IMG/VR virus record: IMGVR_UViG_3300030085_003139
Location: 1 to 59,661 of that record
Length of the DNA stretch: 59,661 nucleotides
Reading direction: 5' to 3' (one strand)
Source of the DNA: a virus
Positions 1 to 59,661 of the stretch are shown here, in pieces; the first letter of the stretch is position 1; each line of letters begins with the position of its first letter. The position numbers and the translations under genes are program-made. The notes below the pieces were generated by a model. That model saw only the letters and a program-made list of their open reading frames with translations. It did not search any database and was not told the origin of the DNA.

Positions 1-101
1 AAAACTTTTTCTTCTCCTAATCCACTTAGGGCAACAGCCGTTTCAATTTCAAACGCGTGGGGGATAAAACCTTTTTTCTTGACAGCAATCTGCGCCCTTT
101 T
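1..101. repeat. Direct terminal repeat, left copy (circle overlap)
   Basis: These 101 bases recur at 59561-59661 with one difference (T at 99, C at 59659). The difference is silent in the gene that crosses the join. Merging the copies gives a circle of about 59,560 bp. I read this as assembly overlap of a circular or circularly permuted genome. A true short terminal repeat cannot be excluded from sequence alone. Confidence 0.93.
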
Positions 102-167
102 AAGTAAATCTAAATTTTTTGACGAAATATAACTTTTCGAAAAAACATATCTATTAAAGGGGTTCAT
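1..167 (-). CDS. Hypothetical protein, N-terminal part (gene crosses the circle join)
   Basis: The gene starts at the ATG complementary to 165-167, behind a GGAGG-type ribosome site. It runs leftward off the window edge and continues at 59560 down to 59416. Joined over the circle it is exactly 104 codons (103 residues) with no frame break. The protein is lysine-rich (starts MNPFNRYVFS) with a central hydrophobic stretch containing VFVVCDCY. I recognise no domain. It belongs to the leftward early operon, between the gene at 177-353 and the HTH-membrane protein at 59002-59397. Function is unknown. Confidence 0.8.
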   Translation of the reverse strand, partial: MNPFNRYVFSKSYISSKNLDLLKRAQIAVKKKGFIPHAFEIETAVALSGLGEEKV

Positions 168-176
168 ATTTCCTCC

Positions 177-353
177 TTACCAATTTAAAGGTTTTTCTTC
201 CCCAGTAATGGGGCAATCAAAGCAGCCATCAGCATTGATATCCTGCTTATAATCCTCTTTCAGAATTCGATAGAATTCCTCTTCGTTCTTGGCTTCGATC
301 GTGCCGAAGGTAACTCCGTAGTCGCTTTCGAGCTGAAAATGATACTCATGCAT
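177..353 (-). CDS. Small hypothetical protein
   Basis: A 58-residue reading starting MHEYHFQLES. An upstream start at 461 would give 94 residues but would lie deep inside the preceding gene. The ATG at 351-353 has AGGAGT about six bases before it and overlaps the preceding gene by 8 bp, the usual spacing in this operon. The protein is acidic and has two cysteines (GCFDC) near its C terminus, too few for a classical zinc site. Function is unknown. Confidence 0.7.
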   Translation of the reverse strand: MHEYHFQLESDYGVTFGTIEAKNEEEFYRILKEDYKQDINADGCFDCPITGEEKPLNW

Positions 354-903
354 CTTCGCACTCCTTTTCATATTCTTTATATTCCTGAACGCGCTTAGCA
401 GTGCGCTCTTTAAGATGCTCTGGGAGCTCGGCGCCCTGATAAAGAAAAGCGCTGTCCTCATAAAGAATATCCATCCACGGTTCAGCGCACGTGGGAAGCG
501 GCTTGTGATACACTTCCACGTCGTCAGGATATTCCCAATTGTGATAATAAACGCAGTGCTTATCTTCGACGACTTGCGTCCAATGGATATCGTGTCCCGT
601 GCGTTCGCCCAAGCTTATAGCCAATGCTTTGCGTCGTTTGACTTCATCTTCGCCTTTATGCCAGTAAGCTTCGTTGTCTTGAACCGTCGCAACTCTGGTG
701 GCAACAACGTGCTCTCCCATGCCATTGGCAAGCGTTACTTTCTGCCCAACCTTCGAAGTTAAGAGTTCTCTTAACTTTTCGATCATGCCATCTTCGCCCC
801 AATACGCTTCTAAATTAAACTCTTCAGAAACAAAATTTTCCATTGTGCAGATCCTAGGTTTGACATCGCCATAACCTTCCAACCATTCTACTTTAAAGTT
901 CAT
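346..903 (-). CDS. Hypothetical early protein
   Basis: A 185-residue acidic protein starting MNFKVEWLEG. It has several Trp-Tyr pairs and a charged, helix-prone C terminus (KRVQEYKEYEKECED). No family is recognised, and no membrane segment or signal peptide is visible. It lies 10 bp downstream of the methyltransferase gene and overlaps the next gene by 8 bp, so it is almost certainly co-transcribed with both in the leftward operon. Confidence 0.75.
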   Translation of the reverse strand: MNFKVEWLEGYGDVKPRICTMENFVSEEFNLEAYWGEDGMIEKLRELLTSKVGQKVTLANGMGEHVVATRVATVQDNEAYWHKGEDEVKRRKALAISLGERTGHDIHWTQVVEDKHCVYYHNWEYPDDVEVYHKPLPTCAEPWMDILYEDSAFLYQGAELPEHLKERTAKRVQEYKEYEKECEDA

Positions 904-913
904 TCTTTTCTCC

Positions 914-1888
914 TTACAATTTATCTAAAAAGGCATACTGATCTTTGTGGGGAAAAATATCCCTTACCCGCGCATCAATCAGATCCCCATACTCTTCGTT
1001 AAGCTCGCACAAAATTGCTTGTCGCCCATGCTTCAAAGCAACTCCCGCCGTTGTTCCAGAACCGCCAAACGGATCCAAAACAGTATCGCCCATTTTACTA
1101 CCCGCCAGAATACAAGGCTCAATGAGCTCTGGTGGAAAAACTGCAAAGTGTGCGCCCTTGTACGGCTTTGCAGTTACTTGCCAAACGGAACGGCGATTAC
1201 GTTTAAAGTCGGACGGCATGTAGTCCGCGCGACTTCGAGCTAAGTCAGGGCGAGCTTCTTCATAGCTTCCAGCCCCACTGCCCTTGTTGTTCATTTTATT
1301 GCGCTGGAGAAAATCCTTAATGTTTTCTTCAGAACAATCCTCCTTTACCGCTTCACTATCGTAATAATACTTTGGCGACTTAGAGAACAAAAATATATAT
1401 TCGTGGCTCTTGGTGCACCTGTCCTTCACACTCTCAGGCATGGGATTAGGCTTGCTCCAGATAATGTCCTGCCGCAAATACCAGCCGTCGGCTTGTAGCG
1501 CAAAAGCCAAGCGCCACGGCACGCCGATCAAATCTTTTGGTTTCAACCCATCAGGAACAATCTTCGAATGCTTGTATTCCATGTTCTGCTGATCGTGGCT
1601 CTTGGTAAGATTACCCGCCGGACCTTTTCCACTACCCGCGTAACTGTCCCCAATGTTAACCCATAAAGTGCCATCATCTTTTAAAACTCTTTTTACTTCC
1701 CGAAACACTTCAACGAGCTTATCTACAAATTCTTCGGGAGTTTGCTCCAACCCAATCTGGCCGTCTTTGCCGTAGTCCCTCAAACCAAAGTACGGGGGGC
1801 TCGTGACGCAGCACTGTATTGAGTTGGGTTCGAGCGATCGCATCGACTTCATGCAATCGCCCATTAGTATTTTGTAGTCGCTAATCAT
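914..1888 (-). CDS. Site-specific DNA methyltransferase, beta class (N4-cytosine or N6-adenine)
   Basis: This 324-residue protein transfers a methyl group from S-adenosylmethionine to an exocyclic amine of DNA. The catalytic motif TSPPYFGLRDYG is near residue 30 and the AdoMet-binding motif DPFGGSGTT lies near the C terminus. That order (IV before I) defines the beta class (COG0863 type). The start at 1888 (MISDYKILMGDC) is chosen because it overlaps the upstream gene by 8 bp; a longer start at 1918 is possible. No restriction partner is nearby. The likely role is protection from host restriction or epigenetic control of phage promoters. The target site cannot be read from the sequence. Confidence 0.93.
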   Translation of the reverse strand: MISDYKILMGDCMKSMRSLEPNSIQCCVTSPPYFGLRDYGKDGQIGLEQTPEEFVDKLVEVFREVKRVLKDDGTLWVNIGDSYAGSGKGPAGNLTKSHDQQNMEYKHSKIVPDGLKPKDLIGVPWRLAFALQADGWYLRQDIIWSKPNPMPESVKDRCTKSHEYIFLFSKSPKYYYDSEAVKEDCSEENIKDFLQRNKMNNKGSGAGSYEEARPDLARSRADYMPSDFKRNRRSVWQVTAKPYKGAHFAVFPPELIEPCILAGSKMGDTVLDPFGGSGTTAGVALKHGRQAILCELNEEYGDLIDARVRDIFPHKDQYAFLDKL

Positions 1889-2183
1889 TCTTAACTTCCC
1901 AGTGCATTTCAATTTCAATGCCCGTATAGCGACAATAGCCTATAGCTTCGTGTGCTTTGCGCGGGTTAATATGTTCCCCAAACAGAGCTTTAGTTTTTCC
2001 ATCATCCTGCAAAACAAGATCCATGAAGTAGCCCCCTTCGTTGTCTTTACTATCCCAACACAAGACGCGCCCGTTTCGAGAAAGAGACGTAGGCGCCTCA
2101 CCAAGTATAACGCTGAGCTCGCATGCCGTGTCGACAAACTTGGAAATGCACTCAGGCATTGGCTCTTTTAGTTCGTAAGACAT
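1881..2183 (-). CDS. Hypothetical early protein
   Basis: A 100-residue protein starting MSYELKEPMP, mildly acidic, ending EMHWEVKND. The start follows a GGGGGC-type ribosome site and overlaps the preceding small gene by 16 bp. The stop overlaps the methyltransferase start. No domain is recognised. Its tight packing between overlapping genes supports it being real. Confidence 0.75.
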   Translation of the reverse strand: MSYELKEPMPECISKFVDTACELSVILGEAPTSLSRNGRVLCWDSKDNEGGYFMDLVLQDDGKTKALFGEHINPRKAHEAIGYCRYTGIEIEMHWEVKND

Positions 2184-2329
2184 TCTTCGCCCCCTTTATC
2201 GGGCTCAATGCGCCACGTTCCATGTTTAACATCAGCAAACTCGAAGCGAGTGAGAAACTCCTCCATCGCTTCTTCTACATCTTCCGCTTCAATAGCTTCG
2301 GATAGCACAACAGAAACCTTGTAACGCAT
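2168..2329 (-). CDS. Very small acidic hypothetical protein
   Basis: A 53-residue reading (starts MRYKVSVVLS) with a patch of Glu/Asp (EAIEAEDVEEAMEEF). The ATG shares one base with the stop of the upstream gene (TAATG) and the end overlaps the next gene by 16 bp. This translational-coupling layout matches the rest of the operon. Function is unknown. The beta-strand then acidic-helix pattern is compatible with a small alpha/beta fold, but that is only inference. Confidence 0.7.
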   Translation of the reverse strand: MRYKVSVVLSEAIEAEDVEEAMEEFLTRFEFADVKHGTWRIEPDKGGEECLTN

Positions 2330-2613
2330 TATTCTACCCCTGCTTTCTTACCGAGGTTCTTGAACCGCTCCATCAAAGCCCTGTTAACTATAAGAGTGTT
2401 TTCAGTTAGATCATTCTGCAAATTTTTAATTGCATTCTCCAACCGCTCGATCGAACAGTTAATCTGCCCGTAGTAAGGTATTTCCTTTTCAAAAGCCTCA
2501 CGATCCGCTTTCTTCCAATCTTTCAAAAGATTTTCAAAAAGAGTTATGTCCGCCTTAGCCGCGTCCAATTGCTGCCTGAAGTGGACTTCCAAAATATGGT
2601 ACTTAATTTCCAT
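2329..2613 (-). CDS. First gene of leftward early operon, helical protein
   Basis: A 94-residue protein starting MEIKYHILEV. The start at 2613 is preferred over 2637 because AGGAGA lies seven bases before it. The sequence is almost wholly predicted helix with many Lys/Glu (e.g. FENLLKDWKKADREAFEKE), probably a coiled-coil dimer. It is the promoter-proximal gene after the divergent promoter at 2622-2685, so it should be among the first phage proteins made. No function is assigned. Confidence 0.75.
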   Translation of the reverse strand: MEIKYHILEVHFRQQLDAAKADITLFENLLKDWKKADREAFEKEIPYYGQINCSIERLENAIKNLQNDLTENTLIVNRALMERFKNLGKKAGVE

Positions 2614-2621
2614 TGTCGTCT

Positions 2622-2685
2622 CCTTGTTACTTGACAAATATAAGATGATATAAGATATATGGGTTTGTCAAGTAAAAAAACAAGG
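2622..2685. promoter_or_regulatory. Divergent early promoter with inverted repeat
   Basis: A 12-bp perfect inverted repeat (TTACTTGACAAA at 2627-2638 and its complement at 2664-2675) places a TTGACA -35 box on each strand, pointing towards each other. The ribosome sites of the two divergent genes (CCTTGT and ACAAGG) extend the symmetry. Rightward, TTGACA (2631-2636) plus 17 bp leads to GATATA (2654-2659). The leftward -10 is less clear. The spacer holds two ATATAAGAT boxes. Symmetry around a shared spacer implies joint control of both operons. Confidence 0.75.
2638..2656 (+). promoter_or_regulatory. Tandem ATATAAGAT boxes (putative operator)
   Basis: The 9-mer ATATAAGAT occurs at 2638-2646 and 2648-2656, a repeat period of exactly 10 bp (about one helical turn). 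The same box appears in three other promoter regions (11043-11061, 50659-50667, 57750-57758). Spacing by one turn is typical of a regulator that binds as adjacent dimers on one DNA face. Confidence 0.6.
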
Positions 2686-2694
2686 AAGTATATT

Positions 2695-3180
2695 ATGAAA
2701 GTAGAAGCGACCGTCGAAAACTGCGAAGAATGCAGTGGCACGGGTAAGATATCATATGAACGGCCAGAGCCGTGGATATCTAGAGATAGCCCCCCATCAT
2801 TAGAAGAGGTTACAGAAGACTGTAACGAATGCGGCGGTTTAGGAACCGTGCAAGTAATTAATTTAAATTCGGAGGAAAAAATGCTGACAACAATAACAGA
2901 TAAAAGACCCACGTTAAAAGAGGCTCAAGATATAGTCGGTGGTTATGTAGAAATGGTCATAGATACTGACCTAATGCAACTCATGGTCGATGAAGAAGGG
3001 CTCTTGAAAAATTTACCCTTCAATCCTGAAGCCAGCAAAATGGCAGATCGCCATATTGTAGGTAACGCGCTTGTTCTAAAGGGCTCTGCTATGTGGACGC
3101 ACGAAGAACCACCCGCGCAACAACCCATCGACGAAATGCTCGACGGCATCTTTAAAAAAGTTTTTAAAGATAAATGGTAA
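2695..3180 (+). CDS. DnaJ-type zinc-finger protein with DUF3846-like C-terminal region
   Basis: A 161-residue protein. Near residues 9-17 and 43-51 it has two CxxCxGxG-type knuckles (CEECSGTG, CNECGGLG), the zinc-binding repeat of DnaJ. From about residue 70 it matches the phage DUF3846 pattern (KEAQDIVGGYVEMV, then EGLLKNLPFNPEAS and IVGNALVLKG). The start at 2695 follows AAGGAAG and is preferred over 2659. It is the first rightward gene from the divergent promoter. The fusion suggests a small protein- or nucleic-acid-binding zinc module joined to an early phage domain of unknown function. No J domain is present, so it is not a co-chaperone by itself. Confidence 0.7.
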   Translation: MKVEATVENCEECSGTGKISYERPEPWISRDSPPSLEEVTEDCNECGGLGTVQVINLNSEEKMLTTITDKRPTLKEAQDIVGGYVEMVIDTDLMQLMVDEEGLLKNLPFNPEASKMADRHIVGNALVLKGSAMWTHEEPPAQQPIDEMLDGIFKKVFKDKW

Positions 3181-3208
3181 AAAACACGGCGCCGTGGTAC
3201 GCTTAGCT

Positions 3209-3454
3209 ATGACAAATAAATTAGAAAATATGATCATAGACGCTAAAGTCACAACCGAGGTATTCACCGACGCGCTCGATGAATGCTTCGGTTACGCCTG
3301 CGACCCCAGTGTCGTCTATACATCAGCTCTTCAAACTGTCCTGCTTAGTATGCTACGGCACGCCCACGATAAACAAAGCGCCATAGAGACGGCCAAGTTC
3401 TGTATTACAGCCGCCTCAATCATGGACGAACAAGAAGAAAGCACCATCCACTAA
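3209..3454 (+). CDS. Hypothetical early protein
   Basis: An 81-residue, largely helical protein starting MTNKLENMII. A GTG start at 3194 is also possible, and neither has a strong ribosome site. It contains ALQTVLLSMLRHA and a C-terminal acidic tail. The stop codon overlaps the next start (TAATG at 3452-3456), so the two are translationally coupled. No family is recognised. Confidence 0.6.
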   Translation: MTNKLENMIIDAKVTTEVFTDALDECFGYACDPSVVYTSALQTVLLSMLRHAHDKQSAIETAKFCITAASIMDEQEESTIH

Positions 3455-3642
3455 TGATATTCATTAATAAAGAAAAACACCTCATCGACGTCATATCCTC
3501 GCGCAAGGCCGCTGAGAAAGAATACGACGATATCGTTTGGGATTACGGGGTCAACGACCCACGGCTCGCGGAGCTCGCAAAACAAATCGAAGAATACGAA
3601 GAGCTCGAAAGAGACGGCGTCACCATCGCACCGAATTTTTAA
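3454..3642 (+). CDS. Small charged hypothetical protein
   Basis: A 62-residue charged helical protein starting MIFINKEKHL, rich in Glu and Lys (AELAKQIEEYEELERDG). Its stop is immediately followed by the first parS sequence at 3643, with no gap. That adjacency makes it the natural neighbour to test for interaction with the parS locus, but nothing in it resembles ParA or ParB. Confidence 0.65.
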   Translation: MIFINKEKHLIDVISSRKAAEKEYDDIVWDYGVNDPRLAELAKQIEEYEELERDGVTIAPNF

Positions 3643-3658
3643 TGTTTCACGTGAAACA
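3643..3658. promoter_or_regulatory. parS-like centromere site 1 (perfect)
   Basis: TGTTTCACGTGAAACA is an exact match to the 16-bp palindrome bound by chromosomal ParB/Spo0J proteins across bacteria. It begins on the base after the stop of the preceding gene. Chance of any one exact 16-mer in 60 kb is about one in 10^5, and three copies are present. Confidence 0.9.
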
Positions 3659-3691
3659 ATTGAAAATCGTTTAAAAACAATGACTTACGGG

Positions 3692-3763
3692 TGCGACACT
3701 ATGTCGCATAGTAAATACCAGTAAGCTGTGGTACTCTTACGTATCGAACAAAGTTCGATACGT
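3692..3763. repeat. Cluster of dyads between the two parS sites
   Basis: Two strong inverted repeats lie between the parS copies: TGCGACA/TGTCGCA (3692-3708, 3-bp loop) and ACGTATCGAAC/GTTCGATACGT (3739-3763, 11-bp arms, 3-bp loop). A weaker TACCA/TGGTA pair (3716-3733) lies between them. None is followed by a T-run, so they are not terminators. They may be protein-binding sites or part of a replication or partition locus. Confidence 0.7.
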
Positions 3764-3798
3764 TATTTGACATCGTTGATTTTAGCCGACTAGGGCAA

Positions 3799-3814
3799 TG
3801 TTTCACGTGAAACA
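3799..3814. promoter_or_regulatory. parS-like centromere site 2 (perfect)
   Basis: A second exact TGTTTCACGTGAAACA, 156 bp centre to centre from site 1 and 48 bp before the next start codon. A TTGACA at 3767-3772 could be a -35 box for the downstream gene, but no good -10 follows it. Bound ParB here would overlap any such promoter. Confidence 0.9.
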
Positions 3815-3861
3815 ATCGAGCCCGATAATGTCTATTCCACTTTTAATATGAGGTTAATATT

Positions 3862-4611
3862 ATGGTTAAAATAAAACCAGTTAACAATGCATCCAGCGAC
3901 ACAAATCGGTATTGCGGACCGGCTGTGATTAGCGCTGTAACGGGAATGACTACAGGAGAAGCTGCAAGGCTAATCCGACATGTCAGCGGTCAGAAAATGG
4001 TGAAGGGTTCACATACCTTCCACGTTCTTCGAGCCCTGTCACTTTGTAACATTCACAATAGGAGAATGACGGTTGCCACCAGATTTAGCGCTCCGACGTT
4101 AAATCAATGGCTTAAAGGTTCAAAAGACATGCGAACCTCTGGCCGAGTTTTCCTGATCGTTGCAGGCAATCATTTTCAGTTGGTCGAAGGCCGACGATAT
4201 GTTTGCGGAAGAACACGAGACATAGTCAGTGTTCGAAGCAAGTATGTGAAGCGACGATGTCGAGTCGAAACGGTTCACGAGCTAATCAGCGAAGGTAGAA
4301 TACAAATACCAAACGCAGCTCGTAAGCCCGTGGATCACGCGGCCAGCGATAGAGCCAAAGCACAACGCTTTGCTAAAAAGCTGGACGTCACAATTGATAT
4401 CGAAAGATATTACGATTATGACAACCGCTTCTCCCAGTATTGGGTCAATGGATATAAAGACGTTGATGCCAATGGCGAGGACATTGATTTTTCCCACGAA
4501 GGAATTATCGACGGTCACTGCGCTTACGACTGGGGCGAAGTTCTTGATAAGCTTCACGCCATCGCAGCCTACCGCGAAGAGCATGGATACAATATCAAGG
4601 AGGACGCGTAA
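3862..4611 (+). CDS. Papain-like/C39-like cysteine peptidase-fold protein (putative)
   Basis: A 249-residue protein. The N-terminal part shows NRYCGPAVISAVTG (Cys at residue 18), the usual Cys-Gly-Pro-Ala helix start of papain-like and C39-like peptidases. Near residue 95-105 comes VFLIVAGNHFQLVEG, a strand with a His like the catalytic His of that fold, followed by VCGRTRDIVSV. The last 80 residues are Asp/Tyr-rich and unrecognised. It may be a phage protease, a transglutaminase-like enzyme, or a fold relative. It lies just downstream of the parS pair with a TATGAGGTTAAT ribosome site. Fold assignment is moderate, activity is inference. Confidence 0.5.
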   Translation: MVKIKPVNNASSDTNRYCGPAVISAVTGMTTGEAARLIRHVSGQKMVKGSHTFHVLRALSLCNIHNRRMTVATRFSAPTLNQWLKGSKDMRTSGRVFLIVAGNHFQLVEGRRYVCGRTRDIVSVRSKYVKRRCRVETVHELISEGRIQIPNAARKPVDHAASDRAKAQRFAKKLDVTIDIERYYDYDNRFSQYWVNGYKDVDANGEDIDFSHEGIIDGHCAYDWGEVLDKLHAIAAYREEHGYNIKEDA

Positions 4612-4901
4612 TGGCTTGGGAAGGAAGAGGTATGGTTTGGAAAAGTAAAGTGAGGTGCCGCAATTGCGGCGCCCACGCCAAAAAACTTACCGAACGATAT
4701 TGGGGGCACGAGCCCTATAACGGCAATCTCCAGATTGTTAAGGATAGCTCATACCAACACAAAGATACGGACGGTAACGTCGTTACTAGTTACAGCCTGT
4801 CTCTTTGGGATGGAGAATCCTATACCCTGTACGCTGGTAAATTCTGCACCAATAGATGCGCCATCGACTGGGCAAACGATTGGGCAAGAGATCCAGAATA
4901 A
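4611..4901 (+). CDS. Small putative zinc-binding protein
   Basis: A 96-residue protein. A CRNCG knuckle at about residues 16-20 and CTNRC near residue 79-83 give four cysteines that could hold one zinc ion. The rest is Tyr/Trp-rich beta-type sequence. GGAGG seven bases upstream supports the start at 4611, which overlaps the previous stop (TAATG). A terminator follows immediately. It shares a two-gene unit with the peptidase-like protein. Function is unknown. Confidence 0.6.
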   Translation: MAWEGRGMVWKSKVRCRNCGAHAKKLTERYWGHEPYNGNLQIVKDSSYQHKDTDGNVVTSYSLSLWDGESYTLYAGKFCTNRCAIDWANDWARDPE

Positions 4902-4910
4902 TAAACAACG

Positions 4911-4937
4911 AACCCCGCTTCACGGCGGGGTTTTTTT
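4911..4937 (+). terminator. Rho-independent terminator
   Basis: AACCCCGC pairs with GCGGGGTT around a TTCACG loop, followed by a seven-T run. It closes the rightward operon 2695-4901. The next 118 bp hold no gene and no clear promoter; an AGGAGG ribosome site lies before 5056. Confidence 0.9.
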
Positions 4938-5055
4938 ATGCCAAAAAGTAAAAGGGGCGCATGATAAAACATACACCCCTTAATCTGATAAGCACAGATC
5001 CGTAGCATAATTTGTTTATAAGTTGTATTGTATTTAACGTCAATAGGAGGACACC

Positions 5056-5262
5056 ATGTCTAAAATTAGAAAAATCAAAAAAGAAGGCCATTTGCCTGAT
5101 TACTACTATGTGCTGCCAAACGATGATCGGATCGACATTCTTGTTCTGCGATCCAAAAAAGGAAATACTTATACAATGCACCTGCCGCAGCCGCACGGGG
5201 TCAAAGTCTTTCATAAGATGAACGAAATGCGCGAATTCCTGATCGCGGCCTTCGGTACATAA
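5056..5262 (+). CDS. Small hypothetical protein
   Basis: A 68-residue basic protein starting MSKIRKIKKE, preceded by AGGAGG. The sequence alternates short beta strands (DILVLRSKKG, NTYTMHLPQPHG) and ends in a helix (MNEMREFLIAAF). It stands alone between a terminator and a repeat-rich non-coding element. No family is recognised. Confidence 0.65.
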   Translation: MSKIRKIKKEGHLPDYYYVLPNDDRIDILVLRSKKGNTYTMHLPQPHGVKVFHKMNEMREFLIAAFGT

Positions 5263-5270
5263 TAAACGCC

Positions 5271-5503
5271 TTATATGTATATATGGCCAGAAAAATAAAA
5301 AAAATAATTTTTCAAAAAGTAGCCGCAACCCGTGTAACCGTGTAACTTTCCCAAATTCCCCTTATTATATAAGGGCTTATTAGTTACAAAGTTAGTTACA
5401 CTGTATTTTTACAGGTGTAACCGTTCCTTAATATCAAAAAGTCGTTATGCGGGTTTGAAAATAAAAAAAATAATTTTTGGTTTTCTGGCTATATATACAT
5501 AAA
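5271..5503. repeat. Repeat-rich non-coding element before terS: terminal inverted repeats, direct repeats and GTGTAAC iterons
   Basis: The gene-free stretch 5263-5569 holds a compact element. Its ends are inverted copies of a 23-24 bp sequence (5271-5294 and 5481-5503) that differ by one base and one indel. Just inside is a perfect 21-bp AT-rich direct repeat (5292-5312 and 5458-5478). The core has GTGTAAC words at 5332, 5340, 5415 (+) and 5395 (-), GTGTAACCGT occurring twice, and a CCCTTAT/ATAAGGG dyad near 5359. No reading frame fills it. Iterons beside an AT-rich repeat resemble a replication origin; the place before terS also fits a packaging site; the inverted ends could also mark a MITE-like insertion. 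Confidence 0.75.
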
Positions 5504-5569
5504 GCGTGTTTACAAGAAGATATCCTTCGGTTTAAGGTGAGCTTACTTTATTTTACGAAGGAGAACAAA

Positions 5570-6208
5570 ATGAATAAAGCGGATCGTTATGTCATTCCCG
5601 AAGGTGCGGAAAGACCGAAGAAGAAATACTTAAAAAAATACTTGCCTGAAGATAAACCCTTAAACAGGCGTGAAGAGCTCTTTGTTAAAGAACTGGTTGC
5701 TAAAGACGGCCAGATAACTTTGCGCGATGCAGCCATCAATGCGGGATATCCGCCAAAGTCTGCTCACGTGCGAGCTCACGAACTTACCAACCCAGCGATT
5801 AAACCAAACGTTGTGAAAGCTATTAAGCAGTTTAGAGCTGAGCTGGATCAAAAGTATGGCGTCGAATATAAACGGCACCTTAGAGATTTACAGGTGATCC
5901 GCGATGCTGCTTTGGATAGTGGCGCCTTTAGTGCTGCCGTCCAAGCTGAGTACCGTCGAGGACAAGCGCAAGGGGACATTTACGTTAACAAGTCTGAAAT
6001 AAGGCATGGAACTATTGATAGCATGTCAAAAGAAGAAGTGCTAAATGCTATTAAAGAACTAAAGCAAACATATGACCCAGTCACTATTGACATTACACCC
6101 GTCGAAGAAAGCGACAAAAACCGCGACAAAGCCAGAAAGCGCGTTTTGGGCTCAGTTTCGGAAGAAAGTAACGACACTGAGGAAGTCTTGGAAGATGGAA
6201 AGAATTGA
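5570..6208 (+). CDS. terS: Terminase small subunit (putative)
   Basis: A 212-residue protein. The segment RREELFVKELVAKDGQ...AAINAGY is the helix-turn-helix pattern of phage small terminases (Terminase_2-like, residues about 25-60), followed by a long central helical region and an acidic C terminus. It would recognise the packaging site and recruit the large subunit. The start at 5570 follows AAGGAG and is preferred over 5477, which lies inside the upstream repeat element. Unusually, the large subunit gene is 4.9 kb away. The assignment rests on the HTH pattern, size and context. Confidence 0.7.
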   Translation: MNKADRYVIPEGAERPKKKYLKKYLPEDKPLNRREELFVKELVAKDGQITLRDAAINAGYPPKSAHVRAHELTNPAIKPNVVKAIKQFRAELDQKYGVEYKRHLRDLQVIRDAALDSGAFSAAVQAEYRRGQAQGDIYVNKSEIRHGTIDSMSKEEVLNAIKELKQTYDPVTIDITPVEESDKNRDKARKRVLGSVSEESNDTEEVLEDGKN

Positions 6209-6536
6209 AAACTGGGCGGGGCTCGGTTTTCCTGACGTTTTCATTAATGCGGACGGGCAATTCCATTTGCTGGAATTGAAGTATTCTGACGGTAACGCGG
6301 TCAAGCTGCGCCCCCATCAAGTGTCTTTTCATAGCCGTAATCAAAACGGTTCAAGCTGGATACTGGTAAAGCGTGCCCCAGAAAGTAAAACGTCTGGATA
6401 CGATATGTCTCTTTATCATGCATCGCAGGCTATTGAAGTTGCTCAAAATGGTTTAAAGACACAACCAAAGTATAAGTTGAATAGTCGAGATAACTGGGAA
6501 AATCTTTTTGACGCTATTACAAAAGAGGGCTCATAA
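6195..6536 (+). CDS. VRR-NUC family nuclease
   Basis: A 113-residue protein starting MERIENWAGLGFPDVF. It shows the PD-(D/E)xK active site in VRR-NUC form: GFPDVF (residues 10-15), then LLELKYSDG (about residue 24-32), then an R-P-H-Q helix. Stand-alone phage VRR-NUC proteins of this size act as structure-specific endonucleases, including Holliday-junction resolvases. It overlaps terS by 14 bp, which suggests joint expression and possibly branch clearing before packaging. A start at 6072 is unlikely because it would lie inside terS. Confidence 0.8.
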   Translation: MERIENWAGLGFPDVFINADGQFHLLELKYSDGNAVKLRPHQVSFHSRNQNGSSWILVKRAPESKTSGYDMSLYHASQAIEVAQNGLKTQPKYKLNSRDNWENLFDAITKEGS

Positions 6537-6664
6537 TGTTTTGGCTATTGGAGTATCTTGTTAAATGGCTGGATAGGGATAAAATGGATATAGACGAAGA
6601 GCTCAGGCAGGTTAAAGAGCGGCTGGGCTGGGATTGGGATAATGAGGACAAGCGGGGCAAATGA
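6536..6664 (+). CDS. Very small hypothetical protein
   Basis: A 42-residue reading starting MFWLLEYLVKWLDRDK. Its ATG shares a base with the VRR-NUC stop (TAATG), and its own stop sits inside the terminator stem. The N-terminal half is an amphipathic Trp/Leu-rich helix and the C-terminal half is highly charged. It could be a membrane-surface or partner-binding peptide. Translational coupling is the main support. Confidence 0.55.
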   Translation: MFWLLEYLVKWLDRDKMDIDEELRQVKERLGWDWDNEDKRGK

Positions 6665-6679
6665 GCCCCGTTTTTTTTT
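6653..6679 (+). terminator. Rho-independent terminator
   Basis: CGGGGC pairs with GCCCCG (6-base loop) followed by nine T. It ends the terS-VRR-NUC unit and overlaps the stop codon of the small gene before it. Confidence 0.9.
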
Positions 6680-6681
6680 AT

Positions 6682-6710
6682 TTGACAAAAAAAGCTGTAT
6701 AGTTTACCGA
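6682..6710 (+). promoter_or_regulatory. Possible promoter for the clamp-like gene
   Basis: A consensus -35 TTGACA (6682-6687) directly follows the terminator. At 17-bp spacing the -10 would be TACCGA (6705-6710), which is weak. TATAGT (6698-6703) is better but only 10 bp away. A promoter is expected here because a terminator precedes it, but the -10 is uncertain. Confidence 0.4.
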
Positions 6711-6738
6711 TTTTTACATAGCAGTTTAGGAGGTCAAA

Positions 6739-7422
6739 ATGACAAATGCTCAAGTAAAAATTAATCCAAGTTATCTTAAAGCCGCGATGATATGCGCATC
6801 AACTGAGGGAACGCGTTATTATTTAAACGGCGTTCATTTCATTATTACTAAAGATTGGGTTCGCTTAGTGGCTACCGATGGTCATCGCGCGTTTTATTAT
6901 AAAGACGCGCTGGAAGTGACCACGCGCAGCGCTTTTCCAGATAATAGTTTGGAAGTTATAGTCGATTTAAAAGACTTGAAAAAAGCTTTAACAGGCATCA
7001 AAGTAAATGCTGGGGCGATTGATGTAATGTTTGAAAAAGAGCATGCTTTAATCAATGGGGTTCAATGCCAGTATGTCGACGCAACGTATCCAGATACTAC
7101 CCGTATCATTCCGCAATCTGATTACCAGCCAGAATGTTATCAAAAGTTAAATGACCAGCCCTTTGAAATTCAGTTGGACGCGGCATATGTTGGGGACTTT
7201 GGTAAAATGGCAAAATTGCTAGGGGTTAGTCCCTCAAACGTCTTTATTCAAAAATTTGGATTAAATCCCGCAATTGTTAATTTTGGGAAGGATCAAACTT
7301 GCTTCGCATTGATTATGCCCAAGCGTCTTTTGGATAGCGCTGGGGCGGGAATTCCGTTTCATACCATGCATTCGATTGCGTCGACCGTTGTTAATAAACC
7401 CCAGCTTCGGGAGGCGTCTTAA
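6739..7422 (+). CDS. Sliding-clamp-like protein (DnaN domains 2-3 only)
   Basis: A 227-residue protein. RYYLNGVHFIITKDWVRLV followed by ATDGHR (about residues 26-50) matches the second domain of bacterial DNA polymerase III beta clamps. YPDTTRIIP (about residue 115) matches the FPDYRRVLP hinge, and the C terminus CFALIMPKRLL resembles the beta-clamp end (VVMPMRL). The first of the usual three domains (about 115 residues) is missing. The start has AGGAGG at good spacing and no upstream coding extension is visible. The size equals two-domain clamps such as T4 gp45. It may tether the phage polymerase or divert the host clamp loader. No clamp-loader gene is seen. Confidence 0.75.
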   Translation: MTNAQVKINPSYLKAAMICASTEGTRYYLNGVHFIITKDWVRLVATDGHRAFYYKDALEVTTRSAFPDNSLEVIVDLKDLKKALTGIKVNAGAIDVMFEKEHALINGVQCQYVDATYPDTTRIIPQSDYQPECYQKLNDQPFEIQLDAAYVGDFGKMAKLLGVSPSNVFIQKFGLNPAIVNFGKDQTCFALIMPKRLLDSAGAGIPFHTMHSIASTVVNKPQLREAS

Positions 7423-7823
7423 TGTATGAGGTTTATAGATGGGAGCGGGATCAACTTGCTCAAACGTACTGGGCAGGCAATGGAAAGCACGAAAAGAAAT
7501 TAGAAATTTTGCACGATTTAATAGATGATAGAATTGTTCATAAAAGAACGTTATCCCCTTGCGGCTCTTATTACACTTCAACCAAAGCTTATATGCCGAG
7601 CTCACAAAAAGGCGGGAAAAATTGGCGTTTGGAGCAGTTAAGACGGGCTAAAAATGCGTACTATCGTTTATTTAATGACGGCGATTATAATCAACTTTTT
7701 GACAATGCTTTAAAAGAATTGCCGCCATTGATGGGGTATCGGTCACTTTGCCCCAGAAATATTGACCGCGTTATGAACTTAAAAATTAAACGCGCTTGGA
7801 ATGAGCAATTCGTGAATTTATAA
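7422..7823 (+). CDS. Hypothetical protein
   Basis: A 133-residue basic protein starting MYEVYRWERD, rich in Arg, Tyr and Asn. It is coupled to the clamp-like gene (TAATG overlap). Blocks such as NWRLEQLRRAKNAYYRLF suggest helices that could bind nucleic acid, but no family is recognised. It is the last gene before the first of three repeated regulatory cassettes. Confidence 0.65.
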   Translation: MYEVYRWERDQLAQTYWAGNGKHEKKLEILHDLIDDRIVHKRTLSPCGSYYTSTKAYMPSSQKGGKNWRLEQLRRAKNAYYRLFNDGDYNQLFDNALKELPPLMGYRSLCPRNIDRVMNLKIKRAWNEQFVNL

Positions 7824-7827
7824 AAAA

Positions 7828-7900
7828 CTTGCCATTTACTGAAATTTACTATTTAACTGGGGGCGGGGTAAAACCGCCCCTTTTTAGTATGAGGTAAAAA
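7828..7900 (+). promoter_or_regulatory. Regulatory cassette copy 1 (promoter-like box, hairpin, ribosome site)
   Basis: One of three similar 73-79 bp spacers (others at 8685-8760 and 9637-9712). TTGCCA (7829-7834) lies 15 bp from TATTTA (7850-7855) within a conserved TTTACTGAAA..TTACTATTTAA block. Next come the GC-rich hairpin at 7860-7880 and a constant AGTATGAGGTAAAAA leader that serves as ribosome site for the gene at 7901. Confidence 0.7.
7860..7885 (+). terminator. Terminator/attenuator hairpin in cassette 1
   Basis: GGGGCGG pairs with CCGCCCC (7-base loop) followed by five T. It ends the clamp transcript. It also lies between the promoter-like box and the next start codon, so it could attenuate transcription started within the cassette. 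Confidence 0.8.
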
Positions 7901-8266
7901 ATGAAAGTACATCACACGAAATATAAGCCGCGTTATGAGGCGTATATTCTGGATCATATCGACGTCGATTATGAAAACCAGCCATTGACCACCAAAGAGC
8001 AAAAAATTGAATTTTTGGCCAAGCGCTTCAATCGTGAAAAGAAAACAGATATTGAGCAAATGGGAACTAGGCCAGCTCTAATTGATTGGTTGCAAGGCTT
8101 AGCAATTCCGTTTGCTTGCTATAATGGGGAAATTATTGATCTGGCCATTGAATTGGGCTCAATAGATGAAAACCCCAGCAATAAACTTTGTGAACGCGTA
8201 GTTGAAAATTATTTCCCGTTTATGGCTAACATTATTTTGAATATGGAAGGGTTTAACGATGTTTGA
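7901..8266 (+). CDS. Hypothetical protein
   Basis: A 121-residue protein starting MKVHHTKYKP, acidic, mixed alpha/beta. Segments such as KIEFLAKRFNREKK and ALIDWLQGLAIPFACY are visible, and no catalytic motif is recognised. It follows cassette 1 and overlaps the next gene by 8 bp. Probably an accessory early protein. Confidence 0.65.
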   Translation: MKVHHTKYKPRYEAYILDHIDVDYENQPLTTKEQKIEFLAKRFNREKKTDIEQMGTRPALIDWLQGLAIPFACYNGEIIDLAIELGSIDENPSNKLCERVVENYFPFMANIILNMEGFNDV

Positions 8267-8684
8267 AAAATTAGGATTATTTCACACTCCCGAAGATTGG
8301 GCAGAATTGCAGGATAAAATTGAAGCGCACGGCAGCGGGGAACGAACGGTTGCGACGCTATTTGCTGCGATGGGCTGGAATTTAGCAATTCATTTATTTG
8401 ATAAAGCGGGTAGCGAGCACACCCGCCCCAGCGGTTTAATTCCTGAAAAGCTTAATTCATACCCCGTTTTAGCTAAAGCGCCCTATCACGGCAGGATAGG
8501 CGGGGATTATGCTGTTTTAGTGCGTCGCGATGATAACAGTTTGCACCCCTACGTCGTTGCTCATTGGAACAAAGACGCGAAAACGAATTGGAATTGGGGC
8601 AACTATTTTGAAACTTATGAGCAGGCTTTAGAGTGCTTTATTCAAAAGAGCTCAAAACAAACAACCGAAGCAAAAACGGGTTAA
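8259..8684 (+). CDS. Hypothetical protein
   Basis: A 141-residue protein starting MFEKLGLFHT. A central segment (HTRPSGLIPEKLNSYPVL then DYAVLVRRDDNSLHPYVVAHW) looks like a compact beta-rich domain, followed by a Trp/Asn-rich stretch and a polar tail. It is coupled to the upstream gene by an 8-bp overlap and followed by cassette 2. No family is recognised. Confidence 0.65.
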   Translation: MFEKLGLFHTPEDWAELQDKIEAHGSGERTVATLFAAMGWNLAIHLFDKAGSEHTRPSGLIPEKLNSYPVLAKAPYHGRIGGDYAVLVRRDDNSLHPYVVAHWNKDAKTNWNWGNYFETYEQALECFIQKSSKQTTEAKTG

Positions 8685-8760
8685 ACTTTACATTTACGGG
8701 AAATTACTATTTAAATGAGGGGCGGGGGCAATCCTGCCCCTTTTTTAGTATGAGGTAAAA
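8685..8760 (+). promoter_or_regulatory. Regulatory cassette copy 2
   Basis: TTTACA (8687-8692) is 15 bp from TATTTA (8708-8713), the same geometry as cassettes 1 and 3. The hairpin at 8719-8740 and the AGTATGAGGTAAAA leader follow. It drives or translates the 36-residue gene at 8761. Confidence 0.7.
8719..8746 (+). terminator. Terminator/attenuator hairpin in cassette 2
   Basis: GGGGCA pairs with TGCCCC around ATCC (8725-8740), or the longer GGGGCGG pairs with CTGCCCC with one G-T pair. Six T follow. The loop differs from the other two copies while pairing is kept, which implies selection on the structure. Confidence 0.8.
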
Positions 8761-8871
8761 ATGACAAATTACGATAAAGACGCAGTTGATAAAGCAATAG
8801 CAACATCAACTAAACCCATTAGCAAAAAAGAGGCTAAGCTTATTCATGCCTTATTAAAGGGGAATAAATAA
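8761..8871 (+). CDS. 36-residue hypothetical peptide
   Basis: The reading MTNYDKDAVDKAIATSTKPI continues through a Lys-rich helix to a stop at 8869-8871. It starts exactly where the genes behind the other two cassettes start, 7 bases after GAGG, so it is very probably translated. It is basic at the C terminus (KKEAKLIHALLKGNK). Function is unknown; one short helix could act as a partner-binding peptide. Confidence 0.6.
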   Translation: MTNYDKDAVDKAIATSTKPISKKEAKLIHALLKGNK

Positions 8872-8873
8872 AA

Positions 8874-9137
8874 ATGGCTTACATTTGTTTTAAAAGAGAT
8901 TGGTGGAGGGATAACCCCAAATATCCAAACGGCTTGGAACCCTACGCAGGGGCAAAAAGTTACTTCAAAAATAAAGTTTTCGACACTGAGCAAGAAGCGC
9001 GCGAATTCTGCCAAGAGTACAACGAAAACAACGACGCTGGACGCTATTCTAGAAAAATGGAATTTGAGGAGCTGGATTTGCGGGTAGTTACTCCGCGCGC
9101 CCATGCTGCCCCAAAATACCAGCGTTATAATTTTTGA
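8874..9137 (+). CDS. Hypothetical protein
   Basis: An 87-residue protein starting MAYICFKRDW, with many aromatic residues at the N terminus and a charged centre (DTEQEAREFCQEYNENNDAG). AAAGGGG lies somewhat far (about 13 bases) upstream. It sits 2 bp after the 36-residue peptide and overlaps no other gene. No family is recognised. Confidence 0.6.
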   Translation: MAYICFKRDWWRDNPKYPNGLEPYAGAKSYFKNKVFDTEQEAREFCQEYNENNDAGRYSRKMEFEELDLRVVTPRAHAAPKYQRYNF

Positions 9138-9148
9138 GGGGTTTTGAT

Positions 9149-9634
9149 ATGTTAGATAATGAGGGATTTTCAAAAACAGAATTGCAAGACGCGTTCGTTC
9201 GCGTTTTCGATGATTGCAACGGCAATTTGACACATCAAGATTTAGATCGGTTACGCCGTTTTGAATTGATTGAAGTTGAACATATGAACACCATTTCTGG
9301 ACGTAATGAACTTTGGCCAAATGAAAACGATGATAGCAAATTTATATTTTGCACAATGTCCGCCAAATTTAACGCGCGCCAATCGAATAATCATATTCAG
9401 GATCATTTGAGATTATTTGAACGTCGCTTGGCTAATACTTGGCTCTATTTCTTTGGAACTGGCCGTTGCCATTGTCAGCACGATTGTTGCGGCTGCGCTT
9501 TTGATCAGTGGACTACATGCCGAATTGATCCTCATTCAATAGGGGTTTTTAGCCTTCCAGATAGCTCTTATAATAAAAACCACCAATACCAGCTAGTTTT
9601 TAATATTGAGCATTGCATCGGCTATAATTACTAA
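9149..9634 (+). CDS. Cysteine-rich hypothetical protein
   Basis: A 161-residue protein starting MLDNEGFSKT. GAGGGG eight bases upstream supports this start over 9134. An N-terminal helical part (LQDAFVRVFDDCNG) precedes a Cys/His cluster near residue 105-130 (RCHCQHDCCGC, then TTCR), which could bind one or two metal ions. Cassette 3 follows. Function is unknown; the metal-site idea rests only on ligand spacing. Confidence 0.6.
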   Translation: MLDNEGFSKTELQDAFVRVFDDCNGNLTHQDLDRLRRFELIEVEHMNTISGRNELWPNENDDSKFIFCTMSAKFNARQSNNHIQDHLRLFERRLANTWLYFFGTGRCHCQHDCCGCAFDQWTTCRIDPHSIGVFSLPDSSYNKNHQYQLVFNIEHCIGYNY

Positions 9635-9636
9635 AA

Positions 9637-9712
9637 CTTGCTATTTACTGAAAATTACTATTTAAATGAGGGGCGGGGGCATTCCCGCCCCGTTTTTGTA
9701 TGAGGTATTAAT
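9637..9712 (+). promoter_or_regulatory. Regulatory cassette copy 3
   Basis: TTGCTA (9638-9643) is 15 bp from TATTTA (9659-9664) in the conserved block. The hairpin at 9670-9691 and GTATGAGGTATTAAT leader precede the gene at 9713. Sequence between -35 and hairpin is nearly identical to copy 1. Confidence 0.7.
9670..9697 (+). terminator. Terminator/attenuator hairpin in cassette 3
   Basis: GGGGCGGG pairs perfectly with CCCGCCCC (6-base loop) followed by G and five T. It is the strongest stem of the three cassettes. Confidence 0.85.
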
Positions 9713-9952
9713 ATGAACAAAGAACGAAGAAAAATAATCAAAGACGTGATTGCCAAATTGGATGACGCCTATTCAAAGTTAGAGGAAGTTTACGAAAGCG
9801 AATATGAGGCAATCGAAAACATGCCAGAAAACTTGCGCTATTCATCCAAAGGCGAAGAACGCGAAGAAACAGCCGACTATATAGAAGAACATATGAGCAC
9901 GGTTGATAGCTTGCGCTGCGATCTCGAAGAAATAGCGGAGGGTACGCGATGA
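9713..9952 (+). CDS. Coiled-coil hypothetical protein
   Basis: A 79-residue acidic protein starting MNKERRKIIK, predicted as two long helices with heptad-like spacing (DVIAKLDDAYSKLEEVYESEY, then TVDSLRCDLEEIAEG). It overlaps the next gene by 4 bp (ATGA). It is likely a small dimeric coiled coil with no enzymatic motif. Confidence 0.65.
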   Translation: MNKERRKIIKDVIAKLDDAYSKLEEVYESEYEAIENMPENLRYSSKGEEREETADYIEEHMSTVDSLRCDLEEIAEGTR

Positions 9953-10236
9953 AAAATATAACCAAACATGTAGGGCGCCTTAAACTTGTAAGGCGTCTTA
10001 AAAATAGTCACGTCGGCAATCCCCAGTTTGAGCTGGCGATTATTGAACATGAAAAGCAAAATTTAGGCTGGACGTTTAGAACGCCTAAAAATTCAATGCT
10101 TGGCTATTCTATCCAGAATTATCTGGATAAAATTGTTATCGTTTCAATTGGGACGCATTACGGCTGCGCGACATTAAACAGTGTCGAATTGTCCCCATGC
10201 CAAGCGCCGTTTATTTATCAAGAGGGGGGCGCGTAA
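9949..10236 (+). CDS. Small basic hypothetical protein
   Basis: A 95-residue protein starting MKNITKHVGRLKLVRRLKNS, strongly basic at the N terminus and beta-rich afterwards (KIVIVSIGTHYGCATL). It overlaps both neighbours (ATGA upstream, TAATG downstream), so the three genes form one coupled unit behind cassette 3. No family is recognised. Confidence 0.65.
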   Translation: MKNITKHVGRLKLVRRLKNSHVGNPQFELAIIEHEKQNLGWTFRTPKNSMLGYSIQNYLDKIVIVSIGTHYGCATLNSVELSPCQAPFIYQEGGA

Positions 10237-10433
10237 TGGGCACCAAATATGCAAATTGTTATGATGAAACGGGGGCGGACATTTCAATTGCTGTCCCCAG
10301 CGATATGACGCTGGATCAATTCAAAGACAGCTATCCAGAATATCAGTTTAGGTTTTGGCAGGAATACAGCGATCGCGAGCTGGCCGAATTCCGTTTGTCC
10401 CAAATAGATGATTACGATCTGGATTTATATTAG
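10236..10433 (+). CDS. Small acidic hypothetical protein
   Basis: A 65-residue protein starting MGTKYANCYDETGADIS and ending in an acidic tail (DDYDLDLY). The start overlaps the previous stop and is preferred over 10197. It is the last gene of the accessory block. No family is recognised. Confidence 0.65.
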   Translation: MGTKYANCYDETGADISIAVPSDMTLDQFKDSYPEYQFRFWQEYSDRELAEFRLSQIDDYDLDLY

Positions 10434-10480
10434 CGTCGCCAGTTCGCGCATCCAGCGCGCTTACAAGCTTTTAAAACCCA

Positions 10481-10510
10481 TCCCCGCTACCAATGGCGGG
10501 GATTTTTTTT
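10481..10510 (+). terminator. Rho-independent terminator
   Basis: TCCCCGC pairs with GCGGGGA followed by eight T. It ends the accessory block and opens the 650-bp non-coding region before terL. Confidence 0.9.
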
Positions 10511-10533
10511 ATCCCTGTTAAAAATCGGTAAAA

Positions 10534-10800
10534 CAGCGCCCCGCGCGCCGTCCCCAGTTAGCCTAAAACTTATGAGCTGGCAGCGAAAACCGCGACGGCT
10601 GCCGCGCGATGTTTGGTTGCTGGTTGGTGGTTGTTTGCCCCAGATCCGCGCGCCGCGTGCCGTGATTGCTGGGGATTGGCGCCAGATCCAGCGCCCCAGA
10701 TCCGCTACCAGTTAGCCGTCAATTTGCGGAAAATGTGCCCAGATCCGCGACTAGCTGGCCGCGCGCCGCGTGCCGCGTTTAGGATCCCCACATCCAATAG
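10534..10800. repeat. GC-rich non-coding region with direct repeats
   Basis: This stretch is far richer in GC than its surroundings. GCGCGCCGCGTGCCG occurs twice (10648-10662 and 10761-10775), CGCGCGCCG also near 10542, and (C)CCAGATCC(G/A) at least four times (near 10640, 10682, 10695, 10739). A 64-residue reading frame at 10613 is only Arg/Pro/Trp-rich low-complexity sequence and is not credible. The region between 10434 and 11084 has no supportable gene. It may be a structured RNA, a packaging or origin site, or foreign DNA. Confidence 0.6.
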
Positions 10801-10942
10801 AGGCTAAAAAACGCAGCAAAAACAACGATTTAGAGCCCAAAAAAATTTTACCCCCTCCCCCCCACACGCGCGCATAAAGTGCATGTTCGTCACAAACAAT
10901 ATAAAAATAAAATTATACGAATAATTTCAGTCGGTTATGGAA

Positions 10943-10958
10943 TGTTTCACGTGAAACA
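10943..10958. promoter_or_regulatory. parS-like centromere site 3 (perfect)
   Basis: A third exact TGTTTCACGTGAAACA, 127 bp before the terL start and 7.1 kb from the pair at 3643/3799. It lies between the GC-rich repeats and the terL promoter region. Confidence 0.9.
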
Positions 10959-11042
10959 TCGTAAACAGTAAAAAGGTTTGCATGTTTCGGTTTTGCTGGT
11001 AAAAGTTTGGGTATAAAAATTTTTAAAAATTCAAAACATATC

Positions 11043-11061
11043 ATCTTATAATATCTTATAT
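11043..11061 (-). promoter_or_regulatory. terL promoter region with tandem ATATAAGAT-type boxes
   Basis: Read on the minus strand, ATATAAGAT (11053-11061) and TTATAAGAT (11043-11051) are repeated at a 10-bp period, as at 2638-2656. On the plus strand the same bases contain a perfect -10, TATAAT (11047-11052). No good -35 is visible, so an activator may be required. Boxes overlapping the -10 would suit a repressor or phase switch for late genes. Confidence 0.6.
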
Positions 11062-11084
11062 GGTGAGACGTTTCAGGAGCCTCG

Positions 11085-12545
11085 ATGCCGACTATAAATG
11101 CCGAGAATGCCAGCGAAAGATTATTGAAGCTTCAATATCGGTTGGCGCAGATCGAAAAGAAGGAGCGGTCATACGAAGATTTTCTAACTTTTGTGAAACT
11201 TATGTGGCCAGAATTTATTGCAGGAAACCATCATAAGATAATCGCAGATAAGTTGCAGAGGATCGCATCGGGCGATTTAAAAAGATTAATCGTCAATATG
11301 CCTCCGCGACACACGAAATCAGAGTTTGCATCCTTCTTGTTCCCCGCGTGGATGATGGGGCGCAATCCCAACATGAAGATAATTCAGGCAACACACACAA
11401 CCGAGCTCGCCGTGGGCTTCGGTAGAAAAGTGAAGAACCTTCTGGACAGAGACGACTACAAGGAACTTTTTGACACGCGATTAGCTGCGGACTCAAAAGC
11501 TTCTGGACGTTTCGACACGGATCGCGGCGGCATGTACTATGCTGTTGGTGTGGGCTCGAACTTAGCGGGACGTGGTGGTGATCTTGTGATAATCGACGAC
11601 CCGCACTCGGAACAAACCTTAATGTCGAACAATGGTTTTGACGACGCGTGGGACTGGTACACTGGCGGACCTCGACAGCGTTTGCAGCCCGGCGGCGCCA
11701 TTGTTGTGGTTATGACGCGCTGGCATGAGAAGGATCTGACGGGGCAGCTTATTCGATCGCAGGCTAGGGACGACAAAGCGGATCAATGGGAGGTTGTCGA
11801 GCTCCCTGCCATAATGCCAAGCGGCAAATCTTGTTGGCCAGAGTATTGGTCTTTAGATGATCTTGAGCGTGTGAAGGCTTCTATTCCGCCCAGCAAATGG
11901 AACGCGCAGTACCAACAGGATCCCACGGGCGACGATAACAGTATCTTGCGCCGTGAGTGGTGGAACGTGTGGGAAGAGGATGATGTTCCTGAGCTTGAGT
12001 ATGTGATACAGAGTTATGACACGGCGTTTTCGAAGAAGGAGACTGCGGACTATTCTGCTATTACGACGTGGGGTGTGTTTTATCCAAAGCGTGACGGGGC
12101 GCCATCTTTGATACTTTTGGATGCGAAGAAGGGTCGGTGGGATTTTCCTGAGCTCAAGCGTGAGGCGTGGGATCAGTTTAACTTCTGGGATCCAGAGACC
12201 GTGATCATTGAAGCGAAGGCGACGGGCATGCCGTTGACGCACGAGCTGCGGAACATGGGTATACCTGTTGTGAATTTTACGCCGAGTCGGGGGAATGACA
12301 AGGTAAGTCGGGCTCATAGTATAGCGCCGTTGTTTGAGGCGGGGATGGTTTGGGCGCCAGATGAGCAGTGGGCACATGAGTTAATTGAGGAGTGTGCGGC
12401 GTTTCCGAACGGTGAGTATGACGATTATGTTGATAGCATGACGCAGGCGTTGATGCGTTATCGGCAGGGTAATTTTGTACAACTGCCCACGGACGATTGG
12501 GAAGAGAGTAGTGATTACGTGGAACCGAGGACGTATTATGGGTAA
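11085..12545 (+). CDS. terL: Terminase large subunit
   Basis: A 486-residue packaging ATPase-nuclease that pumps DNA into the prohead. The ATPase has a Walker A-type loop PPRHTKSE (residues 73-80) and Walker B LVIIDDPHSE (about 167-176). The C-terminal RNase H-like nuclease has YDTAFSKKETADYSA, VIIEAKATG and EYDDYVDSM. Length is normal for the family. The start follows a weak CAGGAG site. It heads the head-gene operon. The small subunit is not next to it but at 5570, across the accessory block. Confidence 0.97.
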   Translation: MPTINAENASERLLKLQYRLAQIEKKERSYEDFLTFVKLMWPEFIAGNHHKIIADKLQRIASGDLKRLIVNMPPRHTKSEFASFLFPAWMMGRNPNMKIIQATHTTELAVGFGRKVKNLLDRDDYKELFDTRLAADSKASGRFDTDRGGMYYAVGVGSNLAGRGGDLVIIDDPHSEQTLMSNNGFDDAWDWYTGGPRQRLQPGGAIVVVMTRWHEKDLTGQLIRSQARDDKADQWEVVELPAIMPSGKSCWPEYWSLDDLERVKASIPPSKWNAQYQQDPTGDDNSILRREWWNVWEEDDVPELEYVIQSYDTAFSKKETADYSAITTWGVFYPKRDGAPSLILLDAKKGRWDFPELKREAWDQFNFWDPETVIIEAKATGMPLTHELRNMGIPVVNFTPSRGNDKVSRAHSIAPLFEAGMVWAPDEQWAHELIEECAAFPNGEYDDYVDSMTQALMRYRQGNFVQLPTDDWEESSDYVEPRTYYG

Positions 12546-12936
12546 GACGTTTATGGATTGTTTACATTTTTGGACGACGGTAGCGCCGTATTGTATGTAT
12601 CCATCTCAGACGATTGGTTGGCGGTTAGTTCCTGCTTTTGTGTATAATCGGTATTGGACTTGGTATGCGGAGGATGGTGGGTTACGCGGATTTGCGACGT
12701 GGGGATGGATGACGGATCGTGAGTTTGAAACGCGGGAGTATGACGGGTGGGAAGTTTTTTCTCGTGAAAAGGGAGAAAAGCTGGTAATAATAGATATGAT
12801 TGCACCCAAGGGGCGTTTTGATGTAGTATCTATATCAAAGGATGTTCGGAAGTTCTGCAAGCGGGACTTTCCTGAAGTAAAAACAGTGTGGGCTCACCGT
12901 GGCGACAGGGACGGTTGGTTCCCCAACAAAGGTTAG
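12538..12936 (+). CDS. HlyC/RTX-type lysine acyltransferase-like protein (putative)
   Basis: A 132-residue protein overlapping terL by 8 bp. The pattern GFATWGWMTDREFETREYDG..., then LVIIDMIAPKG and a C-terminal DVRKFCKRDFP resembles toxin-activating lysine acyltransferases of the HlyC family (GNAT-like fold), in which a Trp-rich strand precedes IDWIAPFG. The catalytic His of HlyC is not clearly conserved in the N-terminal part (only HFW near residue 10). A toxin target is not present, so if active it may modify a phage structural protein. Similarity is by eye and moderate. Confidence 0.45.
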   Translation: MGKTFMDCLHFWTTVAPYCMYPSQTIGWRLVPAFVYNRYWTWYAEDGGLRGFATWGWMTDREFETREYDGWEVFSREKGEKLVIIDMIAPKGRFDVVSISKDVRKFCKRDFPEVKTVWAHRGDRDGWFPNKG

Positions 12937-12940
12937 AAGT

Positions 12941-14209
12941 ATGAAACGCGGTCTTTTTGATTTCTTTTTTGTTCCACAGATAGTTTTTGGAGGCGGCGGT
13001 GATAGCGGCGGTGGATCGTCGGGTGGCTCAAGTTCCTCGTCTTCGTCTTCGTCTTCTTCAAGCAGCAGTTCTTCTTCTAAGAAGCAGGATACTGTTCCAA
13101 CTTTTAAGAACCTGACGGCAGCGGCGAAGGCTGGCTATCATGGCGCGGCGGTTAAGCTTGAAGGTAAGAAGGGGACTTATAAAGTTAAGTTTGCGGGAGA
13201 TTACGACGATCGCATGAAGAAAGCTTCAGACAGGAAGCAAAAAGCTACTGTTGCTAAGTTAAATACAAATAAAAACACGTCTGGTCAGTATACGACGCGT
13301 GATTTTAATCAAAACCCAAACACCTCCACTTCTTCCTCCGCCTCATCCTCTGCTAGTAGTTCTTCAAACGCCGACACTTCTGCCAGCACCAAGGTTAATA
13401 AGTCTGTCAAAGTAATTCCGCCGTTAGATGGTGGTAAAAACAAGCCAAATGCTTTGGGATACGGATACTACAATCGTTTGGGCGTATGGATTCCGCCCGA
13501 TATTGATATGCAGGACGGCGGCGGACCGGGCATATCGGGTGCTGTTTTTGGGTCAAAAGGTGGTGTTGAAGCGGATACTGATGGGGACATGTATGTTTCT
13601 GAGGCAGAAGCCAAAGCAGCGGCGGACAAAGGTATTTTTAAGTACGGCATTGGCCGTGTATCAAATGCCGTGGGCGCCACACCCTTTGGTTCTGGCCGAG
13701 CTCCTACGGGCATTGCGGGTACAGTAGCTGGCGGCGGCATTATAGGATCTGCTTTGGGTATGAAGTATACGCCAAGGGAACAGATGTTCGGTGAAGGCGG
13801 AACTACTATGACGCAAGAGCAGGTCGATGCGTATATGGCCGATGTAGAGAAAAGGCGTAAGCAGGCGGTTGCGGATCAACAACAGCTCATTCTTCACGGC
13901 TCACCGGCCGATGGTGGCAGCGGGGGCTCCAGTCCCGGTTTGCTTGCTCAAGTTGCAGATACTGTGGCCGCTGAAGATACGGCGGCTCCTGTAGATCCGA
14001 TAACCATTGGTCAACCTGTGGCTTACGATCCGATATCGTATAACCCTGTGCAGGGCGGAGGTCAGAATCCTCAGATTTTACCGTACCCTTATCCATATGA
14101 TCCGGGCTTCGGCACGTTGCCCGTGGGCAATTATCAACAACCTAATTTATTTGCGCAATTACCGCCGCCCGTGACTCAAGGGATCGGAAGCTTGAGAGGA
14201 ATAATATAA
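12941..14209 (+). CDS. Glycine/serine-rich head-region protein
   Basis: A 422-residue protein starting MKRGLFDFFF. A Gly-rich stretch and about 17 consecutive serines (residues about 35-55) are followed by a Lys-rich domain, a second Ser/Thr linker, a glycine-zipper-like hydrophobic segment (GIAGTVAGGGIIGSALG) and a Pro/Tyr-rich tail. The start at 12941 is chosen because 12899 would overlap the preceding gene. It is probably a virion or assembly protein by position between terL and portal. No family is recognised. Confidence 0.6.
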   Translation: MKRGLFDFFFVPQIVFGGGGDSGGGSSGGSSSSSSSSSSSSSSSSSKKQDTVPTFKNLTAAAKAGYHGAAVKLEGKKGTYKVKFAGDYDDRMKKASDRKQKATVAKLNTNKNTSGQYTTRDFNQNPNTSTSSSASSSASSSSNADTSASTKVNKSVKVIPPLDGGKNKPNALGYGYYNRLGVWIPPDIDMQDGGGPGISGAVFGSKGGVEADTDGDMYVSEAEAKAAADKGIFKYGIGRVSNAVGATPFGSGRAPTGIAGTVAGGGIIGSALGMKYTPREQMFGEGGTTMTQEQVDAYMADVEKRRKQAVADQQQLILHGSPADGGSGGSSPGLLAQVADTVAAEDTAAPVDPITIGQPVAYDPISYNPVQGGGQNPQILPYPYPYDPGFGTLPVGNYQQPNLFAQLPPPVTQGIGSLRGII

Positions 14210-15117
14210 TGATGAAGCCTATGGAAGATTTATTTCGTCTAAGCATGCGGGAAGATTTGTTAGAGGAGTTTAGGCGGGGTGAGCGGAAGGGTTTGTCGCA
14301 AGAAGATATTGATAGAAACATACGGTATTTAAAGCGTCAGCTTGAAGAGAAGTATGGAATTCCTTTTAGCAAAGCCAAGGGTGGTGAGATTTTTACAACG
14401 GGTGTTGGGGCTATAGACCCTAAAGACTTTGATTATCGTTTTACGGAAAAGGAGCCACCGTCAGGGATTGGTTCTTTTTTACGAGATTTAGGACAATCAA
14501 CAAAAGATCTTTTTGATTTAACGGGAGAGCCTCCTTCTAAACCCGATCCCAGAGATTTTGATTTAGAAGACCAACGCCGTACCCGCGAAGAAATTGACGC
14601 AGAGGATCAAGAGTTTCAGGAACGCATTAAAGGTCGTCTTGCAGAGGAGCGAGAGAAAGAGTTTATACGTGAGCTGGAAGGTAGAGATTTTACTCAGGAG
14701 ATGCAGGACGAGCAAGACTTACGCGATAAAGAAAAACAGATGCTTGAAGATTCGGAACGCAAATTTCTTGAAGGTTTAACGGAACCTTTAGAAGCGCGTC
14801 CTGAAGAACCTATGTTCGAGTTAAACTCAATGACGTTTGACGGTCAAGAAGTGCCTGTCATTAAATTCAAAGATGGGGAAATTCTTTCTTTCCCTGAGAT
14901 AGAGGGATTGTTTAGAGCTTATAAAACGGCGCCAGAAACGAACTTAGGGCCTGAAACCACACGTCAAATTATGGAGTTCCTGCAACAGACTAATCCAACA
15001 AAGGAACAATTTATAAGACACTTTTTTCTATCCCGACGCCTCGCGGACGGCGGTGAGGTAGAGACGATGGGTGGTATAGGCACCTTGAATGAAACAGCGA
15101 AGAATATGTTTCGCTAG
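14209..15117 (+). CDS. Acidic coiled-coil head-region protein
   Basis: A 302-residue protein, highly charged, with long Glu/Arg-rich helices (residues about 120-200) typical of coiled coils. It holds two Gly-Gly-Glu motifs (KGGEIF near residue 58 and DGGEVE near 281) that recur in several other structural genes here. ATGATG at 14209 offers two in-frame starts; the first overlaps the previous stop. Likely a portal-associated or ejection protein; this is positional inference. Confidence 0.55.
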   Translation: MMKPMEDLFRLSMREDLLEEFRRGERKGLSQEDIDRNIRYLKRQLEEKYGIPFSKAKGGEIFTTGVGAIDPKDFDYRFTEKEPPSGIGSFLRDLGQSTKDLFDLTGEPPSKPDPRDFDLEDQRRTREEIDAEDQEFQERIKGRLAEEREKEFIRELEGRDFTQEMQDEQDLRDKEKQMLEDSERKFLEGLTEPLEARPEEPMFELNSMTFDGQEVPVIKFKDGEILSFPEIEGLFRAYKTAPETNLGPETTRQIMEFLQQTNPTKEQFIRHFFLSRRLADGGEVETMGGIGTLNETAKNMFR

Positions 15118-15166
15118 TCAAAATATAGTTGACGTGCTAGTTTTGCGTTAACATTGGAGATACAGT

Positions 15167-17596
15167 ATGGGACTAAGGCCAAAGAATCCAGTTGCTTCTT
15201 TTGTAGAACGGGAAAACGACGATCCGCTAATTGAAGAGGCTGGCGTTGATCTGGATATAGAGATGCCGGGCACACGAGTTGCTTCGGACGAACCTGTAGA
15301 TGGCATTGATTTTATTGACGAAGAAGACGGTGGGGTCATTGTAGACTTTGATCCGCAGGCCATGTCTATGGCGGACGGCGGTGATTTTTTTGCCAACTTA
15401 GCGGAAGACATGGATTCTGGTGATTTGGGTGCGATATCCAGTGATTTAATATCTCAGTATGTTTCGGCTAAGGAAAGCCGTGGAGACTGGGAAGAAGAAT
15501 ACGATAAGGGTTTGGATCTGCTTGGTTTTAAGTACGAAGACAGAACGCAGCCTTTTCGCGGCGCTACGGGCGTAACGCATCCTATGTTGGCGGAAGCCGC
15601 CACGCAGTTTCAGGCTCAGGCATTCAATGAGCTCTTACCACCAGAAGGACCTGTGCGCACGCAGATTATGGGGCAGTTAACTCCTGAGAAAGAGGCACAA
15701 TCCAAGCGCGTTAAGGAGTTTATGAACTACTACATAACCAATGTTATGGAAGAATATACCCCTGAAATGGATCAAATGTTGTTTTATCTGCCCTTGGCAG
15801 GCTCAACATTCAAGAAAACATACTTTGATGAGGCAATGGGGCGCGCAGTAAGCAAATTTGTTCCCGCAAAAAACCTTGTCGTCCCGTATGACGCAGCAGA
15901 TTTGGAAACATCTCCCTTTATTGCGCAAGAAATACGCATGCCGTGGAACAATCTACGCAAACTACAGGTCGGAGGTTTCTATGTTGATGTCCCTGTAAGC
16001 CCGTCTCAGGCGCCGATGGACGATACAACCGATACAATTGACGGTATCGACGGAATGTCCGCATCAAACATTGATTATGACGTCACATTGCTGGAATTTC
16101 ACGTGGATTTGGAATTGCCGGGCTATGAAGAGAAGGATGAAGAGGGCGAACCAACAGGAATTATGGTTCCTTACGTCGTTACGATAGCCGAGGACACTGG
16201 TGCGATACTGGCTATACGCAGAAATTTCCGCGAGGACGACGATCAGAAGACAAAAATCCCATATTTTACGCATTATAAGTTTTTGCCGGGCTTCGGGTTC
16301 TATGGTTTAGGGTTAATTCATACAATTGGCGGTCTTTCACGCACCGCGACCGCTGCATTGCGGCAATTGATTGACGCGGGGACACTTTCTAACCTTCCAG
16401 CGGGTTTCAAGGCTCGCGGCCTACGGATCAGGGAAGATGCAGAACCGTTACAACCGGGTGAATTTAGGGATGTAGACAGCCCCGGCGGTGCTATTCGCGA
16501 TAGCTTGATGCCCTTGCCGTTTAAAGGACCTGACGCTACGTTATTTAACCTGTTGGGCTTTGTTGTTCAGGCGGGGCAGCGATTTGCAACAATCACGGAC
16601 ATGAAGGTTGGTGACGGCAACCAACAGGCAGCGGTAGGAACGACGGTTGCTATGCTGGAACAGGGGGCTCGTGTAATGAGCGCTGTTCACAAGCGTCTTC
16701 ACTACGCAATGAAGAACGAGTTTAAGATTCTGGCGCGTGTTATGTCGGAAAGCTTACCGCAAGAATACCCCTTTTCTGTTGCGGGTGGCGATCAGGCGGT
16801 TATGGCCAGCGATTTTGACAATCGTGTTGACATCATACCTGTATCAAATCCAAATATTTTTAGTCAGGCGCAGCGCATTGCTTTGGCGCAGACACAGATG
16901 CAGATGGCGGCTCAGGCGCCAGATCTTCACGATATGTACGAGGCGTACAAACGGATGTATGACGCATTGGGCGTTCGGGATATAGATAAGATCTTAAAAC
17001 CCAAACCAAGTCAGGAGCCACAGCCAAAAGATCCTGCACAAGAAAACATTGATGCTTTGGATCAGATACAGCTTCGAGCTTTTCAGGGGCAAAACCACGA
17101 CGCACATATTATGTCACATCTTGTGTTTGGTGCGTCAGGCATTGTTCAACAACAGCCAATGGTTGCGGTTACTCTTCAGAAGCACGTTATGGATCATGCG
17201 CGCGTGAAATCTCAGGAGATGGCGTTACAGCAGCTTGGCGTGCAGGAAATGACACCAGAGATCCAAGTGCAGTTTGAGCAGTTGGTTGCTCAGAACATTG
17301 CGCAGGAAATGCAGGCAATGAAACAGTTGTCCGCTCAGATCACAGGTGAGCAGGGCGCCCCAGATCCATTAATCGGACTTAAAGAGAAAGAGCTTCAGAT
17401 TAGGCAGCAGCAGGTTCAGGCCAACATTGCTAACGATCAGGCGGAGCTCCAGTTGGATCAGGCTAAAGCACAAGAACGAGCACGCGAATTTGATGAGCGC
17501 ATGGATCAGCAAGAGCGCTTGGCAAATAGAAAATTGCAAGCGAGCGCAGAACGTGAGATAATGCGATTACAGGCACAACAGCAACGGAGACAATGA
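15167..17596 (+). CDS. Portal protein
   Basis: An 809-residue protein forming the dodecameric DNA channel of the capsid. The order terL, two proteins, portal and then scaffold/capsid fits. The region WEEEYDKGLDLLGFKYEDRTQPFRG onward matches large marine podovirus portals. An acidic N-terminal leader (residues 1-75, containing DGGDFF) precedes it. The last about 180 residues are Gln/Glu-rich coiled coil (QQQVQANIANDQAELQLDQAKAQ), like the barrel of P22-type portals. It follows a GGAG ribosome site. Confidence is high from length, region and order. Confidence 0.88.
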   Translation: MGLRPKNPVASFVERENDDPLIEEAGVDLDIEMPGTRVASDEPVDGIDFIDEEDGGVIVDFDPQAMSMADGGDFFANLAEDMDSGDLGAISSDLISQYVSAKESRGDWEEEYDKGLDLLGFKYEDRTQPFRGATGVTHPMLAEAATQFQAQAFNELLPPEGPVRTQIMGQLTPEKEAQSKRVKEFMNYYITNVMEEYTPEMDQMLFYLPLAGSTFKKTYFDEAMGRAVSKFVPAKNLVVPYDAADLETSPFIAQEIRMPWNNLRKLQVGGFYVDVPVSPSQAPMDDTTDTIDGIDGMSASNIDYDVTLLEFHVDLELPGYEEKDEEGEPTGIMVPYVVTIAEDTGAILAIRRNFREDDDQKTKIPYFTHYKFLPGFGFYGLGLIHTIGGLSRTATAALRQLIDAGTLSNLPAGFKARGLRIREDAEPLQPGEFRDVDSPGGAIRDSLMPLPFKGPDATLFNLLGFVVQAGQRFATITDMKVGDGNQQAAVGTTVAMLEQGARVMSAVHKRLHYAMKNEFKILARVMSESLPQEYPFSVAGGDQAVMASDFDNRVDIIPVSNPNIFSQAQRIALAQTQMQMAAQAPDLHDMYEAYKRMYDALGVRDIDKILKPKPSQEPQPKDPAQENIDALDQIQLRAFQGQNHDAHIMSHLVFGASGIVQQQPMVAVTLQKHVMDHARVKSQEMALQQLGVQEMTPEIQVQFEQLVAQNIAQEMQAMKQLSAQITGEQGAPDPLIGLKEKELQIRQQQVQANIANDQAELQLDQAKAQERAREFDERMDQQERLANRKLQASAEREIMRLQAQQQRRQ

Positions 17597-17796
17597 TGCG
17601 AGTTAAGATTGTAAGTGGACGCGGCGCCGACGCGCCAAAGCCCGTAACAAAAGCCGAAATAAAAGGTCAGGGTTCCATACCTTATTGCCAGCTTATGGAC
17701 GTAGCGACGCCAAACATAGAAAAGGCAAAAGTTACTTCTGGCACAAAGCGTGGAATGGGTGCGGCTTTACGCGGCAAAAAGTTCACAAACGCCTAA
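17593..17796 (+). CDS. Small basic hypothetical protein
   Basis: A 67-residue basic protein (MMRVKIVSGRGADAPKPV), overlapping the portal stop; the second ATG at 17596 is an equally possible start. Short Lys/Gly-rich ending (GAALRGKKFTNA). It sits between the portal and the membrane/lysis genes. Function is unknown. Confidence 0.6.
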   Translation: MMRVKIVSGRGADAPKPVTKAEIKGQGSIPYCQLMDVATPNIEKAKVTSGTKRGMGAALRGKKFTNA

Positions 17797-17801
17797 GTTA
17801 A

Positions 17802-18212
17802 ATGTCTGATAAGCTACCAAAGGTAAGTATCGCTGTAGTCGGGGTTGTAATAGCCCAGATCGGTGGCTTTATATGGTGGACGGCACAGCAAGCTAGTACA
17901 ATACAAAATCTTGAAGAAACGGTGAACGTTTTGACGGTAGAAAACAATGCTACCGACAGGACAAATCTCATTAGAGATGTGGAACATAACGCAGAGCAAA
18001 TTGAAGATCTCATTGATTATATTGTTGAACTTGAAGAAGAAGGCGAGGAAACTTTAGAGGACGTAATGTCAGAATTTGATGACGTATACGAAACCCAAGA
18101 GGGCTTCCTACTGCAATTTAACCAGATCGTAAAATTACAAGCTAGAGTTAAAACGCTTGAAAATACTTTAGAATATTTAACACGAAGCCCCGCACTTTCA
18201 GATGGAAGATAG
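17802..18212 (+). CDS. Membrane-anchored coiled-coil protein (spanin- or holin-like)
   Basis: A 136-residue protein with one N-terminal membrane segment (about residues 8-28, VSIAVVGVVIAQIGGFIWW) and a long acidic periplasmic-type coiled coil. That layout is shared by inner-membrane spanins (Rz-like), and it lies at the head of the lysis cluster (17802-20089). No lipoprotein partner is obvious. Function is inferred from topology and place. Confidence 0.5.
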   Translation: MSDKLPKVSIAVVGVVIAQIGGFIWWTAQQASTIQNLEETVNVLTVENNATDRTNLIRDVEHNAEQIEDLIDYIVELEEEGEETLEDVMSEFDDVYETQEGFLLQFNQIVKLQARVKTLENTLEYLTRSPALSDGR

Positions 18213-18214
18213 AA

Positions 18215-18670
18215 ATGGATCCGTTAACAATATTGGCAGGGCTGAAAACGGGGCTTGCCGCAGGTAAAACCGTTGCGAGTTTATCCAAGGAAATAGGTAA
18301 TTTTTTTGACGCTACAGATGCAGCCAAGAAAAAACTGCAAAAGAAAGGTGTGGGCAGCTCAGACGTAAATAGTGTTGCGCTAGACCGTTGGGCGAAAGAA
18401 CGTGAAGCGGCACAGGCTGAAGAAGAGCTCCGCGAGTGGGTGACAAACAATTTGGGTTTGAGCCAGTGGCAAGCGTTGCTACGCATAAGAAAAGAAGTGT
18501 TGCAGGAAAAGCGCGAGATGGAGGCTAGGCTGCGCCGTGAAGCTATAGAACGTCAAGAACTAATGATTACAGTAGCAGGAATTTTTGTGTTGCTCTTATT
18601 TTCTGCGGTAGGTTCTGCGTTGTACTTGGATTATATGGGATGGCTCGACATAAGGGATTACTTTAGATGA
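18215..18670 (+). CDS. Coiled-coil protein with C-terminal membrane segment
   Basis: A 151-residue protein: an N-terminal Gly/Ala-rich helix, a basic Lys-rich stretch, a long charged helix (KREMEARLRREAIERQE), then a membrane segment (about 117-138, ITVAGIFVLLLFSAVG) and short tail. In the lysis cluster this may be a holin or spanin partner of 17802. Similar tail-anchored proteins occur near marine phage endolysins, but I cannot name the family. Confidence 0.5.
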   Translation: MDPLTILAGLKTGLAAGKTVASLSKEIGNFFDATDAAKKKLQKKGVGSSDVNSVALDRWAKEREAAQAEEELREWVTNNLGLSQWQALLRIRKEVLQEKREMEARLRREAIERQELMITVAGIFVLLLFSAVGSALYLDYMGWLDIRDYFR

Positions 18671-18840
18671 TTTATGTTTTAGTATTCTTACATTTCATTA
18701 GCACAGATCGCCTACAATACTATCAGATAGGCACATATTCGGATAAAGAGGAATGTCTAGCTCAAGCGGAAAAGGCTCAGATAATGGTGACACACAACAG
18801 TATGAAGGTGACTTGCCTAGAAGTGAACAGCCAACAATAG
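18667..18840 (+). CDS. Small exported or membrane-associated protein
   Basis: A 57-residue reading starting MIYVLVFLHFIST, hydrophobic at the N terminus, with two cysteines (EECLAQAEKA and KVTCLEVN). The ATG overlaps the previous stop (ATGA). Small proteins with this layout (hydrophobic start, EEC, terminal C) are common in phage genomes and may form one disulphide after export. A second frame (18753-18974) overlaps it. Confidence 0.55.
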   Translation: MIYVLVFLHFISTDRLQYYQIGTYSDKEECLAQAEKAQIMVTHNSMKVTCLEVNSQQ

Positions 18841-18974
18841 TGGAGCATGGCAAAAAGTTTGCAGCTTATGATAAGAATGGTAAATTAATTATACTGGGTT
18901 ATAATAGACGAATAATACAGGAGTATGCAGATGCCCAAAGCAAAATACGATTTGAACGACAACGGAAAGATTGA
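18753..18974 (+). CDS. Possible overlapping small gene
   Basis: A 73-residue frame starting MSSSSGKGSDNGD and ending in a plausible folded region (KKFAAYDKNGKLIILGYNRRIIQEYADAQ). It overlaps the 57-residue gene by 88 bp and the next gene by 44 bp in other frames. GAGG touches the ATG, so initiation is poorly placed. The protein-like C-terminal half, in the only stretch without another gene (18841-18930), argues that it is expressed, perhaps from a later start. Confidence 0.4.
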   Translation: MSSSSGKGSDNGDTQQYEGDLPRSEQPTIVEHGKKFAAYDKNGKLIILGYNRRIIQEYADAQSKIRFERQRKD

Positions 18975-19236
18975 TCCAGACGAACGCGATATTATGCTTG
19001 AAGATCGTCGCCGTATGATGGAGGACGCAGACGCAAAGCGTGATGCTCAGTTACGCATGACATGGTTTGCTCTAAGCGGTATGGTTTTGTACCCTTTTGC
19101 CATTGTGCTTGCTTCTTGGATGGGACTGGAACAAGCGTCTAACCTGCTTGCAGATATAGCTGCGGTATACGTGGTTGCTGTGTCGGGTGTAACGGCGGCA
19201 TATTTTGGGTTTACCAATATGGGGGCTAACAAATGA
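18931..19236 (+). CDS. EF-hand-containing holin-like membrane protein
   Basis: A 101-residue protein. Its N terminus MPKAKYDLNDNGKIDPDE contains a canonical calcium loop (DLNDNGKIDPDE: D-x-N-x-N-G-x-I-D-x-x-E). Two membrane segments follow (about 44-66 and 74-96). Start at 18931 is preferred over 18925 because GGAG is better placed. Two-segment proteins beside an endolysin are usually holins. A cytoplasmic calcium-binding motif could tune pore opening, which is speculation. Confidence 0.6.
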   Translation: MPKAKYDLNDNGKIDPDERDIMLEDRRRMMEDADAKRDAQLRMTWFALSGMVLYPFAIVLASWMGLEQASNLLADIAAVYVVAVSGVTAAYFGFTNMGANK

Positions 19237-19616
19237 TAGGACAGTTATTAGGACCTGTAGCAGGTTTAGCTAGTAGTTGGCTTGATGCAAAGACTACAAA
19301 GCAAGCCGCAGAAGCAAAGCTTAAACTTACTGAGGCGGAAGCAAAAGCAAAGATTTTGTTGTCAGAAAAAACAAGCGTTGCTGATTGGGAACGCATTATG
19401 GCAGAGAACAGCGGTTCGAGCTGGAAAGACGAATTTTTCGTTATTGTGTTGTCAATTCCGCTTGTGCTTGCATTTATACCGGGCGCAGAAGGTATTGTAG
19501 ATAGGGGCTTTGAGCAGCTCCATAAGGCGCCAGACTGGTATTTTTACAGTTTAGGAATTGCAATTTCGGCCTCTTTCGGTGTGAAAGGGTACAAACAATT
19601 CGTTAGGAGAAAATAA
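19233..19616 (+). CDS. Holin, GTA three-TM family
   Basis: A 127-residue protein: N-terminal amphipathic segment (GQLLGPVAGLASSWLD), an Ala/Lys-rich helix, then two strong membrane segments (about 70-85 and 103-118) and a basic tail. The layout and sequence (WKDEFFVIVLSIPLVLAFIPG) match the GTA_holin_3TM family. It would permeabilise the inner membrane to release the endolysin encoded next, whose start overlaps its stop. Confidence 0.75.
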   Translation: MIGQLLGPVAGLASSWLDAKTTKQAAEAKLKLTEAEAKAKILLSEKTSVADWERIMAENSGSSWKDEFFVIVLSIPLVLAFIPGAEGIVDRGFEQLHKAPDWYFYSLGIAISASFGVKGYKQFVRRK

Positions 19617-20089
19617 TGAGTTTTAAATTAAGCAGAAGAAGCCTTGATAGGCTTGAGGGAATTGATGACGGGCTCCAAGCCGTTGTCAAAATGGCAATAA
19701 CGCTAACTAAAACAGACTTTGGCGTTGTGCAGGGCATGCGAACCATTGAACAACAAAAAGAGCTCGTAGCGTCAGGAGCAAGTCAAACTATGAAGTCGAA
19801 GCACCTTGAAGGTAAAGCTTTTGACATCATGGCCTTTGTGAACGGACGGGCAAGTTGGGAACTTAATTTGTACGATGATTTAGCCGACGCAATTAAGGAA
19901 GCGGCGATTAATCTGAATGTCCCTGTTTGTTGGGGCGCTGCATGGGGCACACCAGAAATGCCGTATCCTATGGATATTCGTAAGTGGGAAGGCACAATGG
20001 AAGAAGCCATGAATGCTTATGTTGATTTGCGCAGGTCTCAAGGTCGGCGCCCATTTATAGACGGGCCTCATTTTGAATTAATTGATTAA
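19616..20089 (+). CDS. Endolysin, peptidase M15 family
   Basis: A 157-residue zinc peptidase that cuts peptidoglycan cross-links. The N-terminal FKLSRRSLDRLEGID and GMRTIEQQKELVASG are typical of phage M15/VanY-type L-alanyl-D-glutamate peptidases. Zinc ligands are visible as SKHLEGKAFD (His63, Asp70) and GPHFEL (His about 152). No signal peptide is present, so release needs the adjacent holin. Length is normal for the family. Confidence 0.9.
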   Translation: MSFKLSRRSLDRLEGIDDGLQAVVKMAITLTKTDFGVVQGMRTIEQQKELVASGASQTMKSKHLEGKAFDIMAFVNGRASWELNLYDDLADAIKEAAINLNVPVCWGAAWGTPEMPYPMDIRKWEGTMEEAMNAYVDLRRSQGRRPFIDGPHFELID

Positions 20090-20107
20090 AAAATGGGTGG
20101 CGTCTAA

Positions 20108-20146
20108 GTATAAGACATGTTACATAATAATCGAATGTTATAAGAT
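20108..20146 (+). promoter_or_regulatory. Possible promoter/operator before the capsid assembly genes
   Basis: GTATAAGAC (20108-20116) and TTATAAGAT (20138-20146) resemble the ATATAAGAT box and are 30 bp apart, three helical turns. They lie in the 68-bp gap after the endolysin gene. -10-like TATAAG occurs in both. Match is imperfect. Confidence 0.35.
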
Positions 20147-20157
20147 AGCGAGGTAGC

Positions 20158-20355
20158 ATGGACGACTTAGACGTCGTACAATTTGTTCAACGGTCTGTGA
20201 AAGAGCGTAAAACAATGGTGCTAGATGTTTTAGAAAACAATGGCATTCAATCAATGGAGCATTACCAGCGATGCATGGGCGAGCTGGACGCTTTAAACTT
20301 TATATCTCAGGAACTCGCGAGCCTGCTAGAAAAACAGGAGCATAACAATGACTGA
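20158..20355 (+). CDS. Small helical hypothetical protein
   Basis: A 65-residue acidic helical protein starting MDDLDVVQFV, ending in a polar tail. Overlaps the GroES-like gene by 8 bp, so the two are coupled. The CMGELDALNFISQELASLLEKQE segment suggests a helical hairpin. A short assembly co-factor is possible. No family is recognised. Confidence 0.65.
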   Translation: MDDLDVVQFVQRSVKERKTMVLDVLENNGIQSMEHYQRCMGELDALNFISQELASLLEKQEHNND

Positions 20356-20794
20356 AGCAGTCAAATCGGTCGATTTAGAAGCCGCAAAAGCTGGAGTATC
20401 CAGCATGTACGTTGAACCACAAGAGAGGGTTCTTGACCCCTCTAAAGTGGATAAATCTCTCTTAGAAAGGATGCCTGAACCCACGGGTTGGAGAATGTTA
20501 ATTCTTCCCTATCGTGGCAAGGGCAAGACGCAGGGTGGCGTGTTTTTGCCAGATAGTGTTGTTGATGACGGTCAGATTACGACGGTTGTTGGATACGTTA
20601 TGAAGCAAGGCGAACTTTGCTACAAGGATCAGGAAAAATTCCCTAATGGCGCTTGGTGTAAGCAAGGCGACTGGGTAATTTTTGCTCGATATTCAGGGTC
20701 TCGATTTAAAATAGAAGGCGGAGAAGTCCGTATTCTGAACGATGACGAAATATTAGCCGTCATTAGTGATCCCGATGATATTTTAAGCCTCTAG
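20348..20794 (+). CDS. groES: GroES-like co-chaperonin
   Basis: A 148-residue protein. After a 40-residue leader, the Cpn10 pattern is clear: EPTGWRMLILPYRGKGKTQGGVFLPD (residues about 45-70, including the mobile-loop region), then VVGYVMKQG, GDWVIFARYSG and a C-terminal NDDEILAVI. Cpn10 proteins cap the GroEL folding chamber. The gene stands directly before scaffold and capsid genes, so it probably adapts host GroEL for capsid folding, as T4 gp31 does. No GroEL gene is present. Confidence 0.85.
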   Translation: MTEAVKSVDLEAAKAGVSSMYVEPQERVLDPSKVDKSLLERMPEPTGWRMLILPYRGKGKTQGGVFLPDSVVDDGQITTVVGYVMKQGELCYKDQEKFPNGAWCKQGDWVIFARYSGSRFKIEGGEVRILNDDEILAVISDPDDILSL

Positions 20795-20803
20795 GAGAAA
20801 AAA

Positions 20804-21697
20804 ATGGAAGCAGTTGAGGAACAAAAAACAACTTTTGAACCATCTAAGGATGAAATTGAAATTGATACGACGGAAGCTCAGGAAACAGAAGTAGAGCTCG
20901 GTAAAGAAGCAGACGATAAAGAAGCTGCTGTAGAAGTTGAAGATTCAAATGAGCAAGAGCAACAGGTTAGCAGCGCTCAAAAAAGAATAAATCAACTTAC
21001 AAAGAAAATGCGAGATGCAGAGAAGCGCGAAAAAGAAGCTATTCGATATGCGCAACAAGTGCAGACGCAGGCAAAAGCTTTGGAAGAAAAGGTACAATCT
21101 TTAGACAAAGGCTATATGGAGCAATATGGCAAGAGTCTGGAAATTGAAACAGCTCAGGCAAAAGCAAACTTAAAGCATGCTATTGATATTGGAGATAGCG
21201 ATGCGATTGTTGCCGCACAAGAGCAGTTGTCTAATCTTGGTGCTAGAAATGTGCAATACTCTCAAGCACAGCAGCGTCAGGAAACTGTGCAGGAAAGAGC
21301 GCAAGAAAATGGGGCTCAAGCACAGCCAGCACAACAAGCACAGCCAACAGAAATCAAACGGCCAGATCCAAAAGCAGAGGACTGGGCAGCAAAAAATGTT
21401 TGGTTTGGTAAAGACGAAGTTATGACTTTTGCTGCTTTTGGGATACATAAAAAACTTATTGAAGAAGAAGGGTTTGACCCTGAGAGCGATGAGTATTATA
21501 ATGAACTTGATCGGAGACTTGTTTCAGAGTTTCCGAAAAAGCTCGGTTCTAGCAAACGTGCCGCTCAAACGGTTGCTGGAGTTAGCCGCCAAACATCTGG
21601 GCGCAGTAAAAGGGTCAAACTCACCCCGACCCAAGTTGCAATAGCTAAAAAGCTGGGTGTGCCGCTAGAAGAATATGCGAAATATGTGAAGGAGTAA
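20804..21697 (+). CDS. Scaffolding protein
   Basis: A 297-residue protein with a very acidic N terminus (residues 1-55), a long coiled coil (about 57-170, with QKRINQLTKKMRDAEKREKE), a Gln/Ala linker and a basic C-terminal helix region (SKRVKLTPTQVAIAKKLGV). This layout is typical of phage capsid scaffolds, whose basic end binds the capsid protein. It lies between the GroES-like gene and the capsid genes. No protease gene is evident. Confidence 0.8.
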   Translation: MEAVEEQKTTFEPSKDEIEIDTTEAQETEVELGKEADDKEAAVEVEDSNEQEQQVSSAQKRINQLTKKMRDAEKREKEAIRYAQQVQTQAKALEEKVQSLDKGYMEQYGKSLEIETAQAKANLKHAIDIGDSDAIVAAQEQLSNLGARNVQYSQAQQRQETVQERAQENGAQAQPAQQAQPTEIKRPDPKAEDWAAKNVWFGKDEVMTFAAFGIHKKLIEEEGFDPESDEYYNELDRRLVSEFPKKLGSSKRAAQTVAGVSRQTSGRSKRVKLTPTQVAIAKKLGVPLEEYAKYVKE

Positions 21698-21701
21698 GAA
21701 A

Positions 21702-22184
21702 ATGTCGAATACAAAAGATCGTTATGAAGGCATAGATCGTGCCCCTCGCGAAAACAAAACACGGGAGAAAACGGCGCAACGGCGTCCGTGGGCTCCCCCG
21801 TCCATGCTAGATGCTCCGCCTGCACCCGAAGGGTTCAAGCATCGCTGGATTCGTGCTGAAGTGCGTGGTCACGATGATCGCAAAAACATCTCAGCTCGAT
21901 TACGAGAAGGATGGGAACTTGTCCGTAGTGATGAATACCCTGACTTTGAGGCACCAGTGGTGGATACAGGTAAATATGAAGGAGTGTTTGGGGTTGGTGG
22001 ACTAGTTCTGGCAAGGATGCCTATTGAAACGGTTTTAGAACGAGAACATTATTTCTCGCAGCGAAATGCAGACCAAATGGAAGCCGTAGATTCAGACATG
22101 CTTCGTGAGAACGCACATTCAACTATGAGGATCGGCAACGCTGATCGTCAATCTCGTGTAACCTTCGGTGGCCCGCGTAAATAA
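21702..22184 (+). CDS. Head-module hypothetical protein
   Basis: A 160-residue protein starting MSNTKDRYEG. A basic, Pro-rich N terminus is followed by a compact domain (FKHRWIRAEVRGHDDRKNISARL...GWELVRSDEYPDF). It is conserved in position between scaffold and capsid in related marine phages as far as I recall, but its function is unknown. Possibly a capsid-interior or assembly factor. Confidence 0.6.
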   Translation: MSNTKDRYEGIDRAPRENKTREKTAQRRPWAPPSMLDAPPAPEGFKHRWIRAEVRGHDDRKNISARLREGWELVRSDEYPDFEAPVVDTGKYEGVFGVGGLVLARMPIETVLEREHYFSQRNADQMEAVDSDMLRENAHSTMRIGNADRQSRVTFGGPRK

Positions 22185-22217
22185 CGTGGTGTCCCCATTT
22201 AAAACGGAGAAAATCCT

Positions 22218-22868
22218 ATGGCAAACCAAGAAACTGCCTTTGGTCTTCGTCCCGTTGGGTTGGTCGGTAGTGCAACTAATAGCACCGGCCTTACCACCTA
22301 TGAGATAGATGCTACTAATGCAAACGCTATCTTCCAGTATGGACTTGTAACTCCAACAGCAGGCGGAGTTATAGATCGAGCTGGCGCAACAAGTGGCGGT
22401 ACAACCGCTGCGGTAGGTGTCCTAATGGGTGTGAAGTACCATGATAGCACGCAGAAAAAACCAGTTTTCTTAAACTATTGGCCGGGTGCGGGTTCAGTGT
22501 CTGTTAACACAAACTTTCCCGTTGAGGCGGTTGTCGCAGACAATCCAAATCAACTGTTTGTTGTTGCAGCAGATGCTACACTTACAGACCGCGCTACTGC
22601 TTTAACTGGTGTTTTTGCAAACGCGTCACTGGGCACGTCCGCACGTACAGGTTCAACTGATACAGGGCGTTCCAATTCTGAACTCAGTGTGTCTTCAATC
22701 GCAACTACAGCAACTTTACCTTTACGTATAGTTGGCTTGGTTGACGATGATGCAAACAATGATTACGCGTCGGCTGGCGCGCACTTACTCGTTCGTATCA
22801 ATGCACACTACAATGCAGCAACCCGTCGTTTTGATTCGCAGACTACTGCGGATTCAACCGGCACATAA
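22218..22868 (+). CDS. Capsid decoration/head protein (putative)
   Basis: A 216-residue protein starting MANQETAFGLRPVG. The sequence is Thr/Ala/Gly-rich and beta-type throughout, without charged coiled coils, as in head decoration proteins. It lies 16 bp upstream of the major capsid gene and is probably made in similar amounts. Assignment is by composition and place. Confidence 0.6.
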   Translation: MANQETAFGLRPVGLVGSATNSTGLTTYEIDATNANAIFQYGLVTPTAGGVIDRAGATSGGTTAAVGVLMGVKYHDSTQKKPVFLNYWPGAGSVSVNTNFPVEAVVADNPNQLFVVAADATLTDRATALTGVFANASLGTSARTGSTDTGRSNSELSVSSIATTATLPLRIVGLVDDDANNDYASAGAHLLVRINAHYNAATRRFDSQTTADSTGT

Positions 22869-22884
22869 GGAAGGGGAATAGATT

Positions 22885-23790
22885 ATGGCTATCTCTCGCG
22901 CACAACTAGCGAAAGAGTTGGAACCCGGCCTTAACGCGCTGTTTGGTTTGGAGTACGACCGTTACGAAAACGAGCATGCAGACATCTTTGACGAAGAGTC
23001 CTCAGACAGGGCTTTTGAAGAAGAGGTGATGCTCGGTGGATTCGGAACGGCTCCAGTTAAAGGTGAAGGCGGAGCAATCTCGTTTGATGATGCACAGGAA
23101 ACATTTACTGCGCGTTATACACACGAAACTATTGCTTTGGCATTCTCAATTACTGAAGAAGCAATTGAAGATAACCTTTATGACCGTTTAGCTGCGCGTT
23201 ATACCAGAGCTCTAGCTCGTTCAATGTCTCAGACAAAACAAATTAAAGCGGCGGCTATTTTGAATAACGCGTTTAGCACAAGTGCTCCAGTTGGAGACGG
23301 TGCTGCACTTTGTTCAACAGCTCACCCAAGTTTGTCTGGCAACCAACGCAACAAGCTTTCGACTGCTGCGGACTTGAATGAAACATCTCTTGAGCAAATG
23401 CTCATTGATATTTCGGGTCTGACAGACGAAAGAGGCTTGAAAATTGCAGTTCGTGGAATGAAATTAATTATTCCAAAAGAACTTCAGTTTATTGCTGAAC
23501 GTGTCTTAAACTCAAATCTGCGTCCGGGAACGGCTGACAATGACGTCAACGCAATGCGCTCAATGGGCATGTTGCCAGACGGAGCGGTTGTCAACCATTT
23601 CTTAACAGACACAGATGCATTCTTTGTGAAAACGGATGCGCCAAACGGTTTTAAACTGTTTCAGCGTACTCCAATTAAAACAGCTATGGAAGGTGACTTT
23701 GACACTGGAAATATGCGTTTTAAAGCACGTGAAAGATACAGCTTTGGCGTATCTGACTGGCGTGCAGTTTTCGGTACAGAAGGCGCATAA
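22885..23790 (+). CDS. Major capsid protein
   Basis: A 301-residue protein, HK97-type fold by family resemblance. ISRAQLAKELEPGLNALFGLEYDRY at the N terminus, then a beta-hinge region (TARYTHETIALAFSITEEAIED) and a C-terminal FKARERYSFGVSDWRAVFG match marine phage capsid proteins of the Mu gpT-like type. It follows scaffold and decoration genes with a strong ribosome site and is followed at once by a double hairpin ending in a strong terminator, as expected for the most highly expressed gene. Confidence 0.9.
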   Translation: MAISRAQLAKELEPGLNALFGLEYDRYENEHADIFDEESSDRAFEEEVMLGGFGTAPVKGEGGAISFDDAQETFTARYTHETIALAFSITEEAIEDNLYDRLAARYTRALARSMSQTKQIKAAAILNNAFSTSAPVGDGAALCSTAHPSLSGNQRNKLSTAADLNETSLEQMLIDISGLTDERGLKIAVRGMKLIIPKELQFIAERVLNSNLRPGTADNDVNAMRSMGMLPDGAVVNHFLTDTDAFFVKTDAPNGFKLFQRTPIKTAMEGDFDTGNMRFKARERYSFGVSDWRAVFGTEGA

Positions 23791-23804
23791 AGTATGTTAT
23801 ACTA

Positions 23805-23832
23805 GAGGTATCTTTTTGCAAAAGATTACCTC
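23805..23832 (+). terminator. Secondary hairpin after the capsid gene
   Basis: GAGGTA pairs with TACCTC, extended by CTTT/AAAG with a small bulge, just upstream of the main terminator. It has no following T-run of its own and may protect the 3' end of the capsid mRNA. Confidence 0.5.
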
Positions 23833-23842
23833 CCTAATAACT

Positions 23843-23875
23843 AAGGGGTCTTTTCGAAGACCCCTTTCTTTTTTT
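23843..23875 (+). terminator. Strong terminator after the major capsid gene
   Basis: AAGGGGTCTT pairs with AAGACCCCTT around a TTCG tetraloop, an extra-stable hairpin, followed by a T-rich run. It separates the capsid unit from the decoration genes beginning at 23951. The 75 bp after it contain no clear promoter. Confidence 0.93.
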
Positions 23876-23950
23876 GTTTCCTGTGTTATAGTGAAGTTAT
23901 TCCTGACAGTGACATAAGGTTACTGACAATAGCCCAGACAGGAGATCCAT

Positions 23951-24433
23951 ATGGCTAATACGACATTTAACGGTCCCGTCCGTTCAGAAAACGGTTTTAA
24001 ATCTATCATTAAAAACTCCACTACTGGAGGTCTTACTAATGAGATGACTCTTTCCACCTATACTGCAACCATTACCGTTGCAGCGAGTGGTACAGATCAC
24101 AAAGAAGCTTCTATAGGAATACCCTCAAACTTTATTCCAATGGGTGTTGCCGTGACTGTAACAAGCGCAGCGGCTAATGCTGTTAACCTTGTTGATATTG
24201 GCACAGACGCAGACACAGACGGCTTTGTTGATGGTATATCTGTTGCGATAAACTCTACGGGTTTCAAAGGATTTTTTCCATGCAATGGTGCGTTGGGAAT
24301 GTCAGGTGGTGCAACAACCGCAGCAACCGAAACTCCTGATGAAGTTGAAGTAGTGATTTCTGGCACTGCGGGTGCTGGTGGTGTATTATCTTTGAAGTTC
24401 TTTGGTATTTCATCTGATTCACCAACCGCTTAA
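23951..24433 (+). CDS. Structural protein (decoration/fibre-like)
   Basis: A 160-residue protein starting MANTTFNGPVRSENGFKSI. The Thr/Ser/Gly-rich beta-type sequence with a FNGPVRSENGF start is common among virion proteins of marine phages. It opens a group of three small beta-rich structural genes (23951-25195). Probably on the capsid surface; exact role unknown. Confidence 0.55.
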   Translation: MANTTFNGPVRSENGFKSIIKNSTTGGLTNEMTLSTYTATITVAASGTDHKEASIGIPSNFIPMGVAVTVTSAAANAVNLVDIGTDADTDGFVDGISVAINSTGFKGFFPCNGALGMSGGATTAATETPDEVEVVISGTAGAGGVLSLKFFGISSDSPTA

Positions 24434-24446
24434 TAGGAGGTAACAC

Positions 24447-24908
24447 ATGGCAGATGCAGCTACAGTAGTTATGAAAACTACAGTTCTACCGGACGAGATA
24501 GCTAAAACTATTGAGGCCACTACCACTGTTTCGCCAAAAGATGCGAACGATAAGTGGTATTACAAACTAACGAGTGTTACATCATCAAGCACAGATTTGA
24601 TTGCGGGTTACTTTACTGATTATACCGCAGTAAATGCTAACGTTAACCCAACAGCAATAGCAGCAGCTAATGATAAAGTTGAGTTTCTGTACATAAAAAA
24701 TACGGATTCAGCTAATCATATTTATGTCTGCTTTGATGGCGGCACCGCAGCAGCAACTCTTGCGGACGCTGTAAAGATTAGTCCAAATGAGTCTTTTTTC
24801 GCACGGTTACCAAATACAACCGTAGAAAACATTCATGCAATTGGGCATGATGGTTCAAGCAACGCCGCAGCAACATGTATAGTGGCAGCTTTAATTGACG
24901 ACGTATAG
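24447..24908 (+). CDS. Small structural protein
   Basis: A 153-residue beta-type protein starting MADAATVVMK, with alternating hydrophobic strands (WYYKLTSVTSSSTDLIAGYF; VEFLYIKNTDSANHIYVCFDGG). The second half resembles jelly-roll-like decoration proteins. It follows AGGAGG and is 13 bp after its neighbour. Function is positional inference. Confidence 0.55.
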   Translation: MADAATVVMKTTVLPDEIAKTIEATTTVSPKDANDKWYYKLTSVTSSSTDLIAGYFTDYTAVNANVNPTAIAAANDKVEFLYIKNTDSANHIYVCFDGGTAAATLADAVKISPNESFFARLPNTTVENIHAIGHDGSSNAAATCIVAALIDDV

Positions 24909-24922
24909 AAAAGGAAACCTAA

Positions 24923-25195
24923 ATGTCTGATTCTGATGTCAAATCAAAAAGAATTACAGCAACGGGCTCGCTTGCAGTCGGGCCTGCTCGTATTCGGCAG
25001 ATACAGTTGAAGACTGCTTCAGGTACGCCCCGTCTTACCGTCACTGACGGTAGCGGCGGGACAACCGTTCTTGATTTAGACTTTAATGCTTCTGATACTC
25101 ATTCGGTAAACATTCCATCTAACGGCATTCGTGTAAGCGATATTCACGTGTCTACTCTGACAAATATTACAGCGGCCACGTTCTTCTTTAACTAA
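24923..25195 (+). CDS. Small structural protein
   Basis: A 90-residue beta-type protein starting MSDSDVKSKRITATGS. It resembles the C-terminal half of the upstream gene in strand pattern (IRQIQLKTASGTPRLTVTDG...), which suggests a related fold. Probably a capsid or vertex accessory protein. Confidence 0.5.
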   Translation: MSDSDVKSKRITATGSLAVGPARIRQIQLKTASGTPRLTVTDGSGGTTVLDLDFNASDTHSVNIPSNGIRVSDIHVSTLTNITAATFFFN

Positions 25196-25205
25196 GGTTA
25201 GTGCA

Positions 25206-25493
25206 ATGGCAGAACGTAAACGTGATAATATGCCAAAACGTAACAAAAAGAATTTTCGCCCCACCAGTAAAGGGGCGGGAATGACAAAGGCGGGTGTAGC
25301 CGCGTATCGGAGAAAGAACCCCGGCTCAAAGCTACAGACTGCTGTTACTGGCAAAGTCAAGCGCGGAAGTAAGGCCGCTAAGAGGCGCAAGTCTTTTTGC
25401 GCCAGATCTGCTGGTCAAATGAAAAAATTTCCAAAAGCTGCAAAAAACCCTAATTCAAGACTACGGCAGGCTCGAAAAAGGTGGAAATGTTGA
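25206..25493 (+). CDS. Small, very basic protein (marine phage family)
   Basis: A 95-residue protein with about one third Lys/Arg, ending RQARKRWKC. The central GMTKAGVAAYRRKNPGSKLQ and SKAAKRRKSFCARS are hallmarks of a basic protein family common in cyanophages and other marine phages. The composition suggests binding to DNA or RNA, perhaps packaged-DNA condensation. Cys residues near the C terminus may bind metal. Function is not established. Confidence 0.65.
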   Translation: MAERKRDNMPKRNKKNFRPTSKGAGMTKAGVAAYRRKNPGSKLQTAVTGKVKRGSKAAKRRKSFCARSAGQMKKFPKAAKNPNSRLRQARKRWKC

Positions 25494-25651
25494 TGAAAGT
25501 TGCGGAAGTTTTAAGTTTAATGGAAAAACACGAAAAAGAGTCGAACAGACGATTCGAACGTATTGAAAAACAACTGGATAAATTAGACATGCGGTTATGG
25601 GGCATTGCAGGTTTAATTGTTGCAGCAGCTATTGCAGAAAGGTTTTTATAA
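25493..25651 (+). CDS. Small coiled-coil membrane protein (XhlA-like layout)
   Basis: A 52-residue reading with a charged helix (EKHEKESNRRFERIEKQLDK) followed by one membrane segment (LWGIAGLIVAAAIAERFL). This is the layout of XhlA/haemolysin-type phage proteins. Both ends overlap neighbouring genes (TGATG and TAATG), which strongly supports translation. It may help lysis or anchor the virion to the membrane. Confidence 0.65.
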   Translation: MKVAEVLSLMEKHEKESNRRFERIEKQLDKLDMRLWGIAGLIVAAAIAERFL

Positions 25652-25881
25652 TGCCGGGAACATCTAAAATGAAAACTCCACGTGGCTTATCTTATTTTCG
25701 AAAAGGCGGAGAAGCTTCTAAAAAAAGTAAAGGCAGTAAAATATGTCCCGCTGGTAAAGCTTGGGCAAAGCGAACTTTTGACACGTACCCTTCTGCTTAT
25801 GCAAATTTAGCAGCGTCAAAGTATTGTAAAGATCCAAATTACGCAAAGGGTGCAAAAGGTAAAAAGAAAGCGAAAGCATAA
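25651..25881 (+). CDS. Small basic cysteine-containing protein
   Basis: A 76-residue Lys-rich protein starting MPGTSKMKTPRG. It contains the RKGGEAS motif and CPAGKAWAKRTFDTYPSAYANL followed by a second Cys (KYCKDP), a pattern seen in marine phage basic proteins. The start at 25651 overlaps the previous stop and is preferred over 25597. Likely nucleic-acid-binding virion component, by composition. Confidence 0.65.
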   Translation: MPGTSKMKTPRGLSYFRKGGEASKKSKGSKICPAGKAWAKRTFDTYPSAYANLAASKYCKDPNYAKGAKGKKKAKA

Positions 25882-26264
25882 TGGGCGAGCTGCAAAAATG
25901 GTTGGATCAAGACTGGGTTCGTATTGGCACCGATGGTAAAGTAAAGGGCGAATGCGGAACTTCAAAGGATAAGAAAAACCCTGATCGGTGTTTGCCTCGC
26001 TCCAAGGCAAGATCGTTATCAAAGTCCCAACTAGCTTCAACAGCAAAGAAAAAGAAAAAAGCTGGCGCCAAAGGTAAGACGGTTGTTGCAAACACCAAAT
26101 CCGCTGAGGTTAAGATGGCTGCGCGTGGTGGGGAAATTATTTCACCTCAGAAAAGAAAACGTCCTTACAACGGTAAAAAAGTCACAGGGGCGGTTGTAGC
26201 GCGAGGTTGTGGTGCCGTTATGGAAAACAGAAGAAAGCATACAAAGGGGTCTGTATGTCAATGA
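25881..26264 (+). CDS. DUF5872-type basic protein
   Basis: A 127-residue protein. Residues 1-60 follow the DUF5872 pattern of marine phages (LQKWLDQDWVRIG...GECGTSKDKKNPDRCLPRSKARSLSKSQL). A Lys-rich stretch, an ARGGEIISPQ motif and a C-terminal RGCGAVMENRRKHTKG follow. It is the third member of a cluster of small basic proteins, possibly DNA-condensing or structural. The start overlaps the previous stop by one base. Confidence 0.7.
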   Translation: MGELQKWLDQDWVRIGTDGKVKGECGTSKDKKNPDRCLPRSKARSLSKSQLASTAKKKKKAGAKGKTVVANTKSAEVKMAARGGEIISPQKRKRPYNGKKVTGAVVARGCGAVMENRRKHTKGSVCQ

Positions 26265-26866
26265 TTAATGTACATAATTTTTATGTTGGCGACGAAAAAG
26301 AGATTTGTGAAGAGATAAGAGCGTGGTCTGCTTTTGCTTTAGAAAAGAAATCACCTTATTTTAATAACATGCCCCCATGTCCTTACGCAAAAAAAGCTTG
26401 GTTAGATAATCGTGTAGCAATTGTTTTTAAATATGGCGGATCCCAAGCGTTGACTAGTTGCATGAGTAATTTTTCGGATTCTCTTGATTTGGTCATAATT
26501 GTTGACCAATTCTTTAAAAGAGATGCGGAATCTTTTCATGGTGAATTAGAAACATATAACGAAGCAATCTCTCAAGGTATTTTTGGGCAGAAAGATCTTT
26601 GGTTAATGGGTTTTCACCCTGACGATGACAGCAACGATTTAGTTGATGACGGGTCTTTTGAGCCCCACATAAACACCCCTTATGCTATGATATTTTTACA
26701 GAGATTATCTAAAGTCCAAGAAGCAGCATATACTTTGCGTGAGTTAGGATATTATGATAAGTATCAAGAAGACTACAATGTCGATGAAATATTTAATCAA
26801 CGTGAAACCCTTTACAGGAGACTGAAAGATGGCGATGAGACCCAGAAAAAAACCAGCAGCGGCTAA
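26255..26866 (+). CDS. Hypothetical protein
   Basis: A 203-residue acidic protein starting MSMINVHNFY (26255; 26261 is an alternative). Mixed alpha/beta with SDSLDLVIIVDQFFKRD and MGFHPDDDSNDLVDDG segments. It is unlike its basic neighbours. No catalytic motif is recognised. It overlaps the upstream gene by 10 bp and the downstream repeat gene by 38 bp. Confidence 0.65.
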   Translation: MSMINVHNFYVGDEKEICEEIRAWSAFALEKKSPYFNNMPPCPYAKKAWLDNRVAIVFKYGGSQALTSCMSNFSDSLDLVIIVDQFFKRDAESFHGELETYNEAISQGIFGQKDLWLMGFHPDDDSNDLVDDGSFEPHINTPYAMIFLQRLSKVQEAAYTLRELGYYDKYQEDYNVDEIFNQRETLYRRLKDGDETQKKTSSG

Positions 26867-26987
26867 GAAAATGCGTGGCGGAGGCATGGTTAAGAAAATG
26901 CGTGGCGGAGGCATGGTTAAGAAGATGCGCGGCGGAGGCATGGTTAAGAAGATGCGCGGCGGCGGTATGGTAAAAAAGAAGAAATAA
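26829..26987 (+). CDS. Lys-Arg-Gly repeat protein (four MRGGGMVKK units)
   Basis: A 52-residue reading: MAMRPRKKPAAAKK followed by four exact MRGGGMVKK units and KK. AGGAGA lies eight bases before the ATG. It is coded by a 27-bp tandem repeat (26871-26978). The overlap of 38 bp with the upstream gene is larger than usual, but the repeat retains frame and amino-acid identity through synonymous changes, which indicates selection on the protein. Polycationic peptides of this type suggest DNA or membrane binding. Confidence 0.7.
   Translation: MAMRPRKKPAAAKKMRGGGMVKKMRGGGMVKKMRGGGMVKKMRGGGMVKKKK
26871..26978 (+). repeat. 27-bp tandem repeat, four copies
   Basis: Units begin at 26871, 26898, 26925 and 26952. 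They differ at a few third-codon positions only (CGT/CGC, AAA/AAG, GGA/GGC). All encode MRGGGMVKK. Confidence 0.95.
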
Positions 26988-26990
26988 GTT

Positions 26991-27659
26991 ATGGCGACCT
27001 CTGGCACAAAAACGTTTGAATTAAACGTCACCGATTATATTGAAGAGGCTTTTGAACGGTGCGGACTGGAAGTTCGCACTGGTTATGACGTTCAAACGGC
27101 TAAGCGGTCGCTAAACCTTATGTTAGCGGAATGGGCGAATAGAGGTATAAACCAGTGGACTATAGAGCAAACAACACAAACGTTGACTAAAGGGACGGCC
27201 AGTTATTCTTTGGGGGCAAACACCATAGACGTTTTGTCTGCTGTAGTCCGTAGGGACAGCACAGACTTTGGTTTAACTAGAGTTAGTCGCGACGATTACC
27301 TTAATATTCCAAACAAAAGCACAGAGGCACGTGTATCACAGTTTTTTGTTGACAGACAAATAGAGCCTCTACTGAAGGTTTGGCCAACCCCTGATAACAG
27401 CACTGATGTGATTATTTTTGATCGTTTAGTTCGCATGGATGATTCGGGTTCGGCGATAAATACGCTTGATGTCCCTTTTCGATTTTACCCTTGTTTAGCC
27501 GCAGGTCTTTCTTACTATCTAGCGATCAAACGTGCGCCAGATAGAATACAACTTTTGAAAGCGGTTTACGAAGAAGAAATTGATCGTGCAATGACTGAAG
27601 ACAGGGATCGAGCGTCCTTTAATGTCCAACCAAGCTTGGATTACTACAGGGTGAACTAA
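26991..27659 (+). CDS. Head-tail connector/adaptor (P22 gp4-like)
   Basis: A 222-residue protein. TDYIEEAFERCGLEVRTGYDVQTAKRSLNLMLAEWANRGINQWTI at the N terminus is the helical pattern of P22 gp4-like head-completion adaptors that bind below the portal. PWPT-type beta region (LLKVWPTPDNS) and a helical C terminus follow. Its place between the head genes and the tail genes fits. Confidence 0.75.
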   Translation: MATSGTKTFELNVTDYIEEAFERCGLEVRTGYDVQTAKRSLNLMLAEWANRGINQWTIEQTTQTLTKGTASYSLGANTIDVLSAVVRRDSTDFGLTRVSRDDYLNIPNKSTEARVSQFFVDRQIEPLLKVWPTPDNSTDVIIFDRLVRMDDSGSAINTLDVPFRFYPCLAAGLSYYLAIKRAPDRIQLLKAVYEEEIDRAMTEDRDRASFNVQPSLDYYRVN

Positions 27660-28447
27660 TGTCTAAATATGCGATTGGTAGAAAAGCATACGGTATTTCA
27701 GACCGATCGGGTTTCAGGTATCCTCTTAATAGAATGCGTAAAGAGTGGACGGGCTTAATTGTTGGCGCGGATGAGTGGGAACCAAAGCACCCACAATTAG
27801 AGCCTTTGCGGGACGTTTCCGATGCGCAAGCTTTAAAAGATGCGCGCCCTGAGACAGAGTTAAGTGTTCAGAGGAGCACTCAATATGGTTTTAATCCAGT
27901 CGGTTTTAAAGAAATATCGGGAGTAACGCCTGATAATGATTTAGTAGCTACGGGTGAAGTAGGTACGGTGACTGTCTTTTTACCAAAAACTTTAGGCGCG
28001 CAGGCCTTGGGCGGCGTGGGCACAGTAACCGTTCAACTCCCTGCTACTGTAAACCAAGCTCTTACAGGCTCTGTAGCTACGGGTGGCGTAGCGTCTGTTT
28101 CATTGTCTACAAACGTAACGACGTTCTATGTTACTGTCGCTAACCCCGGCAGCGGTAATGTTTACTATATCAACGGCACACCTCAAGCGACCATGAATTT
28201 GTTAGAGGGCAATATATACCATTTTGATCAAAGCGATTCGACCAATAGCGGACATCCGTTGCGCTTCTCAACAACTTCTGACGGCACACATGGCAGTGGC
28301 GTACCTTACACCACGGGTGTGGTAACTGTTGGAACACCGGGTAGCTTGGGATCGTACACAGAAATAACGGTAGCCGCAGGAGCTCCAACATTGTATTATT
28401 ATTGTACCAACCATTCAGGTATGGGAGGCCAAGCGAACACACCATGA
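27659..28447 (+). CDS. Virion protein with cupredoxin-like copper-site domain
   Basis: A 262-residue protein. Residues 1-60 (SKYAIGRKAYGISDRSGFRY) are a conserved marine podovirus virion segment. Residues about 97-150 hold repeats of the type TGEVGTVTV. The C-terminal about 110 residues form a plastocyanin-like domain with apparent type 1 copper ligands His199, Cys249, His252 and Met255 in GHPLRFS and YYYCTNHSGMGG. Such domains occur on tail proteins of marine phages. Copper binding is not proven here. It is coupled to both neighbours by overlaps. Confidence 0.7.
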   Translation: MSKYAIGRKAYGISDRSGFRYPLNRMRKEWTGLIVGADEWEPKHPQLEPLRDVSDAQALKDARPETELSVQRSTQYGFNPVGFKEISGVTPDNDLVATGEVGTVTVFLPKTLGAQALGGVGTVTVQLPATVNQALTGSVATGGVASVSLSTNVTTFYVTVANPGSGNVYYINGTPQATMNLLEGNIYHFDQSDSTNSGHPLRFSTTSDGTHGSGVPYTTGVVTVGTPGSLGSYTEITVAAGAPTLYYYCTNHSGMGGQANTP

Positions 28448-29106
28448 GTTTTACATACGACGGTTTAAAACAAGCAATTCAAGATTATACGGAAAATTCG
28501 GAAACGACTTTCGTAAACAATCTTCCTATATTTATAAGGGCAGCAGAAGAGCGGATATTAAAAAACGTTCAGCTCAATCTATTTATGCGGAATAAACAGG
28601 GTCTTACAAGCACTGGAAATCAATATTTAGGTGCGCCAACTGATTTCTTGGCACCCTTTTCAATTACAATTTATAAAGGAACGGCTTCAGGAAACTATGA
28701 AAAAGAGTTTCTTCAATTTAAAGATCTTTCGTTTATAGAGGAATATAACCCTGATTACACTGTAACAGGAAAGCCAAAATACTATGCGCAATTCGACGTT
28801 GGTAACTTTATATTGGCTCCTACTCCTGACGCAGACTATGATGTAGAGGTTCAATACCTTTATAGACCCGCCAGTCTTACATCTGGTGCGGGGACGGCTA
28901 CTTCTTGGTTGAGTGAAAACGCCGAGCTCTCCTTGTTATATGGGTCTTTAGTAGAGGCTTATACCTTTATGAAAGGAGAGCCCGACATGATGGCTCAATA
29001 CAATCAACGCTTTCAAGAAGCTCTAGTTGGGCTTAAAATGTTAGGTGAAGCAAAAGAAACCACACAAGAATATCGTGTTGGTAAAGTTATAAGGCCAAAA
29101 CAATAA
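28444..29106 (+). CDS. Tail tube/adaptor protein (T7 gp11-like, putative)
   Basis: A 220-residue protein starting MSFTYDGLKQ. Helical N terminus (QDYTENSETTFVNNLPIFIRAAEERI), central beta region (FILAPTPDADYDVEVQYLYRP) and C-terminal helices resemble short-tail adaptor rings. ATGA overlap with the previous stop sets the start at 28444. Together with the gene at 26991 it would build the portal-tail interface. Confidence 0.65.
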   Translation: MSFTYDGLKQAIQDYTENSETTFVNNLPIFIRAAEERILKNVQLNLFMRNKQGLTSTGNQYLGAPTDFLAPFSITIYKGTASGNYEKEFLQFKDLSFIEEYNPDYTVTGKPKYYAQFDVGNFILAPTPDADYDVEVQYLYRPASLTSGAGTATSWLSENAELSLLYGSLVEAYTFMKGEPDMMAQYNQRFQEALVGLKMLGEAKETTQEYRVGKVIRPKQ

Positions 29107-29399
29107 TGTTTAAACTTAATTTTGATGTTCCAGACGATCCAATCGTCAAAATACAAACAACAAACAATCGTGGGTTTAGTCCCGATGAAGTTGCAGAACG
29201 CTGCGTTGAGAAGCTAATCAGTGTATCTGATACAGCACATCCCGCTATCAGGGATCAGGCTCAAGCGTTCCAAAAGCACATGGAAAAGGTGGTTGCATTT
29301 TATATGCGCGAAGCTATTCGCAGTGACCGCACAACCGTGTATAATGCCCTTATAGATGCAGGGCATCCAAAACTGGCTGACGCAATAAGGAGATTATGA
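29106..29399 (+). CDS. Small hypothetical structural-region protein
   Basis: A 97-residue protein starting MFKLNFDVPD, with a helical centre (EVAERCVEKLISVS; QAQAFQKHMEKVVAFYMREAIR). It overlaps the previous stop. A protein of this type lies at the same place in related marine phages, to my recollection. It may be a chaperone or minor tail component. Confidence 0.6.
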   Translation: MFKLNFDVPDDPIVKIQTTNNRGFSPDEVAERCVEKLISVSDTAHPAIRDQAQAFQKHMEKVVAFYMREAIRSDRTTVYNALIDAGHPKLADAIRRL

Positions 29400-29400
29400 C

Positions 29401-29829
29401 ATGGCGATCACGCAAGCAATGTGTACTTCTTTCAAGAAAGAGCTTCTTGAGGGAACACACAACTTTAAAAACTCAGGAGGAAGCACTTTTAAGCTTGCTC
29501 TCTTCACATCATCAGCAACACTAGGTGCTTCGACAACAGCGTATGCTGTAACTAACGAAGTTTCTGGCACAGGCTATTCTGCTGGCGGCAATACGTTGAC
29601 AAGAGTAGACCCAAGCTCTAGCGGCACAACTGCTTTGACTGATTTTGGTGACACGACGTTTTCAACAGCAACAATTACAGCAAATGGCGCATTGATTTAT
29701 AACAGTAGTGCGTCAGATAAAGCTGTTATTGTATTGGCGTTTGGCGGCGATAAGACATCGACTGCTGGCGATTTTACTGTTCAGTTCCCAACAGCGGACG
29801 CGAGTAACGCTATTATCCGTATCGCCTAA
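29401..29829 (+). CDS. Tail/fibre structural protein
   Basis: A 142-residue Thr/Ser/Gly-rich beta protein starting MAITQAMCTSFKKELLEGTHNF. The LALFTSSATLGASTTAY pattern is common to small virion proteins of marine phages. It precedes the long repeat protein and tail fibres. Function is positional. Confidence 0.6.
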   Translation: MAITQAMCTSFKKELLEGTHNFKNSGGSTFKLALFTSSATLGASTTAYAVTNEVSGTGYSAGGNTLTRVDPSSSGTTALTDFGDTTFSTATITANGALIYNSSASDKAVIVLAFGGDKTSTAGDFTVQFPTADASNAIIRIA

Positions 29830-29842
29830 ACGGTAAAATCCG

Positions 29843-31003
29843 ATGACAGCGATTTCGGGTTGGGGTAGAGGTACATGGTCTCAATATAGTTGGGGCGAAC
29901 CCCTCCCAGTGGTTGTCACGGGAGTGGCAGGAACAGGTGCGGTCGGTTCTGTTTCTGTCGTTGCGGAAGCTAATGTTCCAGAGACAGGGCTGGCGGCTAC
30001 AGGTGGCGTCGGCTCTGTTTCGGTTGTAGCGGAAGCAAATACAGCCGTTACGGGTTCTGAGGGAACAGGTGCGGTTGGATCAGTTGTTGTTGCGGCTGCG
30101 GCTGATGTAGGTGCTACAGGTTCTGCTGGTACAGGAGCCGTAGGCACAGTCACTATGACAGGTGACGCAAATGTTCCACAAACAGGTATATCTGGCACGG
30201 GAGCCGTAGGCACGGTTGTTGTTGCGGCGAATGCAGATGTCGGCGTAACAGGCGAGTCTGCCACAGGTTCTGTCGATTCAGTCACCGTTACAGGTACAGC
30301 AAACGTTGCTGCTTCTGGGTCTGCGGGTACAGGAGCCGTAGGATCACCAACGATCAGTGGTGATGCGATTGTCCCAGAGACAGGTATTTCAGCTACAAGT
30401 GCGGTTGGTAGTGTAACGATTGCAGCGAATGCGGACGTAGGCGTAACGGGATCTGCTGGTACAGGTGCGCTTAATTCTGTTACTGTGCAGGGTGCAGCAA
30501 ACGTTCCAGAGACAGGTATTTCTGCCACAGGCGGCGTTGGTAGCGTTACAGTTGTAGGCGTTGGCAACATAGCGGTCACAGGAGAAGAGGCCACAGGCGC
30601 GGTTGGCACGGCTACCGTTGATGCGGCGGCGAATGTAAATATTGTAATCAATCCTGTTGGCAGCGCAGAAATTGCCCGTGGTCAAGTCGGCACCGTTATT
30701 GCTGGTATTTCTGTGGACTTTGTAACAACGGGATTGTCTAGTAGCACAAATGTTGGTAATGTAACGGTAAAAGCAAACGCAGATGCTATCGTAACTGGTT
30801 TTGAGTTACAAGGAGATGTAGGAAATGTTAGAGTATTTGATCAGGTCATTCCCGTTCAAAACCCGAACTTCCAGCCCCCTGTACCCGGTACGCAACCGGG
30901 CGATCCTTTATCTAGCCCTGCTTACAAGCAACCTCAAGGAGCACCCGGTGGGTTTGTGCCGGGGGATCGTTTACAAGCTGCCGCATGGAAAGACGTAGCA
31001 TAG
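29843..31003 (+). CDS. Tandem-repeat virion protein (VTGxxGTGAVGSVxV repeats)
   Basis: A 386-residue protein. A short start (ISGWGRGTWSQYSWGE) is followed by roughly a dozen 22-23-residue repeats (about residues 20-330), consensus TGxxGTGAVGSVTVxAxANV. The end is Pro/Gly-rich and basic. Regular Gly and Val spacing points to a beta-solenoid or stacked beta-hairpin shaft, probably in the tail or a surface spike. The same VGTVTV unit recurs in the genes at 27659 and 39644. A long antisense frame here is a by-product of the repeats. Confidence 0.7.
   Translation: MTAISGWGRGTWSQYSWGEPLPVVVTGVAGTGAVGSVSVVAEANVPETGLAATGGVGSVSVVAEANTAVTGSEGTGAVGSVVVAAAADVGATGSAGTGAVGTVTMTGDANVPQTGISGTGAVGTVVVAANADVGVTGESATGSVDSVTVTGTANVAASGSAGTGAVGSPTISGDAIVPETGISATSAVGSVTIAANADVGVTGSAGTGALNSVTVQGAANVPETGISATGGVGSVTVVGVGNIAVTGEEATGAVGTATVDAAANVNIVINPVGSAEIARGQVGTVIAGISVDFVTTGLSSSTNVGNVTVKANADAIVTGFELQGDVGNVRVFDQVIPVQNPNFQPPVPGTQPGDPLSSPAYKQPQGAPGGFVPGDRLQAAAWKDVA
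29900..30830 (+). repeat. In-frame 66-69 bp coding repeats
   Basis: About a dozen degenerate units encode the 22-23-residue repeats of the gene above. Adjacent pairs are closest at the DNA level (for example units with GGTACAGGAGCCGTAGG), which indicates recent unit duplication or conversion. Confidence 0.8.
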
Positions 31004-31012
31004 GAGATTTAT

Positions 31013-31615
31013 ATGGCGAGTACGTTTACAACAAACTTTGCGATTGAAAAGCCGGGCACTGGTGAACAATCGGGTACATGGGGTACGACCACAAACCTTA
31101 ACTTTGATATTTTTGATCGGTTAGCTGGATACAAAAGCGTTACCATATCGGGCACAACGCATACTTTGACAGTAAGACCAAGCTCTCCATCGTCTGGATC
31201 GAGCAACGCATCAGATGGTATGTATCGTGTTATTGAGTTTGTAGACGCAGGATCTGATCTGGGTGCAGACGTAACGCTTACAATCGCACCAAATACAACT
31301 CAGGCCTTTTTTATCTTTAAAAATTCACTTACTGCGGATAGAAATATAATCGTTACACAAGGTAGCGGAACCAACGTCACAGTGCCGGGAACAGGCAAAG
31401 TAAGCATTGTATACGGTGATGGTGGCGGATCAGGAGCAAATGTGATAAGTGTTAGTGACACTCTGGCGATGTCAAACCCTGAAATTACAGGTGGGGTGGC
31501 GACAGGGTTGACGGACTTGAGCATGGCAGATGCTACTGCACAGGCGAAAGCCCACACAGGGTTAAATGTAGACGCGGCGGGTACTGCTGTCGCATTATCA
31601 ATTGCGTTAGGGTAG
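31013..31615 (+). CDS. Tail fibre-like structural protein
   Basis: A 200-residue protein starting MASTFTTNFAIEKPGTGEQSGTWGTTTN, a start typical of marine phage fibre or baseplate-like proteins. Beta-rich throughout with a Gly-rich turn (VYGDGGGSGANVISV) and a terminal SMADATAQAKAHTGLNVDAAG. Probably links fibres to the tail. It is followed after 4 bp by the next structural gene. Confidence 0.65.
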   Translation: MASTFTTNFAIEKPGTGEQSGTWGTTTNLNFDIFDRLAGYKSVTISGTTHTLTVRPSSPSSGSSNASDGMYRVIEFVDAGSDLGADVTLTIAPNTTQAFFIFKNSLTADRNIIVTQGSGTNVTVPGTGKVSIVYGDGGGSGANVISVSDTLAMSNPEITGGVATGLTDLSMADATAQAKAHTGLNVDAAGTAVALSIALG

Positions 31616-31619
31616 TTAG

Positions 31620-31967
31620 ATGGCAACAAATACATTCAAACGAAAGATCTCAGCAGGTATAGGAACCACGGCTACGGCGGTTGGTGGCTATCAGGTTTTA
31701 TTAGACGTTCAAACCACAGCGATTGGTTTGGCTCTGGCAAACGTAGCCTCTTCTCAGATTACTGTGAGCGTGACGTTAAACACGCAAGCGGGTGATACGG
31801 TTCATATTATTAAGGACGCACCGATCCCAAGCGGTGGTGCGTTAATCCCGATTGGTGGGGATCAAAAGGTTGTTATGGAGCATAATGATCAAATTAAAGT
31901 CGTGTCGGATACCGCATCGTCAGTAGATGCTATCCTGAGTATTCTTGAGATAGACACATCAACGTAG
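31620..31967 (+). CDS. Small structural protein
   Basis: A 115-residue protein starting MATNTFKRKISAGIGTTATAVGGYQ, beta-rich. The layout resembles small immunoglobulin-like or jelly-roll proteins present before fibre genes in many marine phages. It is tightly packed with its neighbours. Function is unknown. Confidence 0.6.
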   Translation: MATNTFKRKISAGIGTTATAVGGYQVLLDVQTTAIGLALANVASSQITVSVTLNTQAGDTVHIIKDAPIPSGGALIPIGGDQKVVMEHNDQIKVVSDTASSVDAILSILEIDTST

Positions 31968-31976
31968 GAGCTATAG

Positions 31977-33023
31977 ATGCCATATTTAGGTAACGAACCA
32001 GCCGTAGCATACACAAGCACCACGAAGGATAGCTTTAGTGGTGATGGCTCTACAACAGCTTTTACAATGTCCAAGTCCGCAAACGTCAATGCGGTTCGCG
32101 TAGTTGTAGAGAACGTTATTCAAGATCCAAGTGTGGCATACGCTTGTAGCGGAACAACATTGACATTCACATCGGCACCCCCTTCAGGCACAAATAATAT
32201 CTACGTTGTGCATCTAGGTCCACCCGCCGCGACTGTTGCACCGCCTTCCACTATTAACAATGCGACTACATTCACCAGTAACGTTACTTTAAAAAGTGAA
32301 GTTCCTGAAGACACAGACGGTGGCAGAGGAAGAGGAATTGATTTTCAAGGTACGCAATCAGGTGGTGAAGTTAGTAAGTTAGCGCAAATATTAGCTTCTC
32401 ACGATGGTACTGCGGATGATGAGAAAGGGAAAATTTCTTTTAAAACCAATGACGGAAATGACAGCAATTCTCCTACAGAACGGTGGTTGATTACAAGTGA
32501 GGGGCATTTTAAAGCAGCGGCTAACGGATACGGTATTGATTTTTCTGCTACTGAAGGAAGTGGTGCAGCTACAAATGGCTCTATTCTTGATGATTATGAA
32601 GAAGGAACTTGGACGCCAGTAATTAAAGATGGGGCCACTGGAAATGCTGCTGGTATGGCCTCTCAAGATGGGCTTTATACAAAAATTGGAAATTTAGTTT
32701 ATGTAATTTTTCAATTACAAATAAACAGTGTAAGCGGTATGACAGGTTCTAATCAGTGTCATATTACTGGTTTACCTTTTACAGTAAACAACGATTTAGG
32801 TAACGGTGCAGAACCGTCTGGTGGAATTATAACATATATTAATAATCTAGACACTGCGAATTATGGATTAATATTTGCAAGAGCTAACAATGGTACCACT
32901 AATATAGAAATTAAATACACGGGAACTAGCTACGATGTTGGGGGTGGTGGTAGTTTTTTAGTAAATAATTTTGATTCTGGTGCGGATACCTTTATGACTG
33001 GCAGTGTAATGTACAGAATATAA
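31977..33023 (+). CDS. Tail fibre A
   Basis: A 348-residue protein. MPYLGNEPAVAYTSTTKDSFSGDGSTTAFTM is a particle-binding N terminus shared with the fibre at 34625 (MPYIGNQPGTG). Next comes a DGTxDDEKGxIxFKTNDG region, also shared, then a distinct C-terminal receptor-binding domain (TWTPVIKDGATGNAA onward) like those of other marine fibres. It opens the first of two repeated receptor-binding modules. Confidence 0.75.
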   Translation: MPYLGNEPAVAYTSTTKDSFSGDGSTTAFTMSKSANVNAVRVVVENVIQDPSVAYACSGTTLTFTSAPPSGTNNIYVVHLGPPAATVAPPSTINNATTFTSNVTLKSEVPEDTDGGRGRGIDFQGTQSGGEVSKLAQILASHDGTADDEKGKISFKTNDGNDSNSPTERWLITSEGHFKAAANGYGIDFSATEGSGAATNGSILDDYEEGTWTPVIKDGATGNAAGMASQDGLYTKIGNLVYVIFQLQINSVSGMTGSNQCHITGLPFTVNNDLGNGAEPSGGIITYINNLDTANYGLIFARANNGTTNIEIKYTGTSYDVGGGGSFLVNNFDSGADTFMTGSVMYRI

Positions 33024-33069
33024 AAACCTATACCTCTAGTGGAATCTAGGGGCGGACAAGGAGATGAAA

Positions 33070-33351
33070 ATGGCACTAACGGAAGAAGCAGTAGAAGACA
33101 AAATTGAAATAGTCGGCAAGTTCAAGCACATACAAGTGCGAACAGCTACCGTTATTAAACGTGATGGTGTAGAGATTAGCAGAGTGTTTTCACGCCATGT
33201 CGTTGCACCAAATATAAGTGCAGATGATTTAGCTAATGAAAGCGCAGATGTCAGAGCTATTGCTGCACAAGTACATACTGATGCAGTTAAGACAGCCTAC
33301 GCTGCAAATCTTGCAGAAAATAAACCTGAACATACTTCAGACGGAGACTAG
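33070..33351 (+). CDS. Small helical protein between fibre genes
   Basis: A 93-residue protein starting MALTEEAVEDKIEIVGKFKHIQVRTATVIKRDG. AAGGAG six bases upstream selects 33070 over 33064. A beta-hairpin region is followed by an Ala-rich helix (SADVRAIAAQVHTDAVKTAYAANL). Small proteins of this type accompany fibre genes in marine phages and may be fibre components or chaperones. Confidence 0.6.
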   Translation: MALTEEAVEDKIEIVGKFKHIQVRTATVIKRDGVEISRVFSRHVVAPNISADDLANESADVRAIAAQVHTDAVKTAYAANLAENKPEHTSDGD

Positions 33352-33354
33352 ATA

Positions 33355-34449
33355 ATGAGCAAGGCACGAGAACTAGCTGAACTAGGTGCGGTTTACGATA
33401 GCGGTGCCTTGTCGAACAGGAACCTTGTGATTAATGGTGGGATGCAGGTGGCTCAAAGAGCTACGTCTGTAACGGGTATAGGCACAAATGCTGGAGCATA
33501 TCATACATTAGATAGATGGAAGCTATATGCTAACAATACAGCAGGAAGATTAACTATGTCTCAAGCTTCTGATGGACCTAGTGGCTTTGCTAACTGTTTA
33601 AAATTTGATTGCACTACAGCCGATACTTCTATTGCTGCTGATGAAGCCCTTATATTAATTACTAGGTTTGAAGGACAAGACTTACAAAAGTTTGCTAAAG
33701 GAACTTCAGATGCTAAACCTTTTGCTGTATCTTTCTATGTAAAAGGTGACGCAAATGCAACTTACGTTTGTGAATTGCGAGATGAAGATAATACTAGAAT
33801 TATAAGTAAACTTTTTTCTGTAACAACAGCATGGACAAGAGTTGAAATAATATTTCCTGCGGATACAACTGGTGCTTTTACAGATGATAATAACCTCAGT
33901 TTGAGTATGAATATTTTTTTACACGCTGGTTCAAATTATACTAGCGGTACATTAAATTCTTCTTCTTGGGCTGCTAATAATAATGCAAATAGAGCTGTGG
34001 GAATATCTTCTTTTTTTGATAGTACAAACAGAGAATTTTATTTAACTGGCGTCCAACTCGAAGTAGGAGACACAGCAACTCCGTTTGAGCATCGAAGCTT
34101 TGATGATGAGTTGCGGAGGTGTTACAGATATTATCAGCAATTAAAAAACACATTAGGTACACATTATCTTGGTATAAACCAAGCCTATTCTACTGGTGCT
34201 GTATTTGGGATGGTAAGAGACTATATTGTACCTATGAGAACAGTTCCTACTGTTGGACAAGATGGAAATTTTTCATTTTCCCAAGCAGATTCAGCAGCAA
34301 TTAATACAGGGGCTATACAAAATCTTGCTGCAAATGACGCTGGATGGTATTGTGGCGGTTGGTCTGGTGGTTCTGGTTTAGTATATGGTGGAGCTTCTGT
34401 TCTTTATTGGGCAGTTAACGCAAAATTAACAGCCGATGCGGAGTTATAA
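33355..34449 (+). CDS. Tail fibre B1 (NRNLVINGGMQVAQR family)
   Basis: A 364-residue protein. NRNLVINGGMQVAQR near residue 22 and EFYLTGVQLEVGDTATPFEHRSFDDELRRCYRYYQ near residue 240 bracket a carbohydrate-binding-module-like beta domain. The C-terminal about 100 residues vary. It is a clear paralogue of 36505-37590, which shares these segments while the C terminus differs. Probably a receptor-binding protein. Confidence 0.75.
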   Translation: MSKARELAELGAVYDSGALSNRNLVINGGMQVAQRATSVTGIGTNAGAYHTLDRWKLYANNTAGRLTMSQASDGPSGFANCLKFDCTTADTSIAADEALILITRFEGQDLQKFAKGTSDAKPFAVSFYVKGDANATYVCELRDEDNTRIISKLFSVTTAWTRVEIIFPADTTGAFTDDNNLSLSMNIFLHAGSNYTSGTLNSSSWAANNNANRAVGISSFFDSTNREFYLTGVQLEVGDTATPFEHRSFDDELRRCYRYYQQLKNTLGTHYLGINQAYSTGAVFGMVRDYIVPMRTVPTVGQDGNFSFSQADSAAINTGAIQNLAANDAGWYCGGWSGGSGLVYGGASVLYWAVNAKLTADAEL

Positions 34450-34451
34450 AT

Positions 34452-34625
34452 ATGAATATTGAGTCAGCACAATATATTAAAGATATAGATGAAACTAACA
34501 TTGCTGTTTCTGCTGTAATAGATGGAGAAACATTATCCATACCTTTAAATATAGAAGGAAATCGACATTGGGTAGCTCTACAAGCATGGGTAGCTGAAGG
34601 AAACACAATACAGGAGGCTGATTAA
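34452..34625 (+). CDS. Small fibre-associated protein, paralogue 1
   Basis: A 57-residue reading starting MNIESAQYIKDIDETNIAV. It ends in NRHWVALQAWVAEGNTIQEAD. It is homologous to the 59-residue protein at 37593 (shared MNIxSAxYI, SxPL, NRH, AW, GNxIQxA). Each follows an NRNLVING-type fibre. This pairing suggests a dedicated fibre chaperone or tip protein. The stop overlaps the next fibre start (TAATG). Confidence 0.75.
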   Translation: MNIESAQYIKDIDETNIAVSAVIDGETLSIPLNIEGNRHWVALQAWVAEGNTIQEAD

Positions 34626-36505
34626 TGCCATATATAGGTAATCAACCGGGAACAGGTGTAAGAAGCCGTTTTATCTATACAGCGACTGCCTCCCAGACCA
34701 CGTTCTCAGGGGCTGACGATAACAGCAAAACGCTGAAGTACGCAGATTCTGCATACGTTGACGTATTTTTAAATGGAATCTGTCTCGTGCCGGGAACAGA
34801 CTACACCGCCAGTACAAAGACCAGTATCGTATTGACCCAAGCTGCTTCGTTAAATGACACCTTAGAAGTGGTTGCGTATGATATAGCGTCAATGGATGAC
34901 TCTATTTCAAAGTCTAGTGGTGGGACGTTTGAAGCTGATATCGGTGTAAGCAATACTTCTCCTGATCTTACTTTTACAAATAGTACGTCTGAGGATACGG
35001 ACGGAGGCCGAGAGTCTACCATTACCTTTAAGGGTAAACAATCTGGTAGTGAAGAGAGTACGTTAGCTCAAATTCAAGCAAGCCATGACGGTACATCGGA
35101 TGATGAAAAAGGCGATTTGATATTTAGAACTAATGATGGTTCTGATGGCAATAGTCCAACTGAGGCTATGAGAATTGATAGTGCAGGACGTACTATTATT
35201 GGTCATACTGATGGAACCGATGGTTCACTTTCTGCTGAGTTTAAACTTCAGTTATTAGGAACAGATTATACAACTAGCGGTATAGGTTTAGCTAGATTTG
35301 AAAATGGTGTTAACGCTTCTACAATCACTTTACATAAAAGTAGAGGAGCTTCTATCGGAGATGATACTGTTGTTCAAGATGATGACGAGTTAGGAAGGTT
35401 TCGTTTTTTTGGTAACGATGGCACGGACTTTGCGGAAGGAGCAAGAATAACAGCAAGAGTAAATGGTACACCCGGAAGTAATGATATGCCAAGTGAATTG
35501 GTTTTTTCAACAACTCCTGATGGCGCACAAACTCCAGTTGAACGTATGACTATAGATAATGGCGGTCATACTTTTTTTACTTTGGGAACAAATGCAATGG
35601 GTTCCTTTTCAGATAATATTAGTGAAGTTGGAACAGGTAATTTTTGTTTTCAAGTTGCAAACTCTTCTGCGGCTGCACTAAAGCCATTGGGTATTAGAGC
35701 CGAAGATATTCGTTTTGCTATTGGGTCAGCAGAACGTATGCGTATTGCTGATACAGGTACTCTTGGTCTTAAAGCAAGTGCAGACAATATGCTTCTTGAT
35801 CGTGGTGCAGTTAACGTAAATCATATCCAAGAGGCTAGTGGCGGTGAGTTTACTAATCCACATATTGCTCTTAATTTGGGTTCAAGTCCAACTAATAATA
35901 GTTCTGTTTGTATGATTTCATATGCTACTAGTGACTCTGATAATTATGGTTATACTGTTGGAAGTAAACGATCAAGCGCAGGTAATGGTAGTTTTCTTAT
36001 TAATCACCACGTAAATGATGCATCTGGAACAACCAGACTTTCAATCAATGGTAGTGGAAGTTTGAATGTAATGGGTGTTTATAATGATACAACCACGTCA
36101 AGTGCGAATGTTAATGTTGCTTCTGATGGTCATATTAGAAGAGTTGTTTCATCTAGGCGTTATAAAAATACAATCAATGATGCCACACATGGTTTAGCAG
36201 AATTGTTAACACTTCGTTCTGTTACCTACAAAGGTAATAATGAAGATTTTGTGGTAGGCGGTTTGATTGCTGAAGAAGTGCATGATGCAGGATTAACAGA
36301 GTTTGTTGAGTATGATGATGATGGTGAACCAGATTCATTAGCATACAGCAATATGGTATCTTTGTGCATTAAAGCTATTCAAGAACAGCAAGCTACAATT
36401 ACTGCTCAAGCAACAAAAATTGAAACATTAGAAACCCAAAACACAACCCAAGCAACACAGATAGCTGACCTCATAACCAGAGTAGAAGCATTGGAGGCAG
36501 AATAA
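34625..36505 (+). CDS. Tail fibre with S74 auto-cleaving chaperone domain
   Basis: A 626-residue protein. The N terminus (MPYIGNQPGTGVRSR) matches fibre A. A long beta-rich shaft follows. The last about 115 residues are an intramolecular chaperone of peptidase family S74: SSRRYKNTINDATHGLAELLTLRSVTYK with the Ser-Lys region near residue 510-517, then GLIAEEVHDAGL and a C-terminal coiled coil. Such domains trimerise the fibre and then cut themselves off. Confidence 0.85.
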   Translation: MPYIGNQPGTGVRSRFIYTATASQTTFSGADDNSKTLKYADSAYVDVFLNGICLVPGTDYTASTKTSIVLTQAASLNDTLEVVAYDIASMDDSISKSSGGTFEADIGVSNTSPDLTFTNSTSEDTDGGRESTITFKGKQSGSEESTLAQIQASHDGTSDDEKGDLIFRTNDGSDGNSPTEAMRIDSAGRTIIGHTDGTDGSLSAEFKLQLLGTDYTTSGIGLARFENGVNASTITLHKSRGASIGDDTVVQDDDELGRFRFFGNDGTDFAEGARITARVNGTPGSNDMPSELVFSTTPDGAQTPVERMTIDNGGHTFFTLGTNAMGSFSDNISEVGTGNFCFQVANSSAAALKPLGIRAEDIRFAIGSAERMRIADTGTLGLKASADNMLLDRGAVNVNHIQEASGGEFTNPHIALNLGSSPTNNSSVCMISYATSDSDNYGYTVGSKRSSAGNGSFLINHHVNDASGTTRLSINGSGSLNVMGVYNDTTTSSANVNVASDGHIRRVVSSRRYKNTINDATHGLAELLTLRSVTYKGNNEDFVVGGLIAEEVHDAGLTEFVEYDDDGEPDSLAYSNMVSLCIKAIQEQQATITAQATKIETLETQNTTQATQIADLITRVEALEAE

Positions 36506-37590
36506 TGGCAGTATCAAGAATCAACGAAGCTGGCCTCAACGTTAACCAGTATGGGAACAGGAACCTCGTAATTAATGGAGCGATGCAGGTGGCGCAAAGA
36601 GGTACTTCGTTTGCTAGTGTATCATCAGGTGAAGCATATACTGTTGACAGGTTTGGTAGATATATAAATGCAGCAGGAACTTGGACTATTACCCAATCAA
36701 CAGACACACCTACTGGGCAAGGATTTGCAAGCTCAATTAAATTTGATTGCACAACAGCCAACGGAAGTTTAGCTGCTAATTCAGAGTATTTGTTTTTCCA
36801 AAGATTTGAGGGTCAGGACTTACAAAGATTAAAAAAAGGAACTGCAAATGCAGAAAAAGTAACTTTATCGTTTTGGGTAAAGTCGGCTAAAACAGGTACT
36901 TATATTACAGAGCTTTACGATAATAATAATTCAAGACATATAAGCAGAGCATACACAATTAGTTCTGCTAACACTTGGGAAAAGAAAGAACTTACCTTTG
37001 ATGGTGATACAACAGGTGCAATAACAAACAATACAGCAACTTCGATCCAATTAAACTTCTTTCTTGCTAATGGTTCTAACTGGCAGTCAGGTACTTTACA
37101 AACTTCGTGGGGTGCAAACACTCAAGCTAATAGAGCTGTTGGTCAAGTTAATCTAGCTGATAGCACAAGTAATGATTGGTATTTAACAGGCGTCCAACTC
37201 GAAGTAGGCGACACCGCCACGGACTTTGAGCATCGGTCATTTGGGGATGAGTTGGCTAGGTGTCAGAGGTATTGTGTTGATTTAACGCCCACTTCTGCTC
37301 CTTATATACCCGGAACAGGGGCTGTGCCGCATAATAATACTGCTGTTGCTGTAACTCATGTAGCTTTACCAGTAACAATGAGAGCCTCACCCTCAGTTAG
37401 TATTACTACTGCTAGTGATTATTCTCTTTATGATGGCACTACATTTACTTGTAACGCTGTCGCTGTAAATGGTTTAAGCGCGAATGGTGGTGGTATTAAT
37501 TTTGGTGTTGCTAGTGGTTTGACGGCAAGGTCAGCCGTTGGGATTTACACAAATGGCGATAAAAGAACTTTGATTATTGCGGAGTTATAA
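36505..37590 (+). CDS. Tail fibre B2 (NRNLVINGAMQVAQR family)
   Basis: A 361-residue paralogue of 33355-34449. Both share NRNLVING(G/A)MQVAQR, a FEGQDLQ segment, an NWQSGTLQTSWGANTQANRAVG-like segment and GVQLEVGDTAT. A 20-bp stretch is identical at DNA level (34048-34067 and 37189-37208). C-terminal halves are unrelated, as expected for receptor-binding variants. The start overlaps the upstream stop. Confidence 0.75.
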   Translation: MAVSRINEAGLNVNQYGNRNLVINGAMQVAQRGTSFASVSSGEAYTVDRFGRYINAAGTWTITQSTDTPTGQGFASSIKFDCTTANGSLAANSEYLFFQRFEGQDLQRLKKGTANAEKVTLSFWVKSAKTGTYITELYDNNNSRHISRAYTISSANTWEKKELTFDGDTTGAITNNTATSIQLNFFLANGSNWQSGTLQTSWGANTQANRAVGQVNLADSTSNDWYLTGVQLEVGDTATDFEHRSFGDELARCQRYCVDLTPTSAPYIPGTGAVPHNNTAVAVTHVALPVTMRASPSVSITTASDYSLYDGTTFTCNAVAVNGLSANGGGINFGVASGLTARSAVGIYTNGDKRTLIIAEL

Positions 37591-37592
37591 TT

Positions 37593-37772
37593 ATGAATAT
37601 TACTAGTGCAAAATATATAGCTGATATTATCACAGGCGAAAATTCTTGTATTAATGTTGTTTTAAGTGACGATACTTTAATGTCCGTTCCCCTTGACCCA
37701 AACAATCGCCACTATCAAGCCATCCTCGAATGGGCAGAAGAAGACGGCAACGAGATCCAAGCAGCGGAGTAA
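37593..37772 (+). CDS. Small fibre-associated protein, paralogue 2
   Basis: A 59-residue reading starting MNITSAKYIADIITGENSC and ending WAEEDGNEIQAAE. It is a paralogue of 34452-34625, with conserved NRHYQAILEW. It lies 2 bp after fibre B2. Probable fibre chaperone or assembly factor. Confidence 0.75.
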   Translation: MNITSAKYIADIITGENSCINVVLSDDTLMSVPLDPNNRHYQAILEWAEEDGNEIQAAE

Positions 37773-37778
37773 TGTTAC

Positions 37779-39647
37779 ATGCCACTAAGCAAACTCCAGT
37801 TCAAGCCGGGAATCAACCGAGAAGGCACCAACTATTCTAACGAAGGTGGTTGGTTTGACGGAGATAAGATCCGTTTTAAGTCTGGCTATGTGGAGCGTAT
37901 TGGTGGCTGGCAAAAGATAGCAACAACCACGTTTCAAGGTAGTTGTCGCAACATGCTGGACTTTGTTACGCTTGCTTCAGAAAACTTTTTGTTTATGGGT
38001 ACGCACGAAAAAGCGTACCTTGAGGACGGTGGAACTTACTATGACATAACCCCGATCCGTACGACCTTGACCCTTGGATCTAATCCTGTTGCAACGGGCA
38101 CCGCAGGATCTGGTATTATTACCGTAACGGCTAATTCGCATGGTGGATCTGCTGGGGGCTATGTTACTCTTGCGGGTGCTACGGCTGTAGACGGCATTAC
38201 AGCGGATGAAATAAATCAAAACTTTGAGATTTTGACAGTACCTAACGCCAATACTTTTACTGTAGATACAGGAGGCTCAGCTTCTTCTGGATCAACATCA
38301 GGCGGCGGAAGCTCTGTTACCGCAGCTATGGAGATAGATGTTGGTCTTAACACCACGCTTCTTGGTAATGGTTGGGGCGCAGGGACATGGGGTCGTTTTA
38401 CTTGGAGCTCTGGCGCGGGGTCGCTGGCAGGGCAAAACCTTCGTCTTTGGAAATCGGACTCTTGGGGCGAGGATTTGGTGGCAAATATCGTAGATGGAAG
38501 CATTTACTATTGGGACGCTACAAATGGTAAAACAACTAGAATGGTTGAGTTGAGCTCACTAGCTGGTGCATCCGATGTCCCCACAACCACGCGTCAAGTT
38601 ATGGTATCAGACACAGATCGTCATGTCTTGTGCTTTGGTGCTAATCCCATAGGCAGTGCTACGTTTGACCCATTATTAATTAGATGGTCTAGTCAGGAAA
38701 GCGTAACAGATTGGACACCCACGGCCACGAATACTGCTGGCGATATACGGTTGTCTCAAGGTTCTGAAATTGTCTCGGCTATCAGAACAACACGTCAAAT
38801 CCTTGTTTTTACAGAAAATAGTTTACACAGTGTACAGTTTATAGGACCGCCGTTCACTTTTGGTACGGCGATTCTTGGTACGAATGTGCGTATCGCAGGT
38901 CCGAATACAGGTATAAGTGTAAACGATTTGGTATTTTGGATGGGTCAAGAAAACTTTTATGTTTATGATGGTCGAATTAACCCTATACCGTGCAGCGTAA
39001 GACAATATGTTTTTGACGACATGAATAGAAACCAGTCCTTTAAGTTTTTTGCTGGAAGCTTATCCAGTAACTCAGAAGTTTGGTGGTTTTATTGTTCTGG
39101 AAGTAGTTCCGAAATAGATCGGTACGTTATATATAACTACTTAGAGCAGGTTTGGTATTATGGAACGCTTGCTAGAACCGCTTGGAATGACAGAGCGTCA
39201 GGATCTCGTTTATTTCCACAAGCGCCCGGCACAGACGGTGTGTTGTACAACCACGAAAATGGTTTGGATGACGGTAGTGTTAATCCTGCGGTTCCTATAA
39301 ATGCCTTTGTTCAGTCGTCTGATTTTGATATTGGCGACGGTCAACAATTTATGTTGGTTAATAGAGTAATACCCGACCTTAACTTTTCTGATTCCACGGC
39401 CACCGCGCCACAAGTAACCTTAACAATGGGCTCTCGTAACTACAATGGAAGCGCAGCAGGGCAGGGGACACAAAGCGGGGACGTTATAAGAAGTTCTGTT
39501 GTTTCGGGTAAGGATAATTACACTGATCAAGTTTTCATGCGGTTAAGAGGGCGACAAGTTAATTTAAAAGTTGAGAGCAACACAACAGGCGTACAATGGA
39601 GGCTGGGTGCACCTAGATTAGATGCACGACCAGACGGGCGCCGATGA
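37779..39647 (+). CDS. Tail nozzle/stabilisation protein (P22 gp10-like)
   Basis: A 622-residue protein. KLQFKPGINREGTNYSNEGGWFDGDKIRFKSGYVERIGGW at the N terminus is the signature of P22 gp10-type packaged-DNA stabilisation proteins that form the tail nozzle below gp4. Beta-propeller-like segments follow (VLCFGANPIG; LVFTENSLHSVQFIGPPFTF; DLVFWMGQENFYVYDG). A Gly/Ser-rich loop (residues about 170-185) is inserted. This gene strongly supports a short-tailed virion. Confidence 0.85.
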   Translation: MPLSKLQFKPGINREGTNYSNEGGWFDGDKIRFKSGYVERIGGWQKIATTTFQGSCRNMLDFVTLASENFLFMGTHEKAYLEDGGTYYDITPIRTTLTLGSNPVATGTAGSGIITVTANSHGGSAGGYVTLAGATAVDGITADEINQNFEILTVPNANTFTVDTGGSASSGSTSGGGSSVTAAMEIDVGLNTTLLGNGWGAGTWGRFTWSSGAGSLAGQNLRLWKSDSWGEDLVANIVDGSIYYWDATNGKTTRMVELSSLAGASDVPTTTRQVMVSDTDRHVLCFGANPIGSATFDPLLIRWSSQESVTDWTPTATNTAGDIRLSQGSEIVSAIRTTRQILVFTENSLHSVQFIGPPFTFGTAILGTNVRIAGPNTGISVNDLVFWMGQENFYVYDGRINPIPCSVRQYVFDDMNRNQSFKFFAGSLSSNSEVWWFYCSGSSSEIDRYVIYNYLEQVWYYGTLARTAWNDRASGSRLFPQAPGTDGVLYNHENGLDDGSVNPAVPINAFVQSSDFDIGDGQQFMLVNRVIPDLNFSDSTATAPQVTLTMGSRNYNGSAAGQGTQSGDVIRSSVVSGKDNYTDQVFMRLRGRQVNLKVESNTTGVQWRLGAPRLDARPDGRR

Positions 39648-39928
39648 GTAGAAAGATTGTTCGATCTATTATTCCTATTGCTCCACCGCAATACGACTCT
39701 GCCTACGTAAACCAGTTAGCTAGGTCATTAGACAATTTTATAGATGAAACAAGAAACCCTCTTTTAAACATACCAAATATGCCAAACGTAAGTGCGGTGA
39801 GCGTTTTGGAAGAAGGCGATCTTTTTGAAGACAATGGTTTTGTTAAGATTAAACGTGCAAGTTCAACAGTTGCAGCAACAAATGTTGGCACATCAGCAGT
39901 AGGAACAGTAACAGTGGTGATTTCATGA
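39644..39928 (+). CDS. Small tail protein ending in a VGTVTV repeat
   Basis: A 94-residue protein starting MSRKIVRSIIPIAPPQYD. The first 70 residues are a conserved small tail-protein type (QYDSAYVNQLARSLDNFIDETRNP). The last residues TNVGTSAVGTVTVVIS match one unit of the repeat protein at 29843 and of 27659. A virion docking role for that unit is possible. It overlaps both neighbours by 4 bp. Confidence 0.65.
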   Translation: MSRKIVRSIIPIAPPQYDSAYVNQLARSLDNFIDETRNPLLNIPNMPNVSAVSVLEEGDLFEDNGFVKIKRASSTVAATNVGTSAVGTVTVVIS

Positions 39929-40149
39929 CAGATATTCTTATTATGCCTGACGGTAGTAGGTGGAAACCTTCGACAAGTTCTGATACAGTGGAATGTGTAA
40001 ACTGTAGTAACGAAGTAGATACACCAGAAGAAATAGCTTCTTATCCAGATGGAAATTGCCCAGATTGCGGAGAGTCATGGACAGGAAGCGAAAAGCGGAG
40101 TACAATAATAATTGTTACTATGCCAGAACAAATGTCAGGAGATAGTTGA
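39925..40149 (+). CDS. Small zinc-ribbon protein
   Basis: A 74-residue protein starting MTDILIMPDGSRW. CVNCSNEVDTPEE and NCPDCGESW give two CxxC knuckles about 23 residues apart, as in a zinc ribbon. Overlaps neighbours on both sides. In a virion-gene cluster it may be a minor tail part or a regulator; no closer assignment is possible. Confidence 0.6.
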   Translation: MTDILIMPDGSRWKPSTSSDTVECVNCSNEVDTPEEIASYPDGNCPDCGESWTGSEKRSTIIIVTMPEQMSGDS

Positions 40150-41570
40150 TGGCGGCTGTTGATGTAGTTGATTTACCAGACGGGGGTTTAGCGTCTTTCC
40201 TTACCTCTAATTTAGATGAGCTCGATGATCGTGCTCTAGCGTTTGGACGTCAAGGCGGTTTAAATTCTTTTGGCGATGTTGCGCAACAAATGGTTTCTTT
40301 CGGTAGAAACGGTGATGACAAACTTATTCATGCTAAAACAGGTGAGTTGGTGGTGTCTCCTGAGATACTGCAAGAAAACCCTGAGCTTGTAGAAAAACTT
40401 GCAGAAAGTTTTCAGAATTCTGACGTTGACATGGCGCGGTATATCGTAGGTAACGACAACAACAGCATTAACCCTTTTACTGGACAGCCAGAATTCTTTT
40501 TTAAGAAAATTGTATCGGGTGTTAAGAAGCTCGCAAAAAAAGCTTTTAATGTTGTTAAGAAAATTGCTCCTGTAATCTTACCTTTTGCAATTAATGCCAT
40601 AGCGCCGGGTTTAGGATCCGTGGCCTCTGGTGCGTTGGGCGCGGGTCTCGGATCATTAATACAGGGCAAGAGTGTTAAGGATAGTCTTAAATCTGCTTTA
40701 ATCGGCGGGGCAATAGGTGGTTTGACGGCTGGTTTTAAAGGAATGACTATGGAGGGCGGATCTTTTGGGGAGGGCTTTCGACAGTTTGGTATGCCGAAAG
40801 GCATGCTTGGCGGAACGGGCGAACCAATTATTGGTGGTAAACTTGCTGAACAAGTAGCCGACCAAGCTGCGGGGCAGGGCTCTGGTTTCTTGGGCAATGC
40901 TGTAGAAAATACAGTTCAATCAGGAAAAGATTTTTATAACTACTTAATGCCAGACGCATCTTCTTTGCAGCAGGCTAACTATGAAGCGGCTCAGAAAGCA
41001 ATGGGCGCAGATGCTTTTGAAGCGTTAAGTTCTTCGGATAAATTGGCGTTATTTCAAGACTCCGCGCCTACTTTTATGCAGCAGTACGGTAAGGCAGCGG
41101 CGGCTGCTGGCGCAGGGGCTGCGGCTCTTGGTGCTTTTGATCCACCCGAACAGGACGAATTGAATGTTGCAGGTTATGATCCTGACGATACAGCCGAAAA
41201 ACGACTGGAAGAAAACAAAGAAAAATATAGTGTGGGGGTAGCGGGTGCACCGACATATTTAACTATTGATGATGTGATGGTTGAGCAACCTCCTTTTAGT
41301 ATTGCTTCAAATTACTTATACCAACCACTTATGGCTATTCCGCCTGTAAGAGCTGCGGCGGGTGGTGAGATGGAAAAGTTTCCTCGGCGCTCAGGAGCTA
41401 TCGCAGGTGCAGGTACAGAAACCTCGGACGACGTGCCTGCGATGCTCTCTGACGGTGAATTTGTAATGACAGCTCGCGCCGTTCGTGGTTTAGGTAACGG
41501 AAGCAGAAAAGCGGGTATCAAGAAAATGTACGATCTGATGTCAAGATTTGAAGGAGGAGTACGAGCATGA
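40149..41570 (+). CDS. Internal virion/ejection protein
   Basis: A 473-residue protein. The ATG at 40149 is preferred over a TTG at 40146. FGRNGDDKLIHAKTGELVVSPEI (about residues 57-80) and a C-terminal DDVPAMLSDGEFVMTARAVRGLGNGSRKAG are common phage virion segments. A long hydrophobic, Gly-rich helical stretch (residues about 130-200, IAPVILPFAINAIAPGLGSVASGALGAG) may cross a membrane during DNA ejection. AAGGEMEKFP carries the shared GGE motif. It starts the ejection-protein group. Confidence 0.65.
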   Translation: MAAVDVVDLPDGGLASFLTSNLDELDDRALAFGRQGGLNSFGDVAQQMVSFGRNGDDKLIHAKTGELVVSPEILQENPELVEKLAESFQNSDVDMARYIVGNDNNSINPFTGQPEFFFKKIVSGVKKLAKKAFNVVKKIAPVILPFAINAIAPGLGSVASGALGAGLGSLIQGKSVKDSLKSALIGGAIGGLTAGFKGMTMEGGSFGEGFRQFGMPKGMLGGTGEPIIGGKLAEQVADQAAGQGSGFLGNAVENTVQSGKDFYNYLMPDASSLQQANYEAAQKAMGADAFEALSSSDKLALFQDSAPTFMQQYGKAAAAAGAGAAALGAFDPPEQDELNVAGYDPDDTAEKRLEENKEKYSVGVAGAPTYLTIDDVMVEQPPFSIASNYLYQPLMAIPPVRAAAGGEMEKFPRRSGAIAGAGTETSDDVPAMLSDGEFVMTARAVRGLGNGSRKAGIKKMYDLMSRFEGGVRA

Positions 41571-42481
41571 GCACAACAACCTCCATACAGATTGCAAAGC
41601 AAGATCCCGCAATTGAAGCCTATCGTCTAGGCTTACTTGGTGACGTACAACAGTTTACCAGAGACCGTATAGCAGCAGGCACACAAATGCCTGATTATCA
41701 GGTTGCAGGGCTTTCCCCAAACGAGCAGCGTGCAATTTCTGGTGCTCAAGCAGGTGTTGGAGCTTACCGTCCTTTTATTCAACAGGGGTCGGGCGCCATT
41801 GGTGCAGGCATTGGTAGTTTGACAGGCGCTGCTTCTGAGTTTAATCCAATGACCAGAATAGGTGGTTATTTTAATCCCTATGAAAATGTTGCAGTGCAGC
41901 AAGCTTTGTCAGACATTGGCAGGCAGGGGCAGATCCAACAGAACCAAGCCGCAGCTCGCGCTGTGGGTGCAGGCGCTTTTGGTGGAAGCCGAGAAGGAAT
42001 AGAAAGAGCCGAAATAGGCCGTAATATATTAGAACAACAAGGCAGGACTGCTGCACAAATGCGCGCAGCAGGTTATCAACAGGCACAGCAAGCCGCCATG
42101 CAAGGCTTTGAAAATGCTAGGCAAAGGCAGCTACAGGGCTCCCAGTTGATGGGGCAATTGGGAGTCCAACAAGCAGGATTAGGTGAAATACTTCAGAATC
42201 TGCAAGGGTCTGACCTACAAAACCTAATGGCTACAGGCGGACTAGATCGAGGCGTTCGACAGGCAGGATTGGACGCGTTACGTTTAACTAATCTGCAAAG
42301 ATACACTCAACCCTATCAACAGTATGGCTTTTTGTCTGACATTTATTCAGGCACGCCCACTGGGTCATCTACCTTGACTGCTGCGAGTGCACCACAAGTT
42401 TCACCATTTCAGACAGCCATTGGTTTAGGTATACAAGGTTTGTCCGCCGCCGCAGGCGCTAACAGAGCGGGGTTATTTTAA
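41567..42481 (+). CDS. Internal virion/ejection protein, Gln/Ala-rich
   Basis: A 304-residue protein starting MSTTTSIQIAKQDPAIEAYR. An N-terminal segment (VAGLSPNEQRAISGAQAGVGAY) precedes long Gln/Ala/Arg-rich helices (QGQIQQNQAAARAVGAGAFGGSREGIERAEIGRN). This composition is typical of P22-like ejection proteins. It overlaps the previous gene by 4 bp. Probable part of the ejected trans-envelope channel. Confidence 0.65.
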   Translation: MSTTTSIQIAKQDPAIEAYRLGLLGDVQQFTRDRIAAGTQMPDYQVAGLSPNEQRAISGAQAGVGAYRPFIQQGSGAIGAGIGSLTGAASEFNPMTRIGGYFNPYENVAVQQALSDIGRQGQIQQNQAAARAVGAGAFGGSREGIERAEIGRNILEQQGRTAAQMRAAGYQQAQQAAMQGFENARQRQLQGSQLMGQLGVQQAGLGEILQNLQGSDLQNLMATGGLDRGVRQAGLDALRLTNLQRYTQPYQQYGFLSDIYSGTPTGSSTLTAASAPQVSPFQTAIGLGIQGLSAAAGANRAGLF

Positions 42482-42482
42482 A

Positions 42483-45400
42483 ATGAATGTACCTTCTAAA
42501 TTCAAAGGCTTCTCCAAGCTACCTGAGAGCGTTCAGCAAAAGATGAGCCCTGAGCTGGCTGAAAAGTACAATATGGGTGGCGCCGTAATGGATCGTCCCT
42601 TGTTCAGACAAATGGGCGGCGACGTAGCGCCCGTGCCTCCCGCACCAGCAATGCCAGAAGCAGCGGCGGAGGGGATTATGTCCGCTGAAATGGGCATGAG
42701 AGATAAAGCGCAAATGATGGCGCAAGATTATTTGGCAAATACAGAACAGCGCTTAGACATGGCGGAATCTCCTGAAGAGGTCATCAACGCTATACGTGGT
42801 AATGATCGCCCTGTAGAAGACCGATACAGAGAATTAGCAATGTATGTTGGCGAACAAGACGCCATGCAAACCCCAGAGTCTGTTTTGGCAATGGTGCAAC
42901 CTACCTTAATGCTGACAGAAGAAGGCGCTTTGGACAGCGGTATTGGCGATCTGGTCAAAAATCTAGCTGGCGATATAGAAATGGAAACATCTGAGGGTGA
43001 TGCTACAGCAATGGGTGGCGGGCTCGGTTCCCTAATGATGGCGGGGGCGGGCAACACTCCACCCGAAAATTTTAGCCAAGGCGGAGCCGTCCGCCTAGCA
43101 AACGGCGGCGAAGTCAGACCTTACTACGACGCAAGGTTACCAATATATCAGGAAATAATGGGCGGTGGAGACGACGCTAAGCGCATGTCTCAAGCACAAG
43201 CCCTCTTTGCTATCTCGGATGCGGCGGGACGCTTTGCCTCTGGTGTTGGGGCGCAAGGTCAGGACGTTCGTGGGTTGTCCCCCGCCGCGCAACTTGCAGC
43301 GGCGACCACGGGTCTTGGTACGCAGCTAGGCGCTATTGGAGCGCAGACAGAGCAATTAGACCGACAAGCGCGGCTCGCGGCGCTTACTGCGGCGGAGTCT
43401 GATTTAGCTAAAGATAAAGCGGCAGCATTGGCAGCGGCCAATCGACCAATTGGTAAGATGTACGAGGCTTTGGATGCCAAGGGAAACATTATCGCAACGC
43501 AACCGCTATCGACACAAAGCGATTATGACGCTTTTCAAAAAGCAAATCCTAATGCTCGCATAAGAGAAAAAGTGCCTCCAAAAGGCGCGTCTATGAAAAC
43601 AATGATCAACCTTAATGATCCAACTCAAATTATTGCCGTCGATGTAAACAATGCAGAGGATTATAAGTCGGCTGTAGGAGCTGGTTTTGTCGATTTGATG
43701 GACGCAAAATCAATAGACGACTTTAGGAACCCAGATGTTCAACAAATTAATTTATATAGCAAAGATGGTGTAGTCACTTTTGATTTATCAAAACCAAAAG
43801 AACGTGAAAGGTATGACAAATTAAGAACTCAAGACGGCTATTCTGGTGATCCAACGCTCTTCAAGACACAAATTGCAGAGAAGTCACAAATGAAAGTTTT
43901 CAAGCAGCAAGAAGAAATTAAGGTTGCTAACCAAATTGAAGCCGAACTTAGGGCGAGAGGCTATAGAATTGAAGATGAGGATCGTGCAGAGCTGAAAAAA
44001 ATTGCAGCAGAAGAAAGAGCTCAAGGTTATAAGCTCACTAACGACGAACGAGCAGAACGTTTTCAGATTGCTAAAGAAGAAAGAGCCAAAGCAGACGAAA
44101 TTGAAAGAGAACTAAGGCAGTTAGATACTACGCTTGCAGCCGAAGAAAGATTGTTAAAACGAACGCTCGATGCAGAAGATCGAGAAGTTTTACGAGAGAT
44201 AGCAGCAGAAGAACGCGCTCTTAATAGGACGCTTAGCGCAGAAGAGCGTGCGCAACGTTATCAGGAACTTAAAGAAGATCGCGCGGAAGAACGTGATATA
44301 GCCCAAGAATTAAGACAACAAGGGTATATTGAAGCCGCAGAGGATAGAGACTTTGTAAGAGAACTTGCTAGAGAAGAGCGAGCGCTCGAAAGAGATCTGA
44401 GCAAGGAAGAGCGTCAGCAAAAATATCTTATCTCTAAAGAAGAGCGCGAAGTGGCAAGAACCATTGAAGCCGAACTTAGGCAAGAGGGTTATACGGTTAA
44501 AGCAGAAGACAGAGCTTTCCTTAGACAACTTGCCAAAGAAGAGCGCGAGTTGAACAAAGAGCTTAGTGCCGAAGAGCGTAAGAAAAAGTACGACGAATAT
44601 CTATACAACCGTGACAGAGCGGATGCCGATACTGTTATGTATGAATTGGATGACGGTACTACGAAAGTTGTTCGAAAAGGCTCAGATGAAGAAGATGCAA
44701 TACTTGCAGCAGGCGGAGCCAAATTAGTTTCTAAGACAAAATCAGACCGCAGCCTCCTAGAAGATACGGAATTAATGAGTCGATATGCAAGCGGGGACGA
44801 AACGCTAGACCCTGATACAGTGGCGCAAATTCAACGTGCTATCAACGATTATATTAAACCACAACCGGGTGCTACCGTAAGCACTCCTGTACCACCTCTC
44901 GTGGAAAATGCCGAAAAATTAAGATCTAGTTTAGGGCTCTCAACTACAATTCGTTTCCCGCCGCCACAACCAATTTCTACAGCAGATAATTCTGCATTAG
45001 AAAAATTTGGAGGAGCTGCGTTTGGTACAGGTGCATTCTTTAGAAATATGGTAAACCTTGGCGTTGGACTGCTCGATATTAATGCCCCCGCAGAACAGAC
45101 GGAAACCGCCTTAACAGAGCTGAATACGCTAAATGAAAGTGCTAAAATAGCTTTTAGAAATATTGTGCCGGGCAGATCACAGGAAGCAGTCAACCAGTTT
45201 GCTACAACCCTCCCTCAAGGCAAGGCTCTTACAGGCACAAGACAAAAAGCCTCTAAGGAAGTTCAGGCTTTAATAACTTTATTTAGAAGAGAAGTAGATA
45301 AAGCTCAGCAAGATCTCACTACAATTGTTTCGCCGAGTGAGCGTGCCTCCGCAGAAAATGCTATTCTTCAATCAGAAGCAATTATTCAAGCTTACGAAGC

Positions 45401-45488
45401 CCTATTGGTAGGAATTAAGGGCGGTAAAAAAGTTGGGGTGGATCCGTCTAAATTCGACAAACGAAAAACAAAAACCACGGAAAACTAA
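42483..45488 (+). CDS. Large internal virion protein with coiled-coil repeats
   Basis: A 1001-residue protein. The N terminus holds GGAV/GGDV/GGEV motifs (residues about 30-45 and 200-215). An Ala-rich helical region follows. Residues about 475-710 consist of long Glu/Arg helices built from a repeat of about 40 residues with AEERAxxRxL and ExELRxxGY signatures. A compact C-terminal region ends in a Lys-rich tail. It is likely ejected with DNA to form part of the channel. No peptidoglycan hydrolase motif is visible. Confidence 0.7.
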   Translation: MNVPSKFKGFSKLPESVQQKMSPELAEKYNMGGAVMDRPLFRQMGGDVAPVPPAPAMPEAAAEGIMSAEMGMRDKAQMMAQDYLANTEQRLDMAESPEEVINAIRGNDRPVEDRYRELAMYVGEQDAMQTPESVLAMVQPTLMLTEEGALDSGIGDLVKNLAGDIEMETSEGDATAMGGGLGSLMMAGAGNTPPENFSQGGAVRLANGGEVRPYYDARLPIYQEIMGGGDDAKRMSQAQALFAISDAAGRFASGVGAQGQDVRGLSPAAQLAAATTGLGTQLGAIGAQTEQLDRQARLAALTAAESDLAKDKAAALAAANRPIGKMYEALDAKGNIIATQPLSTQSDYDAFQKANPNARIREKVPPKGASMKTMINLNDPTQIIAVDVNNAEDYKSAVGAGFVDLMDAKSIDDFRNPDVQQINLYSKDGVVTFDLSKPKERERYDKLRTQDGYSGDPTLFKTQIAEKSQMKVFKQQEEIKVANQIEAELRARGYRIEDEDRAELKKIAAEERAQGYKLTNDERAERFQIAKEERAKADEIERELRQLDTTLAAEERLLKRTLDAEDREVLREIAAEERALNRTLSAEERAQRYQELKEDRAEERDIAQELRQQGYIEAAEDRDFVRELAREERALERDLSKEERQQKYLISKEEREVARTIEAELRQEGYTVKAEDRAFLRQLAKEERELNKELSAEERKKKYDEYLYNRDRADADTVMYELDDGTTKVVRKGSDEEDAILAAGGAKLVSKTKSDRSLLEDTELMSRYASGDETLDPDTVAQIQRAINDYIKPQPGATVSTPVPPLVENAEKLRSSLGLSTTIRFPPPQPISTADNSALEKFGGAAFGTGAFFRNMVNLGVGLLDINAPAEQTETALTELNTLNESAKIAFRNIVPGRSQEAVNQFATTLPQGKALTGTRQKASKEVQALITLFRREVDKAQQDLTTIVSPSERASAENAILQSEAIIQAYEALLVGIKGGKKVGVDPSKFDKRKTKTTEN
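43930..44600 (+). repeat. In-frame coiled-coil repeats in the ejection protein
   Basis: About six degenerate units of roughly 40 residues, each with an EERA(L/Q)xR heptad segment followed by ExELRxxGYxxxAEDR. They form a continuous charged helix several hundred angstroms long if extended. Confidence 0.65.
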
Positions 45489-48400
45489 TGGCAGAAGAGC
45501 AAAAAATAAATACGTCATTTGGTGAAAAAATACCTTTCGAATACGGTCAGGCTCGTAGAGAAGGTTTGACAGACGAAGACATTGCTTCTTATCTAAGCCA
45601 AGAAACAGGCTACGATTTAGACGCAGCGTATGAATCTGGTCTTAGTTCAACCGACGTCATTACTTATCTTGCAGATGTTGAAGACGATCCCACCGCAGCA
45701 ACTTCAAGAGGTCTTTTACGAGGCTTAGGACAAGGTTCAGGCATGGTTACTGGTGGGATGCTAGGCGCCCCCTTCGGACCTGTCGGTATAGTTGGCGGAG
45801 CTTTGACAGGTTTAATCTTTGCCGAAGGTTTAAATTCAATATTTTTAAATGATCAAGAATATACAAACGTTGGCGCAGAAGCTTTTGGAGAGTCAATGGG
45901 TGCAGGTGTTCCAATGGTGGCTGCTCCTTACAGACTAGCCGCGCAACAGCCGTTACAGAGCACCAGTATTTTTATTTCCGATTATCTTAAAAGCAGAGGC
46001 ATACAACCGGGTGTAAGGGTTACACCCGTTGATAAAATTTTAGATACAGCTCGCCGTAGTCCCGGCACCTTCGGTGCATATGAAGTGGGAGCTTTAACAT
46101 CTGCATCAACAGCAGGTGCCTTGGCGGAGCAGTCCGACCCCGGCAATACCCTTAAAAGATTTAGTGCTGAATTGGCTGGTGGTACAGTATTCAATCCTGC
46201 CAACTATGCTACGTTGCTTTATAATCCAATCAAACAATCCATAACAAACTTTATCCGTGGTGGCAGAGAGGGAACAAAACAGCAAAAGTTAGGCTCTCAA
46301 ATTGTAAAAATATTAGAGGATTTCGGAGAAGATCCTGAGCAAGTTGCTAAAGCGCTGGATGATTTAAGCGAAACTGAATTACAAACGCGTGCTAGACAAT
46401 TTAACGTAGAGCCCGGCAAGATAAGATCCGCATTAAAAGCACAAAGTCCTGCTTTAGCCTTATTAAACAATGCTTTAATTAGAAGTAAGCGATCCTCTCC
46501 AAAGGCAAAAAGAGCGGTTGAACAAAATGCTCAAGCAATGAGCACGATTGTAGATCTTTTGGTACAAATGGATGATCCAGACGCTTTAGCCTTAGCTGCC
46601 GAGGTGCAATTACAAAATTACGAGACAACGCTTTCTTCTTTACTCGACTCTGCTCTAGCCGATGCAATGGAAACAGCTAGTAGAACCTTATCGACTCCAG
46701 AAGATGACGGAGCAAAGGCTGGTCAAATCATCAGCGACAGCATTAGTCGTGTAATGAAATTGGCAAGGGAACAAGAAAAAGCTCTTTACAAAAAAGTAGA
46801 TCAAAGAGGCAATGCAAATCCAATAAATATTGTCCAAACATTTGACCGAATTACAGAAAGGGAGGTTTTACCCGAAGAGCCGCTGCCTTCTTTAATTACG
46901 AAGTTTGTTGCTCGTGTGTCTGGTAGAGATATAGATCAAATTGACGATTACACAAAAAGGTATAATGAGAGCAAGGATGACATCAAAGCCCTGCAAGATC
47001 GTGCCGCTAAATTAGGACAGGTGGCGGAAGATTGGGGACAAAAGTACCGTCATACTCAACCCGAAGTTGAAAACCGTTTAATTGGAAATTTCCTTAATAG
47101 ACAGGATAATGACTTGGTAAAAGTCATTAACGAGATGAAAGAAATGGATACTGCTCCTTGGGATGATTTAATTAGGGAGCTTTCAAATACGTCAGCAAGA
47201 TATCGCGAAAAAGGTTATTTCGGTCGTGAAGAACGCTATGGGTTTGAGTATTCGGCAATAGAGCGTAATCGAATAGCGTCATACGCAGAAAAAATGATTG
47301 ACTACGCCCAAGCTTTAAAAAAAGTGCAGGAGGCAAGGCTTCAACAGAGAGTAGACTTTGATCTTGAACAGAAGATGGACGGAGATTTTCGGCCTAAAAC
47401 TCAAATTTTAGAAGCAAACCGCCCAGATGTAACCGTCGGAGATCTAATGAAGTTTAGAAGCACGATGTTAGCTTACACACGAGACTCAATTGCTGCGGGA
47501 CAATATAGAAACGCATTCTTTTATGGCAAAATGGCAGAAGCGGCTTTGGACGATTTAGGTTTAACTATAACTCCCATGTTCGGGTCATTCGCAACAAGAG
47601 AACGTGCTGCAAATGAGATGTTGACGGAAAATCAACAAAGATTAAAAGACGCTTTTAATTATAGCAAAGCCTTAAATGATGTTTTTACAAGAAGTTTTGC
47701 TGGCAGTGTCTTGTCAAAAAAAGGAACAGGAAGCGATAGGATACCTCCAGAGCTTCTTAAAGACAAAGTGTTGGGCGGTAGCGTCAACTCAACCAATCTA
47801 AATTTATTACAACTACAGGATGCGGCGGAATTTTTAGTTAAAAATGTTGGTGAAGAATTTGCGGAAACGTCTGCGGCGGAGCTCGGAACGGTGCTCGCGG
47901 CTCAAGAAACAATGCTTAGAAGCGCTGTCTCTCGATTCTATAATCCACAGACTGACCGCGTTAATATGGCTGGTTTGACAACTTGGATGAACCAGAATGA
48001 TGCCGCTTTATCACGGTTTCCTACGCTAAAAGAAGAACTTGGCAATGCTGTAGTAGCGCAAAAAATCTTAGCGGATACAAAAAAAGAAAACAGCTTGTTT
48101 AATAAAAACCTTAAAGATCAACTTTCTTTTGGAAAGTTTCTTGGTCAAGACGAACGACCCGGCGATGTAATAGGTGAGATCATTGGGGATCCAAACAACA
48201 GAACAGCCACGCCCTCAAAAAATATGAATGCTTTGATGGTGGCTTCAAGACGAGCAGGCGATGATGTTTTTAGAGGATTGCGATCTGCAATCATGGATCA
48301 TGCCTACGCTTATTCAGGCTTGCACAAAGGTGAGGGCGAGGGTAGCTTAATAGCTTACAAGGACTACTTCACAAAGCCCTTGGCTCGCGGCAAAGACTCG

Positions 48401-49162
48401 TTGCTTACCATGATGCGCAAGCAAGGGATGTTTTCAGATAGCGAAGCCACACGATTTAATACTTTGTTAAATGAAATGGCCTTCGTTGAAAGAAATTTAC
48501 AAAGTGGAAAAGCAGCAGAACTTGCGCCTGAAGATGTGCCAGATAGTCTACGAGATCTTGTTGTTCGTGTAATTGGTGCAAGAACTGGTTCGCAAGTAGC
48601 ACAAACCTTGGGCATGACTGGATCCATCCAAGTGCCGGGTTTCTTTGCGCAAGAAGCTCGAAACCGTTTTATTTATATGCCAAAGAAATATATGGGCGAC
48701 CTGTTGGTGCAAGCCGCAGAAGATCCGAAGCTTATGTCTTTAATCATTGCCCGTGGCGTTGAGGGTCAAACAAACAATCAAAAGATGCGTTTAAACCGTC
48801 AGTTGCGCGGCTATTTATACAATGCTGGTTTTGTTCCATCCCGTGAGGAAATAGAGGAAAACATGGGCGAGTTTAACATGCCTAGCCTTAATCTTGTACC
48901 AATGGCCGAGGCTTCTGAAATGCCCTCCCAGCAAGAACTTGAAAACTATTTATCTTCGGTGTCCAATCAACCCCCCCAGACGGCGCCGATTAAGCCTGTA
49001 CCACCCCAGCCATCTCCTCCCGTGGCTAACCCCAGTGGTACAGGCAATAACAACCAGAGAACGCAATACTCAACGGTTTTTCCGAATGATCCAATTGCGA
49101 ACTTAATCAAAGAACGAGAACAAGGTACAAAAGCAGGTATCGGTTCTTTGTTTGGTAACTAA
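45488..49162 (+). CDS. Very large internal virion protein
   Basis: A 1224-residue protein, the largest in the genome. After an acidic start (IPFEYGQARREGLTDEDIASYL) comes a Gly-rich hydrophobic segment (residues about 78-125, GMVTGGMLGAPFGPVGIVGGALTG) that could insert into a membrane. The rest is mostly helical and ends in a Pro/Asn-rich tail. Size and place at the end of the virion operon match the largest ejection protein of podoviruses (T7 gp16-like role). No lytic transglycosylase signature is seen. It is convergent with the helicase gene, overlapping it by 4 bp. Confidence 0.7.
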   Translation: MAEEQKINTSFGEKIPFEYGQARREGLTDEDIASYLSQETGYDLDAAYESGLSSTDVITYLADVEDDPTAATSRGLLRGLGQGSGMVTGGMLGAPFGPVGIVGGALTGLIFAEGLNSIFLNDQEYTNVGAEAFGESMGAGVPMVAAPYRLAAQQPLQSTSIFISDYLKSRGIQPGVRVTPVDKILDTARRSPGTFGAYEVGALTSASTAGALAEQSDPGNTLKRFSAELAGGTVFNPANYATLLYNPIKQSITNFIRGGREGTKQQKLGSQIVKILEDFGEDPEQVAKALDDLSETELQTRARQFNVEPGKIRSALKAQSPALALLNNALIRSKRSSPKAKRAVEQNAQAMSTIVDLLVQMDDPDALALAAEVQLQNYETTLSSLLDSALADAMETASRTLSTPEDDGAKAGQIISDSISRVMKLAREQEKALYKKVDQRGNANPINIVQTFDRITEREVLPEEPLPSLITKFVARVSGRDIDQIDDYTKRYNESKDDIKALQDRAAKLGQVAEDWGQKYRHTQPEVENRLIGNFLNRQDNDLVKVINEMKEMDTAPWDDLIRELSNTSARYREKGYFGREERYGFEYSAIERNRIASYAEKMIDYAQALKKVQEARLQQRVDFDLEQKMDGDFRPKTQILEANRPDVTVGDLMKFRSTMLAYTRDSIAAGQYRNAFFYGKMAEAALDDLGLTITPMFGSFATRERAANEMLTENQQRLKDAFNYSKALNDVFTRSFAGSVLSKKGTGSDRIPPELLKDKVLGGSVNSTNLNLLQLQDAAEFLVKNVGEEFAETSAAELGTVLAAQETMLRSAVSRFYNPQTDRVNMAGLTTWMNQNDAALSRFPTLKEELGNAVVAQKILADTKKENSLFNKNLKDQLSFGKFLGQDERPGDVIGEIIGDPNNRTATPSKNMNALMVASRRAGDDVFRGLRSAIMDHAYAYSGLHKGEGEGSLIAYKDYFTKPLARGKDSLLTMMRKQGMFSDSEATRFNTLLNEMAFVERNLQSGKAAELAPEDVPDSLRDLVVRVIGARTGSQVAQTLGMTGSIQVPGFFAQEARNRFIYMPKKYMGDLLVQAAEDPKLMSLIIARGVEGQTNNQKMRLNRQLRGYLYNAGFVPSREEIEENMGEFNMPSLNLVPMAEASEMPSQQELENYLSSVSNQPPQTAPIKPVPPQPSPPVANPSGTGNNNQRTQYSTVFPNDPIANLIKEREQGTKAGIGSLFGN

Positions 49163-50610
49163 AGTAACCACTGCTTTGCTTCTTCACCTAGTACGCGGCC
49201 AGCAAGATTAATCTTGTTACGAAGCGCCTGTATTATCTTTTCGTCGATTGTTTTCTCTGCAAGCAAATCAATGTACGTTACAGGCTTTTCCTGTCCTATT
49301 CTGTGGGCTCGGTCTTCAGATTGAAGTCGTATCTCCAAATCGTAGCTGTTGCTAAAGTATATCATGGTGTTGGCAGCAGTCAGGGTAATGCCATATCCGC
49401 CTGTCTTTGGTTGCCCGACAAAGAAACGCAAGGGATTGTTTTCGTCCTGAAACGTATTCACAATCTGCTGGCGTTCGCTTTGCAACGTTTCTCCATAGTA
49501 GCAAGCCGCAGCGTCATCGCCGTATTTTTTCTTTAATGCATTTGTGATTTCCACAATGTCGTGCGACCACGTTGCCCAGATAATAGCTTTGCCGTTTACT
49601 TCTTCCACAACGTCTAACAGATCGTTCAATCGGTTGCTTTTTAAATTAAGCATTTCACCTTCGTCTGTTTTAAGGTGCCCACAAGTAATTTGCTGCAAGC
49701 GCATAATCTGAGTCAGTACGCTTTGTGTTGTTGTGAGCTCGCCGTTTTCTAGCAATACAAGCGCATGTTTTTTCATTTGATCGTATGCTTTGCGCTGCTC
49801 CAAAGATAGCTGGACGGTACGTGCCTGATATACTTTTTTCGGCAAATCTAGACAGTCTTCTTTAAGGACGCGCGTGCTAATGGGCTCCAGCTTCTCTGTA
49901 AGCTCGTCTAAGCGCCGATAACCAACTACTTCGTTAAATGACCTAGCTCCCATCGTTCGCTTCTGTATGACCGCGTAGCGGCTCTGGTAGGCAAAGAAGG
50001 AATTAAACCCCAAACACTTTTCGGCTAGAAAATCACATTGACTGAACAAATCCATAGGGCTTTTTGTAATGGGCGAGCCCGTCAAAATTCTACGGTATTT
50101 ACAAAGCCTGCCACATTTAATGATGTTCTTGGTTCTTTGTGCCTGCCTGTTCTTTATGGTTGTGCTTTCGTCAACAATCATAATGCTTTTGGGATTAAGC
50201 TTGAGGAAATCCATAGCAGTTTCGGCGCCCTTGCCAGATGAAAAGGCTTCGACATTCATTACAAACAGGTGCAAGGTCTCTGGCTCACGGAACTTGGGTA
50301 TTGCAAAATCTTTGAGCTCTTGGAGAAACTTTTTCGATACATTTGGTTGCCATCGCAGTATCTTATGTTTGATTCGGTCAGGCAGGTGCGTTGGTATTTC
50401 GCCCTGTATCCAGTTGTCATAAACTCCTTTTGGCGCCAGTATTAAAGCAGTATCTATTTCTCCTGCTTCGAACAATGCGGCTATAGTATCAATGGCTACT
50501 TTAGACTTTCCTGTACCCATTTCCATAAATAAAGCGTAGTATTCTTTCCGCCAAGATTCTTTCCACGCTTGCCTTTGGTGCTCGTATGGTTCAGTCTTAA
50601 ATTCGTACAT
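49159..50610 (-). CDS. SNF2-type DEAD-box-related helicase/translocase
   Basis: A 483-residue SF2 ATPase. Walker A MGTGKS (residues 31-36), the DEST box of motif II (residues 147-150), TGSP (motif III, about 177) and a C-terminal DRAHRIGQEKPVTY (motif VI) identify the SNF2 family in its short phage form. It could remodel protein-DNA complexes or branched intermediates during replication. It is the only leftward gene between 2695 and 57599, faces the ejection operon and is divergent from the replication operon. An AAGGAG site lies nine bases before its start. Confidence 0.9.
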   Translation of the reverse strand: MYEFKTEPYEHQRQAWKESWRKEYYALFMEMGTGKSKVAIDTIAALFEAGEIDTALILAPKGVYDNWIQGEIPTHLPDRIKHKILRWQPNVSKKFLQELKDFAIPKFREPETLHLFVMNVEAFSSGKGAETAMDFLKLNPKSIMIVDESTTIKNRQAQRTKNIIKCGRLCKYRRILTGSPITKSPMDLFSQCDFLAEKCLGFNSFFAYQSRYAVIQKRTMGARSFNEVVGYRRLDELTEKLEPISTRVLKEDCLDLPKKVYQARTVQLSLEQRKAYDQMKKHALVLLENGELTTTQSVLTQIMRLQQITCGHLKTDEGEMLNLKSNRLNDLLDVVEEVNGKAIIWATWSHDIVEITNALKKKYGDDAAACYYGETLQSERQQIVNTFQDENNPLRFFVGQPKTGGYGITLTAANTMIYFSNSYDLEIRLQSEDRAHRIGQEKPVTYIDLLAEKTIDEKIIQALRNKINLAGRVLGEEAKQWLL

Positions 50611-50633
50611 GGTCTTTTTCTCCTTGACACCTT

Positions 50634-50667
50634 ACGATATATAGAAATATATAAGATGGCAAGAGGC
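50634..50667 (+). promoter_or_regulatory. Promoter of the replication operon with ATATAAGAT box
   Basis: TTGACA (50634-50639) is 18 bp from TATATA (50658-50663). The -10 overlaps an ATATAAGAT box (50659-50667), and an imperfect copy lies exactly 10 bp upstream. It would drive 50717-57599. The gap also has to hold the start of the opposing helicase transcript. Confidence 0.65.
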
Positions 50668-50716
50668 TACAAACCTCTTTAATAACGAAACATGAAACAC
50701 GGAACACGGAGCTTAC

Positions 50717-51289
50717 ATGAGTAGCATTCTTAGTTTAATGGAAGACGATGCGTCTTCAAACAGCGTTGAAACCGTATCTGGTGAAGGGCTGAAATCAGTT
50801 GCAGAGATAGCAACAAGAATTCGGGAAACCGAGGAAGAGATCGAAAAGATCGACACATACCTTAAAGAAAAGAAGAAAGAGTTACTGAAGTTAACGGACG
50901 AAGATATGCCGTCAATGCTGACAGAACTCGGAGTATCTTCTTTTACATTAGCAGATGGGGCAAAGGTTGAAGTGAAGCCCTTGTACGGAGCTGCTATACC
51001 CTCAGCAAAGAAAGAAGAAGCTTTCGAATGGCTGCGGGAAAACAACCATGCAGACATTATTAAGAACGTAGTGTCGTGCAGTTTTGGTAGAGGCGAAGAT
51101 AAAAAAGCCGCAGAGCTTTTATCTGACATGAGCAAGAAGGGCTTAGTGCCCGAACAAAAAGAAGGCGTGCACAGTGCTACCTTACGAGGGTGGGTGCGTG
51201 AGCGTGTAGAAAATGGGGACTCTTTCCCTATGGATTTATTTGGTGCTTTTGTAGGAGAGCGCGCAGTTATTAAGAAAGGAAAAGTATAA
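50717..51289 (+). CDS. Replication-operon hypothetical protein
   Basis: A 190-residue acidic protein starting MSSILSLMEDDASSN. A coiled-coil segment (RETEEEIEKIDTYLKEKKKELLKL, about 38-62) precedes a beta-rich part (VSSFTLADGAKVEVKPLYG) and a helical end. It is the first gene after the replication promoter and is coupled to the SSB-like gene by a one-base overlap. Proteins of this shape occur next to phage SSB genes, but I cannot name the family. Confidence 0.6.
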   Translation: MSSILSLMEDDASSNSVETVSGEGLKSVAEIATRIRETEEEIEKIDTYLKEKKKELLKLTDEDMPSMLTELGVSSFTLADGAKVEVKPLYGAAIPSAKKEEAFEWLRENNHADIIKNVVSCSFGRGEDKKAAELLSDMSKKGLVPEQKEGVHSATLRGWVRERVENGDSFPMDLFGAFVGERAVIKKGKV

Positions 51290-52065
51290 TGGCTGGCAAG
51301 GAAGTAGCAACAAAAGGCAAAACAGAAGTAGCGGCATTTGACATGTCAATCTTTGAAGCGGACGCAGGCGTTGGTAATGAAAACATTACGCAAGACGATC
51401 TTGCCCTTCCGTTTCTAAAAATACTGTCTGGCCTAGATCCTTTACTTGACGAGCTCGAAGATGCTCGCAAGGGGGACATCTATAACACTGTAACAGGCGA
51501 ACTGTTTTCAGGCAAAGACGGTGTGAAGGTCATACCGTGTGCGTACCAGCGTAGGTTCATTGAATGGGCTCCGCGAGGCACGGGCACTGGCGCACCAGTC
51601 AATATCTTTACGCCAGATGAAAAACGTCCAGAGACAGAGCGTTCGAAAGACGACAATCGCGACTACGTTAAAGGTGGTGATGGGACATATATTGAAGACA
51701 CTCATCAGCATTTTGTTTTGGTTATGGACAAGGACGGGACTGCACAGCCAGCTTTGATTGCAATGAAATCAACGCAGCTCAAGAAGTCTCGTAAATGGAA
51801 CTCTATGGTTCAGGGTCGCATGGCCACAGGCAAAGACGGTAGGCCGTTTCAAATGCCTCGGTTTAGTCACGTGTATAGCCTGAAGTCTGTTAAGGAAGAA
51901 AACAGCAAGGGCGCATGGCACGGCTGGGACATTGCTTTAGACAAGCAAGTGGACGACGTATCTGTCTACGGGCAAGCAAAACAGTTTGCTCAATCTATTC
52001 AAGCGGGTGATGTAAACGTTAAACATTCTCAAGACGACGAAAACAGCGGCGAAGTTCCGTTCTAA
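51289..52065 (+). CDS. Single-stranded DNA-binding-like protein
   Basis: A 258-residue protein. The body (DLALPFLKILSGLDPLLDELEDARKGDIYNT and VIPCAYQRRFIEWAP) is like phage SSB-type proteins seen beside phage replication genes. The C terminus is an acidic tip ending DDENSGEVPF, like the DDDIPF tip through which bacterial SSB recruits replication partners. It lies between an unknown protein and the primase. Assignment relies on the tip and context. Confidence 0.6.
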   Translation: MAGKEVATKGKTEVAAFDMSIFEADAGVGNENITQDDLALPFLKILSGLDPLLDELEDARKGDIYNTVTGELFSGKDGVKVIPCAYQRRFIEWAPRGTGTGAPVNIFTPDEKRPETERSKDDNRDYVKGGDGTYIEDTHQHFVLVMDKDGTAQPALIAMKSTQLKKSRKWNSMVQGRMATGKDGRPFQMPRFSHVYSLKSVKEENSKGAWHGWDIALDKQVDDVSVYGQAKQFAQSIQAGDVNVKHSQDDENSGEVPF

Positions 52066-52070
52066 AATTA

Positions 52071-52101
52071 AATTGGGTCGCACTTAGTTGCGACCCTAAT
52101 T
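52071..52101 (+). promoter_or_regulatory. Hairpin between SSB-like and primase genes
   Basis: GGGTCGCA pairs with TGCGACCC (6-base loop), extended by AATT on each side with one bulge. There is no U-run, so it is a weak terminator at most. It may reduce primase expression relative to the SSB-like protein or block RNA decay. Confidence 0.6.
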
Positions 52102-52117
52102 GTCTCTTGAGGTTAAA

Positions 52118-53656
52118 ATGTCTGACGCAAAAAAGTTTGCCGAAATATTTGACGGCCTAAAGCAAGCCTTTGGTACATACAAAGTCAACAAGCAACAGGC
52201 AAACGGCAAAAATACAGGGAAAGCCACGGTAGTTCGTGAGGAGCGGACAACAGAGCTTTGGGAAGGCCACTTGTCTGGCAAAGGCCAAAGCGTTGGTATC
52301 ATTCCTATCAACGAGGAAAACAAAGTTAAGTGGGGTTGTATTGACGTCGATCAATATCCGCTTGACCACAAAAAAATTATTGAGCGGGTTCGAAAGATTA
52401 AACTGCCCCTGATTGTATGCCGATCTAAATCAGGCGGCGCCCACCTGTTTATCTTTGTAGATGACTGGGTGCCAGCCAGAGAAATGCAGGACGTGCTAAA
52501 TCATATGTCTGCGGCTCTTGGATATGGTGGATCAGAGGTATTTCCAAAACAAGTTAAGTTGTTTCTGGATCGAGGCGACGTAGGGAACTTCCTGAACTTA
52601 CCCTATTATGATCAGGAAATGGGCTTGCGATACGCCTTCAACGACGATGGATCTGCGGCTAGTCTGGAAGACTTCTTTAAGCTGCATGAGAAGTATGTAC
52701 AAACACGCGAGCAACTGCTTGCGCTAACAGTAGAAGAGAAGCCTGATGAGATACTACCAGACGGACCGCCCTGCCTACAGCTTTTAGCTAAGCAGCGTAT
52801 TTCGGAAGGTGGACGTAACAACGGCCTGTTTAATCTGGGTGTTTATCTGCGCAAAGCATATCCTGATAGCTGGGAGTCGGAGATACTGACTTACAACATG
52901 CAGTATCTGGATCCGCCATTGCCGTTAAGCGAAGTCAACATTGTTGCCAAACAGCTTCTAAAGAAAGACTACGCATACAAATGTAAAGACGCGCCCATCA
53001 ACAGCTATTGTAACGCGGAACTATGCAGAACTAGGAAACACGGCATAGGAGCCGCTGTAGCAGGGGCTACAATCGCGAACTTGCGTAAGTACAACTCTAT
53101 CCCCCCTGTATGGTTTATGGACGTCAACGGAGAGCCTCTGGAGCTCGACACAGAAGCCTTGATGAACCAGACACAGTTTCAGCGTGCTTGCGTAGAGCAA
53201 TTGAACCACCTACCGCGAACCGCGCGCAAGGAACAATGGGAAGCTCGGATCAATCAGTTGCTGATGGATATGACAGAAACAGAGGGCGCCATTGTTGAAG
53301 TGTCTGAAGATGCGTCCATCGACGGCCAGTTCTACGATTATCTGGAAGAGTTCTGTACAACAATGCAGCAAGCCGAAGTGCGGGAAGAAATACTGTTGCG
53401 CCGACCTTTTACAGATGACGACGAAGGCCGCACGTATTTTAGATTGAAAGACTTCGAAGCGCATTTGCGTAAGAACAAATTCTTTGAGTACAAGTCCCAC
53501 AAGATTGCCCAGCGCTTACGGGATCGCAATGGCGAAAGCACTGTCGTAAAAATCAAAGGCAAAGCCGTGCGGGTTTGGGTTATTCCCTCTTTTGAAAATG
53601 TAGCGGTGGTCATGGATACGCCTGACTTCGGAGAAAGCAATGAGGCGCCGTTCTAA
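52118..53656 (+). CDS. AEP-type primase/primase-polymerase
   Basis: A 512-residue protein of the archaeo-eukaryotic primase superfamily, close to the TOTE/prim-pol type. WGCIDVDQYP gives the metal-binding DxD (residues 76-78) and SKSGGAHLFIF (about 103-113) the SGG-H motif. A helical middle and C-terminal domain follow. It would lay primers for PolA. The start at 52118 follows GAGG; a TTG at 52100 is unlikely. The C terminus (FGESNEAPF) looks like an SSB tip. It is coupled to the helicase gene. Confidence 0.8.
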   Translation: MSDAKKFAEIFDGLKQAFGTYKVNKQQANGKNTGKATVVREERTTELWEGHLSGKGQSVGIIPINEENKVKWGCIDVDQYPLDHKKIIERVRKIKLPLIVCRSKSGGAHLFIFVDDWVPAREMQDVLNHMSAALGYGGSEVFPKQVKLFLDRGDVGNFLNLPYYDQEMGLRYAFNDDGSAASLEDFFKLHEKYVQTREQLLALTVEEKPDEILPDGPPCLQLLAKQRISEGGRNNGLFNLGVYLRKAYPDSWESEILTYNMQYLDPPLPLSEVNIVAKQLLKKDYAYKCKDAPINSYCNAELCRTRKHGIGAAVAGATIANLRKYNSIPPVWFMDVNGEPLELDTEALMNQTQFQRACVEQLNHLPRTARKEQWEARINQLLMDMTETEGAIVEVSEDASIDGQFYDYLEEFCTTMQQAEVREEILLRRPFTDDDEGRTYFRLKDFEAHLRKNKFFEYKSHKIAQRLRDRNGESTVVKIKGKAVRVWVIPSFENVAVVMDTPDFGESNEAPF

Positions 53657-55164
53657 TGTTTCGTATATTCGGGCCGCCGGGCACAGGCAAAACAACAACC
53701 CTGCTTAACATGGTGGATACAGCTATCCAAGAAGGCACGGATCCAAGCAACATTGCGTTCCTAGCGTTTACCAGAAAAGCTGCGTATGAGGCCAAGGAAC
53801 GCGCCGCACGGCGCTTTGACCTGAACCCTGACAAAGACTTGCCGTACTTTAGGACGCTGCACTCTTTGGCCTACATGATGTTAGGGCTCAAAGAAAGCCA
53901 GCTCATGCAAAGGGAACACTTCGATGAGTTGTCTAATAAAATCGGCATAACCCTTACGGTTAGATCAGCCGTGCTCGACGAAGATGATGTTGGCCTGATA
54001 ACCTCAGACCACCCCATCATAGGGCTCATCAATCTGGCGCGACTCAAAAAGACAACCTTGAGGACAGAGTACAATCGTAGCGATATAGAAGAAGAGTGGA
54101 TGACGGTAGATTACGTCAACCGCGCTTATCACGACTACAAGAAAGCACATGGTCTAATCGACTATACCGATATGCTGGTGGAGTTTGTAGACAACGCTGT
54201 AAACTACTGCCCAGAGTTTGACCTATGCTTTATGGACGAAGCGCAGGATTTGTCCCCGTTACAGTGGGACATTGCTCATGCCTTAGATAAGAGGGCAAAG
54301 AGCATGTACGCTGCGGGGGACGATGATCAGGCGATTTATAAATGGGCAGGCGCCGACGTAGATCATTTTATAGAATTGCAAAGCGGTTCAGAAGTGCTTG
54401 AGCAATCTTATCGTATCCCCGCAGAGGTGCATAAAGTAGCCGCGCGCATATCCAGCCGAATTCAAAACAGGTTTCCAAAGAAGTATCTGCCCCGAAAAGA
54501 AACAGGCAAAGTCCAACGCATTTACAGCATTTCAGAAATTGATATGTCCGAAGGGGATTGGCTCATAATGGCGCAAGCGAACTACATGCTATCCAGCGTA
54601 GCAACGCAGCTCAAGTACGACGGCTATCTGTTCGAACGCAACGGCCACCGATCCATATCTGAAAAGATAAGCACGGCGGTAAATGGTTGGGAGCGCCTAC
54701 GCAAAGGGCATCAAATTGATTGCAACACGGCTCAGGCAATATACGATTATATGACGGGCAACGGCGTGCGCATTGCACGAGGCTTCAAGCGGTTTAGTGA
54801 ACACGATAAAGACAAGTCCTTTGATCTGCCAACCCTGCAACTACAGTATGGGCTCGGAGCTGACGATACCATGATCTGGCACGAAGCAATGGATAAACTG
54901 CCCGTGGTGGATCAGATATACATCACATCGCTGTTGCGCAGGAGAGAAAAGTTTAATGCCGTGCCCCGCATAAGATTATCCACAATCCACGGGGCAAAAG
55001 GTGGAGAAGCGGACAACGTAGTTTTGTTTACCGATTTATCTACTGCCGCATTGAAAGAACGAGGGGACGACATTCATCGTGTCTTTTACGTGGCTGTAAC
55101 AAGAACGAGACAAAATTTATACATCGTTGAACCCGAAGACGTATTAAGGAGTTATACAATATGA
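53656..55164 (+). CDS. UvrD/Rep-like SF1 helicase
   Basis: A 502-residue helicase. Walker A GPPGTGKT (residues 6-13), motif Ia FLAFTRKAAYEAKERA, motif II DEAQD (194-198), motif III GDDDQAIYKWAGAD, motif V STIHGAKGGEADNVVLF and motif VI YVAVTRTRQNLYI are all visible. It should move 3'-5' on single-stranded DNA. Its position between primase and polymerase suggests that it is the replicative helicase of this phage, since no DnaB-type gene is present. It is shorter than host UvrD. Confidence 0.95.
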   Translation: MFRIFGPPGTGKTTTLLNMVDTAIQEGTDPSNIAFLAFTRKAAYEAKERAARRFDLNPDKDLPYFRTLHSLAYMMLGLKESQLMQREHFDELSNKIGITLTVRSAVLDEDDVGLITSDHPIIGLINLARLKKTTLRTEYNRSDIEEEWMTVDYVNRAYHDYKKAHGLIDYTDMLVEFVDNAVNYCPEFDLCFMDEAQDLSPLQWDIAHALDKRAKSMYAAGDDDQAIYKWAGADVDHFIELQSGSEVLEQSYRIPAEVHKVAARISSRIQNRFPKKYLPRKETGKVQRIYSISEIDMSEGDWLIMAQANYMLSSVATQLKYDGYLFERNGHRSISEKISTAVNGWERLRKGHQIDCNTAQAIYDYMTGNGVRIARGFKRFSEHDKDKSFDLPTLQLQYGLGADDTMIWHEAMDKLPVVDQIYITSLLRRREKFNAVPRIRLSTIHGAKGGEADNVVLFTDLSTAALKERGDDIHRVFYVAVTRTRQNLYIVEPEDVLRSYTI

Positions 55165-55403
55165 AGAAAAAAGAAAAAAAGGGTGGCCATTATACAGTGC
55201 AAATGGAGGACGGATCGATTTGCACTTTGCAGCATTGGATGGATGGAACGTCTACTTTAGAGGTTACAAAGTTAGGTAAGGAAGGAAAAAAAGTTGTCCC
55301 TGTAACAGAAGTACACGAATGGACTACTCCGCAACGAGAAGAAAGAATTGAAGATTACGAATTAAGTATTCAATCAGGAAAAATAACGGTGGTGGAAAAA
55401 TGA
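55161..55403 (+). CDS. Small hypothetical protein
   Basis: An 80-residue basic protein starting MKKKEKKGGHYTVQMEDG, beta-rich with a polar end. Overlaps the helicase by 4 bp and the next gene by 4 bp. No family is recognised; it is likely an accessory of the replication operon. Confidence 0.6.
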   Translation: MKKKEKKGGHYTVQMEDGSICTLQHWMDGTSTLEVTKLGKEGKKVVPVTEVHEWTTPQREERIEDYELSIQSGKITVVEK

Positions 55404-55738
55404 GACGTGAACAAGTTTTAAAGCAAGCAGACAATCTTGTGAACGGCGATCGGGCAAAAGATTATGGCGATGCGTTTGAAAACCATGAGCGCATTGCTGA
55501 CGGTTGGAACCTCATTATAAGTTCCGCCCTTTTAAATCATGGTAAAATAACCCCTGCACACGTTGCACTAATGATGGACTGGGTCAAAACCAGTCGGTTG
55601 TTAGAAACTATAGACCACATGGACTCATGGATAGACAAGTGCGGGTATTCTGCGTTGGGCGCAGAGTTTACAAAAAATCAAAGAGAGCAGGATGAAAACA
55701 ACAAAAATGCAATTTCCACTATTCACGCCAAAAACTGA
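55400..55738 (+). CDS. DUF6378-type protein
   Basis: A 112-residue protein. NGDRAKDYGDAFENHERIADGWNLIIS followed by ITPAHVALMMDWVKTSRLLET and DSWIDKCGYSALGAE is the DUF6378 pattern, common in phages beside replication genes. The function of this family is unknown. The sequence is all-helical and could resemble MazG-like nucleotide-pool proteins, which is inference. It overlaps polA by 47 bp in another frame. Confidence 0.75.
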   Translation: MRREQVLKQADNLVNGDRAKDYGDAFENHERIADGWNLIISSALLNHGKITPAHVALMMDWVKTSRLLETIDHMDSWIDKCGYSALGAEFTKNQREQDENNKNAISTIHAKN

Positions 55739-57599
55739 GTGGGTTCCGCCGTCGGAGCTGCCAGACCTACGTGGATCTAAAGTTCTATGTATAGACGTAG
55801 AAACAAGAGACCCGCACATTAAACAAAAAGGGCCGGGCTGGCCGACCAAAGATGGTGAGGTAATAGGCTACGCTATTGCCACGGAAGGTTGGTCTGGATA
55901 CTTCCCAACGCGGCATCTCGGCGGAGGCAACATCGACGAAAGCATCGTCAAGAAATGGTTGCAAGCGCATCTCAAAACAGAATGCGATAAAGTCATGCAC
56001 AACGCCCAGTATGATCTGGGCTGGTGCCGTGCGATGGGCTTCGAAGTCAACGGTCGCATTATAGACACAATGATGACCGCCAACTTGTTAGATGAAAACA
56101 GGTTTAGCTACAGCCTGAATGCGCTGGGTTACGATTATCTAGGTCAAACAAAAAACGAACGTGACCTTGTAGAGGCCGCAAAAGAATTTAACGTCGATCC
56201 CAAAAGCGAGATGTGGAAGTTACCCGCTCAGTTTGTCGGACAGTATGCCGAACAGGACGCTACGCTGACCCTCAAACTATGGGAGCATTTTCAAACAATG
56301 CTGAACCGTGAGGAGCTCTGGAACATTTGGGAGTTGGAAACCAAGCTTCTGCCCTGCCTCGTCGATATGACAATGCGGGGTGTGCGCGTGGATCTGGATC
56401 GTGCGGAGCGTAGTAAGCAACACGTTATGAAGCGTGAAAAAGAATTAATGGGCAAAATTAAAAAGACTGTTGGCGCCGACGTAGAAATATGGGCAGCGCA
56501 ATCCATTGCTAAAGCTTTTGATAAAGTTGGGCTTGAGTACCCTAGAACAGAAAAGGGCGCCCCATCGTTTACAAAGCAGTTTCTTAGCGAACACCCGCAC
56601 GAGCTGCCGCAAGCTATTGTGCAAGCGCGAGCTTACAACAAAATCAACGGCACGTTTATCGACGGCATTCTTCGCTTTGTTGGTAAAGACGGACGCATCC
56701 ACGGGCATATCAATCAAATCAGATCAGACGATGGGGGCACTGTATCTGGGCGAGTTTCCATGTCAAACCCCAACCTTCAGCAAATTCCTGCACGGGATCC
56801 TGAGCTCGGCCCGATGATCCGTAGTCTGTTCCTTCCTGAAGAAGGGGAGCAGTGGGCGTCCATAGATTTCTCGCAACAGGAACCTCGGATCGCGGTTCAT
56901 TACGCAGATGCGTATGGAAAAAGCACAAACACGGAATTAAGTGGCGTAGCTGACATGGTAGATGCATACACGAACAATCCAGATACAGACTTTCATACGA
57001 TGGTTGCGGAAATGACAGGGCTAAAACGTAAAGCTGCCAAGTCTGTAGGGCTCGGTATCATTTATGGTATGGGTGTGAACAAGCTTGCAGGCGAATTGGA
57101 TGTATCCGTGGACGAAGCAAAAGATATTCTGAAGCAATTTAACTCCAAACTTCCCTTTCTGAAGCAGCTCAATAGTGGTGTACAGCGCAGATTAGAAGAT
57201 CGTCGCTCCAGCGGATCCATACGATCCTTGCAGGGGCGCAAGTGTCGCTTTAACCTTTGGGAGCCCGACACGTTTGAAATGCATAAGGCCATGCCTTACG
57301 ACGAAGCGGTCGCGGCTCACGGGGCAACCACGCGATTAAAGCGTGCGATGACTTATAAAGCGCTCAACCGACTTATACAGGCGTCCGCAGCCGACATGAC
57401 AAAGACGGCGTGGGTCAAAGTATACGAAGCGGGGCACTTGCCGCTCATTCAGGTACACGACGAACTAGCTTTTAGCGTGCCAAACCTTGATAAAGCCAAA
57501 GAAATACGGGAAATCATGGAAAATTCCATGCCTTTGTGCATTCCAAACAAATGCGATATTGACATTGGCGCCAATTGGGGAGAAACTAAAGAGACTTAA
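55692..57599 (+). CDS. polA: DNA polymerase I-type (family A) with 3'-5' exonuclease
   Basis: A 635-residue replicative polymerase. The exonuclease domain has IDVETRD (about residue 34), HNAQYDLGW (103) and YAEQDATL (185). The polymerase domain has SGRVSMSNPNLQQIPAR (352), motif A DFSQQEPR (392-399), motif B KRKAAKSVGLGIIYG (445-459) and motif C QVHDEL (587-592). The residue matching E. coli Phe762 is Leu454. No 5' nuclease domain is present. ATG at 55692 is used; 55707 is also possible. A terminator follows. Confidence 0.96.
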   Translation: MKTTKMQFPLFTPKTEWVPPSELPDLRGSKVLCIDVETRDPHIKQKGPGWPTKDGEVIGYAIATEGWSGYFPTRHLGGGNIDESIVKKWLQAHLKTECDKVMHNAQYDLGWCRAMGFEVNGRIIDTMMTANLLDENRFSYSLNALGYDYLGQTKNERDLVEAAKEFNVDPKSEMWKLPAQFVGQYAEQDATLTLKLWEHFQTMLNREELWNIWELETKLLPCLVDMTMRGVRVDLDRAERSKQHVMKREKELMGKIKKTVGADVEIWAAQSIAKAFDKVGLEYPRTEKGAPSFTKQFLSEHPHELPQAIVQARAYNKINGTFIDGILRFVGKDGRIHGHINQIRSDDGGTVSGRVSMSNPNLQQIPARDPELGPMIRSLFLPEEGEQWASIDFSQQEPRIAVHYADAYGKSTNTELSGVADMVDAYTNNPDTDFHTMVAEMTGLKRKAAKSVGLGIIYGMGVNKLAGELDVSVDEAKDILKQFNSKLPFLKQLNSGVQRRLEDRRSSGSIRSLQGRKCRFNLWEPDTFEMHKAMPYDEAVAAHGATTRLKRAMTYKALNRLIQASAADMTKTAWVKVYEAGHLPLIQVHDELAFSVPNLDKAKEIREIMENSMPLCIPNKCDIDIGANWGETKET

Positions 57600-57678
57600 A
57601 CCTCGATCCGCAAGCTACTAGGTTTAAGTACTGCTCGATAAGGTCAACAGCGGTCTTTCCTTGTTCTCGTGTTGACAT
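57586..57678 (-). CDS. Possible 30-residue micro-gene opposite the polA end
   Basis: On the minus strand, ATG at 57676-57678 starts a 30-residue frame (MSTREQGKTAVDLIEQYLNL...) ending inside the polA stop region. Upstream is AGTATGAGGTCAAT, the same leader that precedes the genes behind the three cassettes, itself preceded by a hairpin. Support is this leader and the small amphipathic helix. Translation is uncertain. Confidence 0.3.
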   Translation of the reverse strand: MSTREQGKTAVDLIEQYLNLVACGSRFKSL

Positions 57679-57694
57679 ATTGACCTCATACTAG

Positions 57695-57732
57695 CCCCTG
57701 ACTTCTCTCCTTACGAAGTCAGGGGTTTTTTT
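57695..57732 (+). terminator. Strong terminator after polA
   Basis: CCCCTGACTTC pairs perfectly with GAAGTCAGGGG (9-base loop), followed by seven T. It ends the replication operon. On the opposite strand the same hairpin lies before the micro-gene leader, without a T-run. Confidence 0.95.
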
Positions 57733-57733
57733 C

Positions 57734-57761
57734 TTGAACTTTCTATACAATCTTATATATT
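57734..57761 (+). promoter_or_regulatory. Promoter of the RHH gene with ATATAAGAT box
   Basis: TTGAAC (57734-57739) lies 16 bp from TATATT (57756-57761). An inverted ATATAAGAT box (ATCTTATAT, 57750-57758) overlaps the -10, which would allow autoregulation if the downstream RHH-like protein binds it. Confidence 0.55.
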
Positions 57762-57787
57762 CTCAGATAAAATAAGGGTTTTGTCCT

Positions 57788-58048
57788 ATGGATACAAAAA
57801 AATGGGCGAGTGTGCTTGTACCACGAGAAACCTACGAGGAGTTGGTGGCCGTGGCATTCATTGAGGGGCGCACAATTGGCGGTCAATTACGCATGATGTT
57901 TGAGTTTTGGAAAAGCAAAAATTTGACGCCAAACGATTTGAAAGTCGTGCAGAGTCAAATAAGAAAAAACAAAGCGGCTAGAGACGAAGCCAAAAAAGAA
58001 GAGCTCGACGCTGCCGCCAAAGAAGAATTAGATAAGATCGTTATTTAA
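57788..58048 (+). CDS. Ribbon-helix-helix-like regulator (putative)
   Basis: An 86-residue protein. KWASVLVPRETYEELVAVAFIEGRTIGGQLRMMFEFW follows the RHH pattern: a short strand (ASVLV), a helix, a turn with GRTI and a second helix. A Lys/Glu-rich helix follows. RHH dimers bind short tandem DNA boxes; the box in its own promoter and three other promoters makes it the best candidate to read them. It has its own promoter and terminator-isolated unit. It overlaps the opposing gene end by 4 bp. Confidence 0.55.
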   Translation: MDTKKWASVLVPRETYEELVAVAFIEGRTIGGQLRMMFEFWKSKNLTPNDLKVVQSQIRKNKAARDEAKKEELDAAAKEELDKIVI

Positions 58049-58242
58049 ACTCGATAACCTTTACTACGCCATCTGGAAGTTATTTTTTTTAGTTGCGCCT
58101 GAGCGCGCCATAAGTCCTGTTGCGCGCTCGGCGGGGCATCGTTTCGTCGTGCCGTGTCTTCAAGATTATCGACTATGGTATTCCAATACTTCAAAGTTCT
58201 TTCATCTAAGTAATGCAGTGGAATACGTTCGTCTTCAGTCAT
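58045..58242 (-). CDS. Small helical hypothetical protein
   Basis: A 65-residue protein starting MTEDERIPLHYLDERTLKYW, rich in Arg and Asp, helical, ending SRWRSKGYRV. Last gene of the leftward early operon, convergent with the RHH gene. Overlaps the HTH gene by 8 bp. No family is recognised. Confidence 0.65.
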   Translation of the reverse strand: MTEDERIPLHYLDERTLKYWNTIVDNLEDTARRNDAPPSAQQDLWRAQAQLKKITSRWRSKGYRV

Positions 58243-58441
58243 TTTTTATTTGTCTCCTTCCGCCACGATTGTCTTTCCTACGGAAAAACAAGTTGTACCG
58301 CTTAGCTTGGCTGTAGACGCACTGTGGAGAGACGTCCAGCGCGCGAGCGGTTTCAGCTATAGTATACCCATCTTCAGAAAATTTTCGATAATTTTCTAAC
58401 GGTATACCTTTTTTAAGCGGATGCTTGCTCGGTTCACTCAT
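58235..58441 (-). CDS. Small helix-turn-helix protein
   Basis: A 68-residue basic protein. YTIAETARALDVSPQCVYSQAKRYNLFF (about residues 26-53) is a typical recognition helix-turn-helix, as in phage homeodomain-like regulators. The basic ends would help DNA binding. Overlaps both neighbours by about 8 bp. Probably an early transcription regulator. Confidence 0.7.
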   Translation of the reverse strand: MSEPSKHPLKKGIPLENYRKFSEDGYTIAETARALDVSPQCVYSQAKRYNLFFRRKDNRGGRRQIKND

Positions 58442-58679
58442 TCTGCACCCCCTCTGGACGGAGCTTGGGTCTGATCAATTTAGATACAGTGTTCGACTTT
58501 TGACACGTCATCATTATGTCGTTGCCGTAAAGGTCGTACAGATGGTTGTAGAGACCATCTGCACTTCCGCTGTTCATAGCTGACGAACAATGTTTCTCGC
58601 TTTGAAACCAAACCGCCGTTTCAAACTCTTGGTCTTGCACACTGTATGCAATCACCATCGCGGTAAAGTATTCAATCAT
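58434..58679 (-). CDS. Small hypothetical protein
   Basis: An 81-residue protein starting MIEYFTAMVIAYSVQDQEFE. The hydrophobic start may be a weak signal-like segment, and two cysteines (KHCSSAM, MMTCQK) resemble those in the small protein at 18667, suggesting one disulphide if exported. Overlaps both neighbours. Function is unknown. Confidence 0.65.
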   Translation of the reverse strand: MIEYFTAMVIAYSVQDQEFETAVWFQSEKHCSSAMNSGSADGLYNHLYDLYGNDIMMTCQKSNTVSKLIRPKLRPEGVQNE

Positions 58680-59005
58680 GATACCCTCCAGACACGATAG
58701 GCGCCGTCCCTTCTGTCGAGTTTGGCCGCTTTCGTAACAACGCCTTTGACGCCGCGTTTTTTGCCCCAGAAATTATGTATAGAAGCTTTAAGGATCTTTG
58801 CCTCCTTACTGTCGGCTACTAATACACTGCTGCCAGCAACCATTTTGCTGGCCAACAAAGACCATCGCCCAGATGTTTCAGGTACGGGTATCTTTTGCGT
58901 TACGTCATACAAAACTTTACCCGCTTCTTTTGCCTCGTGAATAGTGCGGACATCAGAAGTCTCTGTTTTTCTACCAACTTGATCCAAAATAAACGTCCCC
59001 CTCAT
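58676..59005 (-). CDS. Hypothetical protein
   Basis: A 109-residue basic protein starting MRGTFILDQVGRKTETSDV. Strand-helix pattern (SGRWSLLASKMVAGSSVLVADSKEAKILKASIHNFWGKKRGVKG) suggests a small nucleic-acid-binding alpha/beta domain, but no family is recognised. Four-base overlaps couple it to both neighbours in the early operon. Confidence 0.65.
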   Translation of the reverse strand: MRGTFILDQVGRKTETSDVRTIHEAKEAGKVLYDVTQKIPVPETSGRWSLLASKMVAGSSVLVADSKEAKILKASIHNFWGKKRGVKGVVTKAAKLDRRDGAYRVWRVS

Positions 59006-59397
59006 ATCGCGATGACCACGGCAACAATTAAAATTGCAATCAGTAGAGCCCAGATAACCATACGCTTACGCTTCTGACTTTCTGTTTCTGCTACCAGTTG
59101 CCCCTGAACAGAACGTTCGACGGCTTCTACAAAAGGATCGACCTTTGGCTCCTCAATCGTGCGTATACGATCGCGCGCCACGGGCGTCTCTTTGGACTTG
59201 GCGTTTTGTTTAGCCCATTTGTTGATTTCGGTTTTAGACCAATGTTTTTTCTTTTTGTATTTTTGTTGACTTGGACTAATACCCGTTACTTCTTCGGGCT
59301 CTGGAAACGTTTTAAGCCGTGTACGACGGTAAATGGTTTGTACAGACAAACCCGTGATTTCCGACACTTGGTCGATATTATATAATTGTTTTGGCAT
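59002..59397 (-). CDS. Tail-anchored membrane HTH protein
   Basis: A 131-residue protein. The N terminus YNIDQVSEITGLSVQTIYRRTRLKTFPEP is an AlpA/MerR-type winged HTH. A Lys-rich linker follows (KYKKKKHWSKTEINKWAKQN), then an acidic stretch and a C-terminal membrane segment (last about 19 residues, VIWALLIAILIVAVVIAI) preceded by RKRK. It would tether DNA or regulate from the membrane. Downstream of the join gene, behind a GGAGGAAAA ribosome site. Confidence 0.75.
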   Translation of the reverse strand: MPKQLYNIDQVSEITGLSVQTIYRRTRLKTFPEPEEVTGISPSQQKYKKKKHWSKTEINKWAKQNAKSKETPVARDRIRTIEEPKVDPFVEAVERSVQGQLVAETESQKRKRMVIWALLIAILIVAVVIAI

Positions 59398-59415
59398 TTT
59401 TTCCTCCTTACCAAA

Positions 59416-59661
59416 TTAAATTAATTTTTCTTTTTTTGATGAGCCATAAACTTGTTCAATTTCTAGCCCCATCAAAGTGGCCTTACCCCTCTTGTCTACA
59501 TAGAATTCAACGTAAGCCTTAAATATTTTATTAAGAGATTTATAGCAGTCGCAGACTACAAAAACTTTTTCTTCTCCTAATCCACTTAGGGCAACAGCCG
59601 TTTCAATTTCAAACGCGTGGGGGATAAAACCTTTTTTCTTGACAGCAATCTGCGCCCTCTT
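59416..59661 (-). CDS. Hypothetical protein, C-terminal part (gene crosses the circle join)
   Basis: Continuation of the gene beginning at 167. This part encodes residues 23-103, ending GSSKKEKLI at the stop 59416-59418. The overlap region (59561-59661) repeats codons also present at 1-101; the single base difference falls in the third position of the Lys23 codon. Confidence 0.8.
   Translation of the reverse strand, partial: KRAQIAVKKKGFIPHAFEIETAVALSGLGEEKVFVVCDCYKSLNKIFKAYVEFYVDKRGKATLMGLEIEQVYGSSKKEKLI
59561..59661. repeat. Direct terminal repeat, right copy (circle overlap)
   Basis: Repeats bases 1-101 with one silent difference. It marks a closed circular assembly and one population variant. 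Confidence 0.93.

Follow-up and report, generated by a model that had tools for sequence, protein, structure and literature searches.

Genome and surroundings of the parS sequences

The window, the whole stretch of DNA analyzed, is a record of 59,661 bp from a marine virus of bacteria. The ends of the record overlap by 101 bp with 1 mismatch, and it therefore probably represents a complete circular assembly. The genome is ∼90% coding and encodes a family A DNA polymerase, an AEP-type primase, UvrD and SNF2 helicases, a beta-clamp-like protein (positions 6739 to 7422; DNA_pol3_beta_2, E value of 8e-10), and a DNA methyltransferase, as well as small HTH proteins at positions 58235 to 58441 and 59002 to 59397. 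The terminase large subunit (TerL) shows 63% identity with that of the marine phage 023Pt_psg01, 62% with Pelagibacter phage HTVC027P, 61% with DSL-LC04, and 54% with HTVC023P. No isolated phage shows a DNA-level match to the locus region. In bacterial genomes, relatives of the terminase are limited to five contigs, none longer than 25 kb, from marine MAGs of mixed phyla, and they give no host assignment.

Three exact copies of the 16-mer TGTTTCACGTGAAACA, the idealized chromosomal parS consensus of ParB work (PMC7383237), lie outside the called ORFs of this genome (Table 1). Two of them form a pair with 140 bp between the copies, and no further similar site with up to 3 mismatches is present in the window. 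Dinucleotide shuffles yield 0.32 sites at this threshold and never three. The scan thus agrees with the initial annotation, which had described three exact copies, a pair 156 bp apart (correct as the start-to-start distance) that flanks strong dyads, and a negligible probability of chance occurrence; the proximity of the third copy to terL is a point absent from it. The proximity to oriC typical of chromosomal parS is lacking, with the sites being placed on a virus record.

Table 1. Positions of the parS copies and neighboring features in the window
Feature	Position	Strand	Remarks
62-aa ORF	3454..3642	+	Upstream of the pair; replaced by different sequence in L257, two parS still there
parS copy 1, TGTTTCACGTGAAACA	3643..3658		Directly 3' of the stop codon of the 62-aa ORF; perfect in L254, L255, L256, L257, and L258
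Dyad TGCGACA-CTA-TGTCGCA	3692..3708		Between the parS pair; largely retained in four close relatives
Dyad ACGTATCGAAC-AAA-GTTCGATACGT	3739..3763		11-bp arms, 3-nt loop
Conserved block with TTGACA (3767-3772)	3762..3798	+	Just upstream of parS copy 2
parS copy 2, TGTTTCACGTGAAACA	3799..3814		Perfect in 5/5 relatives
Gene of 249-aa protein	3862..4611	+	3' of the parS pair; conserved among relatives
Terminase small subunit	5477..6208	+	
parS copy 3, in 18-bp perfect palindrome ATGTTTCACGTGAAACAT	10943..10958		142 bp upstream of terL
Promoter-like TTAAAA-18-TATAAT	11023..11052	+	Between parS copy 3 and terL; 10/12 matches
Terminase large subunit (terL)	11085..12545	+	

The DNA between the paired copies is itself structured. 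Changes in both arms of the dyad at 3739 to 3763 preserve the pairing in L254, L255, and L256. The predicted RNA fold of positions 3659 to 3798 is far better than that of shuffled sequences (z score of −4.3). It contains two dyads that form hairpins, and relatives show compensatory changes in one of the two; a structured leader or operators of the phage may account for this. The conserved block in front of copy 2 is a possible promoter, and no consensus −10 element is found for it. The 249-aa protein has no match in Pfam or PHROG. It contains the motifs NRYCGPA and GNHFQL, which are cysteine peptidase-like with no family match, and an AF2 model with a pLDDT of 42 is uninformative and was set aside. 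A replication origin at the pair is rejected: the minimum of the raw cumulative GC skew lies nearby, at 2623, but the gene strand switch at the same place means that this minimum is not independent evidence for an origin.

Upstream of terL, the window and the relatives L177, L009, L179, L187, and L205 share another conserved element (like CATGTTCGTCACAAACAATAT), together with GGGTCCC/GGGGCCC motifs that occur repeatedly; these are possible promoter or packaging signals. The position of the terL-proximal parS relative to the TATAAT-like element varies among relatives, from upstream to downstream of it.

Searches of the window proteins for ParB_N (PF02195), HTH_ParB (PF17762), AAA_31/ParA (PF13614), and tyrosine integrase (PF00589), each with a working control, give no match. 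This bears out the description of the phage as one without parA and parB and, for tyrosine integrases, the statement that it has no integrase. The proteins scanned include no plasmid-type replication initiator or partition protein, and no lysogeny genes or other signs of lysogeny are found.

Conservation of the 16-mer in relatives

A close relative of the 249-aa protein is encoded on five viral contigs, each of which carries two perfect parS copies upstream of the gene, with a spacing of 155, 156, or 251 bp. One of them, L257, retains both copies even though the sequence upstream is unrelated. All three copies, in the layout of the window and with the third ∼7 kb past the pair, are present in G022 (31.7 kb) and G024 (27.9 kb), the two longest of these records.

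Among 80 terminase relatives in IMG/VR, many show a parS with 0 to 2 mismatches 23 to 306 bp upstream of terL. In 70 TerL family members, counting the window and leaving out the four named reference phages, the sequence extends ≥430 bp upstream of terL, and 30 of them have a parS within these 430 bp. On the TerL tree, this trait requires 4 changes, compared to 22 with shuffled labels, and it is present in every member of the eight-member clade of the window. The loci of the TerL relatives contain 25 exact sites, compared to 0 for 149 palindromes with scrambled half-sites.

Beyond the nearest relative, the 100 bp on each side of the terL site show 0.41 to 0.58 identity to the window, compared to 0.45 to 0.49 for shuffled sequences, and the 16-mer shows little or no change despite flanks at random identity. 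In 37 distinct sites with up to 2 mismatches, substitutions affect positions 1, 5, 12, and 16 and, in a single case each, positions 8 and 9, leaving the central ACGT nearly invariant. ParB tolerates changes at those parS positions, and the variation is confined to them. These sequence comparisons indicate purifying selection acting on the 16-mer alone. Within a coding gene, parS-like sites lie in frame as VSRET or VSHET at position 8414 of L217 and position 10382 of L231, both 7699 bp from the start of the terL match in these two diverged relatives.

Some family members without the terL site have a parS elsewhere. The near-complete relatives G009, G011, and G013 contain none, and no exact 16-mer is present in the four named isolates, of which HTVC027P has a one-mismatch site (CGTTTCACGTGAAACA at 16412), HTVC023P a diverged site, and 023Pt_psg01 and DSL-LC04 none. 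The trait is therefore not essential to the family and is dispensable in parts of it. The initial annotation had treated a lack of the 16-mer at these positions in related genomes as evidence against its reading. For the pair, this objection does not arise, as all five relatives retain it; for the third site the outcome is mixed, with presence in 30 of 70 members clustered on the tree and three near-complete relatives without any parS.

Occurrence in other phages and on plasmids

The exact 16-mer is found in at least 119 stretches of IMG/VR, compared to 5 for one scrambled palindrome, and 38 stretches carry two copies no more than 30 bp apart. These loci contain one to six sites each, with 61% of the sites outside ORFs, compared to 15% of random positions. 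When INPHARED (50,697 annotated phage records) is searched with a 30-mer that embeds parS, 344 records match, 248 of them at ≥99% identity. Redundant entries are part of this count, as are some Listeria records that are possibly fragments of chromosomes. With a scrambled palindrome in the same flanks, the two controls yield 6 and 3 records.

Exact scans of whole records verify parS in thirteen unrelated isolate lineages. Exact copies are present in the Gordonia phages Woes (2) and PatrickStar (2), the Ruegeria phages V10 (3) and DSS3P8 (3), Lactobacillus phage Lpa804 (3), bajarodino virus 72 (5), Enterococcus phage Athos, the Microbacterium phages Scumberland and RobinRose, the Arthrobacter phages GreenHearts and Pureglobe5, Clavibacter phage CMP1, and the Microviridae phage phi-CA82. 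Bacillus phage B103 has one exact copy, at 15611 in gene 15, and one variant copy, at 10120; Arthrobacter phage OurGirlNessie has a variant only, and Listeria phage P100 has a parS according to BLAST. B103 and P100 are virulent. Firmicutes, Actinobacteria, and Proteobacteria are thus all hosts to unrelated phages with the same 16-mer, which also recurs in Microviridae. Escherichia, Salmonella, and Klebsiella phages, with hundreds of records in the collection, are not among the matches listed, which fits with enteric bacteria not being known to have chromosomal ParABS.

The placement of the sites shows two further patterns. In the 5.8-kb bajarodino virus genome (L174; PQ006098.1), annotated as an inovirus, exact copies start at 712, 1182, 2767, 4108, and 5764, and three of the five begin no more than 2 bases after a stop codon. 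In 7 of ∼20 isolate lineages (Woes, PatrickStar, V10, CMP1, Goe23, JacoRen57, and Ldl1), a parS lies within ∼4% of a genome end, a post hoc pattern that may hint at a role during DNA entry into the cell.

ParB_N is found above the cutoff in 2 of 50 parS-bearing records, many of which are fragmentary viral contigs. These two are Scumberland and a viral contig, and three further records match more weakly. None of the four isolates in a separate set has it, and Scumberland is the only one above the cutoff among the verified isolates. On plasmids, the 16-mer matches 18 of 72,556 records, several of them whole chromosomes; with the cutoff being stricter than that of the phage search by about 1 matching base, the contrast between phages and plasmids is qualitative.

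Host ParB as the probable reader of the sites

The most probable reading of these data, with a probability of roughly 0.7, is that the three sites are genuine parS, selected so that the chromosomal ParB of the host can load onto them in infected cells. On sequence grounds, the reader is very probably host ParB, because the sites match the consensus exactly, no ParB of the phage is found, selection acts on the 16-mer alone, the substitutions are ParB-like, and the site recurs in unrelated phages. A chance origin is rejected by the shuffles and the scrambled-palindrome controls, in which such sites are rare or absent. Host contamination or misassembly is likewise rejected because parS is present in independent relative contigs and complete isolate genomes. 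No ParB of the phage's own is found in the ParB_N and HTH_ParB searches, although the lack of Pfam matches would be compatible with a highly diverged reader encoded by the phage.

The strongest alternative, itself unlikely, is that the sites act as a decoy, with many replicated parS-bearing genomes titrating host ParB and disturbing chromosome segregation or cell cycle control. Multiple sites per locus in IMG/VR, the five copies in the small bajarodino virus genome, and the parS of the virulent phages B103 and P100 agree with this, but titration needs no fixed place, whereas the pair in all five relatives and the terL site stay put while their flanks change. Less likely again is a borrowed centromere, through which a plasmid-like prophage would segregate via the host ParABS system. 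Such a role is in line with the missing tyrosine integrase and the closeness of the two paired sites; it is at odds with the lack of a recognized replication initiator among the proteins scanned, with the scarcity of the 16-mer on plasmids under their stricter cutoff, and with the occurrence of parS in virulent phages. It also finds no close plasmid relative, as all plasmid matches of TerL are below 60% identity, which leads to the rejection of plasmid kinship.

Slightly more doubtful still is an operator of a phage-encoded regulator that uses the same palindrome by coincidence. The sites lie near putative promoters and other dyads, and the small HTH proteins would be available as regulators, but no HTH_ParB domain is found, the unrelated phages with the same 16-mer would require many convergent regulators, and the sites hold no fixed position relative to the predicted −10 element. 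This variable position fits better with spreading or loading than with a steric operator. An RNA hairpin or transcription terminator is very improbable. The 16-mer is self-complementary, copy 1 follows a stop codon directly, and the intervening region folds well; a hairpin, however, is expected to have a free loop, which the near-invariance of the center and the restriction of stem changes to set positions contradict. No terminator-like site (GC-rich hairpin and T run) occurs at 3400 to 4000, with one such site at 11100 to 11114, away from any parS.

If host ParB is the reader, a ParB dimer would bind parS and close as a CTP clamp, which, from what is established of ParB biology, would slide outward over kilobases and bring contacts with ParA and SMC. 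ParB spreads from parS, with plasmid ParBs silencing neighboring genes over kilobases and keeping other enzymes off the DNA, whereas SMC is recruited by chromosomal ParB (review PMC7333895). The resulting ParB-coated patch may organize the phage DNA and tune nearby transcription in the lytic cycle; since the sites lie near the putative promoter at 3.7 to 3.9 kb and the terL promoter, on either side of the predicted −10 element in different relatives, such a patch is likelier than a precisely spaced operator.

The rarity of the 16-mer on plasmids and its presence in virulent phages point to a function in the lytic cycle and away from stable inheritance. Silencing, SMC- or ParA-mediated organization, and ParB titration in lytic growth are possible benefits. 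Organization of DNA or control of genes in the lytic phase is the likeliest use, at somewhat less than even odds; ParB titration is a good deal less likely, positioning or partition of an episome and uses of other kinds each rank a little below titration, and shielding of the DNA from nucleases comes last. Partition as an episome, one of the benefits proposed in the initial annotation, emerges as the weakest of those proposed, with no lysogeny genes found and the 16-mer rare on plasmids.

On a wider scale, it is reasonably likely that centromere mimicry is a general strategy that many unrelated phages, among them virulent ones, have acquired repeatedly in hosts with ParB, and by which host ParB, and via it SMC or ParA, would assemble on phage DNA in lytic infection. 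ParB-parS is among the best-studied bacterial DNA-protein systems. Loading of host ParB on phage DNA would connect phage infection with the segregation of chromosomes and the loading of SMC and make a host segregation protein a phage host factor, perhaps a target of conflict. Searches of open full-text literature, which covers few subscription journals and no preprints, give no earlier description of phages with host chromosomal parS and without parAB; the type of site is already known, and its use on parAB-less phages appears to be new.

The sites share with the chromosomal parS of bacterial ParABS systems the identical idealized 16-bp consensus, variation found mainly at the outer and fifth positions, and clustered copies, but they are found in a phage genome with no detected parA or parB, where their neighbors are a putative promoter and the terminase gene instead of oriC. 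The nearest named phages by TerL (54 to 63% identity), HTVC027P, HTVC023P, 023Pt_psg01, and DSL-LC04, are similar in gene content and differ in having no exact 16-mer. Plasmid and phage-plasmid ParABS systems likewise place a centromere on a mobile element. P1, F, and the extrachromosomal mycobacterial prophages encode their own ParA and ParB and use their own centromere sequences, whereas neither gene is found here and the site is of the host chromosome type. IMEX phages such as CTXphi, which borrow the host dif/XerCD system, offer a parallel in that a phage copies a short chromosomal site and host machinery acts on the phage DNA; the site, the protein, and the outcome are different, with no integration implied for the parS-bearing phage.
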